In this document: in pieces, positions 1 to 37,988 of the stretch
Position numbering within the stretch: position 1 is the first letter of the stretch
How the letters are laid out: the number at the start of each line of letters is the position of its first letter
From: a virus
Strand: one strand, 5' to 3'
Virus record (IMG/VR): IMGVR_UViG_3300029951_000071
Location: 1-37,988 of that record
DNA: 37,988 bases
The notes under the pieces: generated by a model
Told to the model about the DNA's origin: nothing
What the model saw: the letters and a program-made list of their open reading frames with translations, nothing else
Databases searched by the model: none
Position numbers and translations under genes: made by a program

Positions 1-113
1 CTTCATGTCGGCGACATCGGTCACGCGCACCAGGTCGCCCCATTGCTGGGCGGTCGCGTTGACCTGGGCGATGGTGATGGCTTGGCCTGCGGCGGCGACG
101 CCTTCCGACAGCG
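1..113. repeat. Terminal direct repeat, left copy (circular join)
   Basis: Bases 1-113 equal bases 37876-37988 except at position 2 (t here, g in the other copy). The repeat lies inside the capsid gene and joining the ends restores one open frame. It is therefore best read as the overlap of a circular or circularly permuted assembly, not as a functional terminal repeat. The implied genome length is about 37,875 bp. Confidence 0.92.
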
Positions 114-354
114 GCGCATAGGGAAGCGGCAAGCGCTCATAGCGAGTCGCCGTATAGATGACGCCCTGGTTCTTCGGGATGGTCAGCTTTTCGCCGAATT
201 GCGAAATGACGATCTTGCGCTGCGCGATGCGCAACGTCTTTTTCGCGATCAACAGTTCAATGTCGTTCGCGATGGTCTGGTTGGTCGGGCCGGGCGAGTA
301 GTTAGTCACGCCACGGCTGAAAACGGATTTGAAGAACTGAGAAAATTTACCCAT
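1..354 (-). CDS. Major capsid protein, N4-gp56 family (5' part)
   Basis: This is the N-terminal 118 codons of the capsid gene, which continues at the other end of the window because the sequence is circular. The ATG is at 354-352, preceded by GGGAG five bases upstream. The translated start is MGKFSQFFKSVFSRGVTNYS and it runs without a stop to base 1. Joined through the repeated ends, the full protein is about 473 residues. N4-gp56-type proteins build the icosahedral shell. The gene lies directly downstream of the acidic scaffold-like gene, as expected for a capsid. At the join, codon 118 reads AAG (Lys) here but ACG (Thr) in the other copy of the repeat. Confidence 0.88.
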   Translation of the reverse strand, partial: MGKFSQFFKSVFSRGVTNYSPGPTNQTIANDIELLIAKKTLRIAQRKIVISQFGEKLTIPKNQGVIYTATRYERLPLPYAPLSEGVAAAGQAITIAQVNATAQQWGDLVRVTDVADMK

Positions 355-366
355 GACAACTCCCGG

Positions 367-1149
367 TTAAATACGACTGATATTCACTCCTGCCAGTCGC
401 TTCTCAATTTCCTCGATGCTATCGCCGCCGCCACCGCCAGATGAGCGAGCATCCGACCTGACACCAGGCATCTTTCCGCGAGAAGCGCTGTCGCCTTTTT
501 TCGCGGGTTTTGTTGGCGCCTTCAGCTTACCGTCGAGCATGTCTTCGCCCAAACAAAGGGCGAGCAATTTCTTGCGTGGAGCGTTCGGATTTTGCCTCTT
601 CATTTCCTCGACTTTATCCTTGTACCGCTCTGCGGCCTTCGGATTATTCATGGCAATGCGATCAAATTCCGCCTGGTCCTTCAAGTCCCTGGCTTCAGCG
701 AGTGCCTGCTGGCTGTTGAACTCAGCCGCCCGAGCGTTGCGTGCCGACTGGATGTTGTAGCGCGTCCAGCTATCGGCGTTCGGGTCTTGCAGCAGCTTCT
801 CTTCTTCCTGCCAGAGTCTTTGCGCTTCGGTAACCTGGGCGTTCGGATTTGCCTGCTGCCTCGCAGCGGCCAACTCTTCACGCGCCTTTTTGGCGTCGTC
901 TTCGGCTCGTTGTGCGCGCTCACGAGCGGCGCGCATATCCTTTTGATATCGTGATTCAGGCTTTCCGGCCGGCGCCTCTTCCGTCTCTTCTTCCTCGGTC
1001 TCCGTTTCGGGTTTAGCTTCTTCCGTTTCGGTTTCTTCGGTTTCTGTTTCGGTTTCGGCCTCTTCCGTTTCGGTCTCCGATTCCTCAGATTCCTCGCCAA
1101 TACCACGGGACAAGACAAGCAACAAAAACGACTTCAACAAATCCCACAT
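367..1149 (-). CDS. Scaffold-like acidic coiled-coil protein
   Basis: 260 residues. A short hydrophobic N-terminus (about residues 2-16) is followed by an acidic low-complexity stretch of Glu-Thr repeats (about 20-60). After that comes a charged helical region (about 65-190, predicted coiled coil by eye) and a basic, glycine-rich C-terminus ending in a short helix. Acidic, helical, with a basic tail and placed just upstream of the major capsid gene: this is the usual profile of a phage scaffolding protein, which guides capsid assembly and then leaves. The start is supported by GAGGT seven bases upstream. No protease domain is fused to it, so maturation cleavage, if any, would need another protein; the metalloprotease-like gene just upstream is a candidate. 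Confidence 0.68.
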   Translation of the reverse strand: MWDLLKSFLLLVLSRGIGEESEESETETEEAETETETEETETEEAKPETETEEEETEEAPAGKPESRYQKDMRAARERAQRAEDDAKKAREELAAARQQANPNAQVTEAQRLWQEEEKLLQDPNADSWTRYNIQSARNARAAEFNSQQALAEARDLKDQAEFDRIAMNNPKAAERYKDKVEEMKRQNPNAPRKKLLALCLGEDMLDGKLKAPTKPAKKGDSASRGKMPGVRSDARSSGGGGGDSIEEIEKRLAGVNISRI

Positions 1150-1216
1150 GATTCATACCTCATTGTTCGGTTACGCCGACCGGGCGAGTTTGGCTCTTGA
1201 CGGGAGCCGGGCGAAT

Positions 1217-1603
1217 TTATTCGTATTGCTTCAGGTGCTTTCTGCGCTCTGCATTCGAGGGATGCGAATACGTTTCCCTTTCGTCATAGCGCAGCAATTC
1301 CAACAGCGCCGATGCATGCCCGCGCTGCGCGGCATATGCATCGGCCTCTAATTCCTGCTTGCGGCACAGCCTGAAAAATAACCATGGCGTGACCAGCAAA
1401 CAAAGCCACCCTTTCTCAAGGTGGTGCAGATCGACATGCCCCTGTTCATGCGACATTACGGCATTGCGCAAATGCCGGGGCAACTCTAAAAACGGCTTTC
1501 CCACAACAACAAACTTGAACCAAAAAAACGATGCAGAGAGCGCAATGAAATCGCCATCAGAACGAAACACCCTCACAGCGACTTGCTGCCCTTGTTGATC
1601 CAT
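1217..1603 (-). CDS. Minimal M48-like membrane zinc metalloprotease
   Basis: 128 residues. It contains HEQGH within SHEQGHVDLHHLEKG, the HExxH zinc and catalytic motif. About 30 residues later comes ELEADAYAAQRGH, matching the third zinc ligand region (E in ExxAD) of M48-type gluzincins, and then SHPSNAERRKHL, like the conserved HP..ER region downstream. A hydrophobic segment (WLCLLVTPWLFFRL) lies between the two motifs and another precedes HExxH, suggesting a membrane-associated enzyme. Typical M48 proteins are 250-300 residues or more, so this is a stripped-down catalytic core. It overlaps the end of the preceding gene by 31 bases and sits two genes upstream of the capsid. A role in head maturation is inference; degrading host membrane proteins is an alternative. 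Confidence 0.7.
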   Translation of the reverse strand: MDQQGQQVAVRVFRSDGDFIALSASFFWFKFVVVGKPFLELPRHLRNAVMSHEQGHVDLHHLEKGWLCLLVTPWLFFRLCRKQELEADAYAAQRGHASALLELLRYDERETYSHPSNAERRKHLKQYE

Positions 1604-2067
1604 GTCATCGTACCGTTGCCGACATTCAGATTCACCAGATAAGTGCGCGTGGTGTTGTTGGCAATCGTCGCCGTGCCGACGATGGTCGTACTGGCATCGC
1701 CAGCCGTAAGCGTTGCGGTCTGGCCTACTGCATCATTCAGAATATCGATTTCGACGTTGTACCCGCCATCCAGCGGGATCGTGGGCGGGTATTGCGCGAT
1801 GATCGAGGCGGTAGAGGGCAGCGTCAATGTGAAGCCACCAGTAGCTCCAGGCTGCAAGTCCATCGTACCCAGCGGAAATATGGAAGCCGAAACCACTGCC
1901 GCCGTGCCCGCTCCAGTGGAAACCGTGGCCAGACTCTTGTCGATCATCGACGCGACATTACGAACCCGGCCGGGTACGCCGAACAACGTCGTGTTATCAA
2001 ACTTCAGATTGGCAAGAGGGTAAGCCTCGGTGCGGCTCGGGTAGCTTTTGGTATTCGCGGCGGCCAT
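1573..2067 (-). CDS. Probable head decoration or minor virion protein
   Basis: 164 residues, Thr/Ala/Gly rich and beta-rich, without a signal peptide or membrane segment. The second half (TLTLPSTASIIAQYPPTIPL to the C-terminus) reads like a small beta-sandwich seen in phage decoration and fibre-associated proteins. The start has AAGGA six bases upstream of the ATG at 2067. It lies between the portal and scaffold genes in the head module, nine bases after the preceding gene, which supports a virion role. I do not recognise a named family. Confidence 0.5.
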   Translation of the reverse strand: MAAANTKSYPSRTEAYPLANLKFDNTTLFGVPGRVRNVASMIDKSLATVSTGAGTAAVVSASIFPLGTMDLQPGATGGFTLTLPSTASIIAQYPPTIPLDGGYNVEIDILNDAVGQTATLTAGDASTTIVGTATIANNTTRTYLVNLNVGNGTMTWINKGSKSL

Positions 2068-2076
2068 GATTTTTCC

Positions 2077-2784
2077 TTAGAACAATTCAATCACGGGACC
2101 ATTGGCCGCCGTGAAGGTGGTCGGCGGAGTGATGGACGCAGGAACGGTTCCGAAGACCCCGGCCAATGTGCCGGTTCTCACGTTGTTGTAAAGCGCTGAC
2201 AACGTTGCAATGGCGCCAGATGCCGTACCGTTACCTTGGATGGCGACGTAGTACACGCCCGGGCCGGCCAGAGTAACCGAAGACAAGAGGGTCTGTTGCT
2301 GGAAGGTCGATGCGCCGGAAAGAACCGTGCCAGTGAGCGCAGAGCTTTGGAGAAACTTGCCGTTCGGATCGAAGATCGCAACCAGAAAGTTGTCCGTGGT
2401 GGCCGTGCCGCCCTGCAAAAAGCTGATTTTCGTGATCGTCTTGGTAACCGGAACGTAGACCTCGGTAATCCAGAACTGGCCCGAAACGTCGGCTGTGTTA
2501 GTCCCGATGGACGCGAGCGCCACTGATCCCATCGGGAAATTGGAAATGACTAGCGGCGCAAGGGCATTCGTGCCGGCTGCTTGGACGCCCGCGGCGGGGA
2601 TCAGCGGGCCATTGACTTGCAGCGCGGGGAGGCAGGGGTTATTGAGGAAGGCGATCATCGATGAAGCGTCGATGCCGTTGCCATCAATCGGAATGCCGGA
2701 AACAGGGGTGCAGGCCGCCAAGGCTTGGAAGCTGAATATCAGCCCGGAGGCAAGGGAAAGCAGGGTTGTGGCAAGACGTTTCAT
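2077..2784 (-). CDS. Beta-rich protein with Sec signal peptide in the head module
   Basis: 235 residues. I chose the ATG at 2784, which has GGAG six bases upstream, over a TTG twelve bases earlier. The N-terminus MKRLATTLLSLASG continues into a hydrophobic stretch and FQALA-A, a clear Sec signal with an AxA cleavage site. The rest is Ala/Gly/Thr/Val rich with repeated strand-like segments and ends in IELF. A cleavable export signal on a gene between portal and scaffold is unexpected, since virion proteins normally stay in the cytoplasm. It could be an exported host-surface protein or a virion protein that uses a signal-like anchor. I do not recognise the family. Confidence 0.6.
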   Translation of the reverse strand: MKRLATTLLSLASGLIFSFQALAACTPVSGIPIDGNGIDASSMIAFLNNPCLPALQVNGPLIPAAGVQAAGTNALAPLVISNFPMGSVALASIGTNTADVSGQFWITEVYVPVTKTITKISFLQGGTATTDNFLVAIFDPNGKFLQSSALTGTVLSGASTFQQQTLLSSVTLAGPGVYYVAIQGNGTASGAIATLSALYNNVRTGTLAGVFGTVPASITPPTTFTAANGPVIELF

Positions 2785-2805
2785 TTCATTCTCCAAAGTA
2801 ATTAA

Positions 2806-4959
2806 TTAACCTCTTGGGACTCCGCCCGCAATCTGGTCGGGATGAATGGCGCCGGCCGGTTGCTGGGCCGCCTTACCCGGTGCTGGTTGCGCGCCAGGGC
2901 GGGGCGTACCGGCCACACCTGGCGCTGCGCCACCGCCCGGAATTCCTGGCTGGCCGCCTTGCGGCTGTTGCGCCGCCATGGCCATCTGCCGCTTTTTCTG
3001 CAACTGCTGCATGTGCGCCTGCATGTGATTCCGAATCAAGCCGGCTGGGTCTTTGGAAATCTCCCCTGCCTTGTGATGCTCCTGCAGGTGCTGCACATCG
3101 TCGTCAAGCTCGTGAACTTCGACCATAAAGCCGTTGATCAGCATTTCGTTTTCAATGCCAGCATCGACCGTGTACTTGTTCCTATCGTCTATCAGAATTC
3201 TACCCGAAAGTTCCGAACCGAAAACATTGTCTGTCAGTATCTCCAAAATTGGGGCAATGTCAAGCTTTCTTCCATTCAACTGTTGTGGGGGGATGCCGCG
3301 CAACACGTTCATGGTCGAAATTTGCTGTTGCATCATCTGCATGTTCTTGACGTACTCGGTGCCAACCCATTGGAAAAAGTAGCGATTGCCCCATTCGTTC
3401 GGCGGGACTTTCTGCATTTTTGCCTGGACGCCGATTTCTCCCATCGTCATGATCGTGATGTCATCCTGGCGGAACTGACTGTCGTATTCGAACATCCGTT
3501 CGAGGATTGGATTCAGGATTTCCTCTTCAAAGCGCTCGGCATGGTCCATGATCGGAACGGATTGTTCCTGCTGCTGCGCGCCCATGGCGCCAGCGTTTTT
3601 CCGACCTGCGGGCATCTGACCCATCATCATGGGATTAACGTCCATGCCCTGCTGAATGCGCTGCTCGATGATCTGGGCCTGCTGCATGGCATCCTTCCAT
3701 ACTGCGGGGAAGGTCGCAAACTTGGTTGTGTTCGGATCGACCGGCCATACGGAAGCCAAGCCGATGACCAGCGAAGCCCAGTTCGGGTTTTTCTCCGGGT
3801 CGATCATGGTAATCGGCATATTCGAGTACATGGCGGAGTCCTGGCCCATGTTGAAAGTATCGTTCAGGCTCCACTGTAGCCACTTGACCGCCTCGACCGG
3901 GCTTTGTCCATTGAACGAGCCGGCCAGTCGATCAACCGGCGCGGAAATTTGCGGCCGCTTCTGACCCCATTGGGGAGCCTTGACCAGCCCGATTATTTCG
4001 TCTTCGCCGGTAAAGTAGATGTACGCCAAGACCTTCTTGCCGTCGCCGAAGTCGATGCGCGCCGTGGCCTCGAATATCAGCGCGAACTTATTGGTTCCCT
4101 CGGTCTGGATGCCGGCGTCGCCGACGCGCTTCTTTTCGGGGTTGTTTTCCTCGCGAGTCTTTTTCGTTTCCATCCACTCGCCGACATCCCTCACATTGTC
4201 GGGTAGGATAAAAATCCCTTCGTCTATCATCTTTTCGATCTGACCTTCAGACAGGCGTAGCTTTTGGCAAACGATGTGCGCCTTCTCGATGTCATTGCAG
4301 GTGGGCGGGATAACTACCAAGTCTTCGGTAGCGAAATCGGTAATCGTCGGCCCCTGCTCGACCACATCAGCCGATTCGATAACTTCTTCCTCGCTCTCAA
4401 TGTCCACGGCCTCGCCATCCAATTCCTCGACGCCTGGATTGCGCTTGATCATGTCGGAAACGTTGCGAATCTCGCTGAACCAATCGACGTACACATTCCA
4501 TTGCCCAGTCACATCGCCGGCATTGTAGACTGAACGGCAAACAGATTTCAGCTTGGTCGCCCGGATGTAATGCTCAAGCAATGACAGAACGGCAGTCGGG
4601 CGCAGGCTATCTGTGCCGATGGCATCGACATGCTTGTACTTAGTGGGGAAGTTCTGTTTCAGAGCGCGCTTGGAGCGGGCGCGGATGCAGTCTCGAACTG
4701 CGGGGATGTAGCACGTGTCGTTGCCGTTGTATTTCTGATTGCCGTCCGGGATGGCGTTGTAGATGTTCCAATATTCGGAGATAGCGGTATCGGCTTCCTG
4801 CCGATTTTCGTATGCCTTGCGGATCGTCGGATAGAACTTGGCGCATGTCTTGTAGGGCTTGCTGTTCTTTTTGTCGGCCCAATTTTCTATTTTTTCAGCG
4901 GACGATTCCCCATCCTTGGTGGATTTTTTTGATTCGTCGTCAGTTTTTTTCTTCGCCAT
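2806..4959 (-). CDS. Portal protein
   Basis: 717 residues. Start chosen at the ATG 4959, which overlaps the terminase stop (TAATG) and has GGAAA before it; an upstream in-frame start would add nine residues. The protein begins with a Lys/Ser/Glu-rich tail and continues with a long helical body (YENRQEADTAISEYWNIYNA, WLQWSLNDTFNMGQDSAMYS). It ends in a Gln/Met-rich helix and a Pro/Gly/Gln-rich tail of about 60 residues. Size, position directly after the large terminase and before head genes, and the helix-rich body with a central alpha/beta region fit the large portals of podoviruses. The portal forms the dodecameric ring through which DNA enters and leaves. Confidence 0.85.
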   Translation of the reverse strand: MAKKKTDDESKKSTKDGESSAEKIENWADKKNSKPYKTCAKFYPTIRKAYENRQEADTAISEYWNIYNAIPDGNQKYNGNDTCYIPAVRDCIRARSKRALKQNFPTKYKHVDAIGTDSLRPTAVLSLLEHYIRATKLKSVCRSVYNAGDVTGQWNVYVDWFSEIRNVSDMIKRNPGVEELDGEAVDIESEEEVIESADVVEQGPTITDFATEDLVVIPPTCNDIEKAHIVCQKLRLSEGQIEKMIDEGIFILPDNVRDVGEWMETKKTREENNPEKKRVGDAGIQTEGTNKFALIFEATARIDFGDGKKVLAYIYFTGEDEIIGLVKAPQWGQKRPQISAPVDRLAGSFNGQSPVEAVKWLQWSLNDTFNMGQDSAMYSNMPITMIDPEKNPNWASLVIGLASVWPVDPNTTKFATFPAVWKDAMQQAQIIEQRIQQGMDVNPMMMGQMPAGRKNAGAMGAQQQEQSVPIMDHAERFEEEILNPILERMFEYDSQFRQDDITIMTMGEIGVQAKMQKVPPNEWGNRYFFQWVGTEYVKNMQMMQQQISTMNVLRGIPPQQLNGRKLDIAPILEILTDNVFGSELSGRILIDDRNKYTVDAGIENEMLINGFMVEVHELDDDVQHLQEHHKAGEISKDPAGLIRNHMQAHMQQLQKKRQMAMAAQQPQGGQPGIPGGGAAPGVAGTPRPGAQPAPGKAAQQPAGAIHPDQIAGGVPRG

Positions 4960-6956
4960 TATTTCCTGCCGGGGAGTGCCGACCAATACGGAATACCAGT
5001 TTGGTTCCTAGCATTCATGGCCGGTTTCGCCGCATTATCTGGCCTGTTGATCGCAAAAGTCAAGCATTCGAGCGCCTCCATCAGCGTGCGCGCAGGACCG
5101 CGCTCGGGTTCACTGCCACGTTCGCCGCCCGACTTCACCGGCCAGTTATACCCCTGTGCCATGGCCTGCATGACGTGCCGCGCATTGGAGTCAACACCAA
5201 GCAGCCTGCGCCCGCGCATCTCGGTCCGCAGCATCGATGCGAGCGAGCCGCGCAGCGCTTGGCTGTACTCGGAGCGGTTCGCCCGCCAGCCGGAATCCTT
5301 CAGCGCGGCAACCAGGGGGTTCCGTCCCACTTGATCGTAGGCATCCCCAGGTATCCAGGAGGTGACTGATCTTCCCGGATAGCTAGCGCGTACGAGTTTT
5401 GCAATAGCGGGGATAGCATCTCCGGGGAGCATTGGAGAGGTCCAGTCGGCCAGTACCGTGAGGTAGTCTCCGTCGAAATCGCACAAGACTGCGCACGTCT
5501 CAGCGCCGCTTGAGCTCGCCGCAAAAAGAAGGGGGGTCCTGACCTTTGAGATAAAATCGTAGATGATGTTGACTTGCCCGAAGTCACCATAAATCGGAAG
5601 TCCGGAAAATACGCGAGGTGCATAGGCCAGAGCATTGAGAACATCCTTCAACCCCGAAGGGAAGTTGAGCAACTGCGAAATCAGCCGGGCATGCTTCTGC
5701 CGGCCACCGACGAAAACAACATCCTTGGCCTCGAAGAACGGCTGCAAGCCCATGATGAACTGGTTCTTGTCGCGGTCCTGCGGCGCGTTCATCGGCTTGA
5801 TGGTCACCATCTGGCCGGTCTCAAGCATCTTGGCGCGCATCGGCTGTAGCAGCCATTCATCAAGCGAGTTCTTTTCGATGTGAACGTCGCAATCATCGTT
5901 CCGCGCCGACGCATCGAAGGCCAGATTAACCACGCCATCAGGCTTCAAGAATGCGCCATCAGATTCGTGCACGTAAATCCGCGTGCCGATTTTGGAAATA
6001 ACCACGTCCCCGGTCTGGTCGGACTTCTTGATGTCGGTCGTGCGGGCCGGGTCGATGATGACCTTGCGCGGCGCATACATGCGCGGCGCCACATCCTCGA
6101 ACACGAAATTTTCTTCAACGAACGACTTGCCCATTTGTCCGGTGGGAACCAGCATGTATTCCTGGTTGAACTGCGCCAGCAAGCCCTCAGTCTGCATTTG
6201 GTCGCGCTTCTTGCGAATCCATTCCATGGGGTAGCGGTCAGGCCAAGCAGAGATGCATTCGGGGTCATCGATATCACGATCGCAAATAGGGAACATGCCA
6301 TTGACGAAGTTAGGCGACGAGCGCGCACGCGTCATGATGCAATCGCCGGCAAGCGGTGTGCCGGTGATGCGGAGCTTCCCGAGTTCGGTATCCATGGCCG
6401 GAATAAGCTCGATGAAAATGCGGTCCCAGTTTTGCTTAACGGTCAACGTGTCGCGCACCCGCTCTTTGTTCTCGATGTCGTCAAGGTAAGCCCGATCCGG
6501 GCGGTGTTGCAAGTGCTTGTAACCACGGATTTCCTCTTCCCATCCATGCGCCTCGATGCAAACCCCGTTCGGCAGAACGATCTTGTTTTCCGACCACGTA
6601 TAGCCTTTCCCAGTCTGCTTGCCGAACAAGTTGTAAATCCGCATGTTCGTCGCGAGTTCGTACTTGATGGCCTCAAGACGCTGGCAGGCCTTCGTGTAGG
6701 TCTCGCCGAAAATAAGAGCGTAGTGGAAATTTTCGAACAGTCCTTCAATCGCCAAAAACTCTTCGGAAAGAGTTGATTTCGCGCCCTCCCGGAATGCTTC
6801 AATCGACACCAAAGGATCGGAGGCGCGCCACATGTCCATGATCGAAACGTGGAACATTGGGCTGGCTTGCCGGTGACGATGAGGAAACAACATCGCCGAC
6901 GCCAAAGCACGATCCTCGCTGATGTGCTTGAGGGTGGTTTCTTTGTTTTGGCTCAA
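4959..6956 (-). CDS. terL: Terminase large subunit
   Basis: 665 residues; ATPase and nuclease of the DNA-packaging motor. The N-terminal ATPase half shows a Walker-A-like REGAKST (about 56-62), a Walker B DRAYLDDIE (about 154-161) and a coupling motif RITGTP (about 196-201). The C-terminal half opens with the RNase-H-like nuclease motif KVIIDPARTTD followed by GDVVI. There is an extra C-terminal region of roughly 170 residues after the expected nuclease core, with its own acidic VLCDFDGDY and IPGDAYD segments. The start is TTG at 6956, overlapping the stop of the previous gene (TTGA). This is the first large gene of the late operon. Confidence 0.9.
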   Translation of the reverse strand: MSQNKETTLKHISEDRALASAMLFPHRHRQASPMFHVSIMDMWRASDPLVSIEAFREGAKSTLSEEFLAIEGLFENFHYALIFGETYTKACQRLEAIKYELATNMRIYNLFGKQTGKGYTWSENKIVLPNGVCIEAHGWEEEIRGYKHLQHRPDRAYLDDIENKERVRDTLTVKQNWDRIFIELIPAMDTELGKLRITGTPLAGDCIMTRARSSPNFVNGMFPICDRDIDDPECISAWPDRYPMEWIRKKRDQMQTEGLLAQFNQEYMLVPTGQMGKSFVEENFVFEDVAPRMYAPRKVIIDPARTTDIKKSDQTGDVVISKIGTRIYVHESDGAFLKPDGVVNLAFDASARNDDCDVHIEKNSLDEWLLQPMRAKMLETGQMVTIKPMNAPQDRDKNQFIMGLQPFFEAKDVVFVGGRQKHARLISQLLNFPSGLKDVLNALAYAPRVFSGLPIYGDFGQVNIIYDFISKVRTPLLFAASSSGAETCAVLCDFDGDYLTVLADWTSPMLPGDAIPAIAKLVRASYPGRSVTSWIPGDAYDQVGRNPLVAALKDSGWRANRSEYSQALRGSLASMLRTEMRGRRLLGVDSNARHVMQAMAQGYNWPVKSGGERGSEPERGPARTLMEALECLTFAINRPDNAAKPAMNARNQTGIPYWSALPGRK

Positions 6957-7180
6957 CGGAGTCTTTCGAGGGCCATGTCAAGAAGCCAGCCAGCAGCCTC
7001 ATGTCGATTCATCGTGTGACTTTCTGCGATGAAATTTGAGGAATCAGCCTCGCGATAGTGGATCGTGCATTCAATGACCTCGCCAGTTTTCGCCATTGCC
7101 AAAACCTCTTCCAACCGGGAAACGGTCGATTCGATAACGCGAAGTTCAGGCGTTTTTAGAATTTGGATGGAAGATTGCAT
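6953..7180 (-). CDS. Small unknown protein heading the late operon
   Basis: 75 residues from the ATG at 7180; no recognised family. The protein is mixed alpha/beta with an N-terminal helix (VIESTVSRLEEVLAMAK), a strand-rich middle and a C-terminal helix. It overlaps the terminase start by four bases. Position suggests a packaging-related role or small terminase, but no helix-turn-helix is visible. The ATG at 7180 has no ribosome site and starts almost exactly where the predicted promoter would begin transcription (leaderless). An internal ATG at 7096 has a good purine-rich site (GGAAGAGG) and would give a 47-residue protein. Confidence 0.55.
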   Translation of the reverse strand: MQSSIQILKTPELRVIESTVSRLEEVLAMAKTGEVIECTIHYREADSSNFIAESHTMNRHEAAGWLLDMALERLR

Positions 7181-7186
7181 GATCGA

Positions 7187-7214
7187 ATGATAGTCGAAAA
7201 GAAAGATTTTTGAA
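7187..7214 (-). promoter_or_regulatory. Candidate sigma70-type promoter of the late operon
   Basis: Read on the minus strand: -35 TTCAAA (7214-7209), a 16-base spacer, and -10 TATCAT (7192-7187). That is 4/6 and 5/6 against the TTGACA/TATAAT consensus. Transcription would begin at or next to the ATG at 7180, so the first gene may be leaderless. Identified by eye only. Confidence 0.4.
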
Positions 7215-7268
7215 TCATTTTTTTGTATGGAGTTTGGCTAGCACGTCATGCGCGCAAACACCCCGTCC

Positions 7269-7287
7269 GGGGCGGGGGCCGGGTGGG
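7269..7287 (+). other. G-quadruplex-type motif upstream of the late operon
   Basis: The plus strand has four G-runs of at least three bases separated by 1-2 base loops (GGGG-C-GGGGG-CC-GGG-T-GGG). This meets the usual G3+N1-7 pattern. It lies about 90 bases upstream of the late operon start, outside any confident gene. Function is unknown; the motif is seen directly, the folding is inferred. Confidence 0.5.
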
Positions 7288-8044
7288 CCCAGAGTTTGAA
7301 AGTAAGCACTCAAAAACTACCGTAATGCCATTTTACATAATAAACGTTATGCGAATGACGCGATGCAATATCCTTATTAATCAATGGCTTACAAACGCAT
7401 CAATCGAAAATTCGTTAGCGCAATTGGCTAGAGTAGCGACTGGCAATACCGTTCGCACACCATTGACTTGCCAAACTGTTATTGGTCTTGCTAGAGAGGC
7501 AATGGAACGGCGAACCTTTAGGACAGGAGTAGGAAGACGCGGCGGTGGCTCTCCTATCCTATTTTGTTTCTATAATTCAAGAAAGCAAGCGCTTGGTTGG
7601 TTGTAGTGCGCGTAGGCAACTCGCGTGCGCAACTGAGGAATCACGAATAAATGGTGACATAGCAAAATCGATCTGAGAGGCTTTTAAATAGGTTCGGCAA
7701 TAGCAGGGTAGCTTGAAGCGTATGAAATCGCCTTGGCGGCGCATTTCCGTCGATTCTAGGACTATTCCTACGGTATGTAGGTGCTGCATGTGGACAACAA
7801 AAATCACGTTGCCCACAATTGCATGAACGACCACAGATCGCAGCAGCAACAAAAATCTTATAAATAATTCAACTTCAAAAGCATCGAAATATTTTCGACC
7901 GGAGAAACCCGGAGGGCCGCGAAGCGGTTTGCGCAGCAAATTTGTTCGGAAACAAGCGAAGCGCGTAGCGGCGAATGAGTTTCCGTTAGTAATAAACCGA
8001 GTGCCGTAGGACACGATGGTTTACTCTGGTTCTGGTTAGCTAGG

Positions 8045-8113
8045 CCACTGGGTTAGCTAAATCGAACCCAGTAGGTTACCTACTGGGTATCCTGCTGGGT
8101 AACCTACTGGGTT
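8045..8113. repeat. 12-bp iterons with perfect palindrome (possible origin)
   Basis: On the plus strand three 12-mers abut each other: acctactgggta (8078-8089), tcctgctgggta (8090-8101) and acctactgggtt (8102-8113). An inverted copy, acccagtaggt (8066-8076), pairs with 8078-8088 around a single t as a perfect 11-bp palindrome. A weaker direct copy (ccactgggtt) is at 8045-8054. The array overlaps the end of the DUF1376-type gene and is followed by an AT-rich stretch. Iterons inside or next to a replication-associated gene are a common origin layout, so an origin or operator is plausible; this is inference. Confidence 0.6.
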
Positions 8114-8451
8114 TTGTTTAGCGACTTCCGGCGTCCGCCTTTTGCGCCGTTTTCCCGCGCCGCTTTAATCTTTGGTTGAGCGGCTTCTATTTCCTTGTCC
8201 GCCCTATGATTATGGCGCATCCCATCGGAATCTGAAATGGGGAAAAATCGATCTGCAACCGACATCACAGATCGACGCTCAACGATGCTCGCCGCTCGGC
8301 AAATCCGACACAACGTTTCTTGGTCCGCTGCGAGAGGCTTTTCTGTGGAAAAATATGTGTCCAAAAGCATCGTGAAAACGCCGTGCTGAATCAGCGTTAG
8401 GTCGGCCGTGTCGCGCTGATAATCGCCCATGTAGCGCTTATAAAAGTTCAT
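8104..8451 (-). CDS. DUF1376/YdaU-like protein, C-terminus cut by amber codons
   Basis: 115 residues from the ATG at 8451, with AGGTG upstream. The sequence MNFYKRYMGDYQRDTADLTL, then HGVFTMLLDTYFSTEKPL and the C-terminal helix ending in ARENGAKGGRRKS match the DUF1376 (YdaU-like) pattern. That family lies next to replication genes in many phages and Rac-type prophages; its exact role is unsettled. Family members usually carry a longer Gln/Pro-rich tail. Here the frame meets TAG after NKTQ, reads VTQQDTQ, meets TAG again, and then continues with tail-like sequence, so the tail is truncated or decayed within the 12-bp repeats. It overlaps the preceding gene by 14 bases. Confidence 0.7.
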   Translation of the reverse strand: MNFYKRYMGDYQRDTADLTLIQHGVFTMLLDTYFSTEKPLAADQETLCRICRAASIVERRSVMSVADRFFPISDSDGMRHNHRADKEIEAAQPKIKAARENGAKGGRRKSLNKTQ

Positions 8452-8845
8452 TTGACACCTGTTGACAATTCGCAAATTGTGCCGGCAGTGGGCTGATAAA
8501 ATCTGACCGAGCAGGCTCCATTTGTAAATTTTCTTGGGGCAAAAACTCTTGCCGTGCATCACGAAAATCATGATCACCCTCAACACGAACCGATCCGTCG
8601 GATCGATACCAACACCAGGGCGAGCCGCGCCGATGCGGCCACACTCGGCCCGTTAGGTGAACGTAGCCGGCGCACGAACAGGAGGCGTCTCGCGAATTTC
8701 GCCTACACATCCAGCCATCCACCCGATAGACGTCGTTGCCGCAGTTGCCGCAGTTGCCGCAGGTCATCGGCCTGATGTACTGGTCAGGGTGTTTGGGCAA
8801 CGTGCGCCTGGCGCCGCACTTGCGGCACCGACATGGAAAGCGCAC
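8438..8845 (-). CDS. Cys-rich zinc-ribbon-like phage protein
   Basis: 135 residues from a GTG at 8845, two bases after the stop of the regulator gene. The N-terminal half is full of CxxC pairs: CRCRKCGARRTL, then MTCGNCGNCGN, followed by VDGWMCRR and CSCAGYVHLTGR. It matches a small Cys-rich family I know from phages of Burkholderiales and relatives (CxxC ... VD.WM.RR ... C.C.GY ... HRRGS). It probably binds zinc; the function is unknown. The C-terminal 45 residues (after EGDHDFRD) look less conserved and overlap the next gene. The CGNCGNCGN region arises from a 9-base repeat. Confidence 0.65.
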   Translation of the reverse strand: MRFPCRCRKCGARRTLPKHPDQYIRPMTCGNCGNCGNDVYRVDGWMCRRNSRDASCSCAGYVHLTGRVWPHRRGSPWCWYRSDGSVRVEGDHDFRDARQEFLPQENLQMEPARSDFISPLPAQFANCQQVSNELL

Positions 8846-8847
8846 GA

Positions 8848-9051
8848 TTATTCAGCCTGATAAACGGTGATTCTTTTGAGTCTCAGCGCCCGCAATATCA
8901 GCGGCGACGGCGCCTGTTTAGCGCGTAAAACTCTCGATATATAGACGCTCGATACATCCATTTGTGCGGCCAGCGCCACTTGTGAGCCGGCCTCTTTCAC
9001 CTTGGCGCGAAGCATGTCGCGCACCGATTCAATTGTCAGAATATTATCCAC
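8848..9051 (-). CDS. Cro/CI-like helix-turn-helix regulator
   Basis: 67 residues. I chose the GTG at 9051 because AAGGAGGAGGA lies seven bases upstream; an in-frame start further up would swallow this site. The core QVALAAQMDVSSVYISRVLR is a classic helix-turn-helix (helix, turn at MDVS, recognition helix). It faces the plus-strand early operon across about 150 bases, the usual place for a Cro- or repressor-like switch protein acting on the divergent promoters. It is very short, one DNA-binding domain with no dimerisation or cleavage domain, so Cro-like is more likely than CI-like. Confidence 0.75.
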   Translation of the reverse strand: MDNILTIESVRDMLRAKVKEAGSQVALAAQMDVSSVYISRVLRAKQAPSPLILRALRLKRITVYQAE

Positions 9052-9201
9052 AGGTCTATCCTCCTCCTTGCACTCTAGCACGTTATCGGATTTTGTAAAA
9101 TACTATTGTTTTGATGTTTTTGATTAATATTTATTTCTGGGAATTTTATCTTTTTATGTAATACTGACTCATCAGCAGCACAAACCACCTGGAGAATGAA
9201 A
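9052..9201. promoter_or_regulatory. Divergent early control region
   Basis: About 150 AT-rich bases (far richer in A+T than the rest of the genome) between the leftward regulator and the rightward early genes. Both transcripts should start here. Plausible but weak -10-like elements are present (for example TATTTA near 9128 on plus and TAGTAT near 9100 on minus). I could not assign a clear -35/-10 pair or a convincing operator palindrome. The region ends with CTGGAG, the ribosome site of the first early gene. Confidence 0.45.
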
Positions 9202-9441
9202 ATGTTGACGACAGACTTCACCGGCACTTACAACTACGCGGTTGAAGAAGCGAATGCTGAGGCGGATAGCATGCTGGAAGATTTTGCCAATGGCTACTAT
9301 CGCACCAAGGATGAGCTTCACCAAGCCGTCATCAAGACTCGCGATCACTGGATTAAGGTTTTCAACGACGTTGCCGAGATGGGCGAATTTGCTGACGCCT
9401 TCAATGCCAAGTGCTACGCCACTTTCGGCTTTGCAATGTAA
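9202..9441 (+). CDS. First early gene, unknown small protein
   Basis: 79 residues, unrecognised. The ATG at 9202 is seven bases after GGAG; an ATG two codons earlier is only one base away from it and is less likely. The protein is acidic and helical (YAVEEANAEADSMLEDFANG, DHWIKVFNDVAEMGEFADAF) with no export signal. As the first gene of the rightward operon it should be made immediately after infection. Small acidic first-expressed phage proteins often inhibit host functions, but nothing in the sequence shows that here. Confidence 0.65.
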   Translation: MLTTDFTGTYNYAVEEANAEADSMLEDFANGYYRTKDELHQAVIKTRDHWIKVFNDVAEMGEFADAFNAKCYATFGFAM

Positions 9442-9452
9442 GGGGTGATCAA

Positions 9453-9689
9453 ATGAAAGTTCAACAAGTTCAAGATTCCCGTAATCAGCACATCGTCGCG
9501 GTCAACAGGGATGGCGACATGCGTTGTTTTTTCATTGACTCATCTTCGCACACTGCATCGGTTGCCGCTGAAAATCTTCGCCGTGATATAGCTCGTCATG
9601 GCGACGCAGTTCTGGATTTCGCTGCGCTCCCTAAGCTTCGTTCCCGCGTGGCTGCTAGTGGCCGCGTGATTTTTGATCTGCGAGCTTGA
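9453..9689 (+). CDS. Unknown small early protein
   Basis: 78 residues from the ATG at 9453, which follows AAGGGGTG. The protein is strand-rich at the start (MKVQQVQDSRNQHIVAVNRD), then has a helix (VAAENLRRDIARHGDAVLDF) and a short basic end. No family is recognised. It begins 11 bases after the previous gene and reads as part of the same early operon. Confidence 0.6.
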   Translation: MKVQQVQDSRNQHIVAVNRDGDMRCFFIDSSSHTASVAAENLRRDIARHGDAVLDFAALPKLRSRVAASGRVIFDLRA

Positions 9690-9692
9690 GCC

Positions 9693-9827
9693 ATGGACTA
9701 CATTCCGCTCTATCAACCAATTCCCGCGACGCTCTACGACTTCGTGCGGGCCATCCATGCATTTGAACTGATGCGCGTGGCCGAAATTCACAACCTTGCG
9801 TGGAGGTCGAATGTCCAACCATCCTAA
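9693..9827 (+). CDS. 44-residue unknown early protein
   Basis: A short open frame from the ATG at 9693, three bases after the previous stop, ending TAA at 9827 and overlapping the next gene by 17 bases. It encodes MDYIPLYQPIPATLYDFVRA followed by a short helix. Tight packing and protein-like composition support it; there is no strong ribosome site, so expression may depend on coupling. Function unknown. Confidence 0.45.
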   Translation: MDYIPLYQPIPATLYDFVRAIHAFELMRVAEIHNLAWRSNVQPS

Positions 9828-10017
9828 CCCAACCGCCGACGCAATCCGCGCCGCACGCGAATCTGCGCAACTATCCCAAACTGACGCGGCCGTGCTGATT
9901 CATGCGAGTCTTGGCGCATGGCAAAAATGGGAGCAGGGTGATAGGCGCATGCATCCAGCTTTTTGGGAACTTTTTCGGCTTAAATCAGGGGCAGGGAAAG
10001 CAGCACAAACCACATAA
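9811..10017 (+). CDS. Helix-turn-helix early regulator
   Basis: 68 residues from the ATG at 9811, preceded by GGAGG. The stretch AARESAQLSQTDAAVLIHAS, then LGAWQKWEQGDRRMHPAFWELFR, follows the pattern of small HTH proteins (helix, SQTDAA turn, recognition helix with W.KWE.G, and a closing helix). This W-x-x-W-E-x-G form is typical of the Cro/XRE class that binds operator DNA as a dimer. With the leftward regulator it gives the phage two small HTH proteins on either side of the control region. Confidence 0.7.
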   Translation: MSNHPNPTADAIRAARESAQLSQTDAAVLIHASLGAWQKWEQGDRRMHPAFWELFRLKSGAGKAAQTT

Positions 10018-10033
10018 CAACAGGAGCAAGATC

Positions 10034-10240
10034 ATGCAGACCACCGTTAGCGAGATGTACCTGGAAGGCATCAAGGAAGGCCGCGAGAGACTGACCAAGT
10101 ACGGTTGCGATGCCAACGAGGAATTGGCGTCTTTGAACCGAACACTCAGGAGCTTTACGGCAAGTTCGCCAGTCGGTCAGATGTTGCGCGGCGAACGTGA
10201 TTTCTGGCGCAACCAATTGAACAAAGCGAGGGCAGCATGA
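10034..10240 (+). CDS. Unknown small early protein
   Basis: 68 residues from the ATG at 10034, with AGGAG eight bases upstream. Mostly helical and charged (MYLEGIKEGRERLTKYGCDA, GERDFWRNQLNKARAA). No family recognised. The ERDFWRNQLNKA ending resembles RAERDFWVAHWN in the next gene, so the two may share a short helical motif. Stop overlaps the next start (ATGA). Confidence 0.55.
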   Translation: MQTTVSEMYLEGIKEGRERLTKYGCDANEELASLNRTLRSFTASSPVGQMLRGERDFWRNQLNKARAA

Positions 10241-10377
10241 ACGCTCCCTACCCAGCCACACAGCCGCAGCCGGCCACGCTGCAAGACTACCTTCGTGCTG
10301 AGCGCGACTTCTGGGTCGCGCACTGGAACGCCGTTAAGGGCGTGCATCCGATCAAAAAACATGCATTCAATACCTAG
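10237..10377 (+). CDS. 46-residue unknown early protein
   Basis: Begins with the ATG of an ATGA overlap at 10237 and ends TAG at 10377. A Pro/Gln-rich start (MNAPYPATQPQPATLQDYLR) leads into AERDFWVAHWNAVKGVH, similar to the ERDFWRNQLN helix of the previous protein. Coupled translation with the upstream gene is likely. Function unknown. Confidence 0.5.
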   Translation: MNAPYPATQPQPATLQDYLRAERDFWVAHWNAVKGVHPIKKHAFNT

Positions 10378-10432
10378 CCGAAGTGGTATCGGCGTGTGAA
10401 ACTTTTGTAATTAACCATTGAAAGGAATCATC

Positions 10433-10720
10433 ATGGCATCAGTAATTGGTAAAAAGGTAATTGTTCGCACATATTCGGCAGGCGTGCATTTCGGCACATT
10501 GGCGGCGCTCGACGGCAAGAATGCCACGCTGACCGATACGCGCCGAATCTGGTATTGGGAGGGCGCATTCACACTTTCGGCAATCGCGCTCGATGGACTG
10601 AGCAAAAAATCAAAACTTAGCGTGGCGGTGCCGGAATTGATCCTGACCGAAGCAATCGAAATTATCCCCGTCAGCGACAAGGCCGAGAAGATTTTGACTG
10701 ACATGCTAGCTCACAAGTGA
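10433..10720 (+). CDS. DUF6948-like phage protein
   Basis: 95 residues. Start is the ATG at 10433, six bases after AAGGA. The protein has an N-terminal small beta-barrel-like region (KKVIVRTYSAGVHFGTLAAL, then DTRRIWYWEGAFTLSAIALDG) and a C-terminal half ending in LTEAIEIIPVSDKAEKIL. The G.HFGTL, RRIWYW.GA.TL and EIIP elements match a small family I know from many phages as DUF6948; its function is not known. It ends directly before a strong hairpin, so it may be the last gene of the first early transcript. Confidence 0.7.
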   Translation: MASVIGKKVIVRTYSAGVHFGTLAALDGKNATLTDTRRIWYWEGAFTLSAIALDGLSKKSKLSVAVPELILTEAIEIIPVSDKAEKILTDMLAHK

Positions 10721-10755
10721 TTTTTTCGGCCCGTCAATAACGGGCCGAAATTTCT
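10721..10755 (+). terminator. Terminator-like hairpin after the first early genes
   Basis: A perfect 11-bp stem (TTTCGGCCCGT at 10724-10734 with ACGGGCCGAAA at 10740-10750) with loop CAATA, followed by TTTCT. This is a strong rho-independent-type hairpin with a modest U tract. It sits between the DUF6948-like gene and the (GGGNNC)n array, so the recombination genes beyond it would need read-through, antitermination or their own promoter. Confidence 0.65.
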
Positions 10756-10759
10756 CATC

Positions 10760-10858
10760 ATGCTGACAGACGAAGACAAAGAAGGCGGGTCCGGGTCCGG
10801 GTACGGGCACGGGGACGGGCACGGGGACGGGTACGGGCACGGGGACGGGTCCGGTTAA
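10760..10858 (+). CDS. Short Gly-X repeat protein (first copy)
   Basis: 32 residues: the leader MLTDEDKEG followed by 11 Gly-X units (X = Ser, Tyr, His or Asp) and TAA. The leader and first repeat units are identical in DNA to the next gene, so the two are a duplication. No good ribosome site precedes it. It may be a decayed or alternative copy, or the open frame may exist only because the hexamer repeat has no stop codons. Confidence 0.4.
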   Translation: MLTDEDKEGGSGSGYGHGDGHGDGYGHGDGSG

Positions 10859-11170
10859 TTGGAGACTGCAATGCTGACAGACGAAGACAAAGAAGGCGGG
10901 TCCGGGTCCGGGTCCGGGTACGGGCACGGGCACGGGCACGGGGACGGGCACGGGGACGGGCACGGGCACGGGTCCGGGCACGGGTACGGGTCCGGGTCCG
11001 GGTCCGGGTACAGGCACGGGGACGGGCACGGGTCCGGGTACGGGTACGGGCACGGGTACGGGTACGGGTACGGGCACGGGTCCGGGTCCGGGGACGAGTA
11101 CGGGTGCGGGTACGGGTCCGGGTCCGGGCACGGGTACGGGGACGGGGACGGGGACGGGGACGGGGACGGG
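10787..11170 (+). repeat. (GGGNNC)n hexanucleotide array, G-quadruplex type
   Basis: Two blocks of GGGNNC units, 11 units at 10787-10852 and 45 units at 10898-11167 plus a final GGG. They are separated by a spacer that includes a second copy of the 27-base leader. Almost every unit keeps GGG and the last C; the middle varies among TC, TA, CA and GA. G-triplets recur every six bases with three-base loops, so the plus strand satisfies the canonical quadruplex pattern many times over and the minus strand is C-rich. All six frames are open across it for this reason. Confidence 0.9.
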
Positions 11171-11173
11171 TGA
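10871..11173 (+). CDS. Gly-X repeat protein (second copy)
   Basis: 100 residues: MLTDEDKEG, then 45 Gly-X units and a last Gly. X is almost always Ser (TCC), Tyr (TAC), His (CAC) or Asp (GAC), with single Cys and broken units (YRHG, DEYG). The ATG has GGAG six bases upstream, better than the first copy, so translation is plausible. A Gly/His/Asp/Tyr repeat would be disordered and could bind metal, but the DNA repeat rather than the protein may be what matters. The next gene (RecE-like) starts 12 bases after the stop. Confidence 0.5.
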
Positions 11174-11184
11174 TAAAGGAAAAA

Positions 11185-12102
11185 ATGATGCAACCGGGAA
11201 TTTTCCAAATTTCAGACGAGCAATACCATGCCGATCCGTGCAGCGAGCCGAGTCTGTCAAGAAGTCTCCTGAAGTTGCTCGTGAATGAGTCGCCGCGCCA
11301 CGCATGGTACGCGCATCCGCGCCTCAATCCAGCATACCAGGGCGAGGAAAAAAGTAAGTTCGACCTAGGTACGGTGGCGCATGCGCTGGTGCTGCAAGGA
11401 ATCGATCGAATGGAAATCGTGGACGCGACAGACTGGCGCACCAAGGCGGCAAAGGAGGCGCGAGACGATGCGAGGCTGCGTGGGATGGTGCCTCTGCTCA
11501 CCCATCAAGCGGAAGACGCTCTGGCGATGGTTGGGGCCTTCCATGCGGCTGTTGCGAACTGCGCCGACTTGTCGGGCATCACGCTTGCCGATGGGAAGGC
11601 CGAACAGGCGATTATTTGGCGCGACATACAACGAGGCGGAGAATACGTTATGTGCCGCGCCAAGCCGGATTGGCGGTCCAACGATGGAGCATTGTTGATC
11701 GATTACAAAACAACCAGTGGAAGCTCATCGCCGGCTGCGGCAGAGCGTCAGATAATGGGGCAACTGGACGGCGACATCCAGGCGGCGTTCTACCTGCGCG
11801 GAAACAAGGCAGTTTGCGGAGTCGATGCGCAATTCGTTTTTGCGGTTCAGGAAACGAGTGCGCCTTATGCCGTCTCGTTCATCGGCGTGTCGCCAACCTA
11901 CATGGCGCTCGGCGAGGATAAATGCCGCGTCGGTATCTCGCTATTCGGCGAATGTCTGCGGCGCAACGAATGGCCGGGATTCGAGAAGCGTATTTATTGG
12001 AGCGAGCCGAAAGCTTGGCAGTTGGGCGCGTGGGCTGATAAGCAGAATTTGGAGGCGATGAATGGCAGTGATCAGGATGCCCAAAGGCAAGGTTCCGAAT
12101 AG
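11185..12102 (+). CDS. RecE-like exonuclease (PD-(D/E)XK)
   Basis: 305 residues. I chose the ATG at 11185 because AAAGGA lies just upstream; the frame is open further back only through the hexamer array. The C-terminal half contains [11 protein letters not shown] followed by LLIDYKTTS, the D...D-x-K catalytic core of the RecE/exonuclease VIII (DUF3799-type) nucleases. A conserved [20 protein letters not shown] start and a Gln-rich helix ([20 protein letters not shown]) also fit. The enzyme resects duplex ends to give 3' single strands for annealing. It overlaps the HNH gene by 41 bases and is followed by a DUF1351-like protein and a Sak4-like ATPase, a normal phage recombination module. Confidence 0.85.
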
Positions 12103-12463
12103 CGAAGACGTTCGACGTCTACGAAAAAAAATCGCGGAACTTAAGGGCGATGTGGAAAAGCTGGAGCGGCGCAAGGAAGAAAGAACGGCGGAATTCGGAA
12201 TGGTGCCGTATCGCGTCGGCATGGGGAATCGGTTCTATTCAACTAAGGAATGGCGAGAGTTGCGCTACCAAGTTCTCAGGGAAAACGCAAAGAAAAACGG
12301 CGGGAAAGCGAAGTGCGAGCAGTGCGGCGCGCATGCCGGTGAAAGGCCGCTTGAGGTGGACCATTGCAAGCCTCGTTCGCTGTTCCCGCATTTGGAGTTG
12401 GTGAAGCACAATTTGCAGGTTCTTTGTCATGACTGCAATCAGGGCAAGGGAAGTTCAATTTAA
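12062..12463 (+). CDS. HNH endonuclease
   Basis: 133 residues from the ATG at 12062, with GGAGG nearby. An N-terminal coiled coil (RRLRKKIAELKGDVEKLERR) leads to FYSTKEWRELRYQVLREN and then the HNH fold: CEQCG, LEVDHCKPRS with the catalytic His, the central Asn in HNLQVLC, and CHDCNQGKG. The two CxxC pairs hold a structural zinc. It lies inside the recombination module, overlapping the exonuclease gene, rather than next to terminase, so a role in recombination or repair, or a homing-type nuclease, is as likely as packaging. Confidence 0.85.
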   Translation: MAVIRMPKGKVPNSEDVRRLRKKIAELKGDVEKLERRKEERTAEFGMVPYRVGMGNRFYSTKEWRELRYQVLRENAKKNGGKAKCEQCGAHAGERPLEVDHCKPRSLFPHLELVKHNLQVLCHDCNQGKGSSI

Positions 12464-12476
12464 CCGGAGAGTGGAT

Positions 12477-13532
12477 ATGGAATACAAGATCGCAGAATAT
12501 TCGGCAACAGCCGCAGCATTGGCAGACCTAAATCACAGATTCAAGGGCGTGGTGTTCGACGTGTCGAAAAAGGAGGGCATGGTAGATGCAGTAAAGGCGA
12601 GAGCCGAATTGCGCGGATATTACGTCTCTCTCGAAAAGATGCGAAAGGAATTGAAGGCGCCGGCATTGGAGCGATCACGTCTGATCGACCATGAAGCAAA
12701 GATACTGGATGCAGAAATTCATGCGCTGCACGATCCAATTGACGAAACGATAAAATCGGAAGAAACGCGGAAAGAGCGAGAGCGCGAAGAAAGATTGCAG
12801 GCCGAGGCCAATCGCAAGGATGAAATCAACGCAAAGATTGCGAGAATTATCGAAGCGCCAGCAAAATTCGCCGGAAAGACATCCGGAGAGATAAGGGTGG
12901 CGTTGGATCAAATGCGCGGAATTGACGTGTCTACCTGGGCGCAAGAATTCGAAGTGAAGGCAGACGAGGCGAAAAAGAACGGAGTAGCCGCACTGGAGCA
13001 GTTGCTTGCCGGAACAGAGGAATCCGAAAAGGCGAAGGCTGAAGAGGAGGCGCGAATCGCCAGAGAGCGAGAAGAACTGGCACGGCTGCGTGCCGAACAG
13101 GAGCAGAGGAGCCGACAAGAGCAGGCCAGGATAGCGGAGGAAATACGAGTGCGCGCCGAGCAAGAGGCGATGCACCGAGCTAAGATCGAGGCGGAAGAGC
13201 GCGCCAGTCGAGAGCGCATAGAGGCTGCGGAACGTATTGCGCGTCAAGCCAGAGATGCCGAGGAGGCGAAGCTCAAGGCAGAACGTGACGCGGAAGAAAA
13301 GCGCATCAAGCAGGAGCGCGACCGAGTCGAAGCCGAACAGCGAAAGCTACACGAGGAGCAACGTCAAGCCAGAGATGCCGAGGAGGCGAAGCTTCGCGAA
13401 ATAAAGCGTCAAGAAAATGAAATGCTTGACGCCAAGATGATGCTTTCGACATTCCGAGAAAGGTTCGGAAAGATTGAGGAATTTGCGCCAGTCATAAAGG
13501 CGATCAATCAAGTTCTAAAGGTGGCAAAGTGA
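12477..13532 (+). CDS. DUF1351-like coiled-coil protein of the recombination module
   Basis: 351 residues from the ATG at 12477 (GGAGAG upstream). The N-terminal 130 residues (YKIAEYSATAAALADLNHRF, VKARAELRGYYVSLEKMRKE, LKAPALERSRLIDHEAKIL) match what I know as the DUF1351 pattern. That family sits beside RecE-, RecT- and ERF-type genes and may bind or protect DNA ends. Residues about 200-320 are a continuous Glu/Arg/Lys/Ala coiled coil. A perfect 32-base repeat (13242-13273 and 13362-13393) encodes RQARDAEEAKL twice, evidence of internal duplication. The stop overlaps the next start (GTGA). Confidence 0.7.
   Translation: MEYKIAEYSATAAALADLNHRFKGVVFDVSKKEGMVDAVKARAELRGYYVSLEKMRKELKAPALERSRLIDHEAKILDAEIHALHDPIDETIKSEETRKEREREERLQAEANRKDEINAKIARIIEAPAKFAGKTSGEIRVALDQMRGIDVSTWAQEFEVKADEAKKNGVAALEQLLAGTEESEKAKAEEEARIAREREELARLRAEQEQRSRQEQARIAEEIRVRAEQEAMHRAKIEAEERASRERIEAAERIARQARDAEEAKLKAERDAEEKRIKQERDRVEAEQRKLHEEQRQARDAEEAKLREIKRQENEMLDAKMMLSTFRERFGKIEEFAPVIKAINQVLKVAK
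13242..13393 (+). repeat. 32-bp direct repeat within the coiled-coil gene
   Basis: Bases 13242-13273 and 13362-13393 are identical and 120 bases apart (40 codons, in frame). Both encode the same coiled-coil motif. They mark an in-frame duplication and a possible site for deletion or length variation by recombination. Confidence 0.85.
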
Positions 13533-14647
13533 CATTCACATTCAGGCCAGCAATACGCGAAGGCGTAAATCTGCTGATTGGCATCGCAGGCGGAACCGGA
13601 TCAGGGAAAACTTTCTCAGCGATGCGCATGGCATCAGGCATTGCCGGTGATCGTCGCTTTGCGGTAATCGATACCGAGAATGGACGTGCCCGCCACTACG
13701 CGGACCGCTTCCAATTCGACGTGTGCGATCTGGCAGCGCCGTTCCGCCCGGACAGCTACGCAGAGGCGATCCTGGCCGCTGACAAGGCTGGTTATCCGGT
13801 GATCGTCGTTGACTCGATGTCGCACGTTTGGGCCGGAGATGGCGGCGTACTGGACTGGCAGGAAGAAGAGCTTGACCGGATGGCCGGCGACGATTGGAAG
13901 AAGCGCGAGTCCGTAAAAATGGCTGCTTGGATTCGACCCAAGGGAGCGCACAAGCAGATGGTGCAGAAGCTGCTGCAAGTCAAGGCGCATTTGATTCTGT
14001 GCTTCCGGGCAGAGCCGAAAATTGAAATGGTAAAGAACGAAAAGGGCAAGATGGAAATCATTGCCAAGCAGTCGTTGACCGGGCTGGATGGCTGGATACC
14101 GGTCTGCGAAAAGAGTCTGCCTTTCGAGCTTACCGTCTCGTTCCTCATGACCGCAGACCGGCCAGGATATCCGAAGCCGATCAAGTTGCAGGAGCAGCAT
14201 AAGGCGCTATTCCCACTCGATCAGCCAATCGATGAGCGATCCGGCCAGGGCGTTGCCGCATGGGCCAAGGGCGGCAAGGTCGAGCCGACGAAGGAGCAAG
14301 GTTTAGCGAATGCAATAAAAGAAGCAGGATTTGAGGTTGCGGACGTTCTGAGGGTTTGGAAAAAGAATTCGCTCGCCGAAGTAACGGACGTAGGAGCGGC
14401 GATTGCATGGCTGGTAAAGGTGAAGGCCAAGCTTGCAGTGCAAGCGGCGCCTGAGACCGCCTCGCAAGCCGCAGGACCATCCAAGGTCACCGTCGAATGG
14501 CTGATGGGGCGATTCGATGCCTCCACCGACGTGGATTTACTGAAGGCCGACGGAGCGTTGATCGAGGAACTTCCCGAATCCGACCGTGACCAGGCGAACG
14601 AATCCTATGCCTACAACTTTGACCGACTGACGAAAGGTGCGCCATGA
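13529..14647 (+). CDS. Sak4-like RecA-fold ATPase
   Basis: 372 residues from a GTG at 13529 (AAAGGTGG upstream, GTGA overlap). Walker A is GGTGSGKTFSAM (about 21-32); Walker B is PVIVVDSMSHVW (about 87-98). The order of motifs, AVIDTENGRA after Walker A and VKAHLILCFRAEPK later, fits the phage AAA/RecA-like ATPases of the Sak4 type. These act as single-strand annealing or exchange proteins with a partner exonuclease. The C-terminal third is a separate helical tail (KEQGLANAIKEAGFEVADVL, VEWLMGRFDASTDVDLLKAD), probably a helper-domain. Its place after RecE-like and DUF1351-like genes supports the recombination role. Confidence 0.8.
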   Translation: MTFTFRPAIREGVNLLIGIAGGTGSGKTFSAMRMASGIAGDRRFAVIDTENGRARHYADRFQFDVCDLAAPFRPDSYAEAILAADKAGYPVIVVDSMSHVWAGDGGVLDWQEEELDRMAGDDWKKRESVKMAAWIRPKGAHKQMVQKLLQVKAHLILCFRAEPKIEMVKNEKGKMEIIAKQSLTGLDGWIPVCEKSLPFELTVSFLMTADRPGYPKPIKLQEQHKALFPLDQPIDERSGQGVAAWAKGGKVEPTKEQGLANAIKEAGFEVADVLRVWKKNSLAEVTDVGAAIAWLVKVKAKLAVQAAPETASQAAGPSKVTVEWLMGRFDASTDVDLLKADGALIEELPESDRDQANESYAYNFDRLTKGAP

Positions 14648-14865
14648 GTCTGCTACTCCAAACCGCGAAAGCGATCCTGCATGAAGTCGATGGTATCGAA
14701 GGCGGCTATGATCCGAATTCTTACATCCCGCCGCATCTTGTCGAGGCGCTACGCGGCGCGATTGAGCTAGAAGAATTTCCCAAAAATCAAGTTTCAGGTC
14801 TGAGAAACTATAGCTTGCATCCGGCGTTTCAAAAGGCAATCGAAGATTGGAGAAAGGGAAAATGA
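14644..14865 (+). CDS. Unknown small protein
   Basis: 73 residues, starting in an ATGA overlap with the ATPase gene, so probably coupled to it. Helical, acidic (AKAILHEVDGIEGGYDPNSY, HLVEALRGAIELEEF). No recognised family. It also overlaps the next gene by four bases. Confidence 0.6.
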   Translation: MSLLLQTAKAILHEVDGIEGGYDPNSYIPPHLVEALRGAIELEEFPKNQVSGLRNYSLHPAFQKAIEDWRKGK

Positions 14866-15023
14866 CCCAATACGTTGAATGCCACGAATGCGACGGCCAG
14901 CGGTACGTCGTGCTGCAAGGCCGGAAAGTCCTGTGCGATATTTGCGAAGGCGACGGGCATATACCTATGCCGGATATTCCTCACATCATGCGCATTGAAG
15001 AATCGGAAGGCGGCTATGACTGA
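14862..15023 (+). CDS. Small CxxC zinc-ribbon protein
   Basis: 53 residues from the ATG at 14862, with AAAGGGAAA before it and an ATGA overlap at its start. Two cysteine pairs, CHECDGQ and CDICEGDGH, resemble a single DnaJ-type zinc repeat (CxxCxG.G). It probably folds around one zinc ion. Function unknown; the overlaps on both sides place it in the same operon. Confidence 0.65.
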   Translation: MTQYVECHECDGQRYVVLQGRKVLCDICEGDGHIPMPDIPHIMRIEESEGGYD

Positions 15024-15252
15024 CAAGGCGCTGGATCAGAATAAATTGTGCGGAAACTGCAAGCACCAATCGGTTAGTTTTTTTATTGGTGACGTGTGCG
15101 GGCTTGGAGAGGGAAGATTCAGCGGTGGCTCATATACTGATTGCCATACTGCGAGGCGATCTTGTCAGCCATGCGGGCCAGATGCGAATTTATTTGAGCG
15201 GCGCATAGGAGTAGTTGAAAGGCTATTGAAAATTTTTTGGAGGAAATCATGA
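15016..15252 (+). CDS. Cys-rich small protein
   Basis: 78 residues from the ATG at 15016, overlapping the preceding gene by eight bases. It has CGNCKHQ, a further VCGLGEG, then TDCHTARRSCQPCGPDANLF and a basic C-terminal helix. The spacing (CxxC, later C, C, CxxC) suggests a small metal-binding fold. The sequence CGNCKH ... CxxxR matches short Cys-rich proteins often present in phage early regions; function unknown. Stop overlaps the next start (ATGA). Confidence 0.6.
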   Translation: MTDKALDQNKLCGNCKHQSVSFFIGDVCGLGEGRFSGGSYTDCHTARRSCQPCGPDANLFERRIGVVERLLKIFWRKS

Positions 15253-16154
15253 CCAACACCAAAGAAGTGGCATTGCCGGAGTTGCCTCCGTTGCCAACGA
15301 CAAGCAAGTACAGAGTGGGCTTCGGCCCTGGGGATATCGCTGACATGCTTTCGACAGAAGAGGCGCACGCTTACGCCCAGGAATACGGCGCGTTGTGCTA
15401 TGAGGCGGGGAGGCTGGCGGCGCTTGCGGAAGTGAAGAAATATGCAAGCGATAAAGATGATGCAGCCGTTGATGACTTCGCTTCGTCAATGAAAGCCAAA
15501 CTTGCGAAAAAGCGCGGCGAGGGGCGCGGCGGATGGGATGATGAATCCCAGTGCGAAATAGGCGAACTTGCTGAAATGCTGATCGACCACATCCCGAAAG
15601 GTGACCCTGTTGACATCGCCAATTTCTGCATGATGCTTCACCAGCGCGAGCAAATGGCTGTTGAACATCATCCGTGTTATGGAGGCTCTGCTTGTCGGGC
15701 AATCCAGAACGCCGCCCTGCGCGCCCAACCTCAAGCACAGGATGCGGGGAATATGATAGCAACGCTTCAGGAAGTGAAGCGCCGTATCGAAAATTCACCG
15801 TACCGTAGAATGTTTCCAGATCGAGATAGCTTCATTGTCGGGTTGATTGACGAGGCCCTCAACCAATCGCTCACACAGCCGGCGCAAGAGCTTTGCTGCG
15901 GAGAATATAAAACGTGCAAGAGGGCATGCACGTCGCGTGGGTGGTACATCGCCGAACAAGAATTCTTGCAACAACAGCCAGCGCAAGCCGCCGTGCCGGA
16001 AGGGTGGAAGCCGGTACCGATTGAGCTTACTGAGCAGATGGCCGATGCCCTCGATTACAACACATGGCCAGACACATCAGGAGAAAAGCCGCCAATGCAG
16101 CAAGCTTGGTCTGCTGTGCTCAACGCCGCGCCTGAGAGTGGGGAGGGGTTATGA
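15249..16154 (+). CDS. Unknown early protein with GRGGWDD motif
   Basis: 301 residues from the ATG at 15249 (GGAGG upstream). The middle holds KKRGEGRGGWDDESQCEIGE and then KGDPVDIANFCMMLHQR. This GRGGW...KGDP.D.AN.CMML.. module occurs in many accessory phage proteins with otherwise variable ends; its function is not established. The C-terminal half looks mosaic: a CCGEYKTCKRACTSRGWYIA Cys cluster, then PEGWKPVPIELTEQMADAL. Such mosaics are typical of recombining phage early genes. I do not assign a function. Confidence 0.6.
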   Translation: MTNTKEVALPELPPLPTTSKYRVGFGPGDIADMLSTEEAHAYAQEYGALCYEAGRLAALAEVKKYASDKDDAAVDDFASSMKAKLAKKRGEGRGGWDDESQCEIGELAEMLIDHIPKGDPVDIANFCMMLHQREQMAVEHHPCYGGSACRAIQNAALRAQPQAQDAGNMIATLQEVKRRIENSPYRRMFPDRDSFIVGLIDEALNQSLTQPAQELCCGEYKTCKRACTSRGWYIAEQEFLQQQPAQAAVPEGWKPVPIELTEQMADALDYNTWPDTSGEKPPMQQAWSAVLNAAPESGEGL

Positions 16155-16486
16155 AAGAGGCAAAAGACCATTGCAGAATAACGCCAGAAGGTTTGGAGAT
16201 GGGAAAGTTCATTGTGCGTGCCACTGAACCATGCATAGAGCAACTAAATCAAGAAGGTGAGCCAGACGAAAGGTGCAAAACTTGTGCATTCAGATTGGGG
16301 ACGGTCCCTAATGGTTGCCTACAGACGCAACTTGATGCATTGAAGGCTGTGTTAGAAAACGTGCCGTTCATGTGCCATCAAAAGAAAAATAATGTCTGCT
16401 ATGGATGGTATGCGGCACGGCAGGCTCCCGCAGTAAAAGGCAAGATTAAAAAGGTGCCATGGAAATTTTCTCCACCAGAAGAATAG
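16151..16486 (+). CDS. Cys-rich unknown protein
   Basis: 111 residues, starting in an ATGA overlap. Six cysteines: C8 near the start, EPCIEQL, RCKTCAFRLG, NGCLQTQLD, FMCHQ and CYGWYAARQ. The block CKTCAFR ... PFMCH ... CYGW matches a small phage family with conserved cysteines that could hold zinc or an iron-sulfur cluster. It is mildly basic at the C-terminus. Function unknown. Confidence 0.6.
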   Translation: MKEAKDHCRITPEGLEMGKFIVRATEPCIEQLNQEGEPDERCKTCAFRLGTVPNGCLQTQLDALKAVLENVPFMCHQKKNNVCYGWYAARQAPAVKGKIKKVPWKFSPPEE

Positions 16487-16495
16487 GAACTCATC

Positions 16496-16816
16496 ATGAC
16501 CAACAAACAAATGACTGCGCAGGAGCAGATTGCGATGCTGCGGGACGCGCTGAAACAGTTCCAATACGCAGCGCATGAAATATTGTCCACGCAAAGCGAC
16601 AAGATGCGACTGGCCGCGAAGATGGGAGACTCGGCTCTCAACGCCACCAATCAGCCGCCAGAAGCGGAGGTGGATGAGCGAGATGAGTTCGAGAGGTTTG
16701 CCAAAATATACGGGTCTTTGATGATGGAACGAGAAGGCCCAGGATACCTCTTCAGGGACACGCATATTTCTTGGATATCGTGGCAAGCCCGCGCCGCGCT
16801 GAAGGGAGGCAAATAG
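16496..16816 (+). CDS. Unknown small early protein
   Basis: 106 residues from the ATG at 16496. It has an N-terminal helix (QEQIAMLRDALKQFQYAAHE) and a C-terminal FERFAKIYGS ... ISWISWQARAALKGG block. That C-terminal block (FE.F...., W..WQARAAL) is a common ending of accessory phage proteins. Function unknown. The next gene starts two bases after the stop. Confidence 0.6.
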   Translation: MTNKQMTAQEQIAMLRDALKQFQYAAHEILSTQSDKMRLAAKMGDSALNATNQPPEAEVDERDEFERFAKIYGSLMMEREGPGYLFRDTHISWISWQARAALKGGK

Positions 16817-16817
16817 G

Positions 16818-17186
16818 ATGGACATCACCCTCCCCTGGAAGTCATGCCCTAAGAAACTAGGCGAGGACGCGCTAAAGTCGCGCCCCGAGTGGGCCGCCGA
16901 TCATGTGCGCGCTTGCTGGAGACTGTTCGCCGCCTATCAGGCCAAGAAAAATGCGACTCGCTCCAGCGTTGCAGAATGGGAGCTTGCGTGGCATGGCTGG
17001 GTCATGCGGCAGCGCACGGAATTGCTGGACGTAAAAAAGACGGTAACCGGCTGGTGGTCGAGCGCGTCAGGAATCGAGGCGAAAGGCAAAGAGTTTGGCC
17101 TGATCTACGATCCTGCAAGCTGCTTTGCCTATTTCAAACTGCAAGTATTCGATGCTGCCGGTTCGGGGCCATGGAGCCAAAAATGA
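16818..17186 (+). CDS. Unknown early protein, possible replication-linked
   Basis: 122 residues from the ATG at 16818. The N-terminal half is helical (EDALKSRPEWAADHVRACWR, WELAWHGWVMRQR). The C-terminal half VTGWWSSASGIEAKGKEFGL, then CFAYFKLQVFDAAGSGPW, resembles the WW..s.GI..KG.ELG......F...V..AAG.GPW pattern I have seen at the ends of phage replication-associated and unknown proteins. The link to replication is weak inference. It overlaps the next gene by four bases. Confidence 0.55.
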   Translation: MDITLPWKSCPKKLGEDALKSRPEWAADHVRACWRLFAAYQAKKNATRSSVAEWELAWHGWVMRQRTELLDVKKTVTGWWSSASGIEAKGKEFGLIYDPASCFAYFKLQVFDAAGSGPWSQK

Positions 17187-17389
17187 TCGGTAGACGAATC
17201 GATGTATCCCTGACCGTGCAGGAGGGCGTTGCCGCCGATCAGGTCGAGTACATGTGCGCGTGCATCTTGGCCGATAATGGCGTGCCGATTGTGCCGCTCA
17301 CGCAAGACCTGTTGTGCGGGAGCATGACTTGCGAAGTGCATGGGCCGAGGCGGTTTTATTGCTGGACGGGGCCGGATAGGCGGGTATGA
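17183..17389 (+). CDS. Unknown small protein
   Basis: 68 residues. The ATG at 17183 has GGAG six bases before the preferred distance and forms ATGA with the previous stop; an ATG four codons earlier is possible. Strand-rich: RRIDVSLTVQEGVAADQVEY, CACILADNGV, then CGSMTCEVHGPRRFYCWTG with several cysteines. No family recognised. Overlaps the next gene by four bases. Confidence 0.55.
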   Translation: MIGRRIDVSLTVQEGVAADQVEYMCACILADNGVPIVPLTQDLLCGSMTCEVHGPRRFYCWTGPDRRV

Positions 17390-18327
17390 AACTCTATCAG
17401 ACAACCGACATGGAGGGCGCTATCCGGAGCATGGCGGCGTCGAACCCGCGCACCGTGGTGTTCTACCATAACTGGTGCTTACGTCGCGTCAGGCCGCGAT
17501 TTGACCTGCTGGCGGACATTCCGTCCGTATTGCTTCGGGCATGGGACGCCAACGCAGATAAAACCGGCGCCAAGTTCCAGCGCGACAAGGGGCTGCTGTT
17601 CTACAGTCACATGAGCAGGCTGGACAAGATGCCGTCCACCGATGGCCTGATGTTTACGGAAATGCCGCTGGCATTCAGGGATTTGGAGCAGTTCGCCGGT
17701 CGGGTCAAGCATGAAATCGTCGTCTATCGGCCGCCCGACTGGTCGATGCATCAGGAGGCAATCGAGCATTCCTATCCGATGTCCGGTGACTATCTCAAGT
17801 TTTTTGCTGAAATTGGCGAAAAGTTCGGTAAGCATGAACACCTGTCGTTCAGCCAGAACTTGGCCCTTAGATTCTGTGGATTGCCGCCTGAGCGTCTTGC
17901 TGTTTTCAATATCCACGACATTCAGAGCATCAAGGGCGCGACGATGCGACGCATACTCAAGTTCCAGCTTTGCATGCGCAGACACTACATCCGGTATGAC
18001 GCCTATAAGCCTATGATAGCGCCGACCAGCCAGGATCAGCTTGACGTGTATCGAGCCATTGAATCGCAGCCGGATGCCGGCTCAGGCGTGCGCCTGCTCA
18101 AGTTCGGCAAGGCGGAAGGCCCAATCGTTCCGCAGTTCGAGAAGACGCTGCGGCTGCTGGTGAAAAACAAATGCATCATGCGGTACGATGACATTCACAT
18201 TATTTTGGACGGCTGGCAAAAGCTCGATTATGAAGCTATCGACGCGGTTGCCGAAGTCAGACGCAAGGGGTGTTTAAAACTTCGCTCGACGGTCGAGCAA
18301 GCGCCCGTTTATCCACTGGAGAGTTGA
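17386..18327 (+). CDS. Unknown 313-residue early protein
   Basis: One of the longer early genes and not recognised. It starts at an ATGA overlap. The N-terminal half has TVVFYHNWCLRRVRPRFDLL, RVKHEIVVYRPP and helical stretches. The middle is basic (ATMRRILKFQLCMRRHYIRY). Residues about 220-300 (DQLDVYRAIESQPDAGSGVR, FEKTLRLLVKNKCIMRYDDI) look like a winged-helix-type DNA-binding domain. Position at the end of the early block and possible DNA binding would allow a replication or late-control role, but this is only a suggestion. Confidence 0.6.
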   Translation: MKLYQTTDMEGAIRSMAASNPRTVVFYHNWCLRRVRPRFDLLADIPSVLLRAWDANADKTGAKFQRDKGLLFYSHMSRLDKMPSTDGLMFTEMPLAFRDLEQFAGRVKHEIVVYRPPDWSMHQEAIEHSYPMSGDYLKFFAEIGEKFGKHEHLSFSQNLALRFCGLPPERLAVFNIHDIQSIKGATMRRILKFQLCMRRHYIRYDAYKPMIAPTSQDQLDVYRAIESQPDAGSGVRLLKFGKAEGPIVPQFEKTLRLLVKNKCIMRYDDIHIILDGWQKLDYEAIDAVAEVRRKGCLKLRSTVEQAPVYPLES

Positions 18328-18328
18328 A

Positions 18329-18533
18329 ATGGCAACGAGGCTATACAAGGTATTGATGGGGGGGGCATGTCCACTTGGTCGAAGCGGCGACGCAATCGCA
18401 GGCGATTCATCATGTCGTCAAGGGCAAGGTATCGGCAGAGGTTTTGTCGGCGCTGGATACCGCCAAATTCATGGCTGAAGGTCACAAGGTCGAGAAGGCC
18501 GGGCAGGAAGAAGGTGAAAAAAATGAAGGTTGA
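18329..18533 (+). pseudogene. Small gene split by a frameshift at a G8 tract
   Basis: Starts ATGGCAACGAGG at 18329, two bases after the previous stop (GGAG upstream). The starting frame reads MATRLYKVLMGG and then non-protein-like sequence. Removing one G from the run at 18358-18365 restores a 67-residue frame: HVHLVEAATQSQAIHHVVKG followed by KVSAEVLSALDTAKFMAEG and a charged tail, ending TGA at 18533, ten bases into the next gene. The second part is clearly protein-like (helical, acidic end). The shift could be a sequencing error, a mutation, phase variation or programmed slippage at the G run. Confidence 0.7.
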
Positions 18534-18864
18534 ATTTCAGAGTGGCGGCGGTCCGCTTGGTAGCTTCAAGATCGAGCCGGGAGACGAGAAGGACCGGCAG
18601 TTGCTGACCGTAATATTCGGCGCGGCCTCCATCATGCGGCTACCGATGGGAATAACAGGGTTTCAGCAAAGCGAAGTCGAAGGGGTGACAAGCTTCTCGG
18701 TAGGGTTCGTCATTCCACACGGCCAGCAGCCAAAGCTAGGGGAGTTGACCGATCAGGACAAAGAGGCTATCGCCGCTCAGGATGTTTTAACTGGGGCGGG
18801 GAATCTCGCGTCTGCTGATCCGGCTGGTGATACTCAACCTCAATCGCCGCCCGAACCGACTTGA
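18523..18864 (+). CDS. Unknown last early gene, convergent with the late operon
   Basis: 113 residues from the ATG at 18523 (AGGAAGAAGG upstream), overlapping the frameshifted gene. The N-terminal 75 residues are beta-rich (VEFQSGGGPLGSFKIEPGD, SIMRLPMGITGFQQ, TSFSVGFVIPHGQ); the tail is acidic and Pro/Gln-rich. No family recognised. Its last 98 bases run antisense to the end of the small-terminase-like gene, so the early and late operons collide inside coding sequence. Confidence 0.6.
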   Translation: MKVEFQSGGGPLGSFKIEPGDEKDRQLLTVIFGAASIMRLPMGITGFQQSEVEGVTSFSVGFVIPHGQQPKLGELTDQDKEAIAAQDVLTGAGNLASADPAGDTQPQSPPEPT

Positions 18865-19309
18865 TTCGCGGCGCTTCAGCCTGATAGATTTTGTTCAACT
18901 CGGCCAGGACTAGCGCCTGGTCGGAATTCACCGGAGTATCCGCATGGGCGCCCCTAAGTTGTATGGCAGCTTTCAATTTCACGTCGGCCATAGCAGCACT
19001 GTCGAACTCCATGGTTGCGAGTTCACGGATGATATTTTCAGCTTCCAGACGATTAGCGCGAGTGACGTTCTCAAGCTCTTTCCTGAACTGGCCGACAGAC
19101 ATCCGGTCATACTCAGCGTCTTGTTTGACTGCGGCAATGGACGCGCAGAACCCTTGCAGCGTGTCGCTGGCGCGAATGTATCGGTCGAGTTCACGCGGGG
19201 AGACCGAGAGGTAGCCGCTTGCGGCGAACAGGTCGCCACGGCAGCGTGTCAGGGCATCCCGTATAGTATCCTCACTGATGAGGCCCGCTCTAAGTGCTTC
19301 GCTGGTCAA
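18767..19309 (-). CDS. Possible small terminase or HTH protein at the end of the late operon
   Basis: 180 residues from a TTG at 19309 overlapping the previous stop (TTGA). An N-terminal helix-turn-helix-like stretch (CRGDLFAASGYLSVSPRELD) is followed by a long helical region (RMSVGQFRKELENVTRANRL, AAMADVKLKAAIQLRGAHAD) and a hydrophilic tail. An N-terminal HTH plus a helical oligomerisation region is the plan of many small terminases, and no other gene here fits that role. It is however far from the large terminase. A regulatory DNA-binding protein is the alternative. Its tail overlaps the convergent early gene by 98 bases. Confidence 0.45.
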   Translation of the reverse strand: MTSEALRAGLISEDTIRDALTRCRGDLFAASGYLSVSPRELDRYIRASDTLQGFCASIAAVKQDAEYDRMSVGQFRKELENVTRANRLEAENIIRELATMEFDSAAMADVKLKAAIQLRGAHADTPVNSDQALVLAELNKIYQAEAPRIKSVRAAIEVEYHQPDQQTRDSPPQLKHPERR

Positions 19310-20655
19310 AACTCAAGCCCCCTCGCAAAACCAAGCTTGTGAAGTTCGGTCAATTGGCGCTTCATGCGGCCCGCGCCGATGTCGGTACGATAGGCCGGGT
19401 TGTTCGGAATCTTGACCTTGCCGATAGCGTTATATGCCGAGCGTCGCGCTGCGGTGATGGTCGATCCGGTGCCGGTGACGATAAGCGGCATGTCGCCGGT
19501 AGTAACCAAGCCGGGCATATCTACCACCTTGTCGCCGATCATCATAGGACGCATGTCCATCTTGACTTCGTTGAGGTGAACATGCCGCCAGTCTTCCGCG
19601 CCATTGACCGGAATGCCGACGAGCTTATGGTTGATGACGTTCTTGGACGGAAAGCCGGGCAGCGTGTAGACGATGGAAACGCACACCTCGCCATCGACAC
19701 ACTCAATCGTGTCCTTGCCGTTCACTAGATCGAGCATCCACTGAACCGGGTCTTCGTTCTTGATGTGCGCCGTGATGTTGTGACGCGTCGGCCAGCCGTC
19801 GCGCATGGTAAATTCCATCGGCCACGGAGCCTCGGCATTGATCATGCAATTGTTGTCGATGTAGCCGACATACCCGACCTTTTCCAGTTGGGCGGTCAAG
19901 GGCTTCAGCACCATGTCTGCCAGCTTCGACTTGGTGACCATGCGCGATAGGGTGCCCATCTCGCCGGTAGCCACGCCCAGGTCATCGTTGTGCATCTTCT
20001 TGTACTCGAAATTCTCGTACCACCACTTGGACCAGCCGCCAGGGCCAAACCAGCCGCCAACCGCCATCTCGATACCCTTGATCTTCTCCTGAAGGATGAA
20101 GCCGCTGCTGCGCGCTTCCTTGACCAGATTAGGCTTCTTCTTCCACTGCTGAAGCATGTAAATCAAATCATCCTGGCCGCTGGCCACGTAAGACATCGAC
20201 TTGTCGTTGCTCACGTCGCCAGATGGCTTGCTGACCAGGTATGAGGGGTTTTTGCGGACAAAGGCGATAGCCGCATCGTGGTCGTGGAATTCGACCGTGG
20301 GGATGACGGCCAAGCCGGCCTTCTTCATGACCAGTTGGCCGGCGTTGCGATCGGTCTCCCACGCGCTGCTTTCCGGGGATGGAGCGACGATGGGATAGCC
20401 GCGCAGGCGGTAGGGTTCGAGATTTTCAAGATAGAGGTCGTTGTAGGGCAAATAAATAACGTCCGCCCAATCCATCCACTTGGCCCATATTTCGTTGAAA
20501 TTCTTGATTTTTTCGACCATGCCATCGCCGGAGCAGCGCGGTTCCCCGCCGTCGTATGGGCGATCCCACCAGCGGCAATCCCACCCAGCTAATTGCGCAC
20601 GCAGAACCATATCAAGGCAGAATCCGCCACCATCGAGAATCAAGAGTCGCTTCAC
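19306..20655 (-). CDS. PurD-like ATP-grasp ligase
   Basis: 449 residues. The N-terminus MKRLLILDGGGFCLDMVLRA is a Rossmann-like start. KKAGLAVIPTVEFHDHDAAI, YLVSKPSGDVSND and FILQEKIKGIEMAVGGWFG follow the order of an ATP-grasp domain. LGVATGEMGTLSRM corresponds to the TGGMG element of phosphoribosylamine-glycine ligase (PurD), and YVGYIDNNCMIN then WPMEFTMRDGWPT to its metal-binding end. Most canonical residues are shifted or replaced, so substrate identity is open. ATP-grasp enzymes join a carboxylate to an amine via an acyl phosphate. It is coupled (ATGA) to an ejection protein gene in the structural operon, not to nucleotide genes, which argues against simple purine synthesis. Confidence 0.72.
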   Translation of the reverse strand: MKRLLILDGGGFCLDMVLRAQLAGWDCRWWDRPYDGGEPRCSGDGMVEKIKNFNEIWAKWMDWADVIYLPYNDLYLENLEPYRLRGYPIVAPSPESSAWETDRNAGQLVMKKAGLAVIPTVEFHDHDAAIAFVRKNPSYLVSKPSGDVSNDKSMSYVASGQDDLIYMLQQWKKKPNLVKEARSSGFILQEKIKGIEMAVGGWFGPGGWSKWWYENFEYKKMHNDDLGVATGEMGTLSRMVTKSKLADMVLKPLTAQLEKVGYVGYIDNNCMINAEAPWPMEFTMRDGWPTRHNITAHIKNEDPVQWMLDLVNGKDTIECVDGEVCVSIVYTLPGFPSKNVINHKLVGIPVNGAEDWRHVHLNEVKMDMRPMMIGDKVVDMPGLVTTGDMPLIVTGTGSTITAARRSAYNAIGKVKIPNNPAYRTDIGAGRMKRQLTELHKLGFARGLEF

Positions 20656-22928
20656 TTCATAACCTCGCTGCCAATGAAAACAGCAGTACCGAGACCAGCA
20701 ATGCGTCCGGCGATCTTGCGCGCTAGGCGCGTGCGCTCCGCCAGCGTGTTGGCGCGGCTGACCAAATCCATGGTCGCCTTGTACTTGGCTGGATCGATCA
20801 GGCCCGCGCTACGCTCGCGGGCCAGTGCATTCATGTAGCCCTGGAATGCCTTTTCCTTGCTGGCCGCATCCGGCATGGCATTCAGCGTGTCAGCCATGTC
20901 GATATCGGTTTTCATCTTGTTAGACGCTTCTTTGGCTTGGGCGGCACGGCCTTGTGCGGCCTTGGCATCTTCGGCAAGCTTTGCGCTGCGCTGCTCAAGC
21001 GCAGCACGAGCTTCAAACCTAGTCGAAAGCCGCTCAGCAACCTTTGGCACAGACGAGAGAGTAGCCTGCATTTTTGGCGCGGCCAGATGTGCCCCGGCGC
21101 TTTCGCCACTCATTTCCTTTGTGTCTGCCAAAATCCAGTTTTCGGTCATCTTATCGACCAATGCCTTGGCCTGGTCACGGGCAGTGCCGGTAACTCCCTG
21201 GCCACCAGCAATCGCATCCTCGAATATTTGACGATTGACCGAGTTGCCAAACACCTTAGCAGGCAAATTCAGCGGCGCGGTCTTCGGGTATCGGTTGCCC
21301 TGCAAGCCACCCTCAGTGTCGTTGAAAACCTTCCCCAGTCGTGTAGACAAGGAAACAAGCGGCTCCGATAGCTTCCGGTACGTGCTGGATGCCTGCTCAT
21401 AGGCTGGAACGAATTGTTTCAGCGATGCATCAATAGCGTCGGCTGCTTCTCCATAGGCATGCGTGATTTCCGACGAAAAACCATTCATTTCGCCGGTCGC
21501 CTGCATATCGCGGAAATAGCGGGCGGTAAAGACTAGTTGCTTGAAATTCTTGCCTTGCACCGGCTCAGGTGCCGTAGGGGCGCGAGGATCGAATGTTTTC
21601 TGGATTTCCGGGGCCTTGGGCGGAGCGAGCTTTTCTCGCATCAGTTCGTCATACCGGCCAGCGGTTTTTTTCCCGGCTAGGGCTTCCGCGTCCACCTGAT
21701 CCATGACTTGGCGCTTCAGGCGTGCCATTTCGCCGGGGGATACCGTTCGCTGCGCCGGCTGCGCGACAACCTTCTTGCTGCCCTGGCCAACCGATGAAAG
21801 CATTCCATCAACCTCGCTCTCAAGCGGAGTGTCTTTTACGAGCGTTTTCAGCTTGAGCAGCGGTGCGCGTGCGGTCGATATATCCGGCGAAGAGCCAGAC
21901 GCCTCCAGCGCAGCCCCATCGGCCTCGGCTTGGTCATAAAGCGGCTTGGTAGCCGTCTTGCGGGCATCGATCCCAGACTTGATAGCCGCTTTGTAGGTCG
22001 TATCCGTCGTCGCGCCCTGGTTTTCCAGATTTGGCACGGCTTCGCCAGCAGAATTACTGCGTGGCTGTTCCAAATGCTGATTCAGATTGGTGCGTAGCTT
22101 TTCAAGGTTTTGAGCGTGCGCCGCCTCGCTTGCGGCAAGGCTATCCTGTTGCGCGGCGGCGCTTTCGAGCGCCTCCCTACCGGAAGCTGCGGCCGCTTGG
22201 CGTGCCGGAGGTATTGCGGTGCCGCGCACATCATTGATAGCACCCCTTGCTGTGTCTACGGCAACGCCAGGGGCGCGCAAGGCACTTGTCCCGGCCCTTT
22301 GTCCGGCAGCGATAGCGGAGGCCGCCATATCACCACCACGATCTACTATAGGAGCAGCCAAACGACCGGCCTGACGAGCAACAGATGGAGCCTGACGCGC
22401 AGCATTCACGCCCGAGCCGAATTCAGGGGCTAATCCCTCGATGCCAGATTCATGGATAAAATCACCGAATTTCTGCTGATAGTCTCGTCCTGTCTGCGTC
22501 ATGGGGGCTAAGCTGAGCGTCTGCCGATCAAAGAAGTCACGCGCCTTGTCGGCGTGAAACATATCGGCCACGCCTGCGCCGAACGCAGGAACGAATTGAG
22601 CGCCGGTAGAAAATGCGACATTAGCCGCGCCAAACGGCTTGTCAAGAACCGTGCCAGAAGCTTTCGCCGCCTGGTCGAGAGGATGGTGTTCGAACTCGGA
22701 TACCGATTGATTCAGGGAATCCATGAAGCCTGGAGGCTGAATATCTTTCCTGGCATCATCGGCCTTTGCCATATACTGATCGGCACTCATCGGCGATTTT
22801 TTTGCGCCAGATGACGCGCCGCCAATCCGCGATTGAAGAATCTGGAAAGCCTGATCCTTTGTCGCGCCATCGGGGCCATCAATGCGATAAGTTTTCCCTT
22901 CCGGGGATGTTAATTCAAAGGTGGGCAT
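20652..22928 (-). CDS. Large internal virion (ejection) protein
   Basis: 758 residues. It starts MPTFELTSPEGKTYRIDGPD and continues ATKDQAFQILQSRIG, a short N-terminal module that I know from the start of many phage internal and tail-associated proteins. The rest is long, helical and Ala/Gln/Lys-rich (SAAAQQDSLAASEAAHAQNL, FEARAALEQRSAKLAEDAKA), with a C-terminal hydrophobic LGTAVFIGSEVM. Three such proteins in a row near the end of the late operon fit the ejection proteins of podoviruses (P22 gp7/gp20/gp16 or T7 gp14-16 type), which form a channel across the envelope. No lytic transglycosylase motif was found. Confidence 0.65.
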   Translation of the reverse strand: MPTFELTSPEGKTYRIDGPDGATKDQAFQILQSRIGGASSGAKKSPMSADQYMAKADDARKDIQPPGFMDSLNQSVSEFEHHPLDQAAKASGTVLDKPFGAANVAFSTGAQFVPAFGAGVADMFHADKARDFFDRQTLSLAPMTQTGRDYQQKFGDFIHESGIEGLAPEFGSGVNAARQAPSVARQAGRLAAPIVDRGGDMAASAIAAGQRAGTSALRAPGVAVDTARGAINDVRGTAIPPARQAAAASGREALESAAAQQDSLAASEAAHAQNLEKLRTNLNQHLEQPRSNSAGEAVPNLENQGATTDTTYKAAIKSGIDARKTATKPLYDQAEADGAALEASGSSPDISTARAPLLKLKTLVKDTPLESEVDGMLSSVGQGSKKVVAQPAQRTVSPGEMARLKRQVMDQVDAEALAGKKTAGRYDELMREKLAPPKAPEIQKTFDPRAPTAPEPVQGKNFKQLVFTARYFRDMQATGEMNGFSSEITHAYGEAADAIDASLKQFVPAYEQASSTYRKLSEPLVSLSTRLGKVFNDTEGGLQGNRYPKTAPLNLPAKVFGNSVNRQIFEDAIAGGQGVTGTARDQAKALVDKMTENWILADTKEMSGESAGAHLAAPKMQATLSSVPKVAERLSTRFEARAALEQRSAKLAEDAKAAQGRAAQAKEASNKMKTDIDMADTLNAMPDAASKEKAFQGYMNALARERSAGLIDPAKYKATMDLVSRANTLAERTRLARKIAGRIAGLGTAVFIGSEVMK

Positions 22929-24652
22929 TATTTCACCTCTTTAATCGACCATCCTGCGGGAATGCCGCCAGCGGCAGGGGCATCTTCGCGAGCCTTACCG
23001 GGGCGTTGTTTTTCCTTGGCTTTCTCGTAATTTTCGATACGGTTTTTACCTTCGGCTTTGATTGCATCAGCCACTTCATTGAACGAGGCCGGCGTCATGT
23101 TCATGTTCATCCACTTTTGCGCCTCTTCGGCAGCTCCTTGGTGAAGTTGCGCGGCGGAAGCCTGACCACCAGATTGTAGACGTGCTGCCTCGGTCGCCAC
23201 GCCGTTCATGTAGTAGTACAGGCTGGAATACTTCGGGTCGCCTGTCCACTTTTCCTCGCCACGGGCAATTGAGTTGACGATCGGAGAGAGGTTGCTCGAA
23301 GTAAGGCCAGCCATGGCTTTCTTGGCTTGACCGATGTTGAAGTCCAGTTGATCGACGGCGGCACGAGTCGCACCAAGCATCGTATCCAGTTGGCCGACAC
23401 TGCGCTTGCCGCCAGCGTAATCAACGGTACGATTGGCATATTCTCGGCCAGCATCAATATCCGACATGCCGGGATTATCGGCCTTGATCTGCTTGATGGC
23501 CTCGGATTGCACCTTTTCACGCGCTGCTACGGCCTCCTTGCCGTAGCCGGGAATGACCTGACTGAGCGGCATGCCGGTTGCTGCCATCGCGCCACGCGCC
23601 GGCAAATCCTTGGCATCCACGCCAGAACCACGGCTGGCCGCATCCTTTTCTCTTTCCAGTGCAAGCCGACCACGGGCCACGCCGAGATTGCCCTGCTGCA
23701 CGCCAAGTTCACCCTTCTGATATTCGGCAGTGTTCTTGTCGCGCACCTGAGTTTCGGCCTGCGACTGCTTGAGCAATACCGCCTTATATGCCGCATCGGC
23801 GGCGCTTTGTGCCTTTTCCGTGATCTGCAAAGCCTCTTGGCGCTGTGCTTCCATGGCCTTCAGCTTGGTCTGCGCAGCGGGCGAATTGGCGAGGTATTGC
23901 GCGGCCTGCTGGTCGGCCTGCTGTGGCGGAACGCCGTTGGCAATCAGGTGCTTCATCACGTTCTGCTTCATGACCGTGTAGGAGTCCGGCCCGGTCGCCA
24001 GCTTCATGATCTGCGCGGCAGCGGCTTGACTGGCCTGTTCCGGCGTGGTATCCGCGCTCTGGAATGGCGATCCGCCTTGCATGGACCCGGGCGCGGGCAT
24101 GCCGCCGCCAGCCGCACCAGTCGGAGGCGGGGCCATAGGAACGGGCGCCTGCTGTGGCGCCTGCTGTTGGCGCTGCTGCATAGCTTGCATGCTCTGGTAT
24201 GGCGGAATCTGCGCCGGGGGCGCTGCCTGTTGTGGCGGAGCCGGTTGTGCGGGCGGCATCGGTGCGCCCTGTGGCGGGGCCATCTGCTGCGGAGGCGCCC
24301 CAGGAGGCGGACCCTGCATGCCCATGCCATTCATTAGGCCAGGCGGAATGCCGCCTGGCGCTTGGCTTTGCGGCTGGCCTTGGGGCGGACCTTGAGGTGC
24401 TTGCTGCATCGGCACGGAAGCCTGACCGAGCGCAGGAGGTTGTGGCGCCGGGGGCGGCGTGAAGGCATCCTCATACCCGGCCATCTGATCCCATTGCTGC
24501 GATTTGGCTTGCTGCGATCGTGCGTTATCCAAGGCAATGGCTTGCATCGCCATTAACTGCTTTTTGTATGCCAAATCGGTAGCTTGCGCCGCATTATCGC
24601 GGTTCGCCTGCATGCCGTTCAGGATGCCCTGGGAAATGCCGCCCGTGAACAT
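22928..24652 (-). CDS. Pro/Gln-rich internal virion (ejection) protein
   Basis: 574 residues. A helical start (GISQGILNGMQANRDNAAQA) is followed by about 130 residues made almost wholly of Pro, Gln, Ala, Gly and Met (about 70-200), then a long helical region (YKAVLLKQSQAETQVRDKN, QLDFNIGQAKKAMAGLTSSN). It has no catalytic motif. It is packed end-to-start with its neighbours (overlap of one base on both sides). Composition and position support an internal DNA-ejection protein. The Pro/Gln block is likely a flexible spacer. Confidence 0.65.
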   Translation of the reverse strand: MFTGGISQGILNGMQANRDNAAQATDLAYKKQLMAMQAIALDNARSQQAKSQQWDQMAGYEDAFTPPPAPQPPALGQASVPMQQAPQGPPQGQPQSQAPGGIPPGLMNGMGMQGPPPGAPPQQMAPPQGAPMPPAQPAPPQQAAPPAQIPPYQSMQAMQQRQQQAPQQAPVPMAPPPTGAAGGGMPAPGSMQGGSPFQSADTTPEQASQAAAAQIMKLATGPDSYTVMKQNVMKHLIANGVPPQQADQQAAQYLANSPAAQTKLKAMEAQRQEALQITEKAQSAADAAYKAVLLKQSQAETQVRDKNTAEYQKGELGVQQGNLGVARGRLALEREKDAASRGSGVDAKDLPARGAMAATGMPLSQVIPGYGKEAVAAREKVQSEAIKQIKADNPGMSDIDAGREYANRTVDYAGGKRSVGQLDTMLGATRAAVDQLDFNIGQAKKAMAGLTSSNLSPIVNSIARGEEKWTGDPKYSSLYYYMNGVATEAARLQSGGQASAAQLHQGAAEEAQKWMNMNMTPASFNEVADAIKAEGKNRIENYEKAKEKQRPGKAREDAPAAGGIPAGWSIKEVK

Positions 24653-25623
24653 TACACGCCTCCGTACCCGTAGCCAGCGTTAGAATTGGATGCCCAAATC
24701 GATTGCTGATCGGAATTGCTCATTCCAGACTGGCCGTATTGCGATCCGCTACCCGAGTTGAACATGTTGCTAAGCCAAGAGCCGGGAGACCCCGAGTTTT
24801 GATTGGAAAGACTCTGCGTGAGCAGGTTCATGTTCGCCGAATTCTGCTGCGTGTTATAGCCGGTGTTGTATTGCTGCGCGCCCTGACCACCAGTGATGTA
24901 AGGCAGTGCCTGCCCGGTGACGTTGCCATACAGCGATCCGAGACCGCCCATTTCCTGCGTGTAGGCCGAGGCATTGGCTGCGGGCTGGCCAGCGACATAC
25001 TGCTGCGCCGACAGCGGCACGCCTGCGGCCTGCTGCATGTAGCCTGCGGCCTGCTGTCCCGCGCCAGTCTGTCCGGTGAAGGCTTGACCCATGGCCTGAA
25101 TGCCCTGCTCCTCGTTCTGAAGCTGTTGGGTATTCCAGCCGGTCTGGAAATTCGCCATCGTGTTGTTCAATTCCTGCCCCCCAACTGGCGAATTGCCCAA
25201 ACCACGCGCCGCCTGACCGGCATTGACCTGCCCAGTCAGTTGGTTCGCATTCATGTTGTACTGCGCTTGGTTCGGGTTGAACGCGGCCTGATAGAGCGCG
25301 TTTCCGGCTGCGCCGTAGGTATTGGCCTGATTCTGCGCAACTCCAGCCATGTTGCCGTATTGCTGGCCGGCCTGGTTAGCGGCATTTAGGTATGGGCTGT
25401 AATTGATGCCCTGCTGCTGGGCAAGGGATTGGGCATACAGTGGCGCAGAAGCGTCATAGCCGGTATTGGCGACGTTTTCCAGTCCATTGAAGCCCGAAGC
25501 CCAACCGCTGTTTGCGAGATTGGTGTTCGGGCCAGAAAAGGCCGTAGTCGGGCTGCCGCTGCCTTTACTAGAATTTACGGCGCCTAGGACTGCTGCGCCT
25601 GCGCCGATCCACGCTGCTGGCAT
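24652..25623 (-). CDS. Gln/Asn/Gly-rich ejection protein
   Basis: 323 residues. It begins with a hydrophobic N-terminus (MPAAWIGAGAAVLGAVNSS) and then is very rich in Gln, Asn, Gly, Ala and Tyr (NAANQAGQQYGNMAGVAQNQ, GAGQQAAGYMQQAAGVPL). This resembles the smallest of the three podovirus ejection proteins (P22 gp7-like), which enter the cell envelope with the DNA. It overlaps the oxygenase gene by 40 bases. The absence of charged residues is unusual and suggests insertion into or along the membrane. Confidence 0.65.
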   Translation of the reverse strand: MPAAWIGAGAAVLGAVNSSKGSGSPTTAFSGPNTNLANSGWASGFNGLENVANTGYDASAPLYAQSLAQQQGINYSPYLNAANQAGQQYGNMAGVAQNQANTYGAAGNALYQAAFNPNQAQYNMNANQLTGQVNAGQAARGLGNSPVGGQELNNTMANFQTGWNTQQLQNEEQGIQAMGQAFTGQTGAGQQAAGYMQQAAGVPLSAQQYVAGQPAANASAYTQEMGGLGSLYGNVTGQALPYITGGQGAQQYNTGYNTQQNSANMNLLTQSLSNQNSGSPGSWLSNMFNSGSGSQYGQSGMSNSDQQSIWASNSNAGYGYGGV

Positions 25624-26243
25624 GTTGCCTCCACTTGGTCATCCATCGACCAGCCCTCCGGCGCAAAGGGAATCCTCGCGCCACGATCTAGTTTAATGCA
25701 AACCGTCAACACAATGTGATCCGTACCGCCATCGTTAATGACGAAATGGCAATTTTCATTCCTGAAGTGATGCACGTCGCCGGGGCGCTGCCGCATCATT
25801 TCGCCACACTCATAGCCAAAACCTGCACTTTCGTTGCTCGACAAGCATATGTTGAATTTTTCATAGAATTCGGGATGCCAACCCCAATCCTTATGAGGAT
25901 AGATTTTCTTTCCTGGCTCCAGCTTATAGAGGAACACGCCACCAAGCATTTCGCCCTGCACGCGGGCCATCAGGTCAAAGATGATCTTGCGCGCACTCGG
26001 CAGGAAATCGGCGGCATGATACCACTCGGGAATATGCTCATCGCTGAACTTCAGCCACTCATTGAAGTCGCCCATGCCGGGACGGTCATCCTTGTAGCGC
26101 AAGATGATGTCTTGCGTCTCATGGTGCGGCGCGATCTTGCCCAGGCGGCACGGATTCCGATTCCACAATTCCGGCTGCCGCTGAATCTCCAGCAGCAGGG
26201 GCATCACATCGACGCCGGAAGCAATTTGCAGGAAATTTTTCAT
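25584..26243 (-). CDS. 2OG-Fe(II) oxygenase, Asp/Asn beta-hydroxylase family
   Basis: 219 residues. The core has IYPHKDWGWH (iron ligands His117 and Asp119), then GYECGEMMRQRPGDVHHF and CHFVINDGGTDHIVLTV with the distal His166. The order HxD ... GE...PGDVH.F.N...H...N.....I.L matches the aspartyl/asparaginyl beta-hydroxylase group (PF05118-like), which also includes the lipid A hydroxylase LpxO. The conserved Arg that usually binds 2-oxoglutarate is not evident at the usual place. It is coupled (ATGA) to the sulfotransferase-like gene upstream. The substrate is unknown: peptidyl Asp/Asn/Pro or lipid A are the family precedents. Confidence 0.78.
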   Translation of the reverse strand: MKNFLQIASGVDVMPLLLEIQRQPELWNRNPCRLGKIAPHHETQDIILRYKDDRPGMGDFNEWLKFSDEHIPEWYHAADFLPSARKIIFDLMARVQGEMLGGVFLYKLEPGKKIYPHKDWGWHPEFYEKFNICLSSNESAGFGYECGEMMRQRPGDVHHFRNENCHFVINDGGTDHIVLTVCIKLDRGARIPFAPEGWSMDDQVEATCQQRGSAQAQQS

Positions 26244-26809
26244 GTCGCAATAACCGTCCTCGGGATGGAGTAATGCGTAGCCAGATAATTCACGGCAGTG
26301 CGCACGTCGGCCTGAATATTGATGTCCTTCATCATCAGGAACCGGCCTTCATCGAAAGCCTCACCTGGCGTGAGGTGCCAAAAAATCTTCTGCATGGTGC
26401 GCATGTCGCTCAGCAGGTGATACGGCACGCGCAGGATGCCCTTCTCGCCGCTGTTGAAGCCGGCAAGCGACTTATGCAGGATTTCGCAAAAGTTCGTACG
26501 CGGCAGTCCGGTCTTCAGCGCGGCAAGCGATGCCTCAACCTCATCAATGGGCCGGTCGATAATCAGAACGCGGGGCGCATATGTATCGATGATGTTCTGC
26601 AACTGGAAGCCGAGGCCGCTATCGGAAATGCCGATGTGACTGATCTTTCCGGGAGTTTTCCCATTAACAGGAAAATAGGCATTTTCAAGCCAAAGATGCT
26701 CCCAATTGCGCGGCTCATGCAGGCATACCGCCTTACCGGCAGTCATGAACGAAGCCATCCACGCAGTACGCGAGCGCGGCAAGCCGGTGATGAAAAAGCG
26801 ATTAGGCAT
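26240..26809 (-). CDS. P-loop sulfotransferase-like protein
   Basis: 189 residues. Start at the ATG 26809, eight bases inside the end of the preceding gene; a longer open frame upstream is only a shadow of that gene. NRFFITGLPRSRTAWMASF is the PAPS-binding P-loop form (GxPRSxTxW). APRVLIIDRPIDEVEASLAA has the 3'-phosphate-binding layout (VLI.R.P.D...S). HEPRN follows the P-loop as in other small sulfotransferases. It is shorter than usual (about 250 or more). Such enzymes transfer sulfate to a hydroxyl or amine. It directly precedes a hydroxylase gene (ATGA), suggesting the two act on one substrate. Confidence 0.68.
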   Translation of the reverse strand: MPNRFFITGLPRSRTAWMASFMTAGKAVCLHEPRNWEHLWLENAYFPVNGKTPGKISHIGISDSGLGFQLQNIIDTYAPRVLIIDRPIDEVEASLAALKTGLPRTNFCEILHKSLAGFNSGEKGILRVPYHLLSDMRTMQKIFWHLTPGEAFDEGRFLMMKDINIQADVRTAVNYLATHYSIPRTVIAT

Positions 26810-27119
26810 AGTAGCTGATGTCCAAGATCGGCGAGCCGCTGTCAACGATGAATTGAATGGCCTCCATCTGTCCGCCGTAGTCCAATTCCGAGTTGGCCGG
26901 GATGACCATGCCGACAGTCGCAGTCGGGGGCGTACCGTCATCGCGCCAGCGCACCGTACCAGCCGTGTTGTTTTGAACGATGGCACGCCGAATGGGCTGC
27001 CCATTAATGGCTGCCGGGATCGTGAATTTTTGCGCGGTAGCGAGCGTTGCTGCAACGATCTGCTGGTAGCCAAGAGGCCGCTCGTAGCCGAATACGGTCG
27101 TATTAGATTGATAGCCCAT
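26802..27119 (-). CDS. Small beta-rich virion-like protein
   Basis: 105 residues from the ATG at 27119 (GAGGAAA upstream). Strand-rich throughout, with VRWRDDGTPPTATVGMVIPA, a motif I know from small structural proteins of many phages. No signal or membrane segment. It overlaps the sulfotransferase-like gene by eight bases. It is likely a virion or tail accessory protein and is the nearest candidate substrate for the two modifying enzymes. Confidence 0.62.
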   Translation of the reverse strand: MGYQSNTTVFGYERPLGYQQIVAATLATAQKFTIPAAINGQPIRRAIVQNNTAGTVRWRDDGTPPTATVGMVIPANSELDYGGQMEAIQFIVDSGSPILDISYYA

Positions 27120-27128
27120 GTCGTTTCC

Positions 27129-27779
27129 TCAGAATGAAAATTCCAACGCAGCAGTGGGCGAATAGCCCTTGTAAATGCCGGGCACCGCATCGCCCTTGGC
27201 ATGCGTCGGAATAGCCGACAACAGGAAAGCCACATTGCCGGTGATGCGATAGCCCACAGATAGGAATGGATCGTACATGATCTTGTTGTCATGCGTTTCC
27301 TGGCCGAACTGGGGCGCGCAACCGTAGCACCCAACGAAGTCAGGAACGACTTCGTGCCACGTCGGGCGCGTCGCCATGACGCCGCCCTCGATGATCCACG
27401 AATCGATGTTCTTCCGCGCCGCGATGAATACCCCATCCACCTCGCCAGAACCGTACCAGTGCGACAGGGGCAGGCACGCGCCATTGCAATGCGTCGGAGA
27501 ATTGGCATTGTAATTCCAATCCTCGCCCACGGCCAGCGCGGAAGAAGTTGCCTTGCCGATGTAATCATAACCGGCGCCGAACTGCCAGCCATCTTCTGAC
27601 TTGTCGGTGTAATACTTCAGCGCGACAGACGGCGAAGTCATGTGCAAATCGTACGGAAATCCCTCCTGATACCAGATGCCATTCCCGGCTTGGCTAAAGT
27701 GGGTCGCGCCCAAGTCGAGCATGATTTCGCCAGCAAAGCACTGGGAGCAAAACAGCATCAAGAGGGCTGCATATCGCAC
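27129..27779 (-). CDS. Outer-membrane beta-barrel-like protein with signal peptide
   Basis: 216 residues. MRYAALLMLFCSQCFA-GE is a Sec signal with an A-type cleavage site. The mature part alternates hydrophobic and polar residues in strand-like runs (PSVALKYYTDK, GWQFGAGYDYIG, YDPFLSVGYRITGNVAFL) and ends GYSPTAALEFSF, with the C-terminal Phe that the Bam machinery recognises. Four cysteines (CNGAC, CYGC) suggest two disulfides in loops. A phage-encoded outer-membrane protein brings Lom of lambda to mind, which changes the host surface. It could block superinfection or aid lysis. It sits among late genes. Confidence 0.72.
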   Translation of the reverse strand: MRYAALLMLFCSQCFAGEIMLDLGATHFSQAGNGIWYQEGFPYDLHMTSPSVALKYYTDKSEDGWQFGAGYDYIGKATSSALAVGEDWNYNANSPTHCNGACLPLSHWYGSGEVDGVFIAARKNIDSWIIEGGVMATRPTWHEVVPDFVGCYGCAPQFGQETHDNKIMYDPFLSVGYRITGNVAFLLSAIPTHAKGDAVPGIYKGYSPTAALEFSF

Positions 27780-27789
27780 GATCGGTCCT

Positions 27790-28113
27790 TTATGCCGCTG
27801 TGACTGCGGGAGGCGGTGCTACGACTGGTGCCGGCGCAGGAGCGGCGGTCTTGCCGATGAACGAATCGTAAATGCCTTCGGCAGCGGTGAAGATCGACTC
27901 GATGTGCGGCCAGATGGCCTCGACATCGGCCTCGATGCCGCCTGCGGCGGTGACGGCTGAAGTCAGGCCAGCTTGGGCGCTACTCAAGACGGTCGAAGCG
28001 GCAGTGCCGGTAGGGACAACGCCGGCAATTGCCGAGACCAGGCTTGCGGCAGGGCTGAGCAGGCCGACAAGGCCGGCCACGGTGGTTTCAAGTTGCGAGA
28101 GGCTGAACGACAT
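27790..28113 (-). CDS. Hydrophobic Ala/Pro-rich late protein
   Basis: 107 residues from the ATG at 28113, which has AAAGGA seven bases upstream; a TTG eight codons earlier is less likely. Hydrophobic Ala/Val/Leu/Ser-rich body (LVGLLSPAASLVSAIAGVVP) and an Ala/Pro tail (AAPAPAPVVAPPPAV). It could associate with membrane. It lies between the lysis genes and the outer-membrane-like gene. No family recognised. Confidence 0.5.
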   Translation of the reverse strand: MSFSLSQLETTVAGLVGLLSPAASLVSAIAGVVPTGTAASTVLSSAQAGLTSAVTAAGGIEADVEAIWPHIESIFTAAEGIYDSFIGKTAAPAPAPVVAPPPAVTAA

Positions 28114-28124
28114 GGTAATTCCTT

Positions 28125-28427
28125 TCAATATTTGCAATTCATGTTGACCTGAAGGCCGTCAACGGAGCCTAAATACCCTTCAATCGAATCAGACGACGTT
28201 TTGGCCTCTCCCGGAGCCGGATTGCCCTGCGGCTTGGTTAGCAAAGTCAATCCCGGCCTGCACATCGGCTTCAGAGATTGTCTGTACCGGAGCGCCTGCA
28301 TTTCCTGACACAGCCGCTCCTTTGGCTGGCAGGCCGGCTGCGGTTGAGGTGACAATCGAAATGGCGGGATGGACGAACAGCCCGACAATAGCAACGACAG
28401 CGCCGCCAATCGTGACAAGCTGGTCAT
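28125..28427 (-). CDS. Nested lipoprotein frame, spanin (Rz1)-like
   Basis: 100 residues in another frame of the second membrane protein gene. MTSLSRLAALSLLLSGCSS is a textbook lipoprotein signal: positive start, hydrophobic core, lipobox LSGC. Ser at +2 favours the outer membrane. The mature part starts proline-rich (SIPPFRLSPQPQPACQPK), as in Rz1, and continues 64 bases beyond the stop of the overlapping gene to EGYLGSVDGLQVNMNCKY, ending 11 bases before the next start. Filling that gap supports real coding. Against it: no clear ribosome site, and the partner frame is not a typical Rz. Confidence 0.5.
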   Translation of the reverse strand: MTSLSRLAALSLLLSGCSSIPPFRLSPQPQPACQPKERLCQEMQALRYRQSLKPMCRPGLTLLTKPQGNPAPGEAKTSSDSIEGYLGSVDGLQVNMNCKY

Positions 28428-28593
28428 CCGTGAGAGGGATGCTGTAGCCGAACAGCTTTGCCACGACCAGGCCAGCCCCAAGAAAGCCGCCGACCATGCT
28501 CCCGGTGACTTGACCAGTTGTCCAGGCTTGCGGGTTAGAGACACTTTCTCCCTTTCGGAAAAGGTTCCATAGAGCAGCAATCTTGTTCATCAT
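28189..28593 (-). CDS. Second holin-like membrane protein
   Basis: 134 residues; ATGATG start at 28593/28590, with GGGAG upstream favouring the second ATG by spacing. A charged N-terminus (NKIAALWNLFRKGESVSN) leads to two hydrophobic segments (TGSMVGGFLGAGLVVAKLFG and VTIGGAVVAIVGLFVHPAIS), then a long hydrophilic Ala/Gly tail. Small two-span proteins of this form accompany endolysins in many phages. It may be a holin, an antiholin or a packaging-time membrane protein. The spanin-like lipoprotein frame is nested in its second half. Confidence 0.6.
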   Translation of the reverse strand: MMNKIAALWNLFRKGESVSNPQAWTTGQVTGSMVGGFLGAGLVVAKLFGYSIPLTDDQLVTIGGAVVAIVGLFVHPAISIVTSTAAGLPAKGAAVSGNAGAPVQTISEADVQAGIDFANQAAGQSGSGRGQNVV

Positions 28594-28605
28594 GACACTC
28601 CCAAA

Positions 28606-28683
28606 CTATTTCTTCAAGTTACGCAACAAAATGGCGCACAGGGCCACAACCCACACAATCACAAGGCCGAGTTCGGCTCTCAC
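28606..28683 (-). CDS. 25-residue single-span membrane peptide
   Basis: Starts with GTG in a GTGA overlap with the endolysin stop (28682-28680) and ends TAG at 28606. It encodes VRAELGLVIVWVVALCAILL followed by RNLKK, i.e. one hydrophobic segment with a basic end. The perfect coupling, the lack of a competing feature in this gap and the membrane character suggest a real lysis-related peptide (a small holin or antiholin-like factor). It is too short for similarity evidence. Confidence 0.55.
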   Translation of the reverse strand: MRAELGLVIVWVVALCAILLRNLKK

Positions 28684-29132
28684 GTCGGCTCCTGCATCAC
28701 GCCACTGCTCATGGCGCTAATCAAGCGCGTCGCACGGTCCCCTACTTGGCCGGCCCATGCGCTGGCCGACATGGCCGCCGCTGCACCGAGATAATCACCG
28801 GTTTGCATGGCGCGCAAGGTATTGTGGAACTGAAGCAGCGTGGCAATGCCCATATTGAAGCACATGTTCGCCAATACACGTTGTCGCACTTCGTCAAGAT
28901 TGCGCCACCACCCGAGATTGTAGTCCAGCACGTTGAAGACGATATTGAGGTCATCGTTCAGCAACTGATCGACTTGGGCATCGGTAAGCGGATAGGCCCA
29001 ACCCTCAGGAATCGGCGACACCTTCAGGTTGTGGCCCACGCCTACGGTGGGGATGCCCATCGTGTCGTTGTACGGGCTATACTCAACGCCCTCATCGCGC
29101 CGCAGTTCGGCATCCATCAAATCAAGATTCAT
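28680..29132 (-). CDS. GH24 lysozyme endolysin
   Basis: 150 residues from the ATG at 29132, overlapping the holin gene. LRRDEGVEYSPYNDTMGIPT, then VGVGHN, has the T4-lysozyme triad at matching spacing: Glu14, Asp23 and Thr29 (T4: Glu11, Asp20, Thr26). The rest (AYPLTDAQVDQLLNDDLN, RVLANMCFNMGIATLLQFHN) follows the family. It cleaves the MurNAc-GlcNAc bond of peptidoglycan. There is no signal or SAR-type N-terminal anchor, so release through a holin is needed; the holin gene lies just upstream. Confidence 0.92.
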   Translation of the reverse strand: MNLDLMDAELRRDEGVEYSPYNDTMGIPTVGVGHNLKVSPIPEGWAYPLTDAQVDQLLNDDLNIVFNVLDYNLGWWRNLDEVRQRVLANMCFNMGIATLLQFHNTLRAMQTGDYLGAAAAMSASAWAGQVGDRATRLISAMSSGVMQEPT

Positions 29133-29322
29133 CGCCCTCATCCTCATGGCGCGTCCGCGCCGTGCGCCCGATCCATCCCAAATTGCGCAGCGATTCCAAA
29201 ATTCTCAAACCAAACCAGACCACAGTAAGAATGGCGGCAATATGCGGCAACGCATCAAAAAAAGTTGCAATCCCGGCGCCGGCAGCAAAGCCGTCAATCA
29301 CATGCTTGGCATCCTCGTTCAT
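29122..29322 (-). CDS. Holin
   Basis: 66 residues from the ATG at 29322 in an ATGA overlap. Polar start MNEDAKHVIDGFAAGAGIAT, hydrophobic span LPHIAAILTVVWFGLRIL, and a charged tail. This matches a common single-pass phage membrane protein encoded directly before the endolysin (DAKH..DG.......W.P..AA.LS..W...RI.E). Its job would be to form the lesion that lets the cytoplasmic endolysin out. Confidence 0.75.
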   Translation of the reverse strand: MNEDAKHVIDGFAAGAGIATFFDALPHIAAILTVVWFGLRILESLRNLGWIGRTARTRHEDEGDES

Positions 29323-30656
29323 AGGTTCACCTGCATTGTGTTTTTCGATGCCCCAGCACCGCCAGTAAGGCCTGAGTTGGACGATCCTGCCGACCCTGCG
29401 ACAGGCGCAGTAGATGTCAGCGTGCCAGCGCCCATGTTGTACATTTGCACTCGCCCGCTGCCGCCTGAGCCGCCACCAATGCCGCCTGCGCCGCCCGTGC
29501 CCACTCCGTTTCCGGCGTTTCCGCCCGCGCCACCGGATACGTCTACCGCACCCGTGATCGCGCTGCCAGTCTCCGAGCCGAAGGCAATCAAAACCCACCC
29601 ACCGCCGCCGCCGCTACCGCCGCCGCCGCCTCCTGCGCCAACAGCAGAGGCGTAAGCACCGCCTCCCGTGCCGCCAGCGCCACCGATGGCTTGAAAGATG
29701 CCCGCAGTGGAATTTGTGCCGCGTGCGATGACGTTTGCGCTTATGGCGATACCGCCAGCACCACCACCACCACCGCCACCGCCACCAGCATCCTCGTTCG
29801 AGGTAACGATACCTGCGCCGCCGCCGCCGCCAGGGCCGGATTGACCTGCGAAAAGCACGGAAATGGTTGCCACTGGCTCAGAGTTACATAGAGGAAGAGT
29901 AGGATAAACCCCGGGGTAATAGGTCCCGACAGTTGCCGTTCCGCCCGCGTACCCAGCACCAAAAACACCAGTCCCACCAGTGCCGCCATTAAGCACGGGA
30001 CCGCCTTCGGAATTGGCATTGCCGCCAGACGTGCCGACAGCCCCGCCAGCACCACCAGCGCCAGATGCCGCAGCGCCGCTACAGGAGTGGCTGGCAACCG
30101 CACCCGTAGCAGCGCCACCCGTACCTTCCCCGCCAGATGTGCCGGTGCCGCCATTATTGCCAACAGTTCCATTCATATAGAACGATCCGGCAGGCGCAAC
30201 GGATATATCAAGCGTGCCGGACACAAAAATTCTGAACCCGCCCGTATTGATGGCGCAACCTGACTGCACAGTCAGGTTGTTGTAGAATATATCGGAGACA
30301 AGAGTAGACGCTCCCGTGCAGGTCACATTGCCGTTCGATCCATCGCCAAAATAACCTGCTTGGGAAATGGAGACCGCTCCCGAAGACCCGTTAGCCGCTG
30401 CCGTAATCAAACCCTTGGCATTGACCGTGATATTAGCGTTGGTATAGCTGCCTACGTTGGAATTGACCGTCGCAAGCGCGGTCGCGCAGCTTCCCGCGCT
30501 AGTTGTCGCATCACCAGTAAGCGCCGGAAGCTGCGCGCAAGATGCCGATCCAGTCAGTTGAGAAAACGAACTTGCGCCGCTTCCGCCCTTGGTCGTAGTC
30601 TGCGGGAACGCAAGCGAAGTTGCGAGCAGGAGAGCGCAGAGAATAATCTTTTTCAT
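29319..30656 (-). CDS. Glycine-rich adhesin-like protein with signal peptide
   Basis: 445 residues. MKKIILCALLLATSLAFPQT is a signal-like N-terminus. The first 100 residues are Ser/Thr/Ala-rich. The second half holds long Gly runs (GPGGGGGAGIVTSNE, then GGGGGGGGGAGGIAI) alternating with short strands (GGFRIFVSGTLDI, WVLIAFGSETG, GRVQMYNMG). Gly-rich stacks separated by strands recall polyglycine-II adhesins such as the T-even gp38 type. It starts in an ATGA overlap with the S74 fibre gene, the same order as a fibre and its tip adhesin. The signal peptide is unexpected for a virion protein. Confidence 0.6.
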   Translation of the reverse strand: MKKIILCALLLATSLAFPQTTTKGGSGASSFSQLTGSASCAQLPALTGDATTSAGSCATALATVNSNVGSYTNANITVNAKGLITAAANGSSGAVSISQAGYFGDGSNGNVTCTGASTLVSDIFYNNLTVQSGCAINTGGFRIFVSGTLDISVAPAGSFYMNGTVGNNGGTGTSGGEGTGGAATGAVASHSCSGAAASGAGGAGGAVGTSGGNANSEGGPVLNGGTGGTGVFGAGYAGGTATVGTYYPGVYPTLPLCNSEPVATISVLFAGQSGPGGGGGAGIVTSNEDAGGGGGGGGGAGGIAISANVIARGTNSTAGIFQAIGGAGGTGGGAYASAVGAGGGGGGSGGGGGWVLIAFGSETGSAITGAVDVSGGAGGNAGNGVGTGGAGGIGGGSGGSGRVQMYNMGAGTLTSTAPVAGSAGSSNSGLTGGAGASKNTMQVNL

Positions 30657-31693
30657 GTCGGCGCTCCCGGTGCGGTAAGGCTGACCGCCATGGCGGCTCG
30701 CAGCTTATCGATTTCTTCTTTCAGTGCAGAAATCGTCGTATCATGCTCCTGCCAAGCCTTCACGATCAACGGGATAAGTTTGGTATCGGCCAAAGCAAGC
30801 AAGGGCACGGATTTTACGGTCTTTCGTGTCTTTACCATCATGCCGTGCTCATCTTTGGTTTCGCCGGTATCCACGTGCTTTTCGGCAGCAGCGGTTTTAT
30901 GCACAACGGATGCGCCGAAGGACGTACCGGAAAGCGCCGCCTGGATATCCTGCGCCAAGAAGCCAACTTGATGGTCCGTGGAAAAGTTGTGGACTTCGTT
31001 CGGGATGAAGTCGAAGGTAACCGGCTTCAGAGCGCGCACGATGTCGGACGATGCACCAAGCGGCTCGACGTTCGTTTTTACCGTGGCGTCCGATGTCGCA
31101 ATGGTCGCATTGGTCGCGTAAATCTGGCTGTTGACTTGAAGCAAGTAGCTCGGGCTGTTGGTGGAGGTGTAGCCCACCAGCCAAGAGCCATTCAGGTCAA
31201 GCTGAGCCTTGTATGCGCCGCCCGTGGCATTCTGCATGGCGACGGTCGTACTTGCCAGCGCAAAAGGCTCATACGCGGCGCCACTCCAGTTGTAACAGGT
31301 GATATACCCGAGGCCTGCCGTGGAGTCGTAGCGCAGCGACGCGCCGGTCACGCCAGTAATAGCGGAGTTATGCGTCGAAGTGATCGAACCGGCCGCCAGC
31401 AAGCCATTGCCCGATCCAGGCGAGCCTGGATCGCCGATAGTGACATTGTTGCCGTCCCAGATAAAAAGGGCGCTCCCGCCGAAAACCCCGGAGTTGTCGA
31501 ACTGAATTTGCGTGGCCCCGCCAGCCGGACCGAGAGTGGCAACCGCCGTCGCAATAGCAGTAGTGACATAGGAGGTGCTGGCGGCATTGGCATTGACTTG
31601 GTCAATGATCCACTGAAAATTCGCCATCACAGGAACAGCATCGGCAATCTGGCCATCCTGAATATTGTTTGGTAGGCTTCCTACAATTGCCAT
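30653..31693 (-). CDS. Tail fibre with S74 intramolecular chaperone
   Basis: 346 residues from the ATG at 31693 (GGAG upstream). Residues about 1-60 look like a virion-attachment region; the middle is beta-rich with short repeats (GGATQIQFDNSGVFGGSALF). From about residue 205, SDATVKTNVEPLGASSDIVR, ALKPVTFDFIP, HQVGFLAQDIQAAL and a final coiled coil (HDTTISALKEEIDKLRAA) match the Peptidase_S74 chaperone. Ser205 and the downstream Lys are at the expected places for self-cleavage after trimer folding. It probably forms part of the receptor-binding apparatus. Confidence 0.82.
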   Translation of the reverse strand: MAIVGSLPNNIQDGQIADAVPVMANFQWIIDQVNANAASTSYVTTAIATAVATLGPAGGATQIQFDNSGVFGGSALFIWDGNNVTIGDPGSPGSGNGLLAAGSITSTHNSAITGVTGASLRYDSTAGLGYITCYNWSGAAYEPFALASTTVAMQNATGGAYKAQLDLNGSWLVGYTSTNSPSYLLQVNSQIYATNATIATSDATVKTNVEPLGASSDIVRALKPVTFDFIPNEVHNFSTDHQVGFLAQDIQAALSGTSFGASVVHKTAAAEKHVDTGETKDEHGMMVKTRKTVKSVPLLALADTKLIPLIVKAWQEHDTTISALKEEIDKLRAAMAVSLTAPGAPT

Positions 31694-31731
31694 GGTGAAT
31701 CTCCGGTGATTTCGTGGATTTTACAAGATAT

Positions 31732-34700
31732 TTAATGAATTGCAATGCCTGTTATTGATGTCGAGTCAGTTCCCACCGTAAAAGGAGTCAATTCGGACAA
31801 AGTCCCATTTGTGCCACATGAGAATTGATACACCAATCCGCTATCAACTTCGCCAACGTAAAAATATTTACCATCTGGCGAAAAGGCAGGAATCTTTGGC
31901 AGCGTGCCGCATGCGACAGTGGCAGGGCTGAGCGCAGCAAGAGTGCCATCGGAGCCGATAGAGTATTGAACAACGGTCCCATTATCCTGATTGGGGACAT
32001 ACAAATTATTTCCGTTCGGCGATATAGCGATAAAGTAGATTTCACTGCCGCAGGCAATCGGGGTTCCTGCGATGGAAATCGTCCCATTTTCGGAAATGTT
32101 ATATTGAAAAACAGAACCAACTCCGTCACTTGTGCCAAGGGAGTATAGGTAGTTTCCATTTGGCGTAACTGCGATTCCATTGCACCCCAAATACTGATTC
32201 ACATAAGGCGGATCGAGCGCCGACAAGACCCCAGTATCGCTAATGGCGAATTGGAATATATCTTGTCCTCCCACCACATAAAGGAAATTCCCAGTGGGGT
32301 GAACCGCCACATATCCAGACGCTGCACCACAACTTACGCTACTCAATTCAACCAAGTTCCCGTTCTCCGAAACGGTGTATGTATAAACCTCATTGCCGCC
32401 AAAAGTGTAGACATAATTTCCCGATGGATGAATAGAAATTCCACTGTTACCAGGAGTTGTTATGGAAGCGGCTGGCAACGGGGTAAGCACGGCGGTGCCC
32501 ACATTGCGAGAAAATTGGTAAATATATCCAGAACTATCGACGCTATAGACATATAAACCATCAGGCGTAGTAACCATTAATCCAGGAGCGGGACCGCACA
32601 AAGTGGACGCCGGCGAAGTCGGCGATAACTGACCATTTGAAAGCCTACCAAACGAATAAATCGAGCCATACACATTCACGGGATAGACGGAAACATAAAG
32701 CGATGAAAAGATTGGCGTTGCCGAAGCCTGATTCGAAGGGCCAGACTCTCCGGCAGCATTGACAGCAGTCACCACATAGTAATAGGTGACATCGTTCGTC
32801 AGGCCGGTTTGCGTGTATGTGGTTTCCGTGATACCGCTTATTTTCGTGCCGCTTACCCCCGCACCCGGCGTCAGTGACCAATACAAATTGTAGCTTGTAG
32901 CGTTGTAGACATTGGTCCAGCTTTCTACGGTCTCCAAGTTTTCGCCCACTGCAGTCAAATTCTGCGGCGCGGCGGGAACGGCTGGTGCGGGCGACGGCGC
33001 GACATAGCTCCACGGCCCGATAACGTTCGTATAGCCGCAGTCTCGGTATTTGGAAAAAATCGTGCCGATTGCCAAATTGTAGGAAGAGGTCGCGGACACC
33101 TGATAGGCAAGCTTTTTGAAAACAAGCGGCGCCGGCCAAGGAACCTGATACGTCCATGGCTGAATATTCGACTGACTCCACAAAGAGCCATCACCCCAAG
33201 TGAAGCTGCCCCAAGTAGGAAGCGGCGTTAGGATCGTGATGTCGGCGGTGCCCAGCGTCTGATCGTGATCATCAATCGAATTTATCGTGTAATCAAGAGA
33301 CGCGGAAGCCGTCGATAGCTCGATAGTGGATTCGATCACCTGCTTTTGATTGATATTCGATGTCTTCGGCAGCATTGAGCTTTGCAGGAAGACCGATAGG
33401 GCTACGCCGTTGTCGTTGTAGACCGAACTCAAAGAGGGGATATATTGGCTTGCCCAAAGCGTCGGGCCGTTTTCCGCGCCCGATATGACAAAGTAATTCC
33501 CTGCCTGAGTGGCGCAATCGTACTGGAAGGAATGCGGACCGCTCCAGCGCCGCTTCGTCACGTCGAACCAATAATCGAAGCCTCCCTCGACGCCATCAAT
33601 CACGGTCTGCATGCAAATCCGGTAAATGCTGCCGGTGAAAGCTGCGGCAGCGCGGGACGGATCGATGATGTTTTGGAATGGCCGCTGGATGTCTGGGACG
33701 AGGCTGTTGGAGCTATTCGTCAGGGGTAGCACCTGCCCAAGCGGCGATACGAAGTATGGCCCATCGAATCCGGCGAAGATCGTCCCGACTGGCGTTTGCA
33801 CGATAGAGCGAGGCGCTTTGGTGCCGCCCGTCAGAGACAGAAAATCTTGCGCGAGCGTACCGGTTATGGCTTCATCGCCAGTGATTTGCCAAATCTGAAA
33901 TTCTTTGAATACGATCAGCGCACCCACCACGCCGGATGTCGTTGTTTCAATAGGCAGCCCGCAGAATCCTTGAATCGGCGTGGGGTCGCCCAAAGTCAGC
34001 GCCTGGCCCGCATTGGTCATTTGCGTCGGGAACAAAACATCGCTGAAATAGGCCGAATTCGCGCACGCAAAATAGGCGCGGTTATTGAAGTTCGTGACGG
34101 CAGCAGGAACCGAAGGAAGCGGGAAAATACCCGTATTCGTCGCGTAGTAATAAGGCGCCTGCGGGTTGCCGATATTAATCACGCCGAAATAGGCAAAGCT
34201 CGAAGCCGTCATCGACTCAGAAGCGACGCCATCTACCACCGTGTTATTCAGTGTATAGGTGCCAGCACCGCCGAATGTGCCACTGCCAACGATAAAGCCA
34301 TTGATTACTGTTCCGGCGGGGACATCAGTGCCGGATATATTGCTTCCAAGAACAAGTGTTCCGGTCACAACTGTGACTATCAATTCCGATCCACTTATAG
34401 AGGCTGTCAATGTGGCATTGATGGGCAATGCGCTGTATCCGGGGTGTGTGACTATGATCTGATCGCCGATCACCGCCATGGTGGGCGGAACCCAGTCACC
34501 AGATACTGCCGGCGAGGCAGGGAGGTTCCCGGCGTTCGAGCCAGATACCGGGATGAACTGGTCGGCATTCAGGTCGTAGCAAAACGGCACATCATAGGCG
34601 CCATAGATCGTGCAGGAGACCATGCCGTAGACCAGATTTCCGATGGCCACCTGCACGCTGATGAAGGTCGCACCAAGGAAGCCGGAACTCCAGTTACCCG

Positions 34701-34920
34701 TGCCCCACGTGAAGGAACCCCAAATCAGCGCATTGGGGTCATCAAGATTGACGATGCCGGAGCCGACGCCAGGGCGCGCAATTACAAGTTCGGGATCGGT
34801 CTGCGCGAAAATCAGGTTCGTGAGATAGCGGCAAGCGCCGACGAATGTGTCCGTGGCGTCCCATGCATCGGACAAGCCGCGAGGGGTGAAGCGGACAGGG
34901 TATTCTTTGGCGTTCGCCAT
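31732..34920 (-). CDS. Giant tail hub protein with FN3 and C-terminal beta-propeller
   Basis: 1062 residues. The N-terminal about 640 residues (MANAKEYPVRFTPRGLSDAW, CRYLTNLIFAQTDPELVIAR, RPFQNIIDPSRAAAAFTG) resemble the hub proteins of podovirus tails (P22 gp10 or T7 gp12 type). They include an inserted Ig-like module (TLTASISGSELIVTVVTGTL) common in phage structural proteins. Residues about 650-740 are a fibronectin-III domain (AAPQNLTAVGENLETVESWT; TYYYVVTAVNAAGESGPSNQ). From about 741 to the end are seven repeats of about 46 residues of the lactonase/YncE beta-propeller type (HPSGNYVYTFG, SPNGNNLYVPN, SPDGKYFYVG). The extra C-terminal domains could bind host glycan. Confidence 0.75.
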   Translation of the reverse strand: MANAKEYPVRFTPRGLSDAWDATDTFVGACRYLTNLIFAQTDPELVIARPGVGSGIVNLDDPNALIWGSFTWGTGNWSSGFLGATFISVQVAIGNLVYGMVSCTIYGAYDVPFCYDLNADQFIPVSGSNAGNLPASPAVSGDWVPPTMAVIGDQIIVTHPGYSALPINATLTASISGSELIVTVVTGTLVLGSNISGTDVPAGTVINGFIVGSGTFGGAGTYTLNNTVVDGVASESMTASSFAYFGVINIGNPQAPYYYATNTGIFPLPSVPAAVTNFNNRAYFACANSAYFSDVLFPTQMTNAGQALTLGDPTPIQGFCGLPIETTTSGVVGALIVFKEFQIWQITGDEAITGTLAQDFLSLTGGTKAPRSIVQTPVGTIFAGFDGPYFVSPLGQVLPLTNSSNSLVPDIQRPFQNIIDPSRAAAAFTGSIYRICMQTVIDGVEGGFDYWFDVTKRRWSGPHSFQYDCATQAGNYFVISGAENGPTLWASQYIPSLSSVYNDNGVALSVFLQSSMLPKTSNINQKQVIESTIELSTASASLDYTINSIDDHDQTLGTADITILTPLPTWGSFTWGDGSLWSQSNIQPWTYQVPWPAPLVFKKLAYQVSATSSYNLAIGTIFSKYRDCGYTNVIGPWSYVAPSPAPAVPAAPQNLTAVGENLETVESWTNVYNATSYNLYWSLTPGAGVSGTKISGITETTYTQTGLTNDVTYYYVVTAVNAAGESGPSNQASATPIFSSLYVSVYPVNVYGSIYSFGRLSNGQLSPTSPASTLCGPAPGLMVTTPDGLYVYSVDSSGYIYQFSRNVGTAVLTPLPAASITTPGNSGISIHPSGNYVYTFGGNEVYTYTVSENGNLVELSSVSCGAASGYVAVHPTGNFLYVVGGQDIFQFAISDTGVLSALDPPYVNQYLGCNGIAVTPNGNYLYSLGTSDGVGSVFQYNISENGTISIAGTPIACGSEIYFIAISPNGNNLYVPNQDNGTVVQYSIGSDGTLAALSPATVACGTLPKIPAFSPDGKYFYVGEVDSGLVYQFSCGTNGTLSELTPFTVGTDSTSITGIAIH

Positions 34921-34932
34921 GCTCGCCTGCCT

Positions 34933-35634
34933 TTACGTAAGCGAGAATGGATCGACTTTGTTTGCCGGGAGATTTCCACGCATGCGGAAGCGGCGAGGAT
35001 CAAGTTGAATTTCCTTCACCACCTGCTGCTCATCGCCCTCTTCGACCAAATACGGGCGCAGCACCGCTTCGGCATCGGCCATAAATGCAGCTTTCCTATC
35101 ATCGTCCGTGATCTGCATCATGCGTGCGGACAGTGCCTTTACCAAATAATCCTGATCGGCGAACCAAGGAATTGCTGTGCTGCTCTGTGGGTTCGCGATT
35201 TCCGGCTGCTTCAGGTAATACCGATGCGTGACCGTAATATTGTTGCCAGACTGCGGGTACACATAGAAGATACCGACGCCACCGTTCGGCACCGCAGACA
35301 AATCCGAGGCCCACTCGTAGGGATATGACGCCAAGCCCTGCTGCTGAGTCTCAGCATCATACTCTTTGAGAGAGCAGGGATTCAGGAAATATGGCACGCT
35401 CGATACCAAATAAAACATGTCGTAGGTGCGCAAGTAGTTCGCCGGGAAATTGAATGGCCCGTTGCTGTTCGTGGCAATCGGAATCTGTTCAGTCACGAGA
35501 TTTGCCTTCAAATCCCGTTTCATAGAGAGGTCATTCAAGACCAAATTGAACTGCTGTCCGCCCAATAACTGATACCCCGGGCACTTCGCAATGGAAAGCG
35601 CTTGGGTAACGATTTGGGCGGACGTCATGGGCAT
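34933..35634 (-). CDS. Head-tail adaptor, P22 gp4-like
   Basis: 233 residues. The ATG at 35634 follows AAGGTGG by seven bases; ATG 35628 forms ATGA with the previous stop. MTSAQIVTQALSIAKCPG, then VLNDLSMKRDLKANLVTEQI, NFPANYLRTYDMFYLV and EWASDLSAVPNGGVGIFYVY have the layout of the adaptor that docks under the portal (P22 gp4, T7 gp11-type). The final third is a helix rich in charged residues. It precedes the tail hub gene, the expected order. Confidence 0.68.
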   Translation of the reverse strand: MPMTSAQIVTQALSIAKCPGYQLLGGQQFNLVLNDLSMKRDLKANLVTEQIPIATNSNGPFNFPANYLRTYDMFYLVSSVPYFLNPCSLKEYDAETQQQGLASYPYEWASDLSAVPNGGVGIFYVYPQSGNNITVTHRYYLKQPEIANPQSSTAIPWFADQDYLVKALSARMMQITDDDRKAAFMADAEAVLRPYLVEEGDEQQVVKEIQLDPRRFRMRGNLPANKVDPFSLT

Positions 35635-36101
35635 GAGTAGGCCACCTTGGACTTAGCGGTATTGATGGCATCGCGGCGCTTCTCGATATCCTTTTTCATG
35701 GCCTCGATGTTGGTCGTGGATTGCTCGATGACCTGCGTGCTGTCAGCGTACTGCTTGCGCTGTAACGAGGTGGGCTTCGCCGTCTTCGAGAATTCCTCCC
35801 GCTGGATTTGCAGGCCGCGCAAGTGTTCGACGTACTGATCCATGGCGCGCAGGCGCTGCTCAAGATCAGCTTCCATGACGGGAATCGAACTGAGCGTGAT
35901 CTGGTGCGAGACCAGTTCATCTATCATACTGATTCTCGCGCAGGAAGTTTCCAGATCATCACCGGCATAGATAAATCCGGTGATGTTGAAGCTTTTATCG
36001 TTCGATTGATCGAGCTTCACACTGAAACTGAATTGACCGGCAACGTCATGCCTTTGCAAAACGTCAGGCGCTCCTGAATCTTGGGCTTGTTCGGTGCTCA
36101 T
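35625..36101 (-). CDS. Unknown coiled-coil structural-region protein
   Basis: 158 residues from the ATG at 36101, an ATGA overlap with the previous gene. A beta-rich start (GQFSFSVKLDQSNDKSFNIT) is followed by helices and a coiled coil (NIEAMKKDIEKRRDAINTAK). Between capsid and adaptor genes; no family recognised. It may be a virion or assembly factor. Confidence 0.5.
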   Translation of the reverse strand: MSTEQAQDSGAPDVLQRHDVAGQFSFSVKLDQSNDKSFNITGFIYAGDDLETSCARISMIDELVSHQITLSSIPVMEADLEQRLRAMDQYVEHLRGLQIQREEFSKTAKPTSLQRKQYADSTQVIEQSTTNIEAMKKDIEKRRDAINTAKSKVAYSCP

Positions 36102-36553
36102 ACCTTGGCTTCTCTCCATCCACGTTGTTGACGATAGGCGTTTTCGTTGTCGCCATGAATTGATTTCTCATGATCCCAGCACCGGGCAACACGGCTCTTG
36201 ATGTCGGCCAGGCCGCGCTCGGTAAATTCGTAGGTCTCGCCATGGTAATATTCCCTGCCATTGGTGGACAGGGAAATGCCAGAGCCGACCGGGATGTCGA
36301 TTCGGTAGGCGAACGTTGGGAATTCAATTTCCGTCCACACCTGCTTTTTCGCATCCCGTTCTTCGGGATTGACGCAGACCTTCACTTTCAGCGTCTTGCC
36401 CGTCGGCTGTTCGGAACCGTTCGCGCTGAATTGCGCCAAAGTGTGGGCCATCTGCTCGGCGGCAGTACGGCCGGTTTTTTCAACTTCAAGCTGTGCCTTC
36501 AGTTCGGCAACTTCAGCCATCAGTTTTTCGATATCCTGCTCAGTTCTTGCCAT
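36098..36553 (-). CDS. Unknown protein of the neck region
   Basis: 151 residues. Start at ATG 36553 with GAGG seven bases before; a frame opening farther upstream is not used. N-terminal coiled coil (EQDIEKLMAEVAELKAQLEV), then a beta-rich region (KTLKVKVCVNPEERDAKKQV, WTEIEFPTFAYRIDIPVGSG, EYYHGETYEFTERGLADI). No family recognised. Position between capsid and adaptor genes suggests a head or neck accessory protein. Confidence 0.5.
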   Translation of the reverse strand: MARTEQDIEKLMAEVAELKAQLEVEKTGRTAAEQMAHTLAQFSANGSEQPTGKTLKVKVCVNPEERDAKKQVWTEIEFPTFAYRIDIPVGSGISLSTNGREYYHGETYEFTERGLADIKSRVARCWDHEKSIHGDNENAYRQQRGWREAKV

Positions 36554-36557
36554 GGCA

Positions 36558-36758
36558 TTACCTCGCAAAAGATCGATGCACGACGTGCCCGGGCGGGAGG
36601 GCCGCAGATTCTTCCTGTGCTACCGCAACCTGTTCGACCGAGACCGCAGCCTGCTCCGCATCGAGTTCCTCTTGCACAATCTGCTTTTCGTTCTCGGGGA
36701 TGGGATCGACTGCCGCGCTAGGCTCGTCTTGATCGCCGCCTTGCTGTTCATTTTCCAT
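36558..36758 (-). CDS. Small acidic protein after the capsid gene
   Basis: 66 residues from ATG 36758, five bases after AGGAGG; an ATG one codon earlier sits too close. Nearly all Glu/Gln/Ala/Val/Asp (ENEQQGGDQDEPSAAVDPIP, AEQAAVSVEQVAVAQEESAA), disordered by appearance. It comes directly after the terminator behind the capsid gene. Function unknown. Confidence 0.5.
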   Translation of the reverse strand: MENEQQGGDQDEPSAAVDPIPENEKQIVQEELDAEQAAVSVEQVAVAQEESAALPPGHVVHRSFAR

Positions 36759-36769
36759 CATAGCCTCCT

Positions 36770-36799
36770 AAAAAGGCGGGGCAGCCAGGCCGCCCCGCC
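36770..36799 (-). terminator. Intrinsic terminator after the major capsid gene
   Basis: Read on the minus strand: stem GGCGGGGC (36799-36792) and GCCCCGCC (36782-36775) with a nine-base loop, followed by five T (36774-36770). A perfect 8-bp GC-only stem with a T run is a strong rho-independent terminator. It lies about nine bases past the capsid stop and would lower expression of the neck and tail genes relative to the capsid. Confidence 0.85.
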
Positions 36800-36807
36800 G
36801 CCCTTCG

Positions 36808-37988
36808 TTACTCGGTTGCCGTGCCAGCCGAATATCCGACGCTGAAGGCGCTGGACGATTCGGTACGCGACATGTAGGCGTTGTTCAAGATGATGTTGCC
36901 ATACATCGTTTTCCAAGTCGCCACCTTGGTTTGGTTCATCGGGTCGTACTTGTCGGGCATCGTCAAGTAGGTGTATTTGATGTTGTCCAGCATGCAGGTG
37001 CCGTAGGCGTCTTTGCCGAAGAAGAAGGTTGGGAACACCGTCACCCCGGTTGCCGGCGCAGCAGGCGGCGTTTGGGCCGCGCCGATGCCGGTGATAACCA
37101 CCGTCGAACCGGAAGCCAGTTGCGTGGCTTGGCCGGCCAGCGGACCCATTGCCGGACCGGAAGCAGACAGGCCGAGATTCGTCGGCGAAGTCGTTGTGCC
37201 GATATAGATGCTGAACACATACCCGGCCAGAGTCGGAAGGGTAACGCTCAGCGAGCCGCTACCCGCGCCGCCGACAGCAGCGCCAGCGCTCACCTGATAG
37301 ACGTTTTGCTCAACCGAGGTTAAGACTGGTGCCGCCGTGATCTGGATGTAGTAAGTATTGTTCGCCAGAGCGCCGCCCGTTGCTGAACCAGCGCCATTGG
37401 TCGGCGAAGCAACGCCAGTCCAGTATGGGACCATGTTGCTGGTACAGGAACGGATGCCACCCCAGTAGCCAAGGTCGCCGTTGTACAGACGATTGATGTC
37501 GGAATAGCCCCATGCCGTGGCGATGGTGCTGTTCTGGCGCATATCCTGCTCGACCAGATTGTGCATGACCGCGATGTAGTGCGGCATGGCGGCTGGGTCT
37601 TTGGGCTTCACGGCCTTGCCGGCAGTGACAAAGATGTCCGTCGCCTCGGAGCCGTCGAACATGGGAGCGCCGAACGTCGAAAGAGAACCCAGTTGCTTCG
37701 AGAACTCGATAGGCGTCATGACATCAGTAGCCACGATGCCGGCTCGGTTGGCACGACCATTCGCATAGTTGACCTGCGTACCGGTCATCAAAGTGGTGAA
37801 GGCATTGCGCTCGATGGTTTCAACCTGCTGAATCGCCAGAAGGTCGGTGCCCTTTTTGAACAGAGGGTGTGCGATCGTCATGTCGGCGACATCGGTCACG
37901 CGCACCAGGTCGCCCCATTGCTGGGCGGTCGCGTTGACCTGGGCGATGGTGATGGCTTGGCCTGCGGCGGCGACGCCTTCCGACAGCG
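36808..37988 (-). CDS. Major capsid protein, N4-gp56 family (3' part)
   Basis: This is the C-terminal part of the capsid gene, ending with TAA at 36808. It carries the blocks I associate with the N4-gp56 family: HYIAVMHNLVEQDMRQNST, WGYSDINRLYNGDLG, then FFFGKDAYG and a C-terminal TWKTMYGNIILNNAYMSR stretch. Between YNGDLGYWGG and FFFGKDAYG there is an extra segment of about 125 residues (roughly 273-398 of the full protein). It is rich in Gly, Ala, Ser and Thr and looks like an Ig-like beta domain displayed on the capsid surface. An internal GTG at 37905 is not the start; the frame is open to the window edge and continues at base 354. A strong intrinsic terminator follows. Confidence 0.9.
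   Translation of the reverse strand, partial: LSEGVAAAGQAITIAQVNATAQQWGDLVRVTDVADMTIAHPLFKKGTDLLAIQQVETIERNAFTTLMTGTQVNYANGRANRAGIVATDVMTPIEFSKQLGSLSTFGAPMFDGSEATDIFVTAGKAVKPKDPAAMPHYIAVMHNLVEQDMRQNSTIATAWGYSDINRLYNGDLGYWGGIRSCTSNMVPYWTGVASPTNGAGSATGGALANNTYYIQITAAPVLTSVEQNVYQVSAGAAVGGAGSGSLSVTLPTLAGYVFSIYIGTTTSPTNLGLSASGPAMGPLAGQATQLASGSTVVITGIGAAQTPPAAPATGVTVFPTFFFGKDAYGTCMLDNIKYTYLTMPDKYDPMNQTKVATWKTMYGNIILNNAYMSRTESSSAFSVGYSAGTATE
37876..37988. repeat. Terminal direct repeat, right copy (circular join)
   Basis: Second copy of the 113-base end repeat, with 112 of 113 bases identical to the window start. The single difference changes Thr to Lys in the capsid protein. It could be an assembly-edge error or real population variation. 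Confidence 0.92.

Follow-up and report, generated by a model that had tools for sequence, protein, structure and literature searches.

The head module of the viral DNA analyzed here (IMG/VR record IMGVR_UViG_3300029951_000071, positions 1–37,988; hereafter, the window) encodes a small M48 metalloprotease that is probably a zinc-dependent prohead protease, one that would remove a capsid-targeting-like presequence shared by head proteins. This reading draws on sequence comparison, a structure model, and analogy with known phages, and we favor it because of the M48 fold, the invariant catalytic residues, the conserved place of the gene, and the matching of presequences within each phage. The initial annotation had already put an M48-like enzyme in the place of a head-maturation protease; that interpretation is plausible and is strengthened by the comparisons presented below, from which we infer cleavage of head proteins.

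The window is a circular contig: about 100 bases at its end recur at its beginning (positions 37876–37988 and 1–113, with a few bases differing at the very start). Its head module lies on the minus strand, in the order terminase, portal, 239-amino acid protein, 164-amino acid β-type protein, M48-like protease, acidic scaffold-like protein, and capsid protein. The genes for the terminase large subunit (4959–6956; phrog_38, E = 3.9e-37) and the portal protein (2806–4986; phrog_332 and phrog_1216) are followed by that of the 239-amino acid protein, whose N-terminus is signal-like, and by that of the β-type, decoration-like protein (1573–2067), whose stop codon shares bases with the start codon of the protease gene (1217–1576). 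The decoration-like protein has a weak PHROG match to ‘head scaffolding’, and the gene order here is the same in the relative L006. The acidic 260-amino acid protein (367–1149) had no family match in Pfam and PHROG searches; its role as scaffold is assumed from its composition and from the place of its gene immediately before the capsid gene. The ends of the window interrupt the major capsid gene, whose 5’ part at 1–354 continues at 37986–36808; the 3’ part (36808–37988, including the end overlap) matches phrog_1357, major head protein (E = 3.4e-15). The capsid protein is of the N4-gp56 type, as in the relatives (TIGR04387). Elsewhere in the window, a long simple-repeat stretch (10706–11305) occurs at the 5’ end of an open reading frame (11104–12102); its overlapping frames encode runs in which Pro alternates with Val or Arg with Thr.

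The protease gene lies between the portal and capsid genes. Its location between decoration-like and scaffold genes is as given in the initial annotation, as is the presence of an HEQGH and an ELEADAY motif in a 128-amino acid open reading frame (1217–1603, minus strand). The start at ATG 1603, on the other hand, is probably wrong. A GTG codon at 1576 overlaps the TGA stop codon of the upstream gene (GTGA) and yields a protein of 119 amino acids; the homologue in L006 starts at the matching place (TAATG), and residues 1–10 of the 128-amino acid form are the low-confidence part of the structure model. On this sequence evidence the gene probably spans 1217–1576.

The assignment to the M48 family made initially is borne out by a match to Pfam PF01435 (Peptidase_M48; E = 1e-6) that scores 29.2 bits and clears the curated cut-off of 20.3, and 49 of the 60 family members scanned have an M48 match at E ≤ 0.01. 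A profile built from four members reaches Ste24p (E = 1e-4) and ZMPSTE24 (E = 1.4e-3) in the PDB. The AlphaFold2 model has a mean pLDDT of 93.8 and a pTM of 0.86, and its top Foldseek match is ZMPSTE24, at a probability of 1.00 and an E-value of only 0.014. VIA-align likewise ranks ZMPSTE24 highest (Z 10.0), followed by BepA (9.2), Ste24p (9.0), and BlaR1 (8.3), with IrrE at 5.7. The superposition with ZMPSTE24 (6bh8) has an rmsd of 2.6 over 114 residues, with 29% identity. As in ZMPSTE24/Ste24p and BepA, the phage protein has the core fold, an HExxH motif, and a third-ligand glutamate in the ExxxD helix, but it is 119 amino acids long as compared to about 370–440 for these enzymes, lacks their membrane and accessory parts, and is encoded in a phage head module.

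Both motifs are kept in all 79 distinct complete homologues, with a spacer of 23–33 residues between HExxH and ExxxD in 76 of them. H52, E53, H56, E84, and D88 are invariant in a 60-row alignment, as expected under selection for catalysis. This alignment was made from 61 representatives, with L058 left out for its long insertion and the window row representing its identical copy L001; L179 was too long for inclusion in the family alignment. A chance motif or a non-gene is ruled out by the Pfam match together with the conservation of the motifs across the family. A serine prohead protease of the S77, S78, S49, or S14 type is likewise ruled out as the identity of this gene, which is an M48 zincin by both Pfam and structure. 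The 119-amino acid protein is a minimal M48 gluzincin core with little else, and is predicted from its sequence and model to bind zinc and to be proteolytic. The S78, S14, S49, and S77 profiles match nothing in the window, in whose head module no other protease was seen initially, and they match in none of the seven records searched (the window and six related ones).

Relatives were gathered by a capsid-protein search of IMG/VR, with the addition of eight loci from GTDB. The carrier phages form a large, mostly uncultured group; three of the eight GTDB loci (L119–L121) belong to named Paraburkholderia isolates, P. phenoliruptrix LMG 22037, Paraburkholderia sp. BL25I1N1, and P. tropica LMG 22274, and have the M48 gene. 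A home-made M48 profile finds the gene in most relatives, and HExxH is present in 113 of the 116 profile matches (79 distinct sequences), the remaining three being cut off. Scattering of the gene across relatives had been named initially as an outcome that would speak against a role in the head. Instead, the gene has the same place, upstream of the capsid gene and on the same strand, in 89 loci that span the portal-to-capsid interval, and it accompanies 69 of the 81 distinct capsid proteins from relatives spanning the whole of this interval. In the clade of the window the gene directly precedes the scaffold gene; in a more distant clade it is nearer the portal gene, about 3–7 kb before the capsid gene, and in L080 it overlaps the portal stop codon. 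A tblastn search of INPHARED phages with three family members gave no convincing homologue, with at most fragments at E 0.05–1. Among the relatives, a 79-kb contig (IMGVR_UViG_3300037852_000046; L168 and L178) has two such modules, each with a capsid and an M48 gene, perhaps from two neighboring or concatenated phages. The genome bin that contains the related head module L125 is labelled Candidatus Micrarchaeota, which is probably a binning error.

The strongest hint of the function of the M48 gene comes from matched presequences on the scaffold and capsid proteins, which lie outside the coordinates of the initial annotation and were not noted in it. In the phages with M48, both proteins have an N-terminal hydrophobic or amphipathic presequence of roughly 10–35 residues that ends in a phage-specific junction (e.g., SRG|V, FPG|V, LTLG|V, or SPG|V). 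In the window, comparison with relatives delimits these presequences as MWDLLKSFLLLVLSRG for the scaffold (1102–1149, minus strand) and MGKFSQFFKSVFSRG for the capsid protein (310–354, minus strand). The junctions of scaffold and capsid match within a phage: LVLSRG|I and SVFSRG|V, respectively, in the window; NLLLPG|I and DLLLPG|I in L055; LFIRPA|I and GLFRPA|V in L064; SFLTLG|A and SFLTLG|V in L067; and GLLFPG|V on both proteins in L121.

The match between scaffold and capsid presequences was evaluated by permutation. For whole presequences from 44 representatives, the score within a phage was 20.25, as compared to 14.49 (sd 0.58) for permuted pairs, with none of 20,000 permutations as high; some cut or misread scaffold N-termini were kept in this test, and five loci without a rule-based capsid junction were dropped. 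For the 7-mers at the junction (72 pairs), the corresponding scores were 17.29 and 7.96 (sd 0.78), again with none of 20,000 as high. Eleven loci without a readable scaffold junction were dropped from the junction tests, and each set of identical capsid cores entered them a single time; a few rule misreads were kept (e.g., L092 and L167), and the junction of L053 was set by hand. Both permutation tests ignore kinship among the phages. The capsid tree requires at least eight changes of the proline at –2 in the capsid junction, and scaffold and capsid are in the same state at this position in 89 of 100 phages. Across four independent pairs, co-changes of this proline amounted to 2.8 in the same direction, 0.0 in the opposite direction, and 1.2 with no difference, which is too few for significance; co-change directions were mixed for F/Y at –5 and T/S/R at –3.

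The same kind of junction extends to other virion proteins. It occurs at the start of decoration-like proteins in L064, L080, L119, L121, L154, and L183, and at the start of fibre-type proteins in L061, L066, L072, L085, L185, and L191; homologues of the latter in the window, L006, L158, and others begin directly after the junction. In L121 the junction is found on three head proteins (GLLFPGV twice and GLIFPAV). A short N-terminal peptide is thus common to several head proteins, as for a targeting sequence of the T4 capsid type. Five loci (L130, L133, L135, L141, and L149) have an apparent 33-residue insertion in the capsid presequence, between GLLWA and LFPGVTN, which close relatives such as L131 lack. 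The insertion leaves the junction LFPGVTN intact, as might be expected if the residues ahead of the junction could be dispensed with. Sec signal peptides end in A-x-A; the junctions, as read by eye, mostly lack such an ending. Sec-like signal peptides, also recognized by eye, are present on other proteins, namely those encoded at 2077–2796, 27129–27779, and 29319–30656 of the window, at 12646–14834 (minus strand) of L015, and at 6672–8600 of L080. These are virion-module and fibre-type proteins, and the phages that encode them include some that have the M48 gene and some that lack it.

The capsid N-terminus preceding the conserved core falls into two sets of lengths, 24–26 residues in one and at least 36 in the other, with nothing between. 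Among loci spanning the portal-to-capsid interval, presequence and M48 gene occur together in 89 loci (69 distinct capsid proteins), neither occurs in 12 loci (11 distinct capsid proteins), the presequence occurs without M48 in a single locus (L095), and M48 occurs without the presequence in none. Distinct capsid proteins are the better count, as several loci come from one contig. Eight of 185 capsid loci, including that of the window, were left out of this tally because the N-terminal part is cut off, and 36 distinct capsid proteins with a presequence and no M48 were not counted as absences, as their loci lack the full portal-to-capsid interval. No M48 match was found anywhere in four presequence-less records of 42–44 kb. 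On a capsid tree built from 91 cores plus two outgroups (L047, L066, and L196 not included), presequence and M48 gene require one change each. The co-occurrence is therefore a single event with no independent replication, and we have given it up as independent evidence.

One lineage, comprising L095, L127, and L128, counts against an M48 prohead protease in that its presequences are present; the 46-kb record of L128 has no M48 match and no match to the S78, S14, S49, and S77 profiles, its other genes having been read by eye. On the tree, the branch to L095 leaves the base of the M48 clade at a point without clear branching order. Either the presequence predates the protease, or the protease was lost or replaced in this lineage. 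A longer capsid presequence (LPGGFFAPG|L), with a similar one on the scaffold, was observed in L095, L127, L128, L197, and L198.

In the mechanism that we propose, a shared N-terminal presequence would be part of the scaffold and capsid proteins as they are made and, in some members, of a decoration or fibre protein as well. Like the T4 capsid-targeting sequence, the presequence may gather its proteins in the prohead; the M48 protease would then remove it around the time of assembly by cutting at or near the junction.

Alternatively, the presequences could be permanent or independent signals, serving in membrane nucleation of the prohead or in scaffold–capsid pairing, with the M48 enzyme degrading scaffold or misassembled head protein and leaving the presequence uncut. 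We consider this unlikely. Membrane binding by the presequences is conceivable given their hydrophobic or amphipathic character, M48 enzymes of solved structure include membrane proteases, and L095 and L128 have presequences without M48; however, the match between scaffold and capsid within a phage involves the residues of the junction, beyond hydrophobicity, and a 33-residue insertion is tolerated in the capsid presequence with the junction kept. Somewhat less probable still is removal of the presequences by a host protease, the phage M48 being an accessory or host-directed enzyme that sits in the late operon by chance. The constancy of its head-module place upstream of the capsid gene in the 89 interval-spanning loci argues against this, as do the invariant catalytic residues and the fact that all 11 distinct capsid proteins without a presequence come without an M48 gene. 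Paraburkholderia hosts do encode several M48 enzymes of their own (G009–G011), L128 has no phage M48, and host proteins have been proposed as targets of other jumbo-phage zincins (PMC7824862, accessible text).

A regulatory metalloprotease unrelated to the head, ImmA/IrrE-like or other, is very improbable. The M78 profile does give weak matches in six of 60 members (best E = 0.00062), and the window gene weakly matches phrog_87, ‘metallo-protease’ (E = 0.0053), but M48 matches are stronger and more common (49 of 60), the structural comparison ranks M48 over IrrE (Z 10.0 versus 5.7), and the gene sits in the head module. Returning to the M48 enzyme as prohead protease, we give about an even chance to its fullest form, in which a minimal M48 enzyme would replace the serine prohead protease. 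Its substrates would be scaffold, capsid, decoration, and sometimes fibre proteins, from which it would cut a common presequence that co-evolves among them, such that one N-terminal ‘ticket’ would both sort these proteins and mark them for processing.

According to the accessible text of PMC7411985, the prohead proteases studied all remove a propeptide from the N-terminus of the capsid protein, those of a number of phages also cut internal proteins such as scaffold, and those described have serine/histidine catalysis in common. The phage M48 protein resembles the serine prohead proteases (T4 gp21/S77, S78, S49, and S14) in its late-operon place and in the candidate N-terminal propeptide on capsid and scaffold, but differs from them in catalytic class and fold. 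The internal proteins of T4 have capsid-targeting sequences of 10–20 residues that are removed by gp21 (PMC7411985, accessible text). Like these, the presequences described here are short N-terminal propeptides common to several head proteins; unlike these, they are on the scaffold and capsid proteins themselves, are hydrophobic, and have a different junction at which they would be removed.

M48-labelled phage proteins are already in databases. An example is A0A6J5KHB9, a ‘Peptidase M48’ of an uncultured Caudovirales phage, which is similar to the window protein in predicted fold (TMq 0.71) but has 189 amino acids and no assigned role. In group 1 jumbo phages, a zincin-like metallopeptidase (AMR59696.1) has been proposed as a possible additional virion-maturation peptidase (PMC7824862, accessible text), and metalloproteases in virion maturation are therefore not new as a general idea. 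As described there, that enzyme accompanies a serine prohead peptidase, unlike the M48 protein of the window, and the term ‘M48’ is absent from the accessible text of PMC7824862. Our literature searches, whose scope mostly excluded subscription papers, returned no account of an M48 prohead protease accompanied by co-varying presequences. If it has this role, the M48 enzyme would, to our knowledge, be the first prohead protease of a non-serine class.

The three Paraburkholderia isolates carry such loci, and the proposed role of the M48 protein as prohead protease can therefore be tested. If this role is correct, a zinc enzyme would serve as prohead protease, and this step of capsid maturation would have been reinvented. 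Its cleavage signal would be readable across dozens of lineages, and would give virion proteins an annotation rule throughout a large, uncultured group of phages.

Follow-up and report, generated by a model that had tools for sequence, protein, structure and literature searches.

A long run of G-rich hexamers lies directly ahead of a RecE-like exonuclease gene in a 37,988-nt stretch of viral DNA (hereafter the window). We asked whether DNA, RNA or an encoded protein is the form under selection at this locus. The run comprises two blocks on the plus strand, one of 11 GGGNNC units (10787..10852) and one of 45 units, 43 of them exact, followed by a final GGG (10898..11170). This agrees with the roughly 56 hexamers in two blocks between 10787 and 11170 that had been described; 54 of 56 are exact GGGNNC, and the other two read AGGCAC (11012-11017) and GAGTAC (11096-11101). 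The middle dinucleotide is TC (15), CA (15), TA (13) or GA (12), as claimed, but not only these four, as one TG also occurs. Shuffled sequence gave a mean of 0.01 runs of three units, whereas the window has 46, all within the array. Twelve non-overlapping G3+N1-7 motifs on the coding strand make the array quadruplex-capable on paper; elsewhere in the whole window that strand holds one such motif, and the opposite strand holds none. A hairpin (10724..10750, plus strand; stem 10724-10734/10740-10750) does precede block 1, and the array does end 15 bases before the RecE-like gene (DUF3799, PHROG exonuclease VIII; 11185..12102, plus strand), with an intervening stop codon at 11171-11173. An assembly artefact is made less likely by a second contig (L009), possibly not independently assembled, that shares an identical 825-nt stretch with the array, and by arrays in complete genomes of cultured phages. 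At 974-1078 of the window, tandem repeats with periods of 15, 21 and 42 bases overlap minus-strand ORFs.

The hexamer blocks make up nearly all of two tandem plus-strand ORFs. ORF A (10760..10858) encodes 32 aa, consisting of the leader ATGCTGACAGACGAAGACAAAGAAGGC (MLTDEDKEG) and a Gly-X array up to the stop. ORF B (10871..11173), with a Shine-Dalgarno-like GGAG (10861..10864, plus strand) 6 bases ahead of its ATG, encodes 100 aa with the same leader, 45 Gly-X units and an acidic end. With their 111-bp period, the two ORFs, which the original prediction had overlooked as a pair, look like a tandem duplication. That the repeats encode Gly-X in frame was confirmed: GGG is Gly, the partner codon is TCC, TAC, CAC or GAC, and the X residues are Ser, Tyr, His and Asp plus one Cys, with Gly itself replaced twice (Arg, Glu). 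Neighbouring genes use GGG for just 20 of their 117 Gly codons, and the codon uniformity of the array therefore reflects hexamer expansion and not genome preference. A tblastn search of phages with the array protein returned nothing, probably since BLAST masks low complexity, and relatives were therefore sought through DNA patterns and the partner gene. Because a GGGNNC scan is GGG-biased and also picks up unrelated simple repeats, we used a degenerate scan and partner-anchored scans. Gly-X ORFs of this kind occur in many unrelated viral contigs.

A functional G-quadruplex would be expected to keep its motif in relatives and to hold a fixed position beside a regulated gene. To compare codons, we used 157 distinct arrays gathered through the neighbouring DUF6948 gene, so that codon was not a selection criterion. 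Gly is encoded by GGC in 126 of them, GGT in 14, GGG in 13 and GGA in 4, and the quadruplex motif is kept in only 13 of 157. Arrays that preserve the protein and lack GGG runs, which the original prediction had proposed as a test, thus occur naturally. The nearest relative (L326, on the same contig as L034) uses GGG, and most of the next relatives inspected use GGC. Nor is the position fixed, as arrays in phages are followed by genes for SSB, primase, helicase, Erf or exonuclease VIII. RecE was rejected as a specific partner because downstream genes vary between phages; one contig (L010) has a 51% identical RecE without an array in the upstream stretch read. The hairpin spacer was not found in the near relatives inspected, where spacers are short, and the RNA of the region folds no better than shuffled sequence (z = -0.55, with a program lacking a quadruplex model). 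We therefore found no support for a quadruplex role of the array, at the DNA or RNA level, be it in switching or tuning the recombination genes or as a hot spot of recombination: despite the twelve motifs, the place directly ahead of the RecE-like gene and the GGG shared with the nearest relative, the prevalence of synonymous arrays, the diversity of downstream genes and the folding score make this reading extremely improbable. The RecE-like gene is a neighbour that does not belong to the conserved module, and the adjacency is incidental.

What persists in relatives while the codon varies is Gly-(Ser/Tyr/Asp). Ser takes 35%, Tyr 29% and Asp 23% of X positions in the relatives' arrays, Ala is nearly absent, and Lys, Arg, Pro and Leu scarcely occur across codon families (Lys plus Arg, 18 of 5304). 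Reading frames stay open across 30-90 units, and the last four X positions are enriched in acidic residues (126 versus 98 ± 8; 0 of 2000 shuffles). The choice between DNA, RNA and protein as the selected form, which the original prediction had left open, is thereby answered for protein as far as sequence comparison can tell: the array is apparently the coding sequence of a simple, fast-changing phage protein with Gly at every second residue.

Gly codon and third bases are near-uniform inside an array and differ from array to array. In the cultured Pectobacterium phages Taid, Ymer, Abuela and Amona, the DUF6948 genes are at least 99.75% identical to that of Taid, and the array ORFs have three lengths (85, 73, 73 and 67 codons, respectively). 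The order of X residues differs among the four (Ymer and Abuela being the same), with a shared leader, similar acidic ends and GGC as the Gly codon. The suggested length variation is thus borne out for arrays of this kind, which differ in length and order among close relatives; the available part of the paper on these phages does not mention the array. Repeated blocks exceed shuffles in 42 of 123 arrays (longest 6.3 versus 4.7 units), and identical neighbouring units are rarer than expected (0.86), together pointing to in-frame duplication and reshuffling of blocks while a mixture is kept. Homogenisation together with selection for a mixed composition would, we infer, best account for uniform third positions beside diverse X residues. 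The best reading of these patterns is that selection acts on the composition of a Gly/Tyr polymer, presumably a disordered one, and not on its order.

Several contigs carry more than one array ORF (L175, L135, L090 and L074), including five in L175 with leader and tail shared, so that array genes have multiplied repeatedly, and not in the window alone. In Chlorobiaceae phage CV-1-33 (L407, 3286-3531), the annotated frame of the ORF that follows DUF6948 reads Ala-(Met/Leu/Lys), and the Gly frame of the hexamers appears to hold stops, as in a frame-switched or decayed array. Two C-terminal domains are recurrently fused to arrays, 'LHAT..KWKGERxWIVAL' (L023, L038, L066, L070, L072, L095 and L180) and 'FAHGxT...WHxxLTGSC' (L143, L181, L183, L213, L236, L241 and L458); those tested matched nothing in Pfam or PHROG. 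In the Pectobacterium phages (L399-L405, ~3469-4485), the array is followed by a convergent gene annotated 'membrane-associated protein', which is longer in Sabo.

Upstream of the array gene in the window lies its partner, the DUF6948 gene (10433..10720, plus strand; 95 aa), which the original prediction had not recognised and which is separated from ORF A by the hairpin. Starting from arrays, a DUF6948-like gene was found at 81 of the 86 loci whose upstream context spans 400 nt or more, directly upstream in 77. Starting from DUF6948, an array was present within 900 nt at 117 of 121 evaluable viral loci (97%, a figure that applies to the main DUF6948 branches) and at 39 of 42 evaluable loci in cellular genomes, reciprocal counts that rest on the best-scoring 80 loci per scan. 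As a control, we took 78 loci with GGGNNC repeats that had not been assigned to the Gly-X class. Six of them matched DUF6948, and when read, each of the six turned out to hold a Gly-X array that was cut short or of different composition; among the remaining loci the count is 0 of 72. In many cases the array gene begins before DUF6948 has ended, an overlap as seen in coupled translation. Of the five array loci counted without an upstream DUF6948, one (L155, ~4911-5620, plus strand) has DUF6948 and a Gly-X array in a single in-frame ORF, followed by a second array ORF; it is the sole natural fusion seen and could stem from a sequencing error.

Array composition also follows the DUF6948 branch. 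Loci of the A2 branch carry Ser-rich arrays (S 40%, N 1%; 59 loci), and those of the A6 branch Asn-containing ones (S 9%, N 16%; 19 loci). The same comparison sets a divergent DUF6948 branch (hhalign E 1.9e-10), with Tyr/Asp/Asn arrays and little Ser, against the main branch with Ser/Tyr/Asp. Part of this co-variation may reflect shared descent. Two scans of viral contigs gave at least 563 and at least 577 confirmed DUF6948 relatives; a 46-sequence DUF6948 alignment was too diverse to serve in a scan. The pair occurs in genomes assigned to many phyla, many of the genome-contig hosts being metagenome bins of uncertain host assignment. It is also present in Neisseria gonorrhoeae and N. sicca (L457, L455 and L453) with Gly-(Asn/Ser/Tyr/Asp) arrays, and in a plasmid collection DUF6948 occurs seven times across three records, two gonococcal ones accounting for three occurrences each.

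Structure prediction points to an Sm-like small beta-barrel for the upstream protein. The single-chain AlphaFold (AF2) model of the window protein is a small beta-barrel (pLDDT 96.2, pTM 0.87) with predicted strands E8-13, E18-27, E30-41, E66-71 and E74-79. Its top 50 PDB hits are all either Sm/LSm proteins or chains of snRNPs or the spliceosome, among them SmAP1 (E 6e-4; TM 0.57 by query and 0.72-0.77 by target), at Foldseek E-values of only ~1e-3 in a class of small beta-barrels that cross-match easily. The protein modelled for the divergent branch (pLDDT 85) likewise had Sm/LSm proteins as its first PDB matches (E 1.3e-3), and the N-terminal helix and five-stranded bent barrel of the Sm fold are present in the predicted models. 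At the sequence level, Pfam returned DUF6948 alone and no Sm profile, NCBIfam gave no match, and the DUF6948 profile matched no PDB chain at E<=1. As there is no sequence similarity to solved Sm proteins, the predicted Sm-like fold is a fold-level lead.

Together, these data favour a reading in which the array makes up the main part of a protein-coding gene, tandem-duplicated here, that forms the second member of a conserved pair with Sm-like DUF6948. We put its probability at about 0.6, a value that covers the sequence-based core and the Sm-like assignment, the assembly step discussed below lying outside it. For that core, the genomic comparisons demonstrate selection as protein, conserved pairing, a composition kept independently of codon and order, and in-frame reshuffling. 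The two genes look like the halves of an undescribed, widespread two-gene phage module and not like a DNA or RNA recombination switch. The pair is very common and spans many phyla, and none of the libraries searched gives it a function; in the open-licence literature, we found no paper that names DUF6948 or describes the pair. DUF6948 gains a testable partner and a fold, and the arrays, free in order, length and codon choice, offer a clean natural case for studying how selection acts on nothing but composition in proteins of low complexity.

How the two products might work together is suggested by the array protein itself, a low-complexity chain of Gly alternating with Ser, Tyr or Asp (or His, Asn or Phe). 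A Gly/Ser chain with regular Tyr and Asp and hardly any basic residues presumably resembles a disordered sticker-and-spacer polymer. Such a Gly/Tyr-rich chain could act in trans as a tail on a DUF6948 ring or oligomer, and the two proteins would then assemble with RNA (or ssDNA) in the early phase of infection. The proposal of a detached tail draws on this sticker-and-spacer character, on the acidic end and on Acinetobacter Hfq, in which altering the Gly-rich repeats and the acidic tip changes RNA binding (PMC11617691). By this analogy, RNA-protein assemblies formed by a detached low-complexity tail and an Sm-like protein are a tentative possibility. The fuller version, in which an Sm-like protein and a separately encoded, composition-coded and ever-reshuffled disordered polymer give rise to early nucleoprotein condensates as a widespread, undescribed phage system, must be regarded as speculative and somewhat doubtful.

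The main rival to this assembly mechanism is a counter-defence or toxin-neutralising pair, with the polymer as decoy or scaffold against a host factor, DUF6948 as its carrier and array variability as the signature of an arms race. Hypervariability between near-identical phages, the early-region location and the wide host range of the module would all fit. However, a kept composition with near-random order is unlike typical epitope diversification, there is no known host target, and neither product matches a profile in PADLOC, which holds mostly defence and not counter-defence proteins; we consider this explanation unlikely. Strict Gly-X alternation with Ser/Tyr is also a feature of silk-like repeats, and the chain might pack into sheets or fibres as silk does, chaperoned or anchored by DUF6948. 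The Asp content of ~23% and the near-absence of Ala are unlike silk, and the annotated downstream genes provide no structural-gene context, which makes a structural polymer improbable. Neutral or selfish expansion of hexamers in a dispensable ORF, with a product lacking function, would account for the homogenised third positions, the fast-changing lengths and the long repeated blocks (6.3 versus 4.7 units). It sits poorly with the restricted choice of X across codon families, the long open frames and the tight two-way pairing with DUF6948, and is in our view highly improbable.

We know of no system that combines an Sm-like gene with a separate Gly-X array gene. The upstream gene of the pair belongs to Pfam DUF6948 (PF22253), a family to which no function is assigned, by profile score (longer ORF, E=2.3e-29; 101.8 bits versus a cut-off of 27), and the partner array lies outside that domain. 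Gly-rich low-complexity sequence in phage proteins is known from a survey of prokaryotes and phages, whose available part reports aromatic residues as under-represented, in contrast to Tyr at ~29% of X here, and does not describe the DUF6948-array pairing (PMC6821194). Yeast Lsm4, according to the available part of the source, likewise joins an LSm fold to a low-complexity region that promotes granules, its Q/N-rich tail acting in P-body assembly; that tail is in cis, of other composition and eukaryotic (PMC5087693). Acinetobacter Hfq, to which no sequence similarity was detected for the phage module, resembles it in combining an Sm-type fold with a long Gly/aromatic-rich chain (a GGFGGQ-repeat C-terminal domain) and an acidic end, and repeat number matters there (PMC11617691). 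In contrast, the phage chain is a separate gene, follows strict Gly-X alternation with Ser/Tyr/Asp and is hypervariable. Whereas Hfq and Lsm proteins carry their low-complexity tails in cis, the proposed phage tail would act in trans, and the pair may turn out to be the LSm/Hfq-with-tail design split over two genes.

Follow-up and report, generated by a model that had tools for sequence, protein, structure and literature searches.

Two overlapping genes of a phage, one encoding a sulfotransferase-like and the other a hydroxylase-like protein, stand directly before the genes for DNA ejection, and the question is what such enzymes do at this place: do they modify one residue in two consecutive steps, do they act on the host, or do they modify, each independently, the particle under assembly?

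The locus

By gene content (terminase to ejection block), the window, i.e., the entire analysed stretch, a 37,988-base IMG/VR contig, represents a P22/T7-like short-tailed phage, with genes for terminase, portal/head–tail adaptor, major head protein, tail fibre, and phage lysozyme in addition to the ejection block. The order of transcription on the minus strand is a gene for a 105-aa protein (26802..27119), P1 (26240..26809, 189 aa, a small P-loop sulfotransferase-like protein), P2 (25584..26243, 219 aa, a predicted 2OG-Fe(II) oxygenase of the Asp/Asn- and proline-hydroxylase type), and three ejection-block genes. P1 and P2 together occupy exactly 25584–26809; the stop of P1 and the start of P2 share the ATGA at 26240–26243, and the start of P1 at 26809 overlaps by 8 nt the end of the 105-aa gene at 26802. 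P2, in turn, overlaps by 40 nt the first ejection gene, whose ATG at 25623 is preceded by GGAGG.

The product of this gene (24652..25623, minus strand), a first ejection or internal virion protein at a position like that of P22 gp7 or T7 gp14, matches an ejection-family HMM built on the respective gene of the relatives (E 2.9e-41), and the related family C2 matches phrog_598 “DNA ejection.” It is followed on the same strand by a second, proline-rich ejection-block protein (22928..24652; 55 Pro, up to 17 per 40 aa), whose relatives stand after the ejection gene in loci L151, L159, and L096, and by a third, large one (20652..22928; HMM C7, E 6.2e-10).

The earlier note on this DNA placed the pair in a structural module, and its late position adjoining the ejection genes bears this out, as does homology the reality of both genes (at least 359 relatives of P2 in viral contigs, and 247 and 152 relatives of P1 in two scans for its family). 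The label “virion-like” given there to the 105-aa protein finds no such backing: it has no family match in Pfam and PHROG profile searches, and one weak relative, at L159. Further upstream (27129–27779, minus strand), a secreted beta-barrel-like protein with a signal-peptide-like start, possibly a receptor-masking protein, has neither a family match nor a relative in about 400 fetched loci; being private to the window among them, this outer-membrane-like neighbour loses the value that the note had given it as an argument for a role at the host surface. Another protein of the window (31732–34920, minus strand, 1062 aa) is related, in its head-closure/tail-like part, to 79 ORFs from these loci, and also contains fn3 and a seven-bladed beta-propeller (PF10282, 6e-17), in an apparent fusion.

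Predicted activities of P1 and P2

The AF2 model of P1 (pLDDT 87.5) has as its best PDB matches the tyrosylprotein sulfotransferases TPST1/2 (Z 12.7, 169 residues aligned), and as its best match in the viral fold library “Sulfotransferase family” (E 2.7e-10). The identity to TPST1/2 is about 18–19%, and the matched chains have about 275–300 aa vs 189 aa of P1. The likeness to PAPS sulfotransferases extends to the motifs: P1 has the PRSxTxW 5′-PSB (PAPS-binding) loop, GLPRSRTAW, in residues 9–17 (26759..26785, minus strand), the 3′-phosphate-binding motif R86-x7-S94 (26528..26554, minus strand), and an acidic/His residue after strand 2. In the alignment of 62 family sequences, P11, R12, S13, and W17 are invariant, T15 is retained in 61, R86 in 60, and S94 in 58. 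A difference from PAPS sulfotransferases is His31 (26717..26719, minus strand) at the inferred base position; this candidate catalytic base, part of a C-x-H-E/D motif, is conserved in 62/62 sequences, with Glu (35) or Asp (27) at residue 32. From the SULT/TPST active sites, we take R12, H31, and R86/S94 to be PAPS-binding or catalytic residues. P-loop kinases trail sulfotransferases for the P1 fold (Z about 11 vs 12.7), and since the two scores are close, the assignment relies on motifs and fold together; the candidate role of a kinase was set aside, the Walker-A Lys being missing from the loop and R-x7-S being kept.

Sequence searches place P1 in phrog_10855 (E 6.9e-14), whereas Pfam yields nothing at the cut-off, the best score within the family being that of the L153 protein (PF13469, 21.7 vs 27 bits). 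The missed cut-off is a matter of the library threshold and not a biochemical feature, and P1 is a “divergent relative” of sulfotransferases. The profile of its family has no significant match among PDB sequences, and P1 as the sole query finds nothing in a close-relative scan of viral contigs, so that the family alignment is required; a genome scan with P1 gives three matches only, none informative about the host. The same family includes the phrog_10855 “hydrolase” of PaMx11/Pamexvirus-type Pseudomonas phages (about 25–31% identity by tblastn). In PaMx11, ply2008005c, and phiH1, this gene is found away from the ejection module, in the neighbourhood of replication genes (PaMx11, phiH1) or lysis genes, and has no hydroxylase with it. 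P1 is most likely an enzyme that would transfer sulfate from PAPS.

P2 (AF2 model, pLDDT 92.2) shares the double-stranded beta-helix with AspH (PF05118) and the L-proline hydroxylases (4p7w, 1e5r), the fold matches being 7v4m (Z 16.0), proline 3-hydroxylase (15.1), L-proline cis-4-hydroxylase (14.8), and AspH (14.3); the profile matches are L-proline cis-4-hydroxylase (4p7w, 2.6e-7), proline 3-hydroxylase, and AspH (5apa, 4e-5). Shared with AspH and the L-proline hydroxylases are also the HxD...H triad and N170. In P2, the triad consists of His117-Lys-Asp119 (25887..25895, minus strand) and the distal ligand His166 (25746..25748, minus strand), and its two His and Asp, as well as N170, are found in 113/113 relatives. 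The position ten residues after the distal His, which anchors 2OG, is Arg in 102/113 relatives and His176 in P2 (25716..25718, minus strand), as in its four nearest relatives (L009–L012). This position corresponds to R735 of AspH, for which R735Q/W variants are among the solved structures. P2 further differs from AspH in being a stand-alone domain and in a sub-cut-off PF05118 score (14.1 vs 22.6), whereas two relatives score 36.5 (L009) and 59.3 (L016). LpxO, the lipid A hydroxylase brought up in the earlier note, is a membrane-associated PF05118 enzyme; in P2, no membrane segment is obvious by eye. P2 is thus a divergent member of the Asp/Asn- and proline-hydroxylase-like 2OG-Fe(II) oxygenases, and likely uses 2OG.

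Hence, motif, profile, and predicted fold agree with the two enzyme types that the earlier note had named. It had also proposed checking the pockets by structure prediction: the PAPS motifs and the iron triad are indeed kept, and the 2OG pocket is imperfect, with His176 in place of Arg.

The position before the ejection genes in related viruses

The closest relative of both P1 (about 50% identity) and P2 (61%) belongs to one locus, L009, with the same gene order and likewise an overlap of 8 nt. In a broader set of 83 hydroxylase-bearing loci, the hydroxylase gene typically stands directly ahead of ejection genes, 40 of the C2 family and 23 of the C8 family being found at most four genes away, and the proteins encoded beside it fall into clusters of mini-cupins (37 members), GNAT acetyltransferases (33), and P1-type proteins (4). 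A gene upstream of the hydroxylase in L001, suspected from its length to encode a sulfotransferase, is unrelated. Of 160 loci with a P1-type gene, 87 belong to a tail/ejection module and 29 include a hydroxylase; the cupin and the GNAT gene are absent from all 160. For less bias, the ejection proteins themselves were then used as scan queries, and all scans were pooled and near-copies removed, which left a non-redundant set of 177 loci anchored by ejection genes.

The position before the ejection genes is a conserved enzyme-exchange slot with mutually exclusive partners. Exactly one of cupin (67), GNAT (40), and sulfotransferase (57) is present in 164/177 loci, and two are present in 0/177; with the hydroxylase taken into account, there are 44 loci with cupin and hydroxylase, 23 with cupin, 37 with GNAT and hydroxylase, three with GNAT, 37 with a P1-type gene, 20 with a P1-type gene and hydroxylase, three with hydroxylase only, and ten with none of these. 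Of the 71 loci recovered with ejection proteins as queries, 46 have the cupin and 15 the GNAT, with no locus having both (Fisher p 3.6e-9, ancestry uncorrected), and P1-type genes are rare (one). The genes are tightly packed, the median gap being 7 nt from the stop of the last enzyme to the start of the ejection domain, and about 0 nt between enzymes. Both enzyme families are already known in phages; for the slot with its mutual exclusion, we found no description in the open papers searched.

Those of the loci with none of these enzymes that were examined mostly contain GNAT-like proteins of 120–130 aa. Such proteins just upstream of the ejection gene in L331, L336, L339, L355, L385, and L394 are weakly similar to T7 gp13; one of the small GNAT-like proteins of the slot matches Acetyltransf_10 at 0.0015, and one matches phrog_308 at 0.03, with residues 75–118 of gp13 aligned. 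In L258 (3872–4876), the gene directly before the ejection gene encodes a radical SAM enzyme that has a zinc ribbon of the HMPTM type (PF23545, 6.4e-15; PF04055, 1.2e-5); with it, the slot includes yet another sort of tailoring enzyme. A hydroxylase and GNAT pair of the podovirus type is encoded by the 39-kb genome of Limnohabitans phage DC33 (PQ492659.1, locus L003), yet the public record is classified in Inoviridae, which is likely a taxonomy error.

The pairing seen in the window recurs in 20 non-redundant loci, in both gene orders, and in the 116-row tree of the P1 family the association with the hydroxylase needs 20 changes, at least five of them forced by well-supported branches. The window's clade (30 rows, support 96) is almost entirely, in 29 rows, from a tail/ejection context; 54 of the 116 distinct relatives of P1 fall outside any recognisable context of this kind. 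In L151 and L159, the P1-type gene lies between two reading frames that resemble a hydroxylase, one strongly and the other weakly. Co-occurrence of the two genes in relatives, suggested in the earlier note as a further check, is therefore recurrent, but not the rule: 37 of the 57 non-redundant P1-type loci in the ejection context are devoid of the hydroxylase, and the latter has a cupin (44) or GNAT (37) as its partner more frequently than a sulfotransferase (20). The pair thus recurs and is under selection or, at the least, is tolerated, but it is obligate in neither direction, which argues against a dedicated two-step path and for independent enzymes in a common slot.

Possible roles of the pair

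We propose, with about even confidence, that the pair is one state of a slot in the late tail/ejection module, and that P1 and P2 are independent enzymes modifying a virion protein during assembly. Both would probably be made late, in the cytoplasm, with translation coupled to that of the ejection-protein gene; P1 would most likely transfer sulfate from PAPS, and P2 would most likely hydroxylate with Fe(II) and 2-oxoglutarate. Among virion proteins, those of ejection or of the tail tip would be the likeliest targets, and P1 and P2, encoded where T7 has gene 13, would themselves serve morphogenesis without being structural. P1 is replaceable by a mini-cupin or a GNAT acetyltransferase, and either can occur without P2. 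The anatomy of the genes, the folds, the active-site motifs, and the conservation and exclusivity of the slot are shown by the analysis, from which we infer catalysis, its timing, and that the substrates are virion proteins: with catalytic residues strictly kept and a late position coupled to the ejection gene, modification of virion proteins is the most economical reading.

The comparison with T7 is positional. Gene 13 of T7 (PF11090, internal virion protein A / probable scaffold protein) stands directly before gene 14, as the slot stands before the first ejection gene, and a GNAT beside internal virion proteins has been equated with T7 gp13, with a suggested role in virion morphogenesis (PMC6775973). 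At the same time, the folds of P1 and P2 are unrelated to gp13, neither protein matches PF11090 or phrog_308, homology of the slot GNAT (family C5) to gp13 was not detected, and the sequence link of the slot GNATs in general is weak to absent.

Several observations weigh against modification of virion proteins. The position of a gene is by itself no proof of its function, P-loop kinases nearly equal sulfotransferases on the fold of P1, and P2 is devoid of the usual 2OG Arg. Modification of virions is no intrinsic property of the P1 family, given its many members in other contexts. Finally, neither the Pro nor the Tyr content of ejection proteins convincingly tracks the hydroxylase or the sulfotransferase. 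Proline-rich ejection proteins were considered as a hydroxylase substrate and rejected, since a weak difference overall (p 0.036) disappears among P1-type loci (p 0.59) and follows the lineage; the tyrosine richness of the ejection protein shows no significant difference.

Alternatively, the slot may be a cargo hot spot whose products alter surface molecules or metabolites of the host (superinfection exclusion, auxiliary metabolism). We consider this unlikely, yet host-directed action is still a serious rival, because P1-type genes occur in non-structural regions, including those of Pseudomonas phages, and because the literature usually labels genes of this sort auxiliary metabolic (PMC12195039, PMC10580990, PMC11288001). 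The closest profile match of P2, a hydroxylase of a free amino acid, L-proline, points the same way. However, the overlap with the ejection gene and the strict occupancy by one partner over distant lineages are unlike loose cargo, and no conserved outer-membrane or LPS gene accompanies the pair.

Both proteins could also act without catalysis, their folds being retained to help assembly as chaperones or to form minor parts of the virion; a role of this kind has been proposed for T7 gp13, which occupies the position and is a “probable scaffold protein” in Pfam. Such a role would be in line with the similarity of the cupin partners to tail-fibre families, with the lack of a chemical relationship among the folds exchanged, and with the loss of the 2OG Arg in the subclade to which the window belongs; still, the constraint is of a catalytic type, with invariant iron ligands in 113/113 relatives of P2 and invariant PAPS-loop residues and His31 in 62/62 sequences of the P1 family, making this explanation improbable. 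Tyr, Ser, and Thr are acceptors of sulfate independently of prior hydroxylation, so sulfation is possible without it, and the path that the earlier note favoured, with P2 hydroxylating a residue and P1 sulfating the new hydroxyl, is very improbable despite the adjacent, overlapping genes of the window and L009 and the recurrence of the pair in both orders, as most P1-type loci have no hydroxylase and most hydroxylases have another partner.

The function of phage sulfotransferases has been stated to remain unclear (PMC10580990). On hydroxylated or sulfated phage particles, open-licence papers yielded nothing relevant, an absence that is weak evidence. Extending the proposed modification of virion proteins, it is possible, although we lean against it, that short-tailed phages tailor their own ejection and tail proteins with one slot swapping the chemistry (sulfation, acetylation, hydroxylation, cupin, radical SAM), and that the phage of the window has both hydroxylated and sulfated virion proteins. 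In the isolates Pseudomonas phage PfAn1 and Limnohabitans phage DC33, both of which have the hydroxylase together with a GNAT, virion modification is directly checkable by mass spectrometry. It is routine to class the oxygenases and sulfotransferases of phages as auxiliary metabolic genes that act on the host; the slot points instead to virion assembly. With its conservation and its mutually exclusive occupants, the slot also places gene 13 of T7, which is poorly understood, in a shared context, and the small GNAT-like proteins, with their weak similarity to gp13, would tie the slot to this long-puzzling gene.
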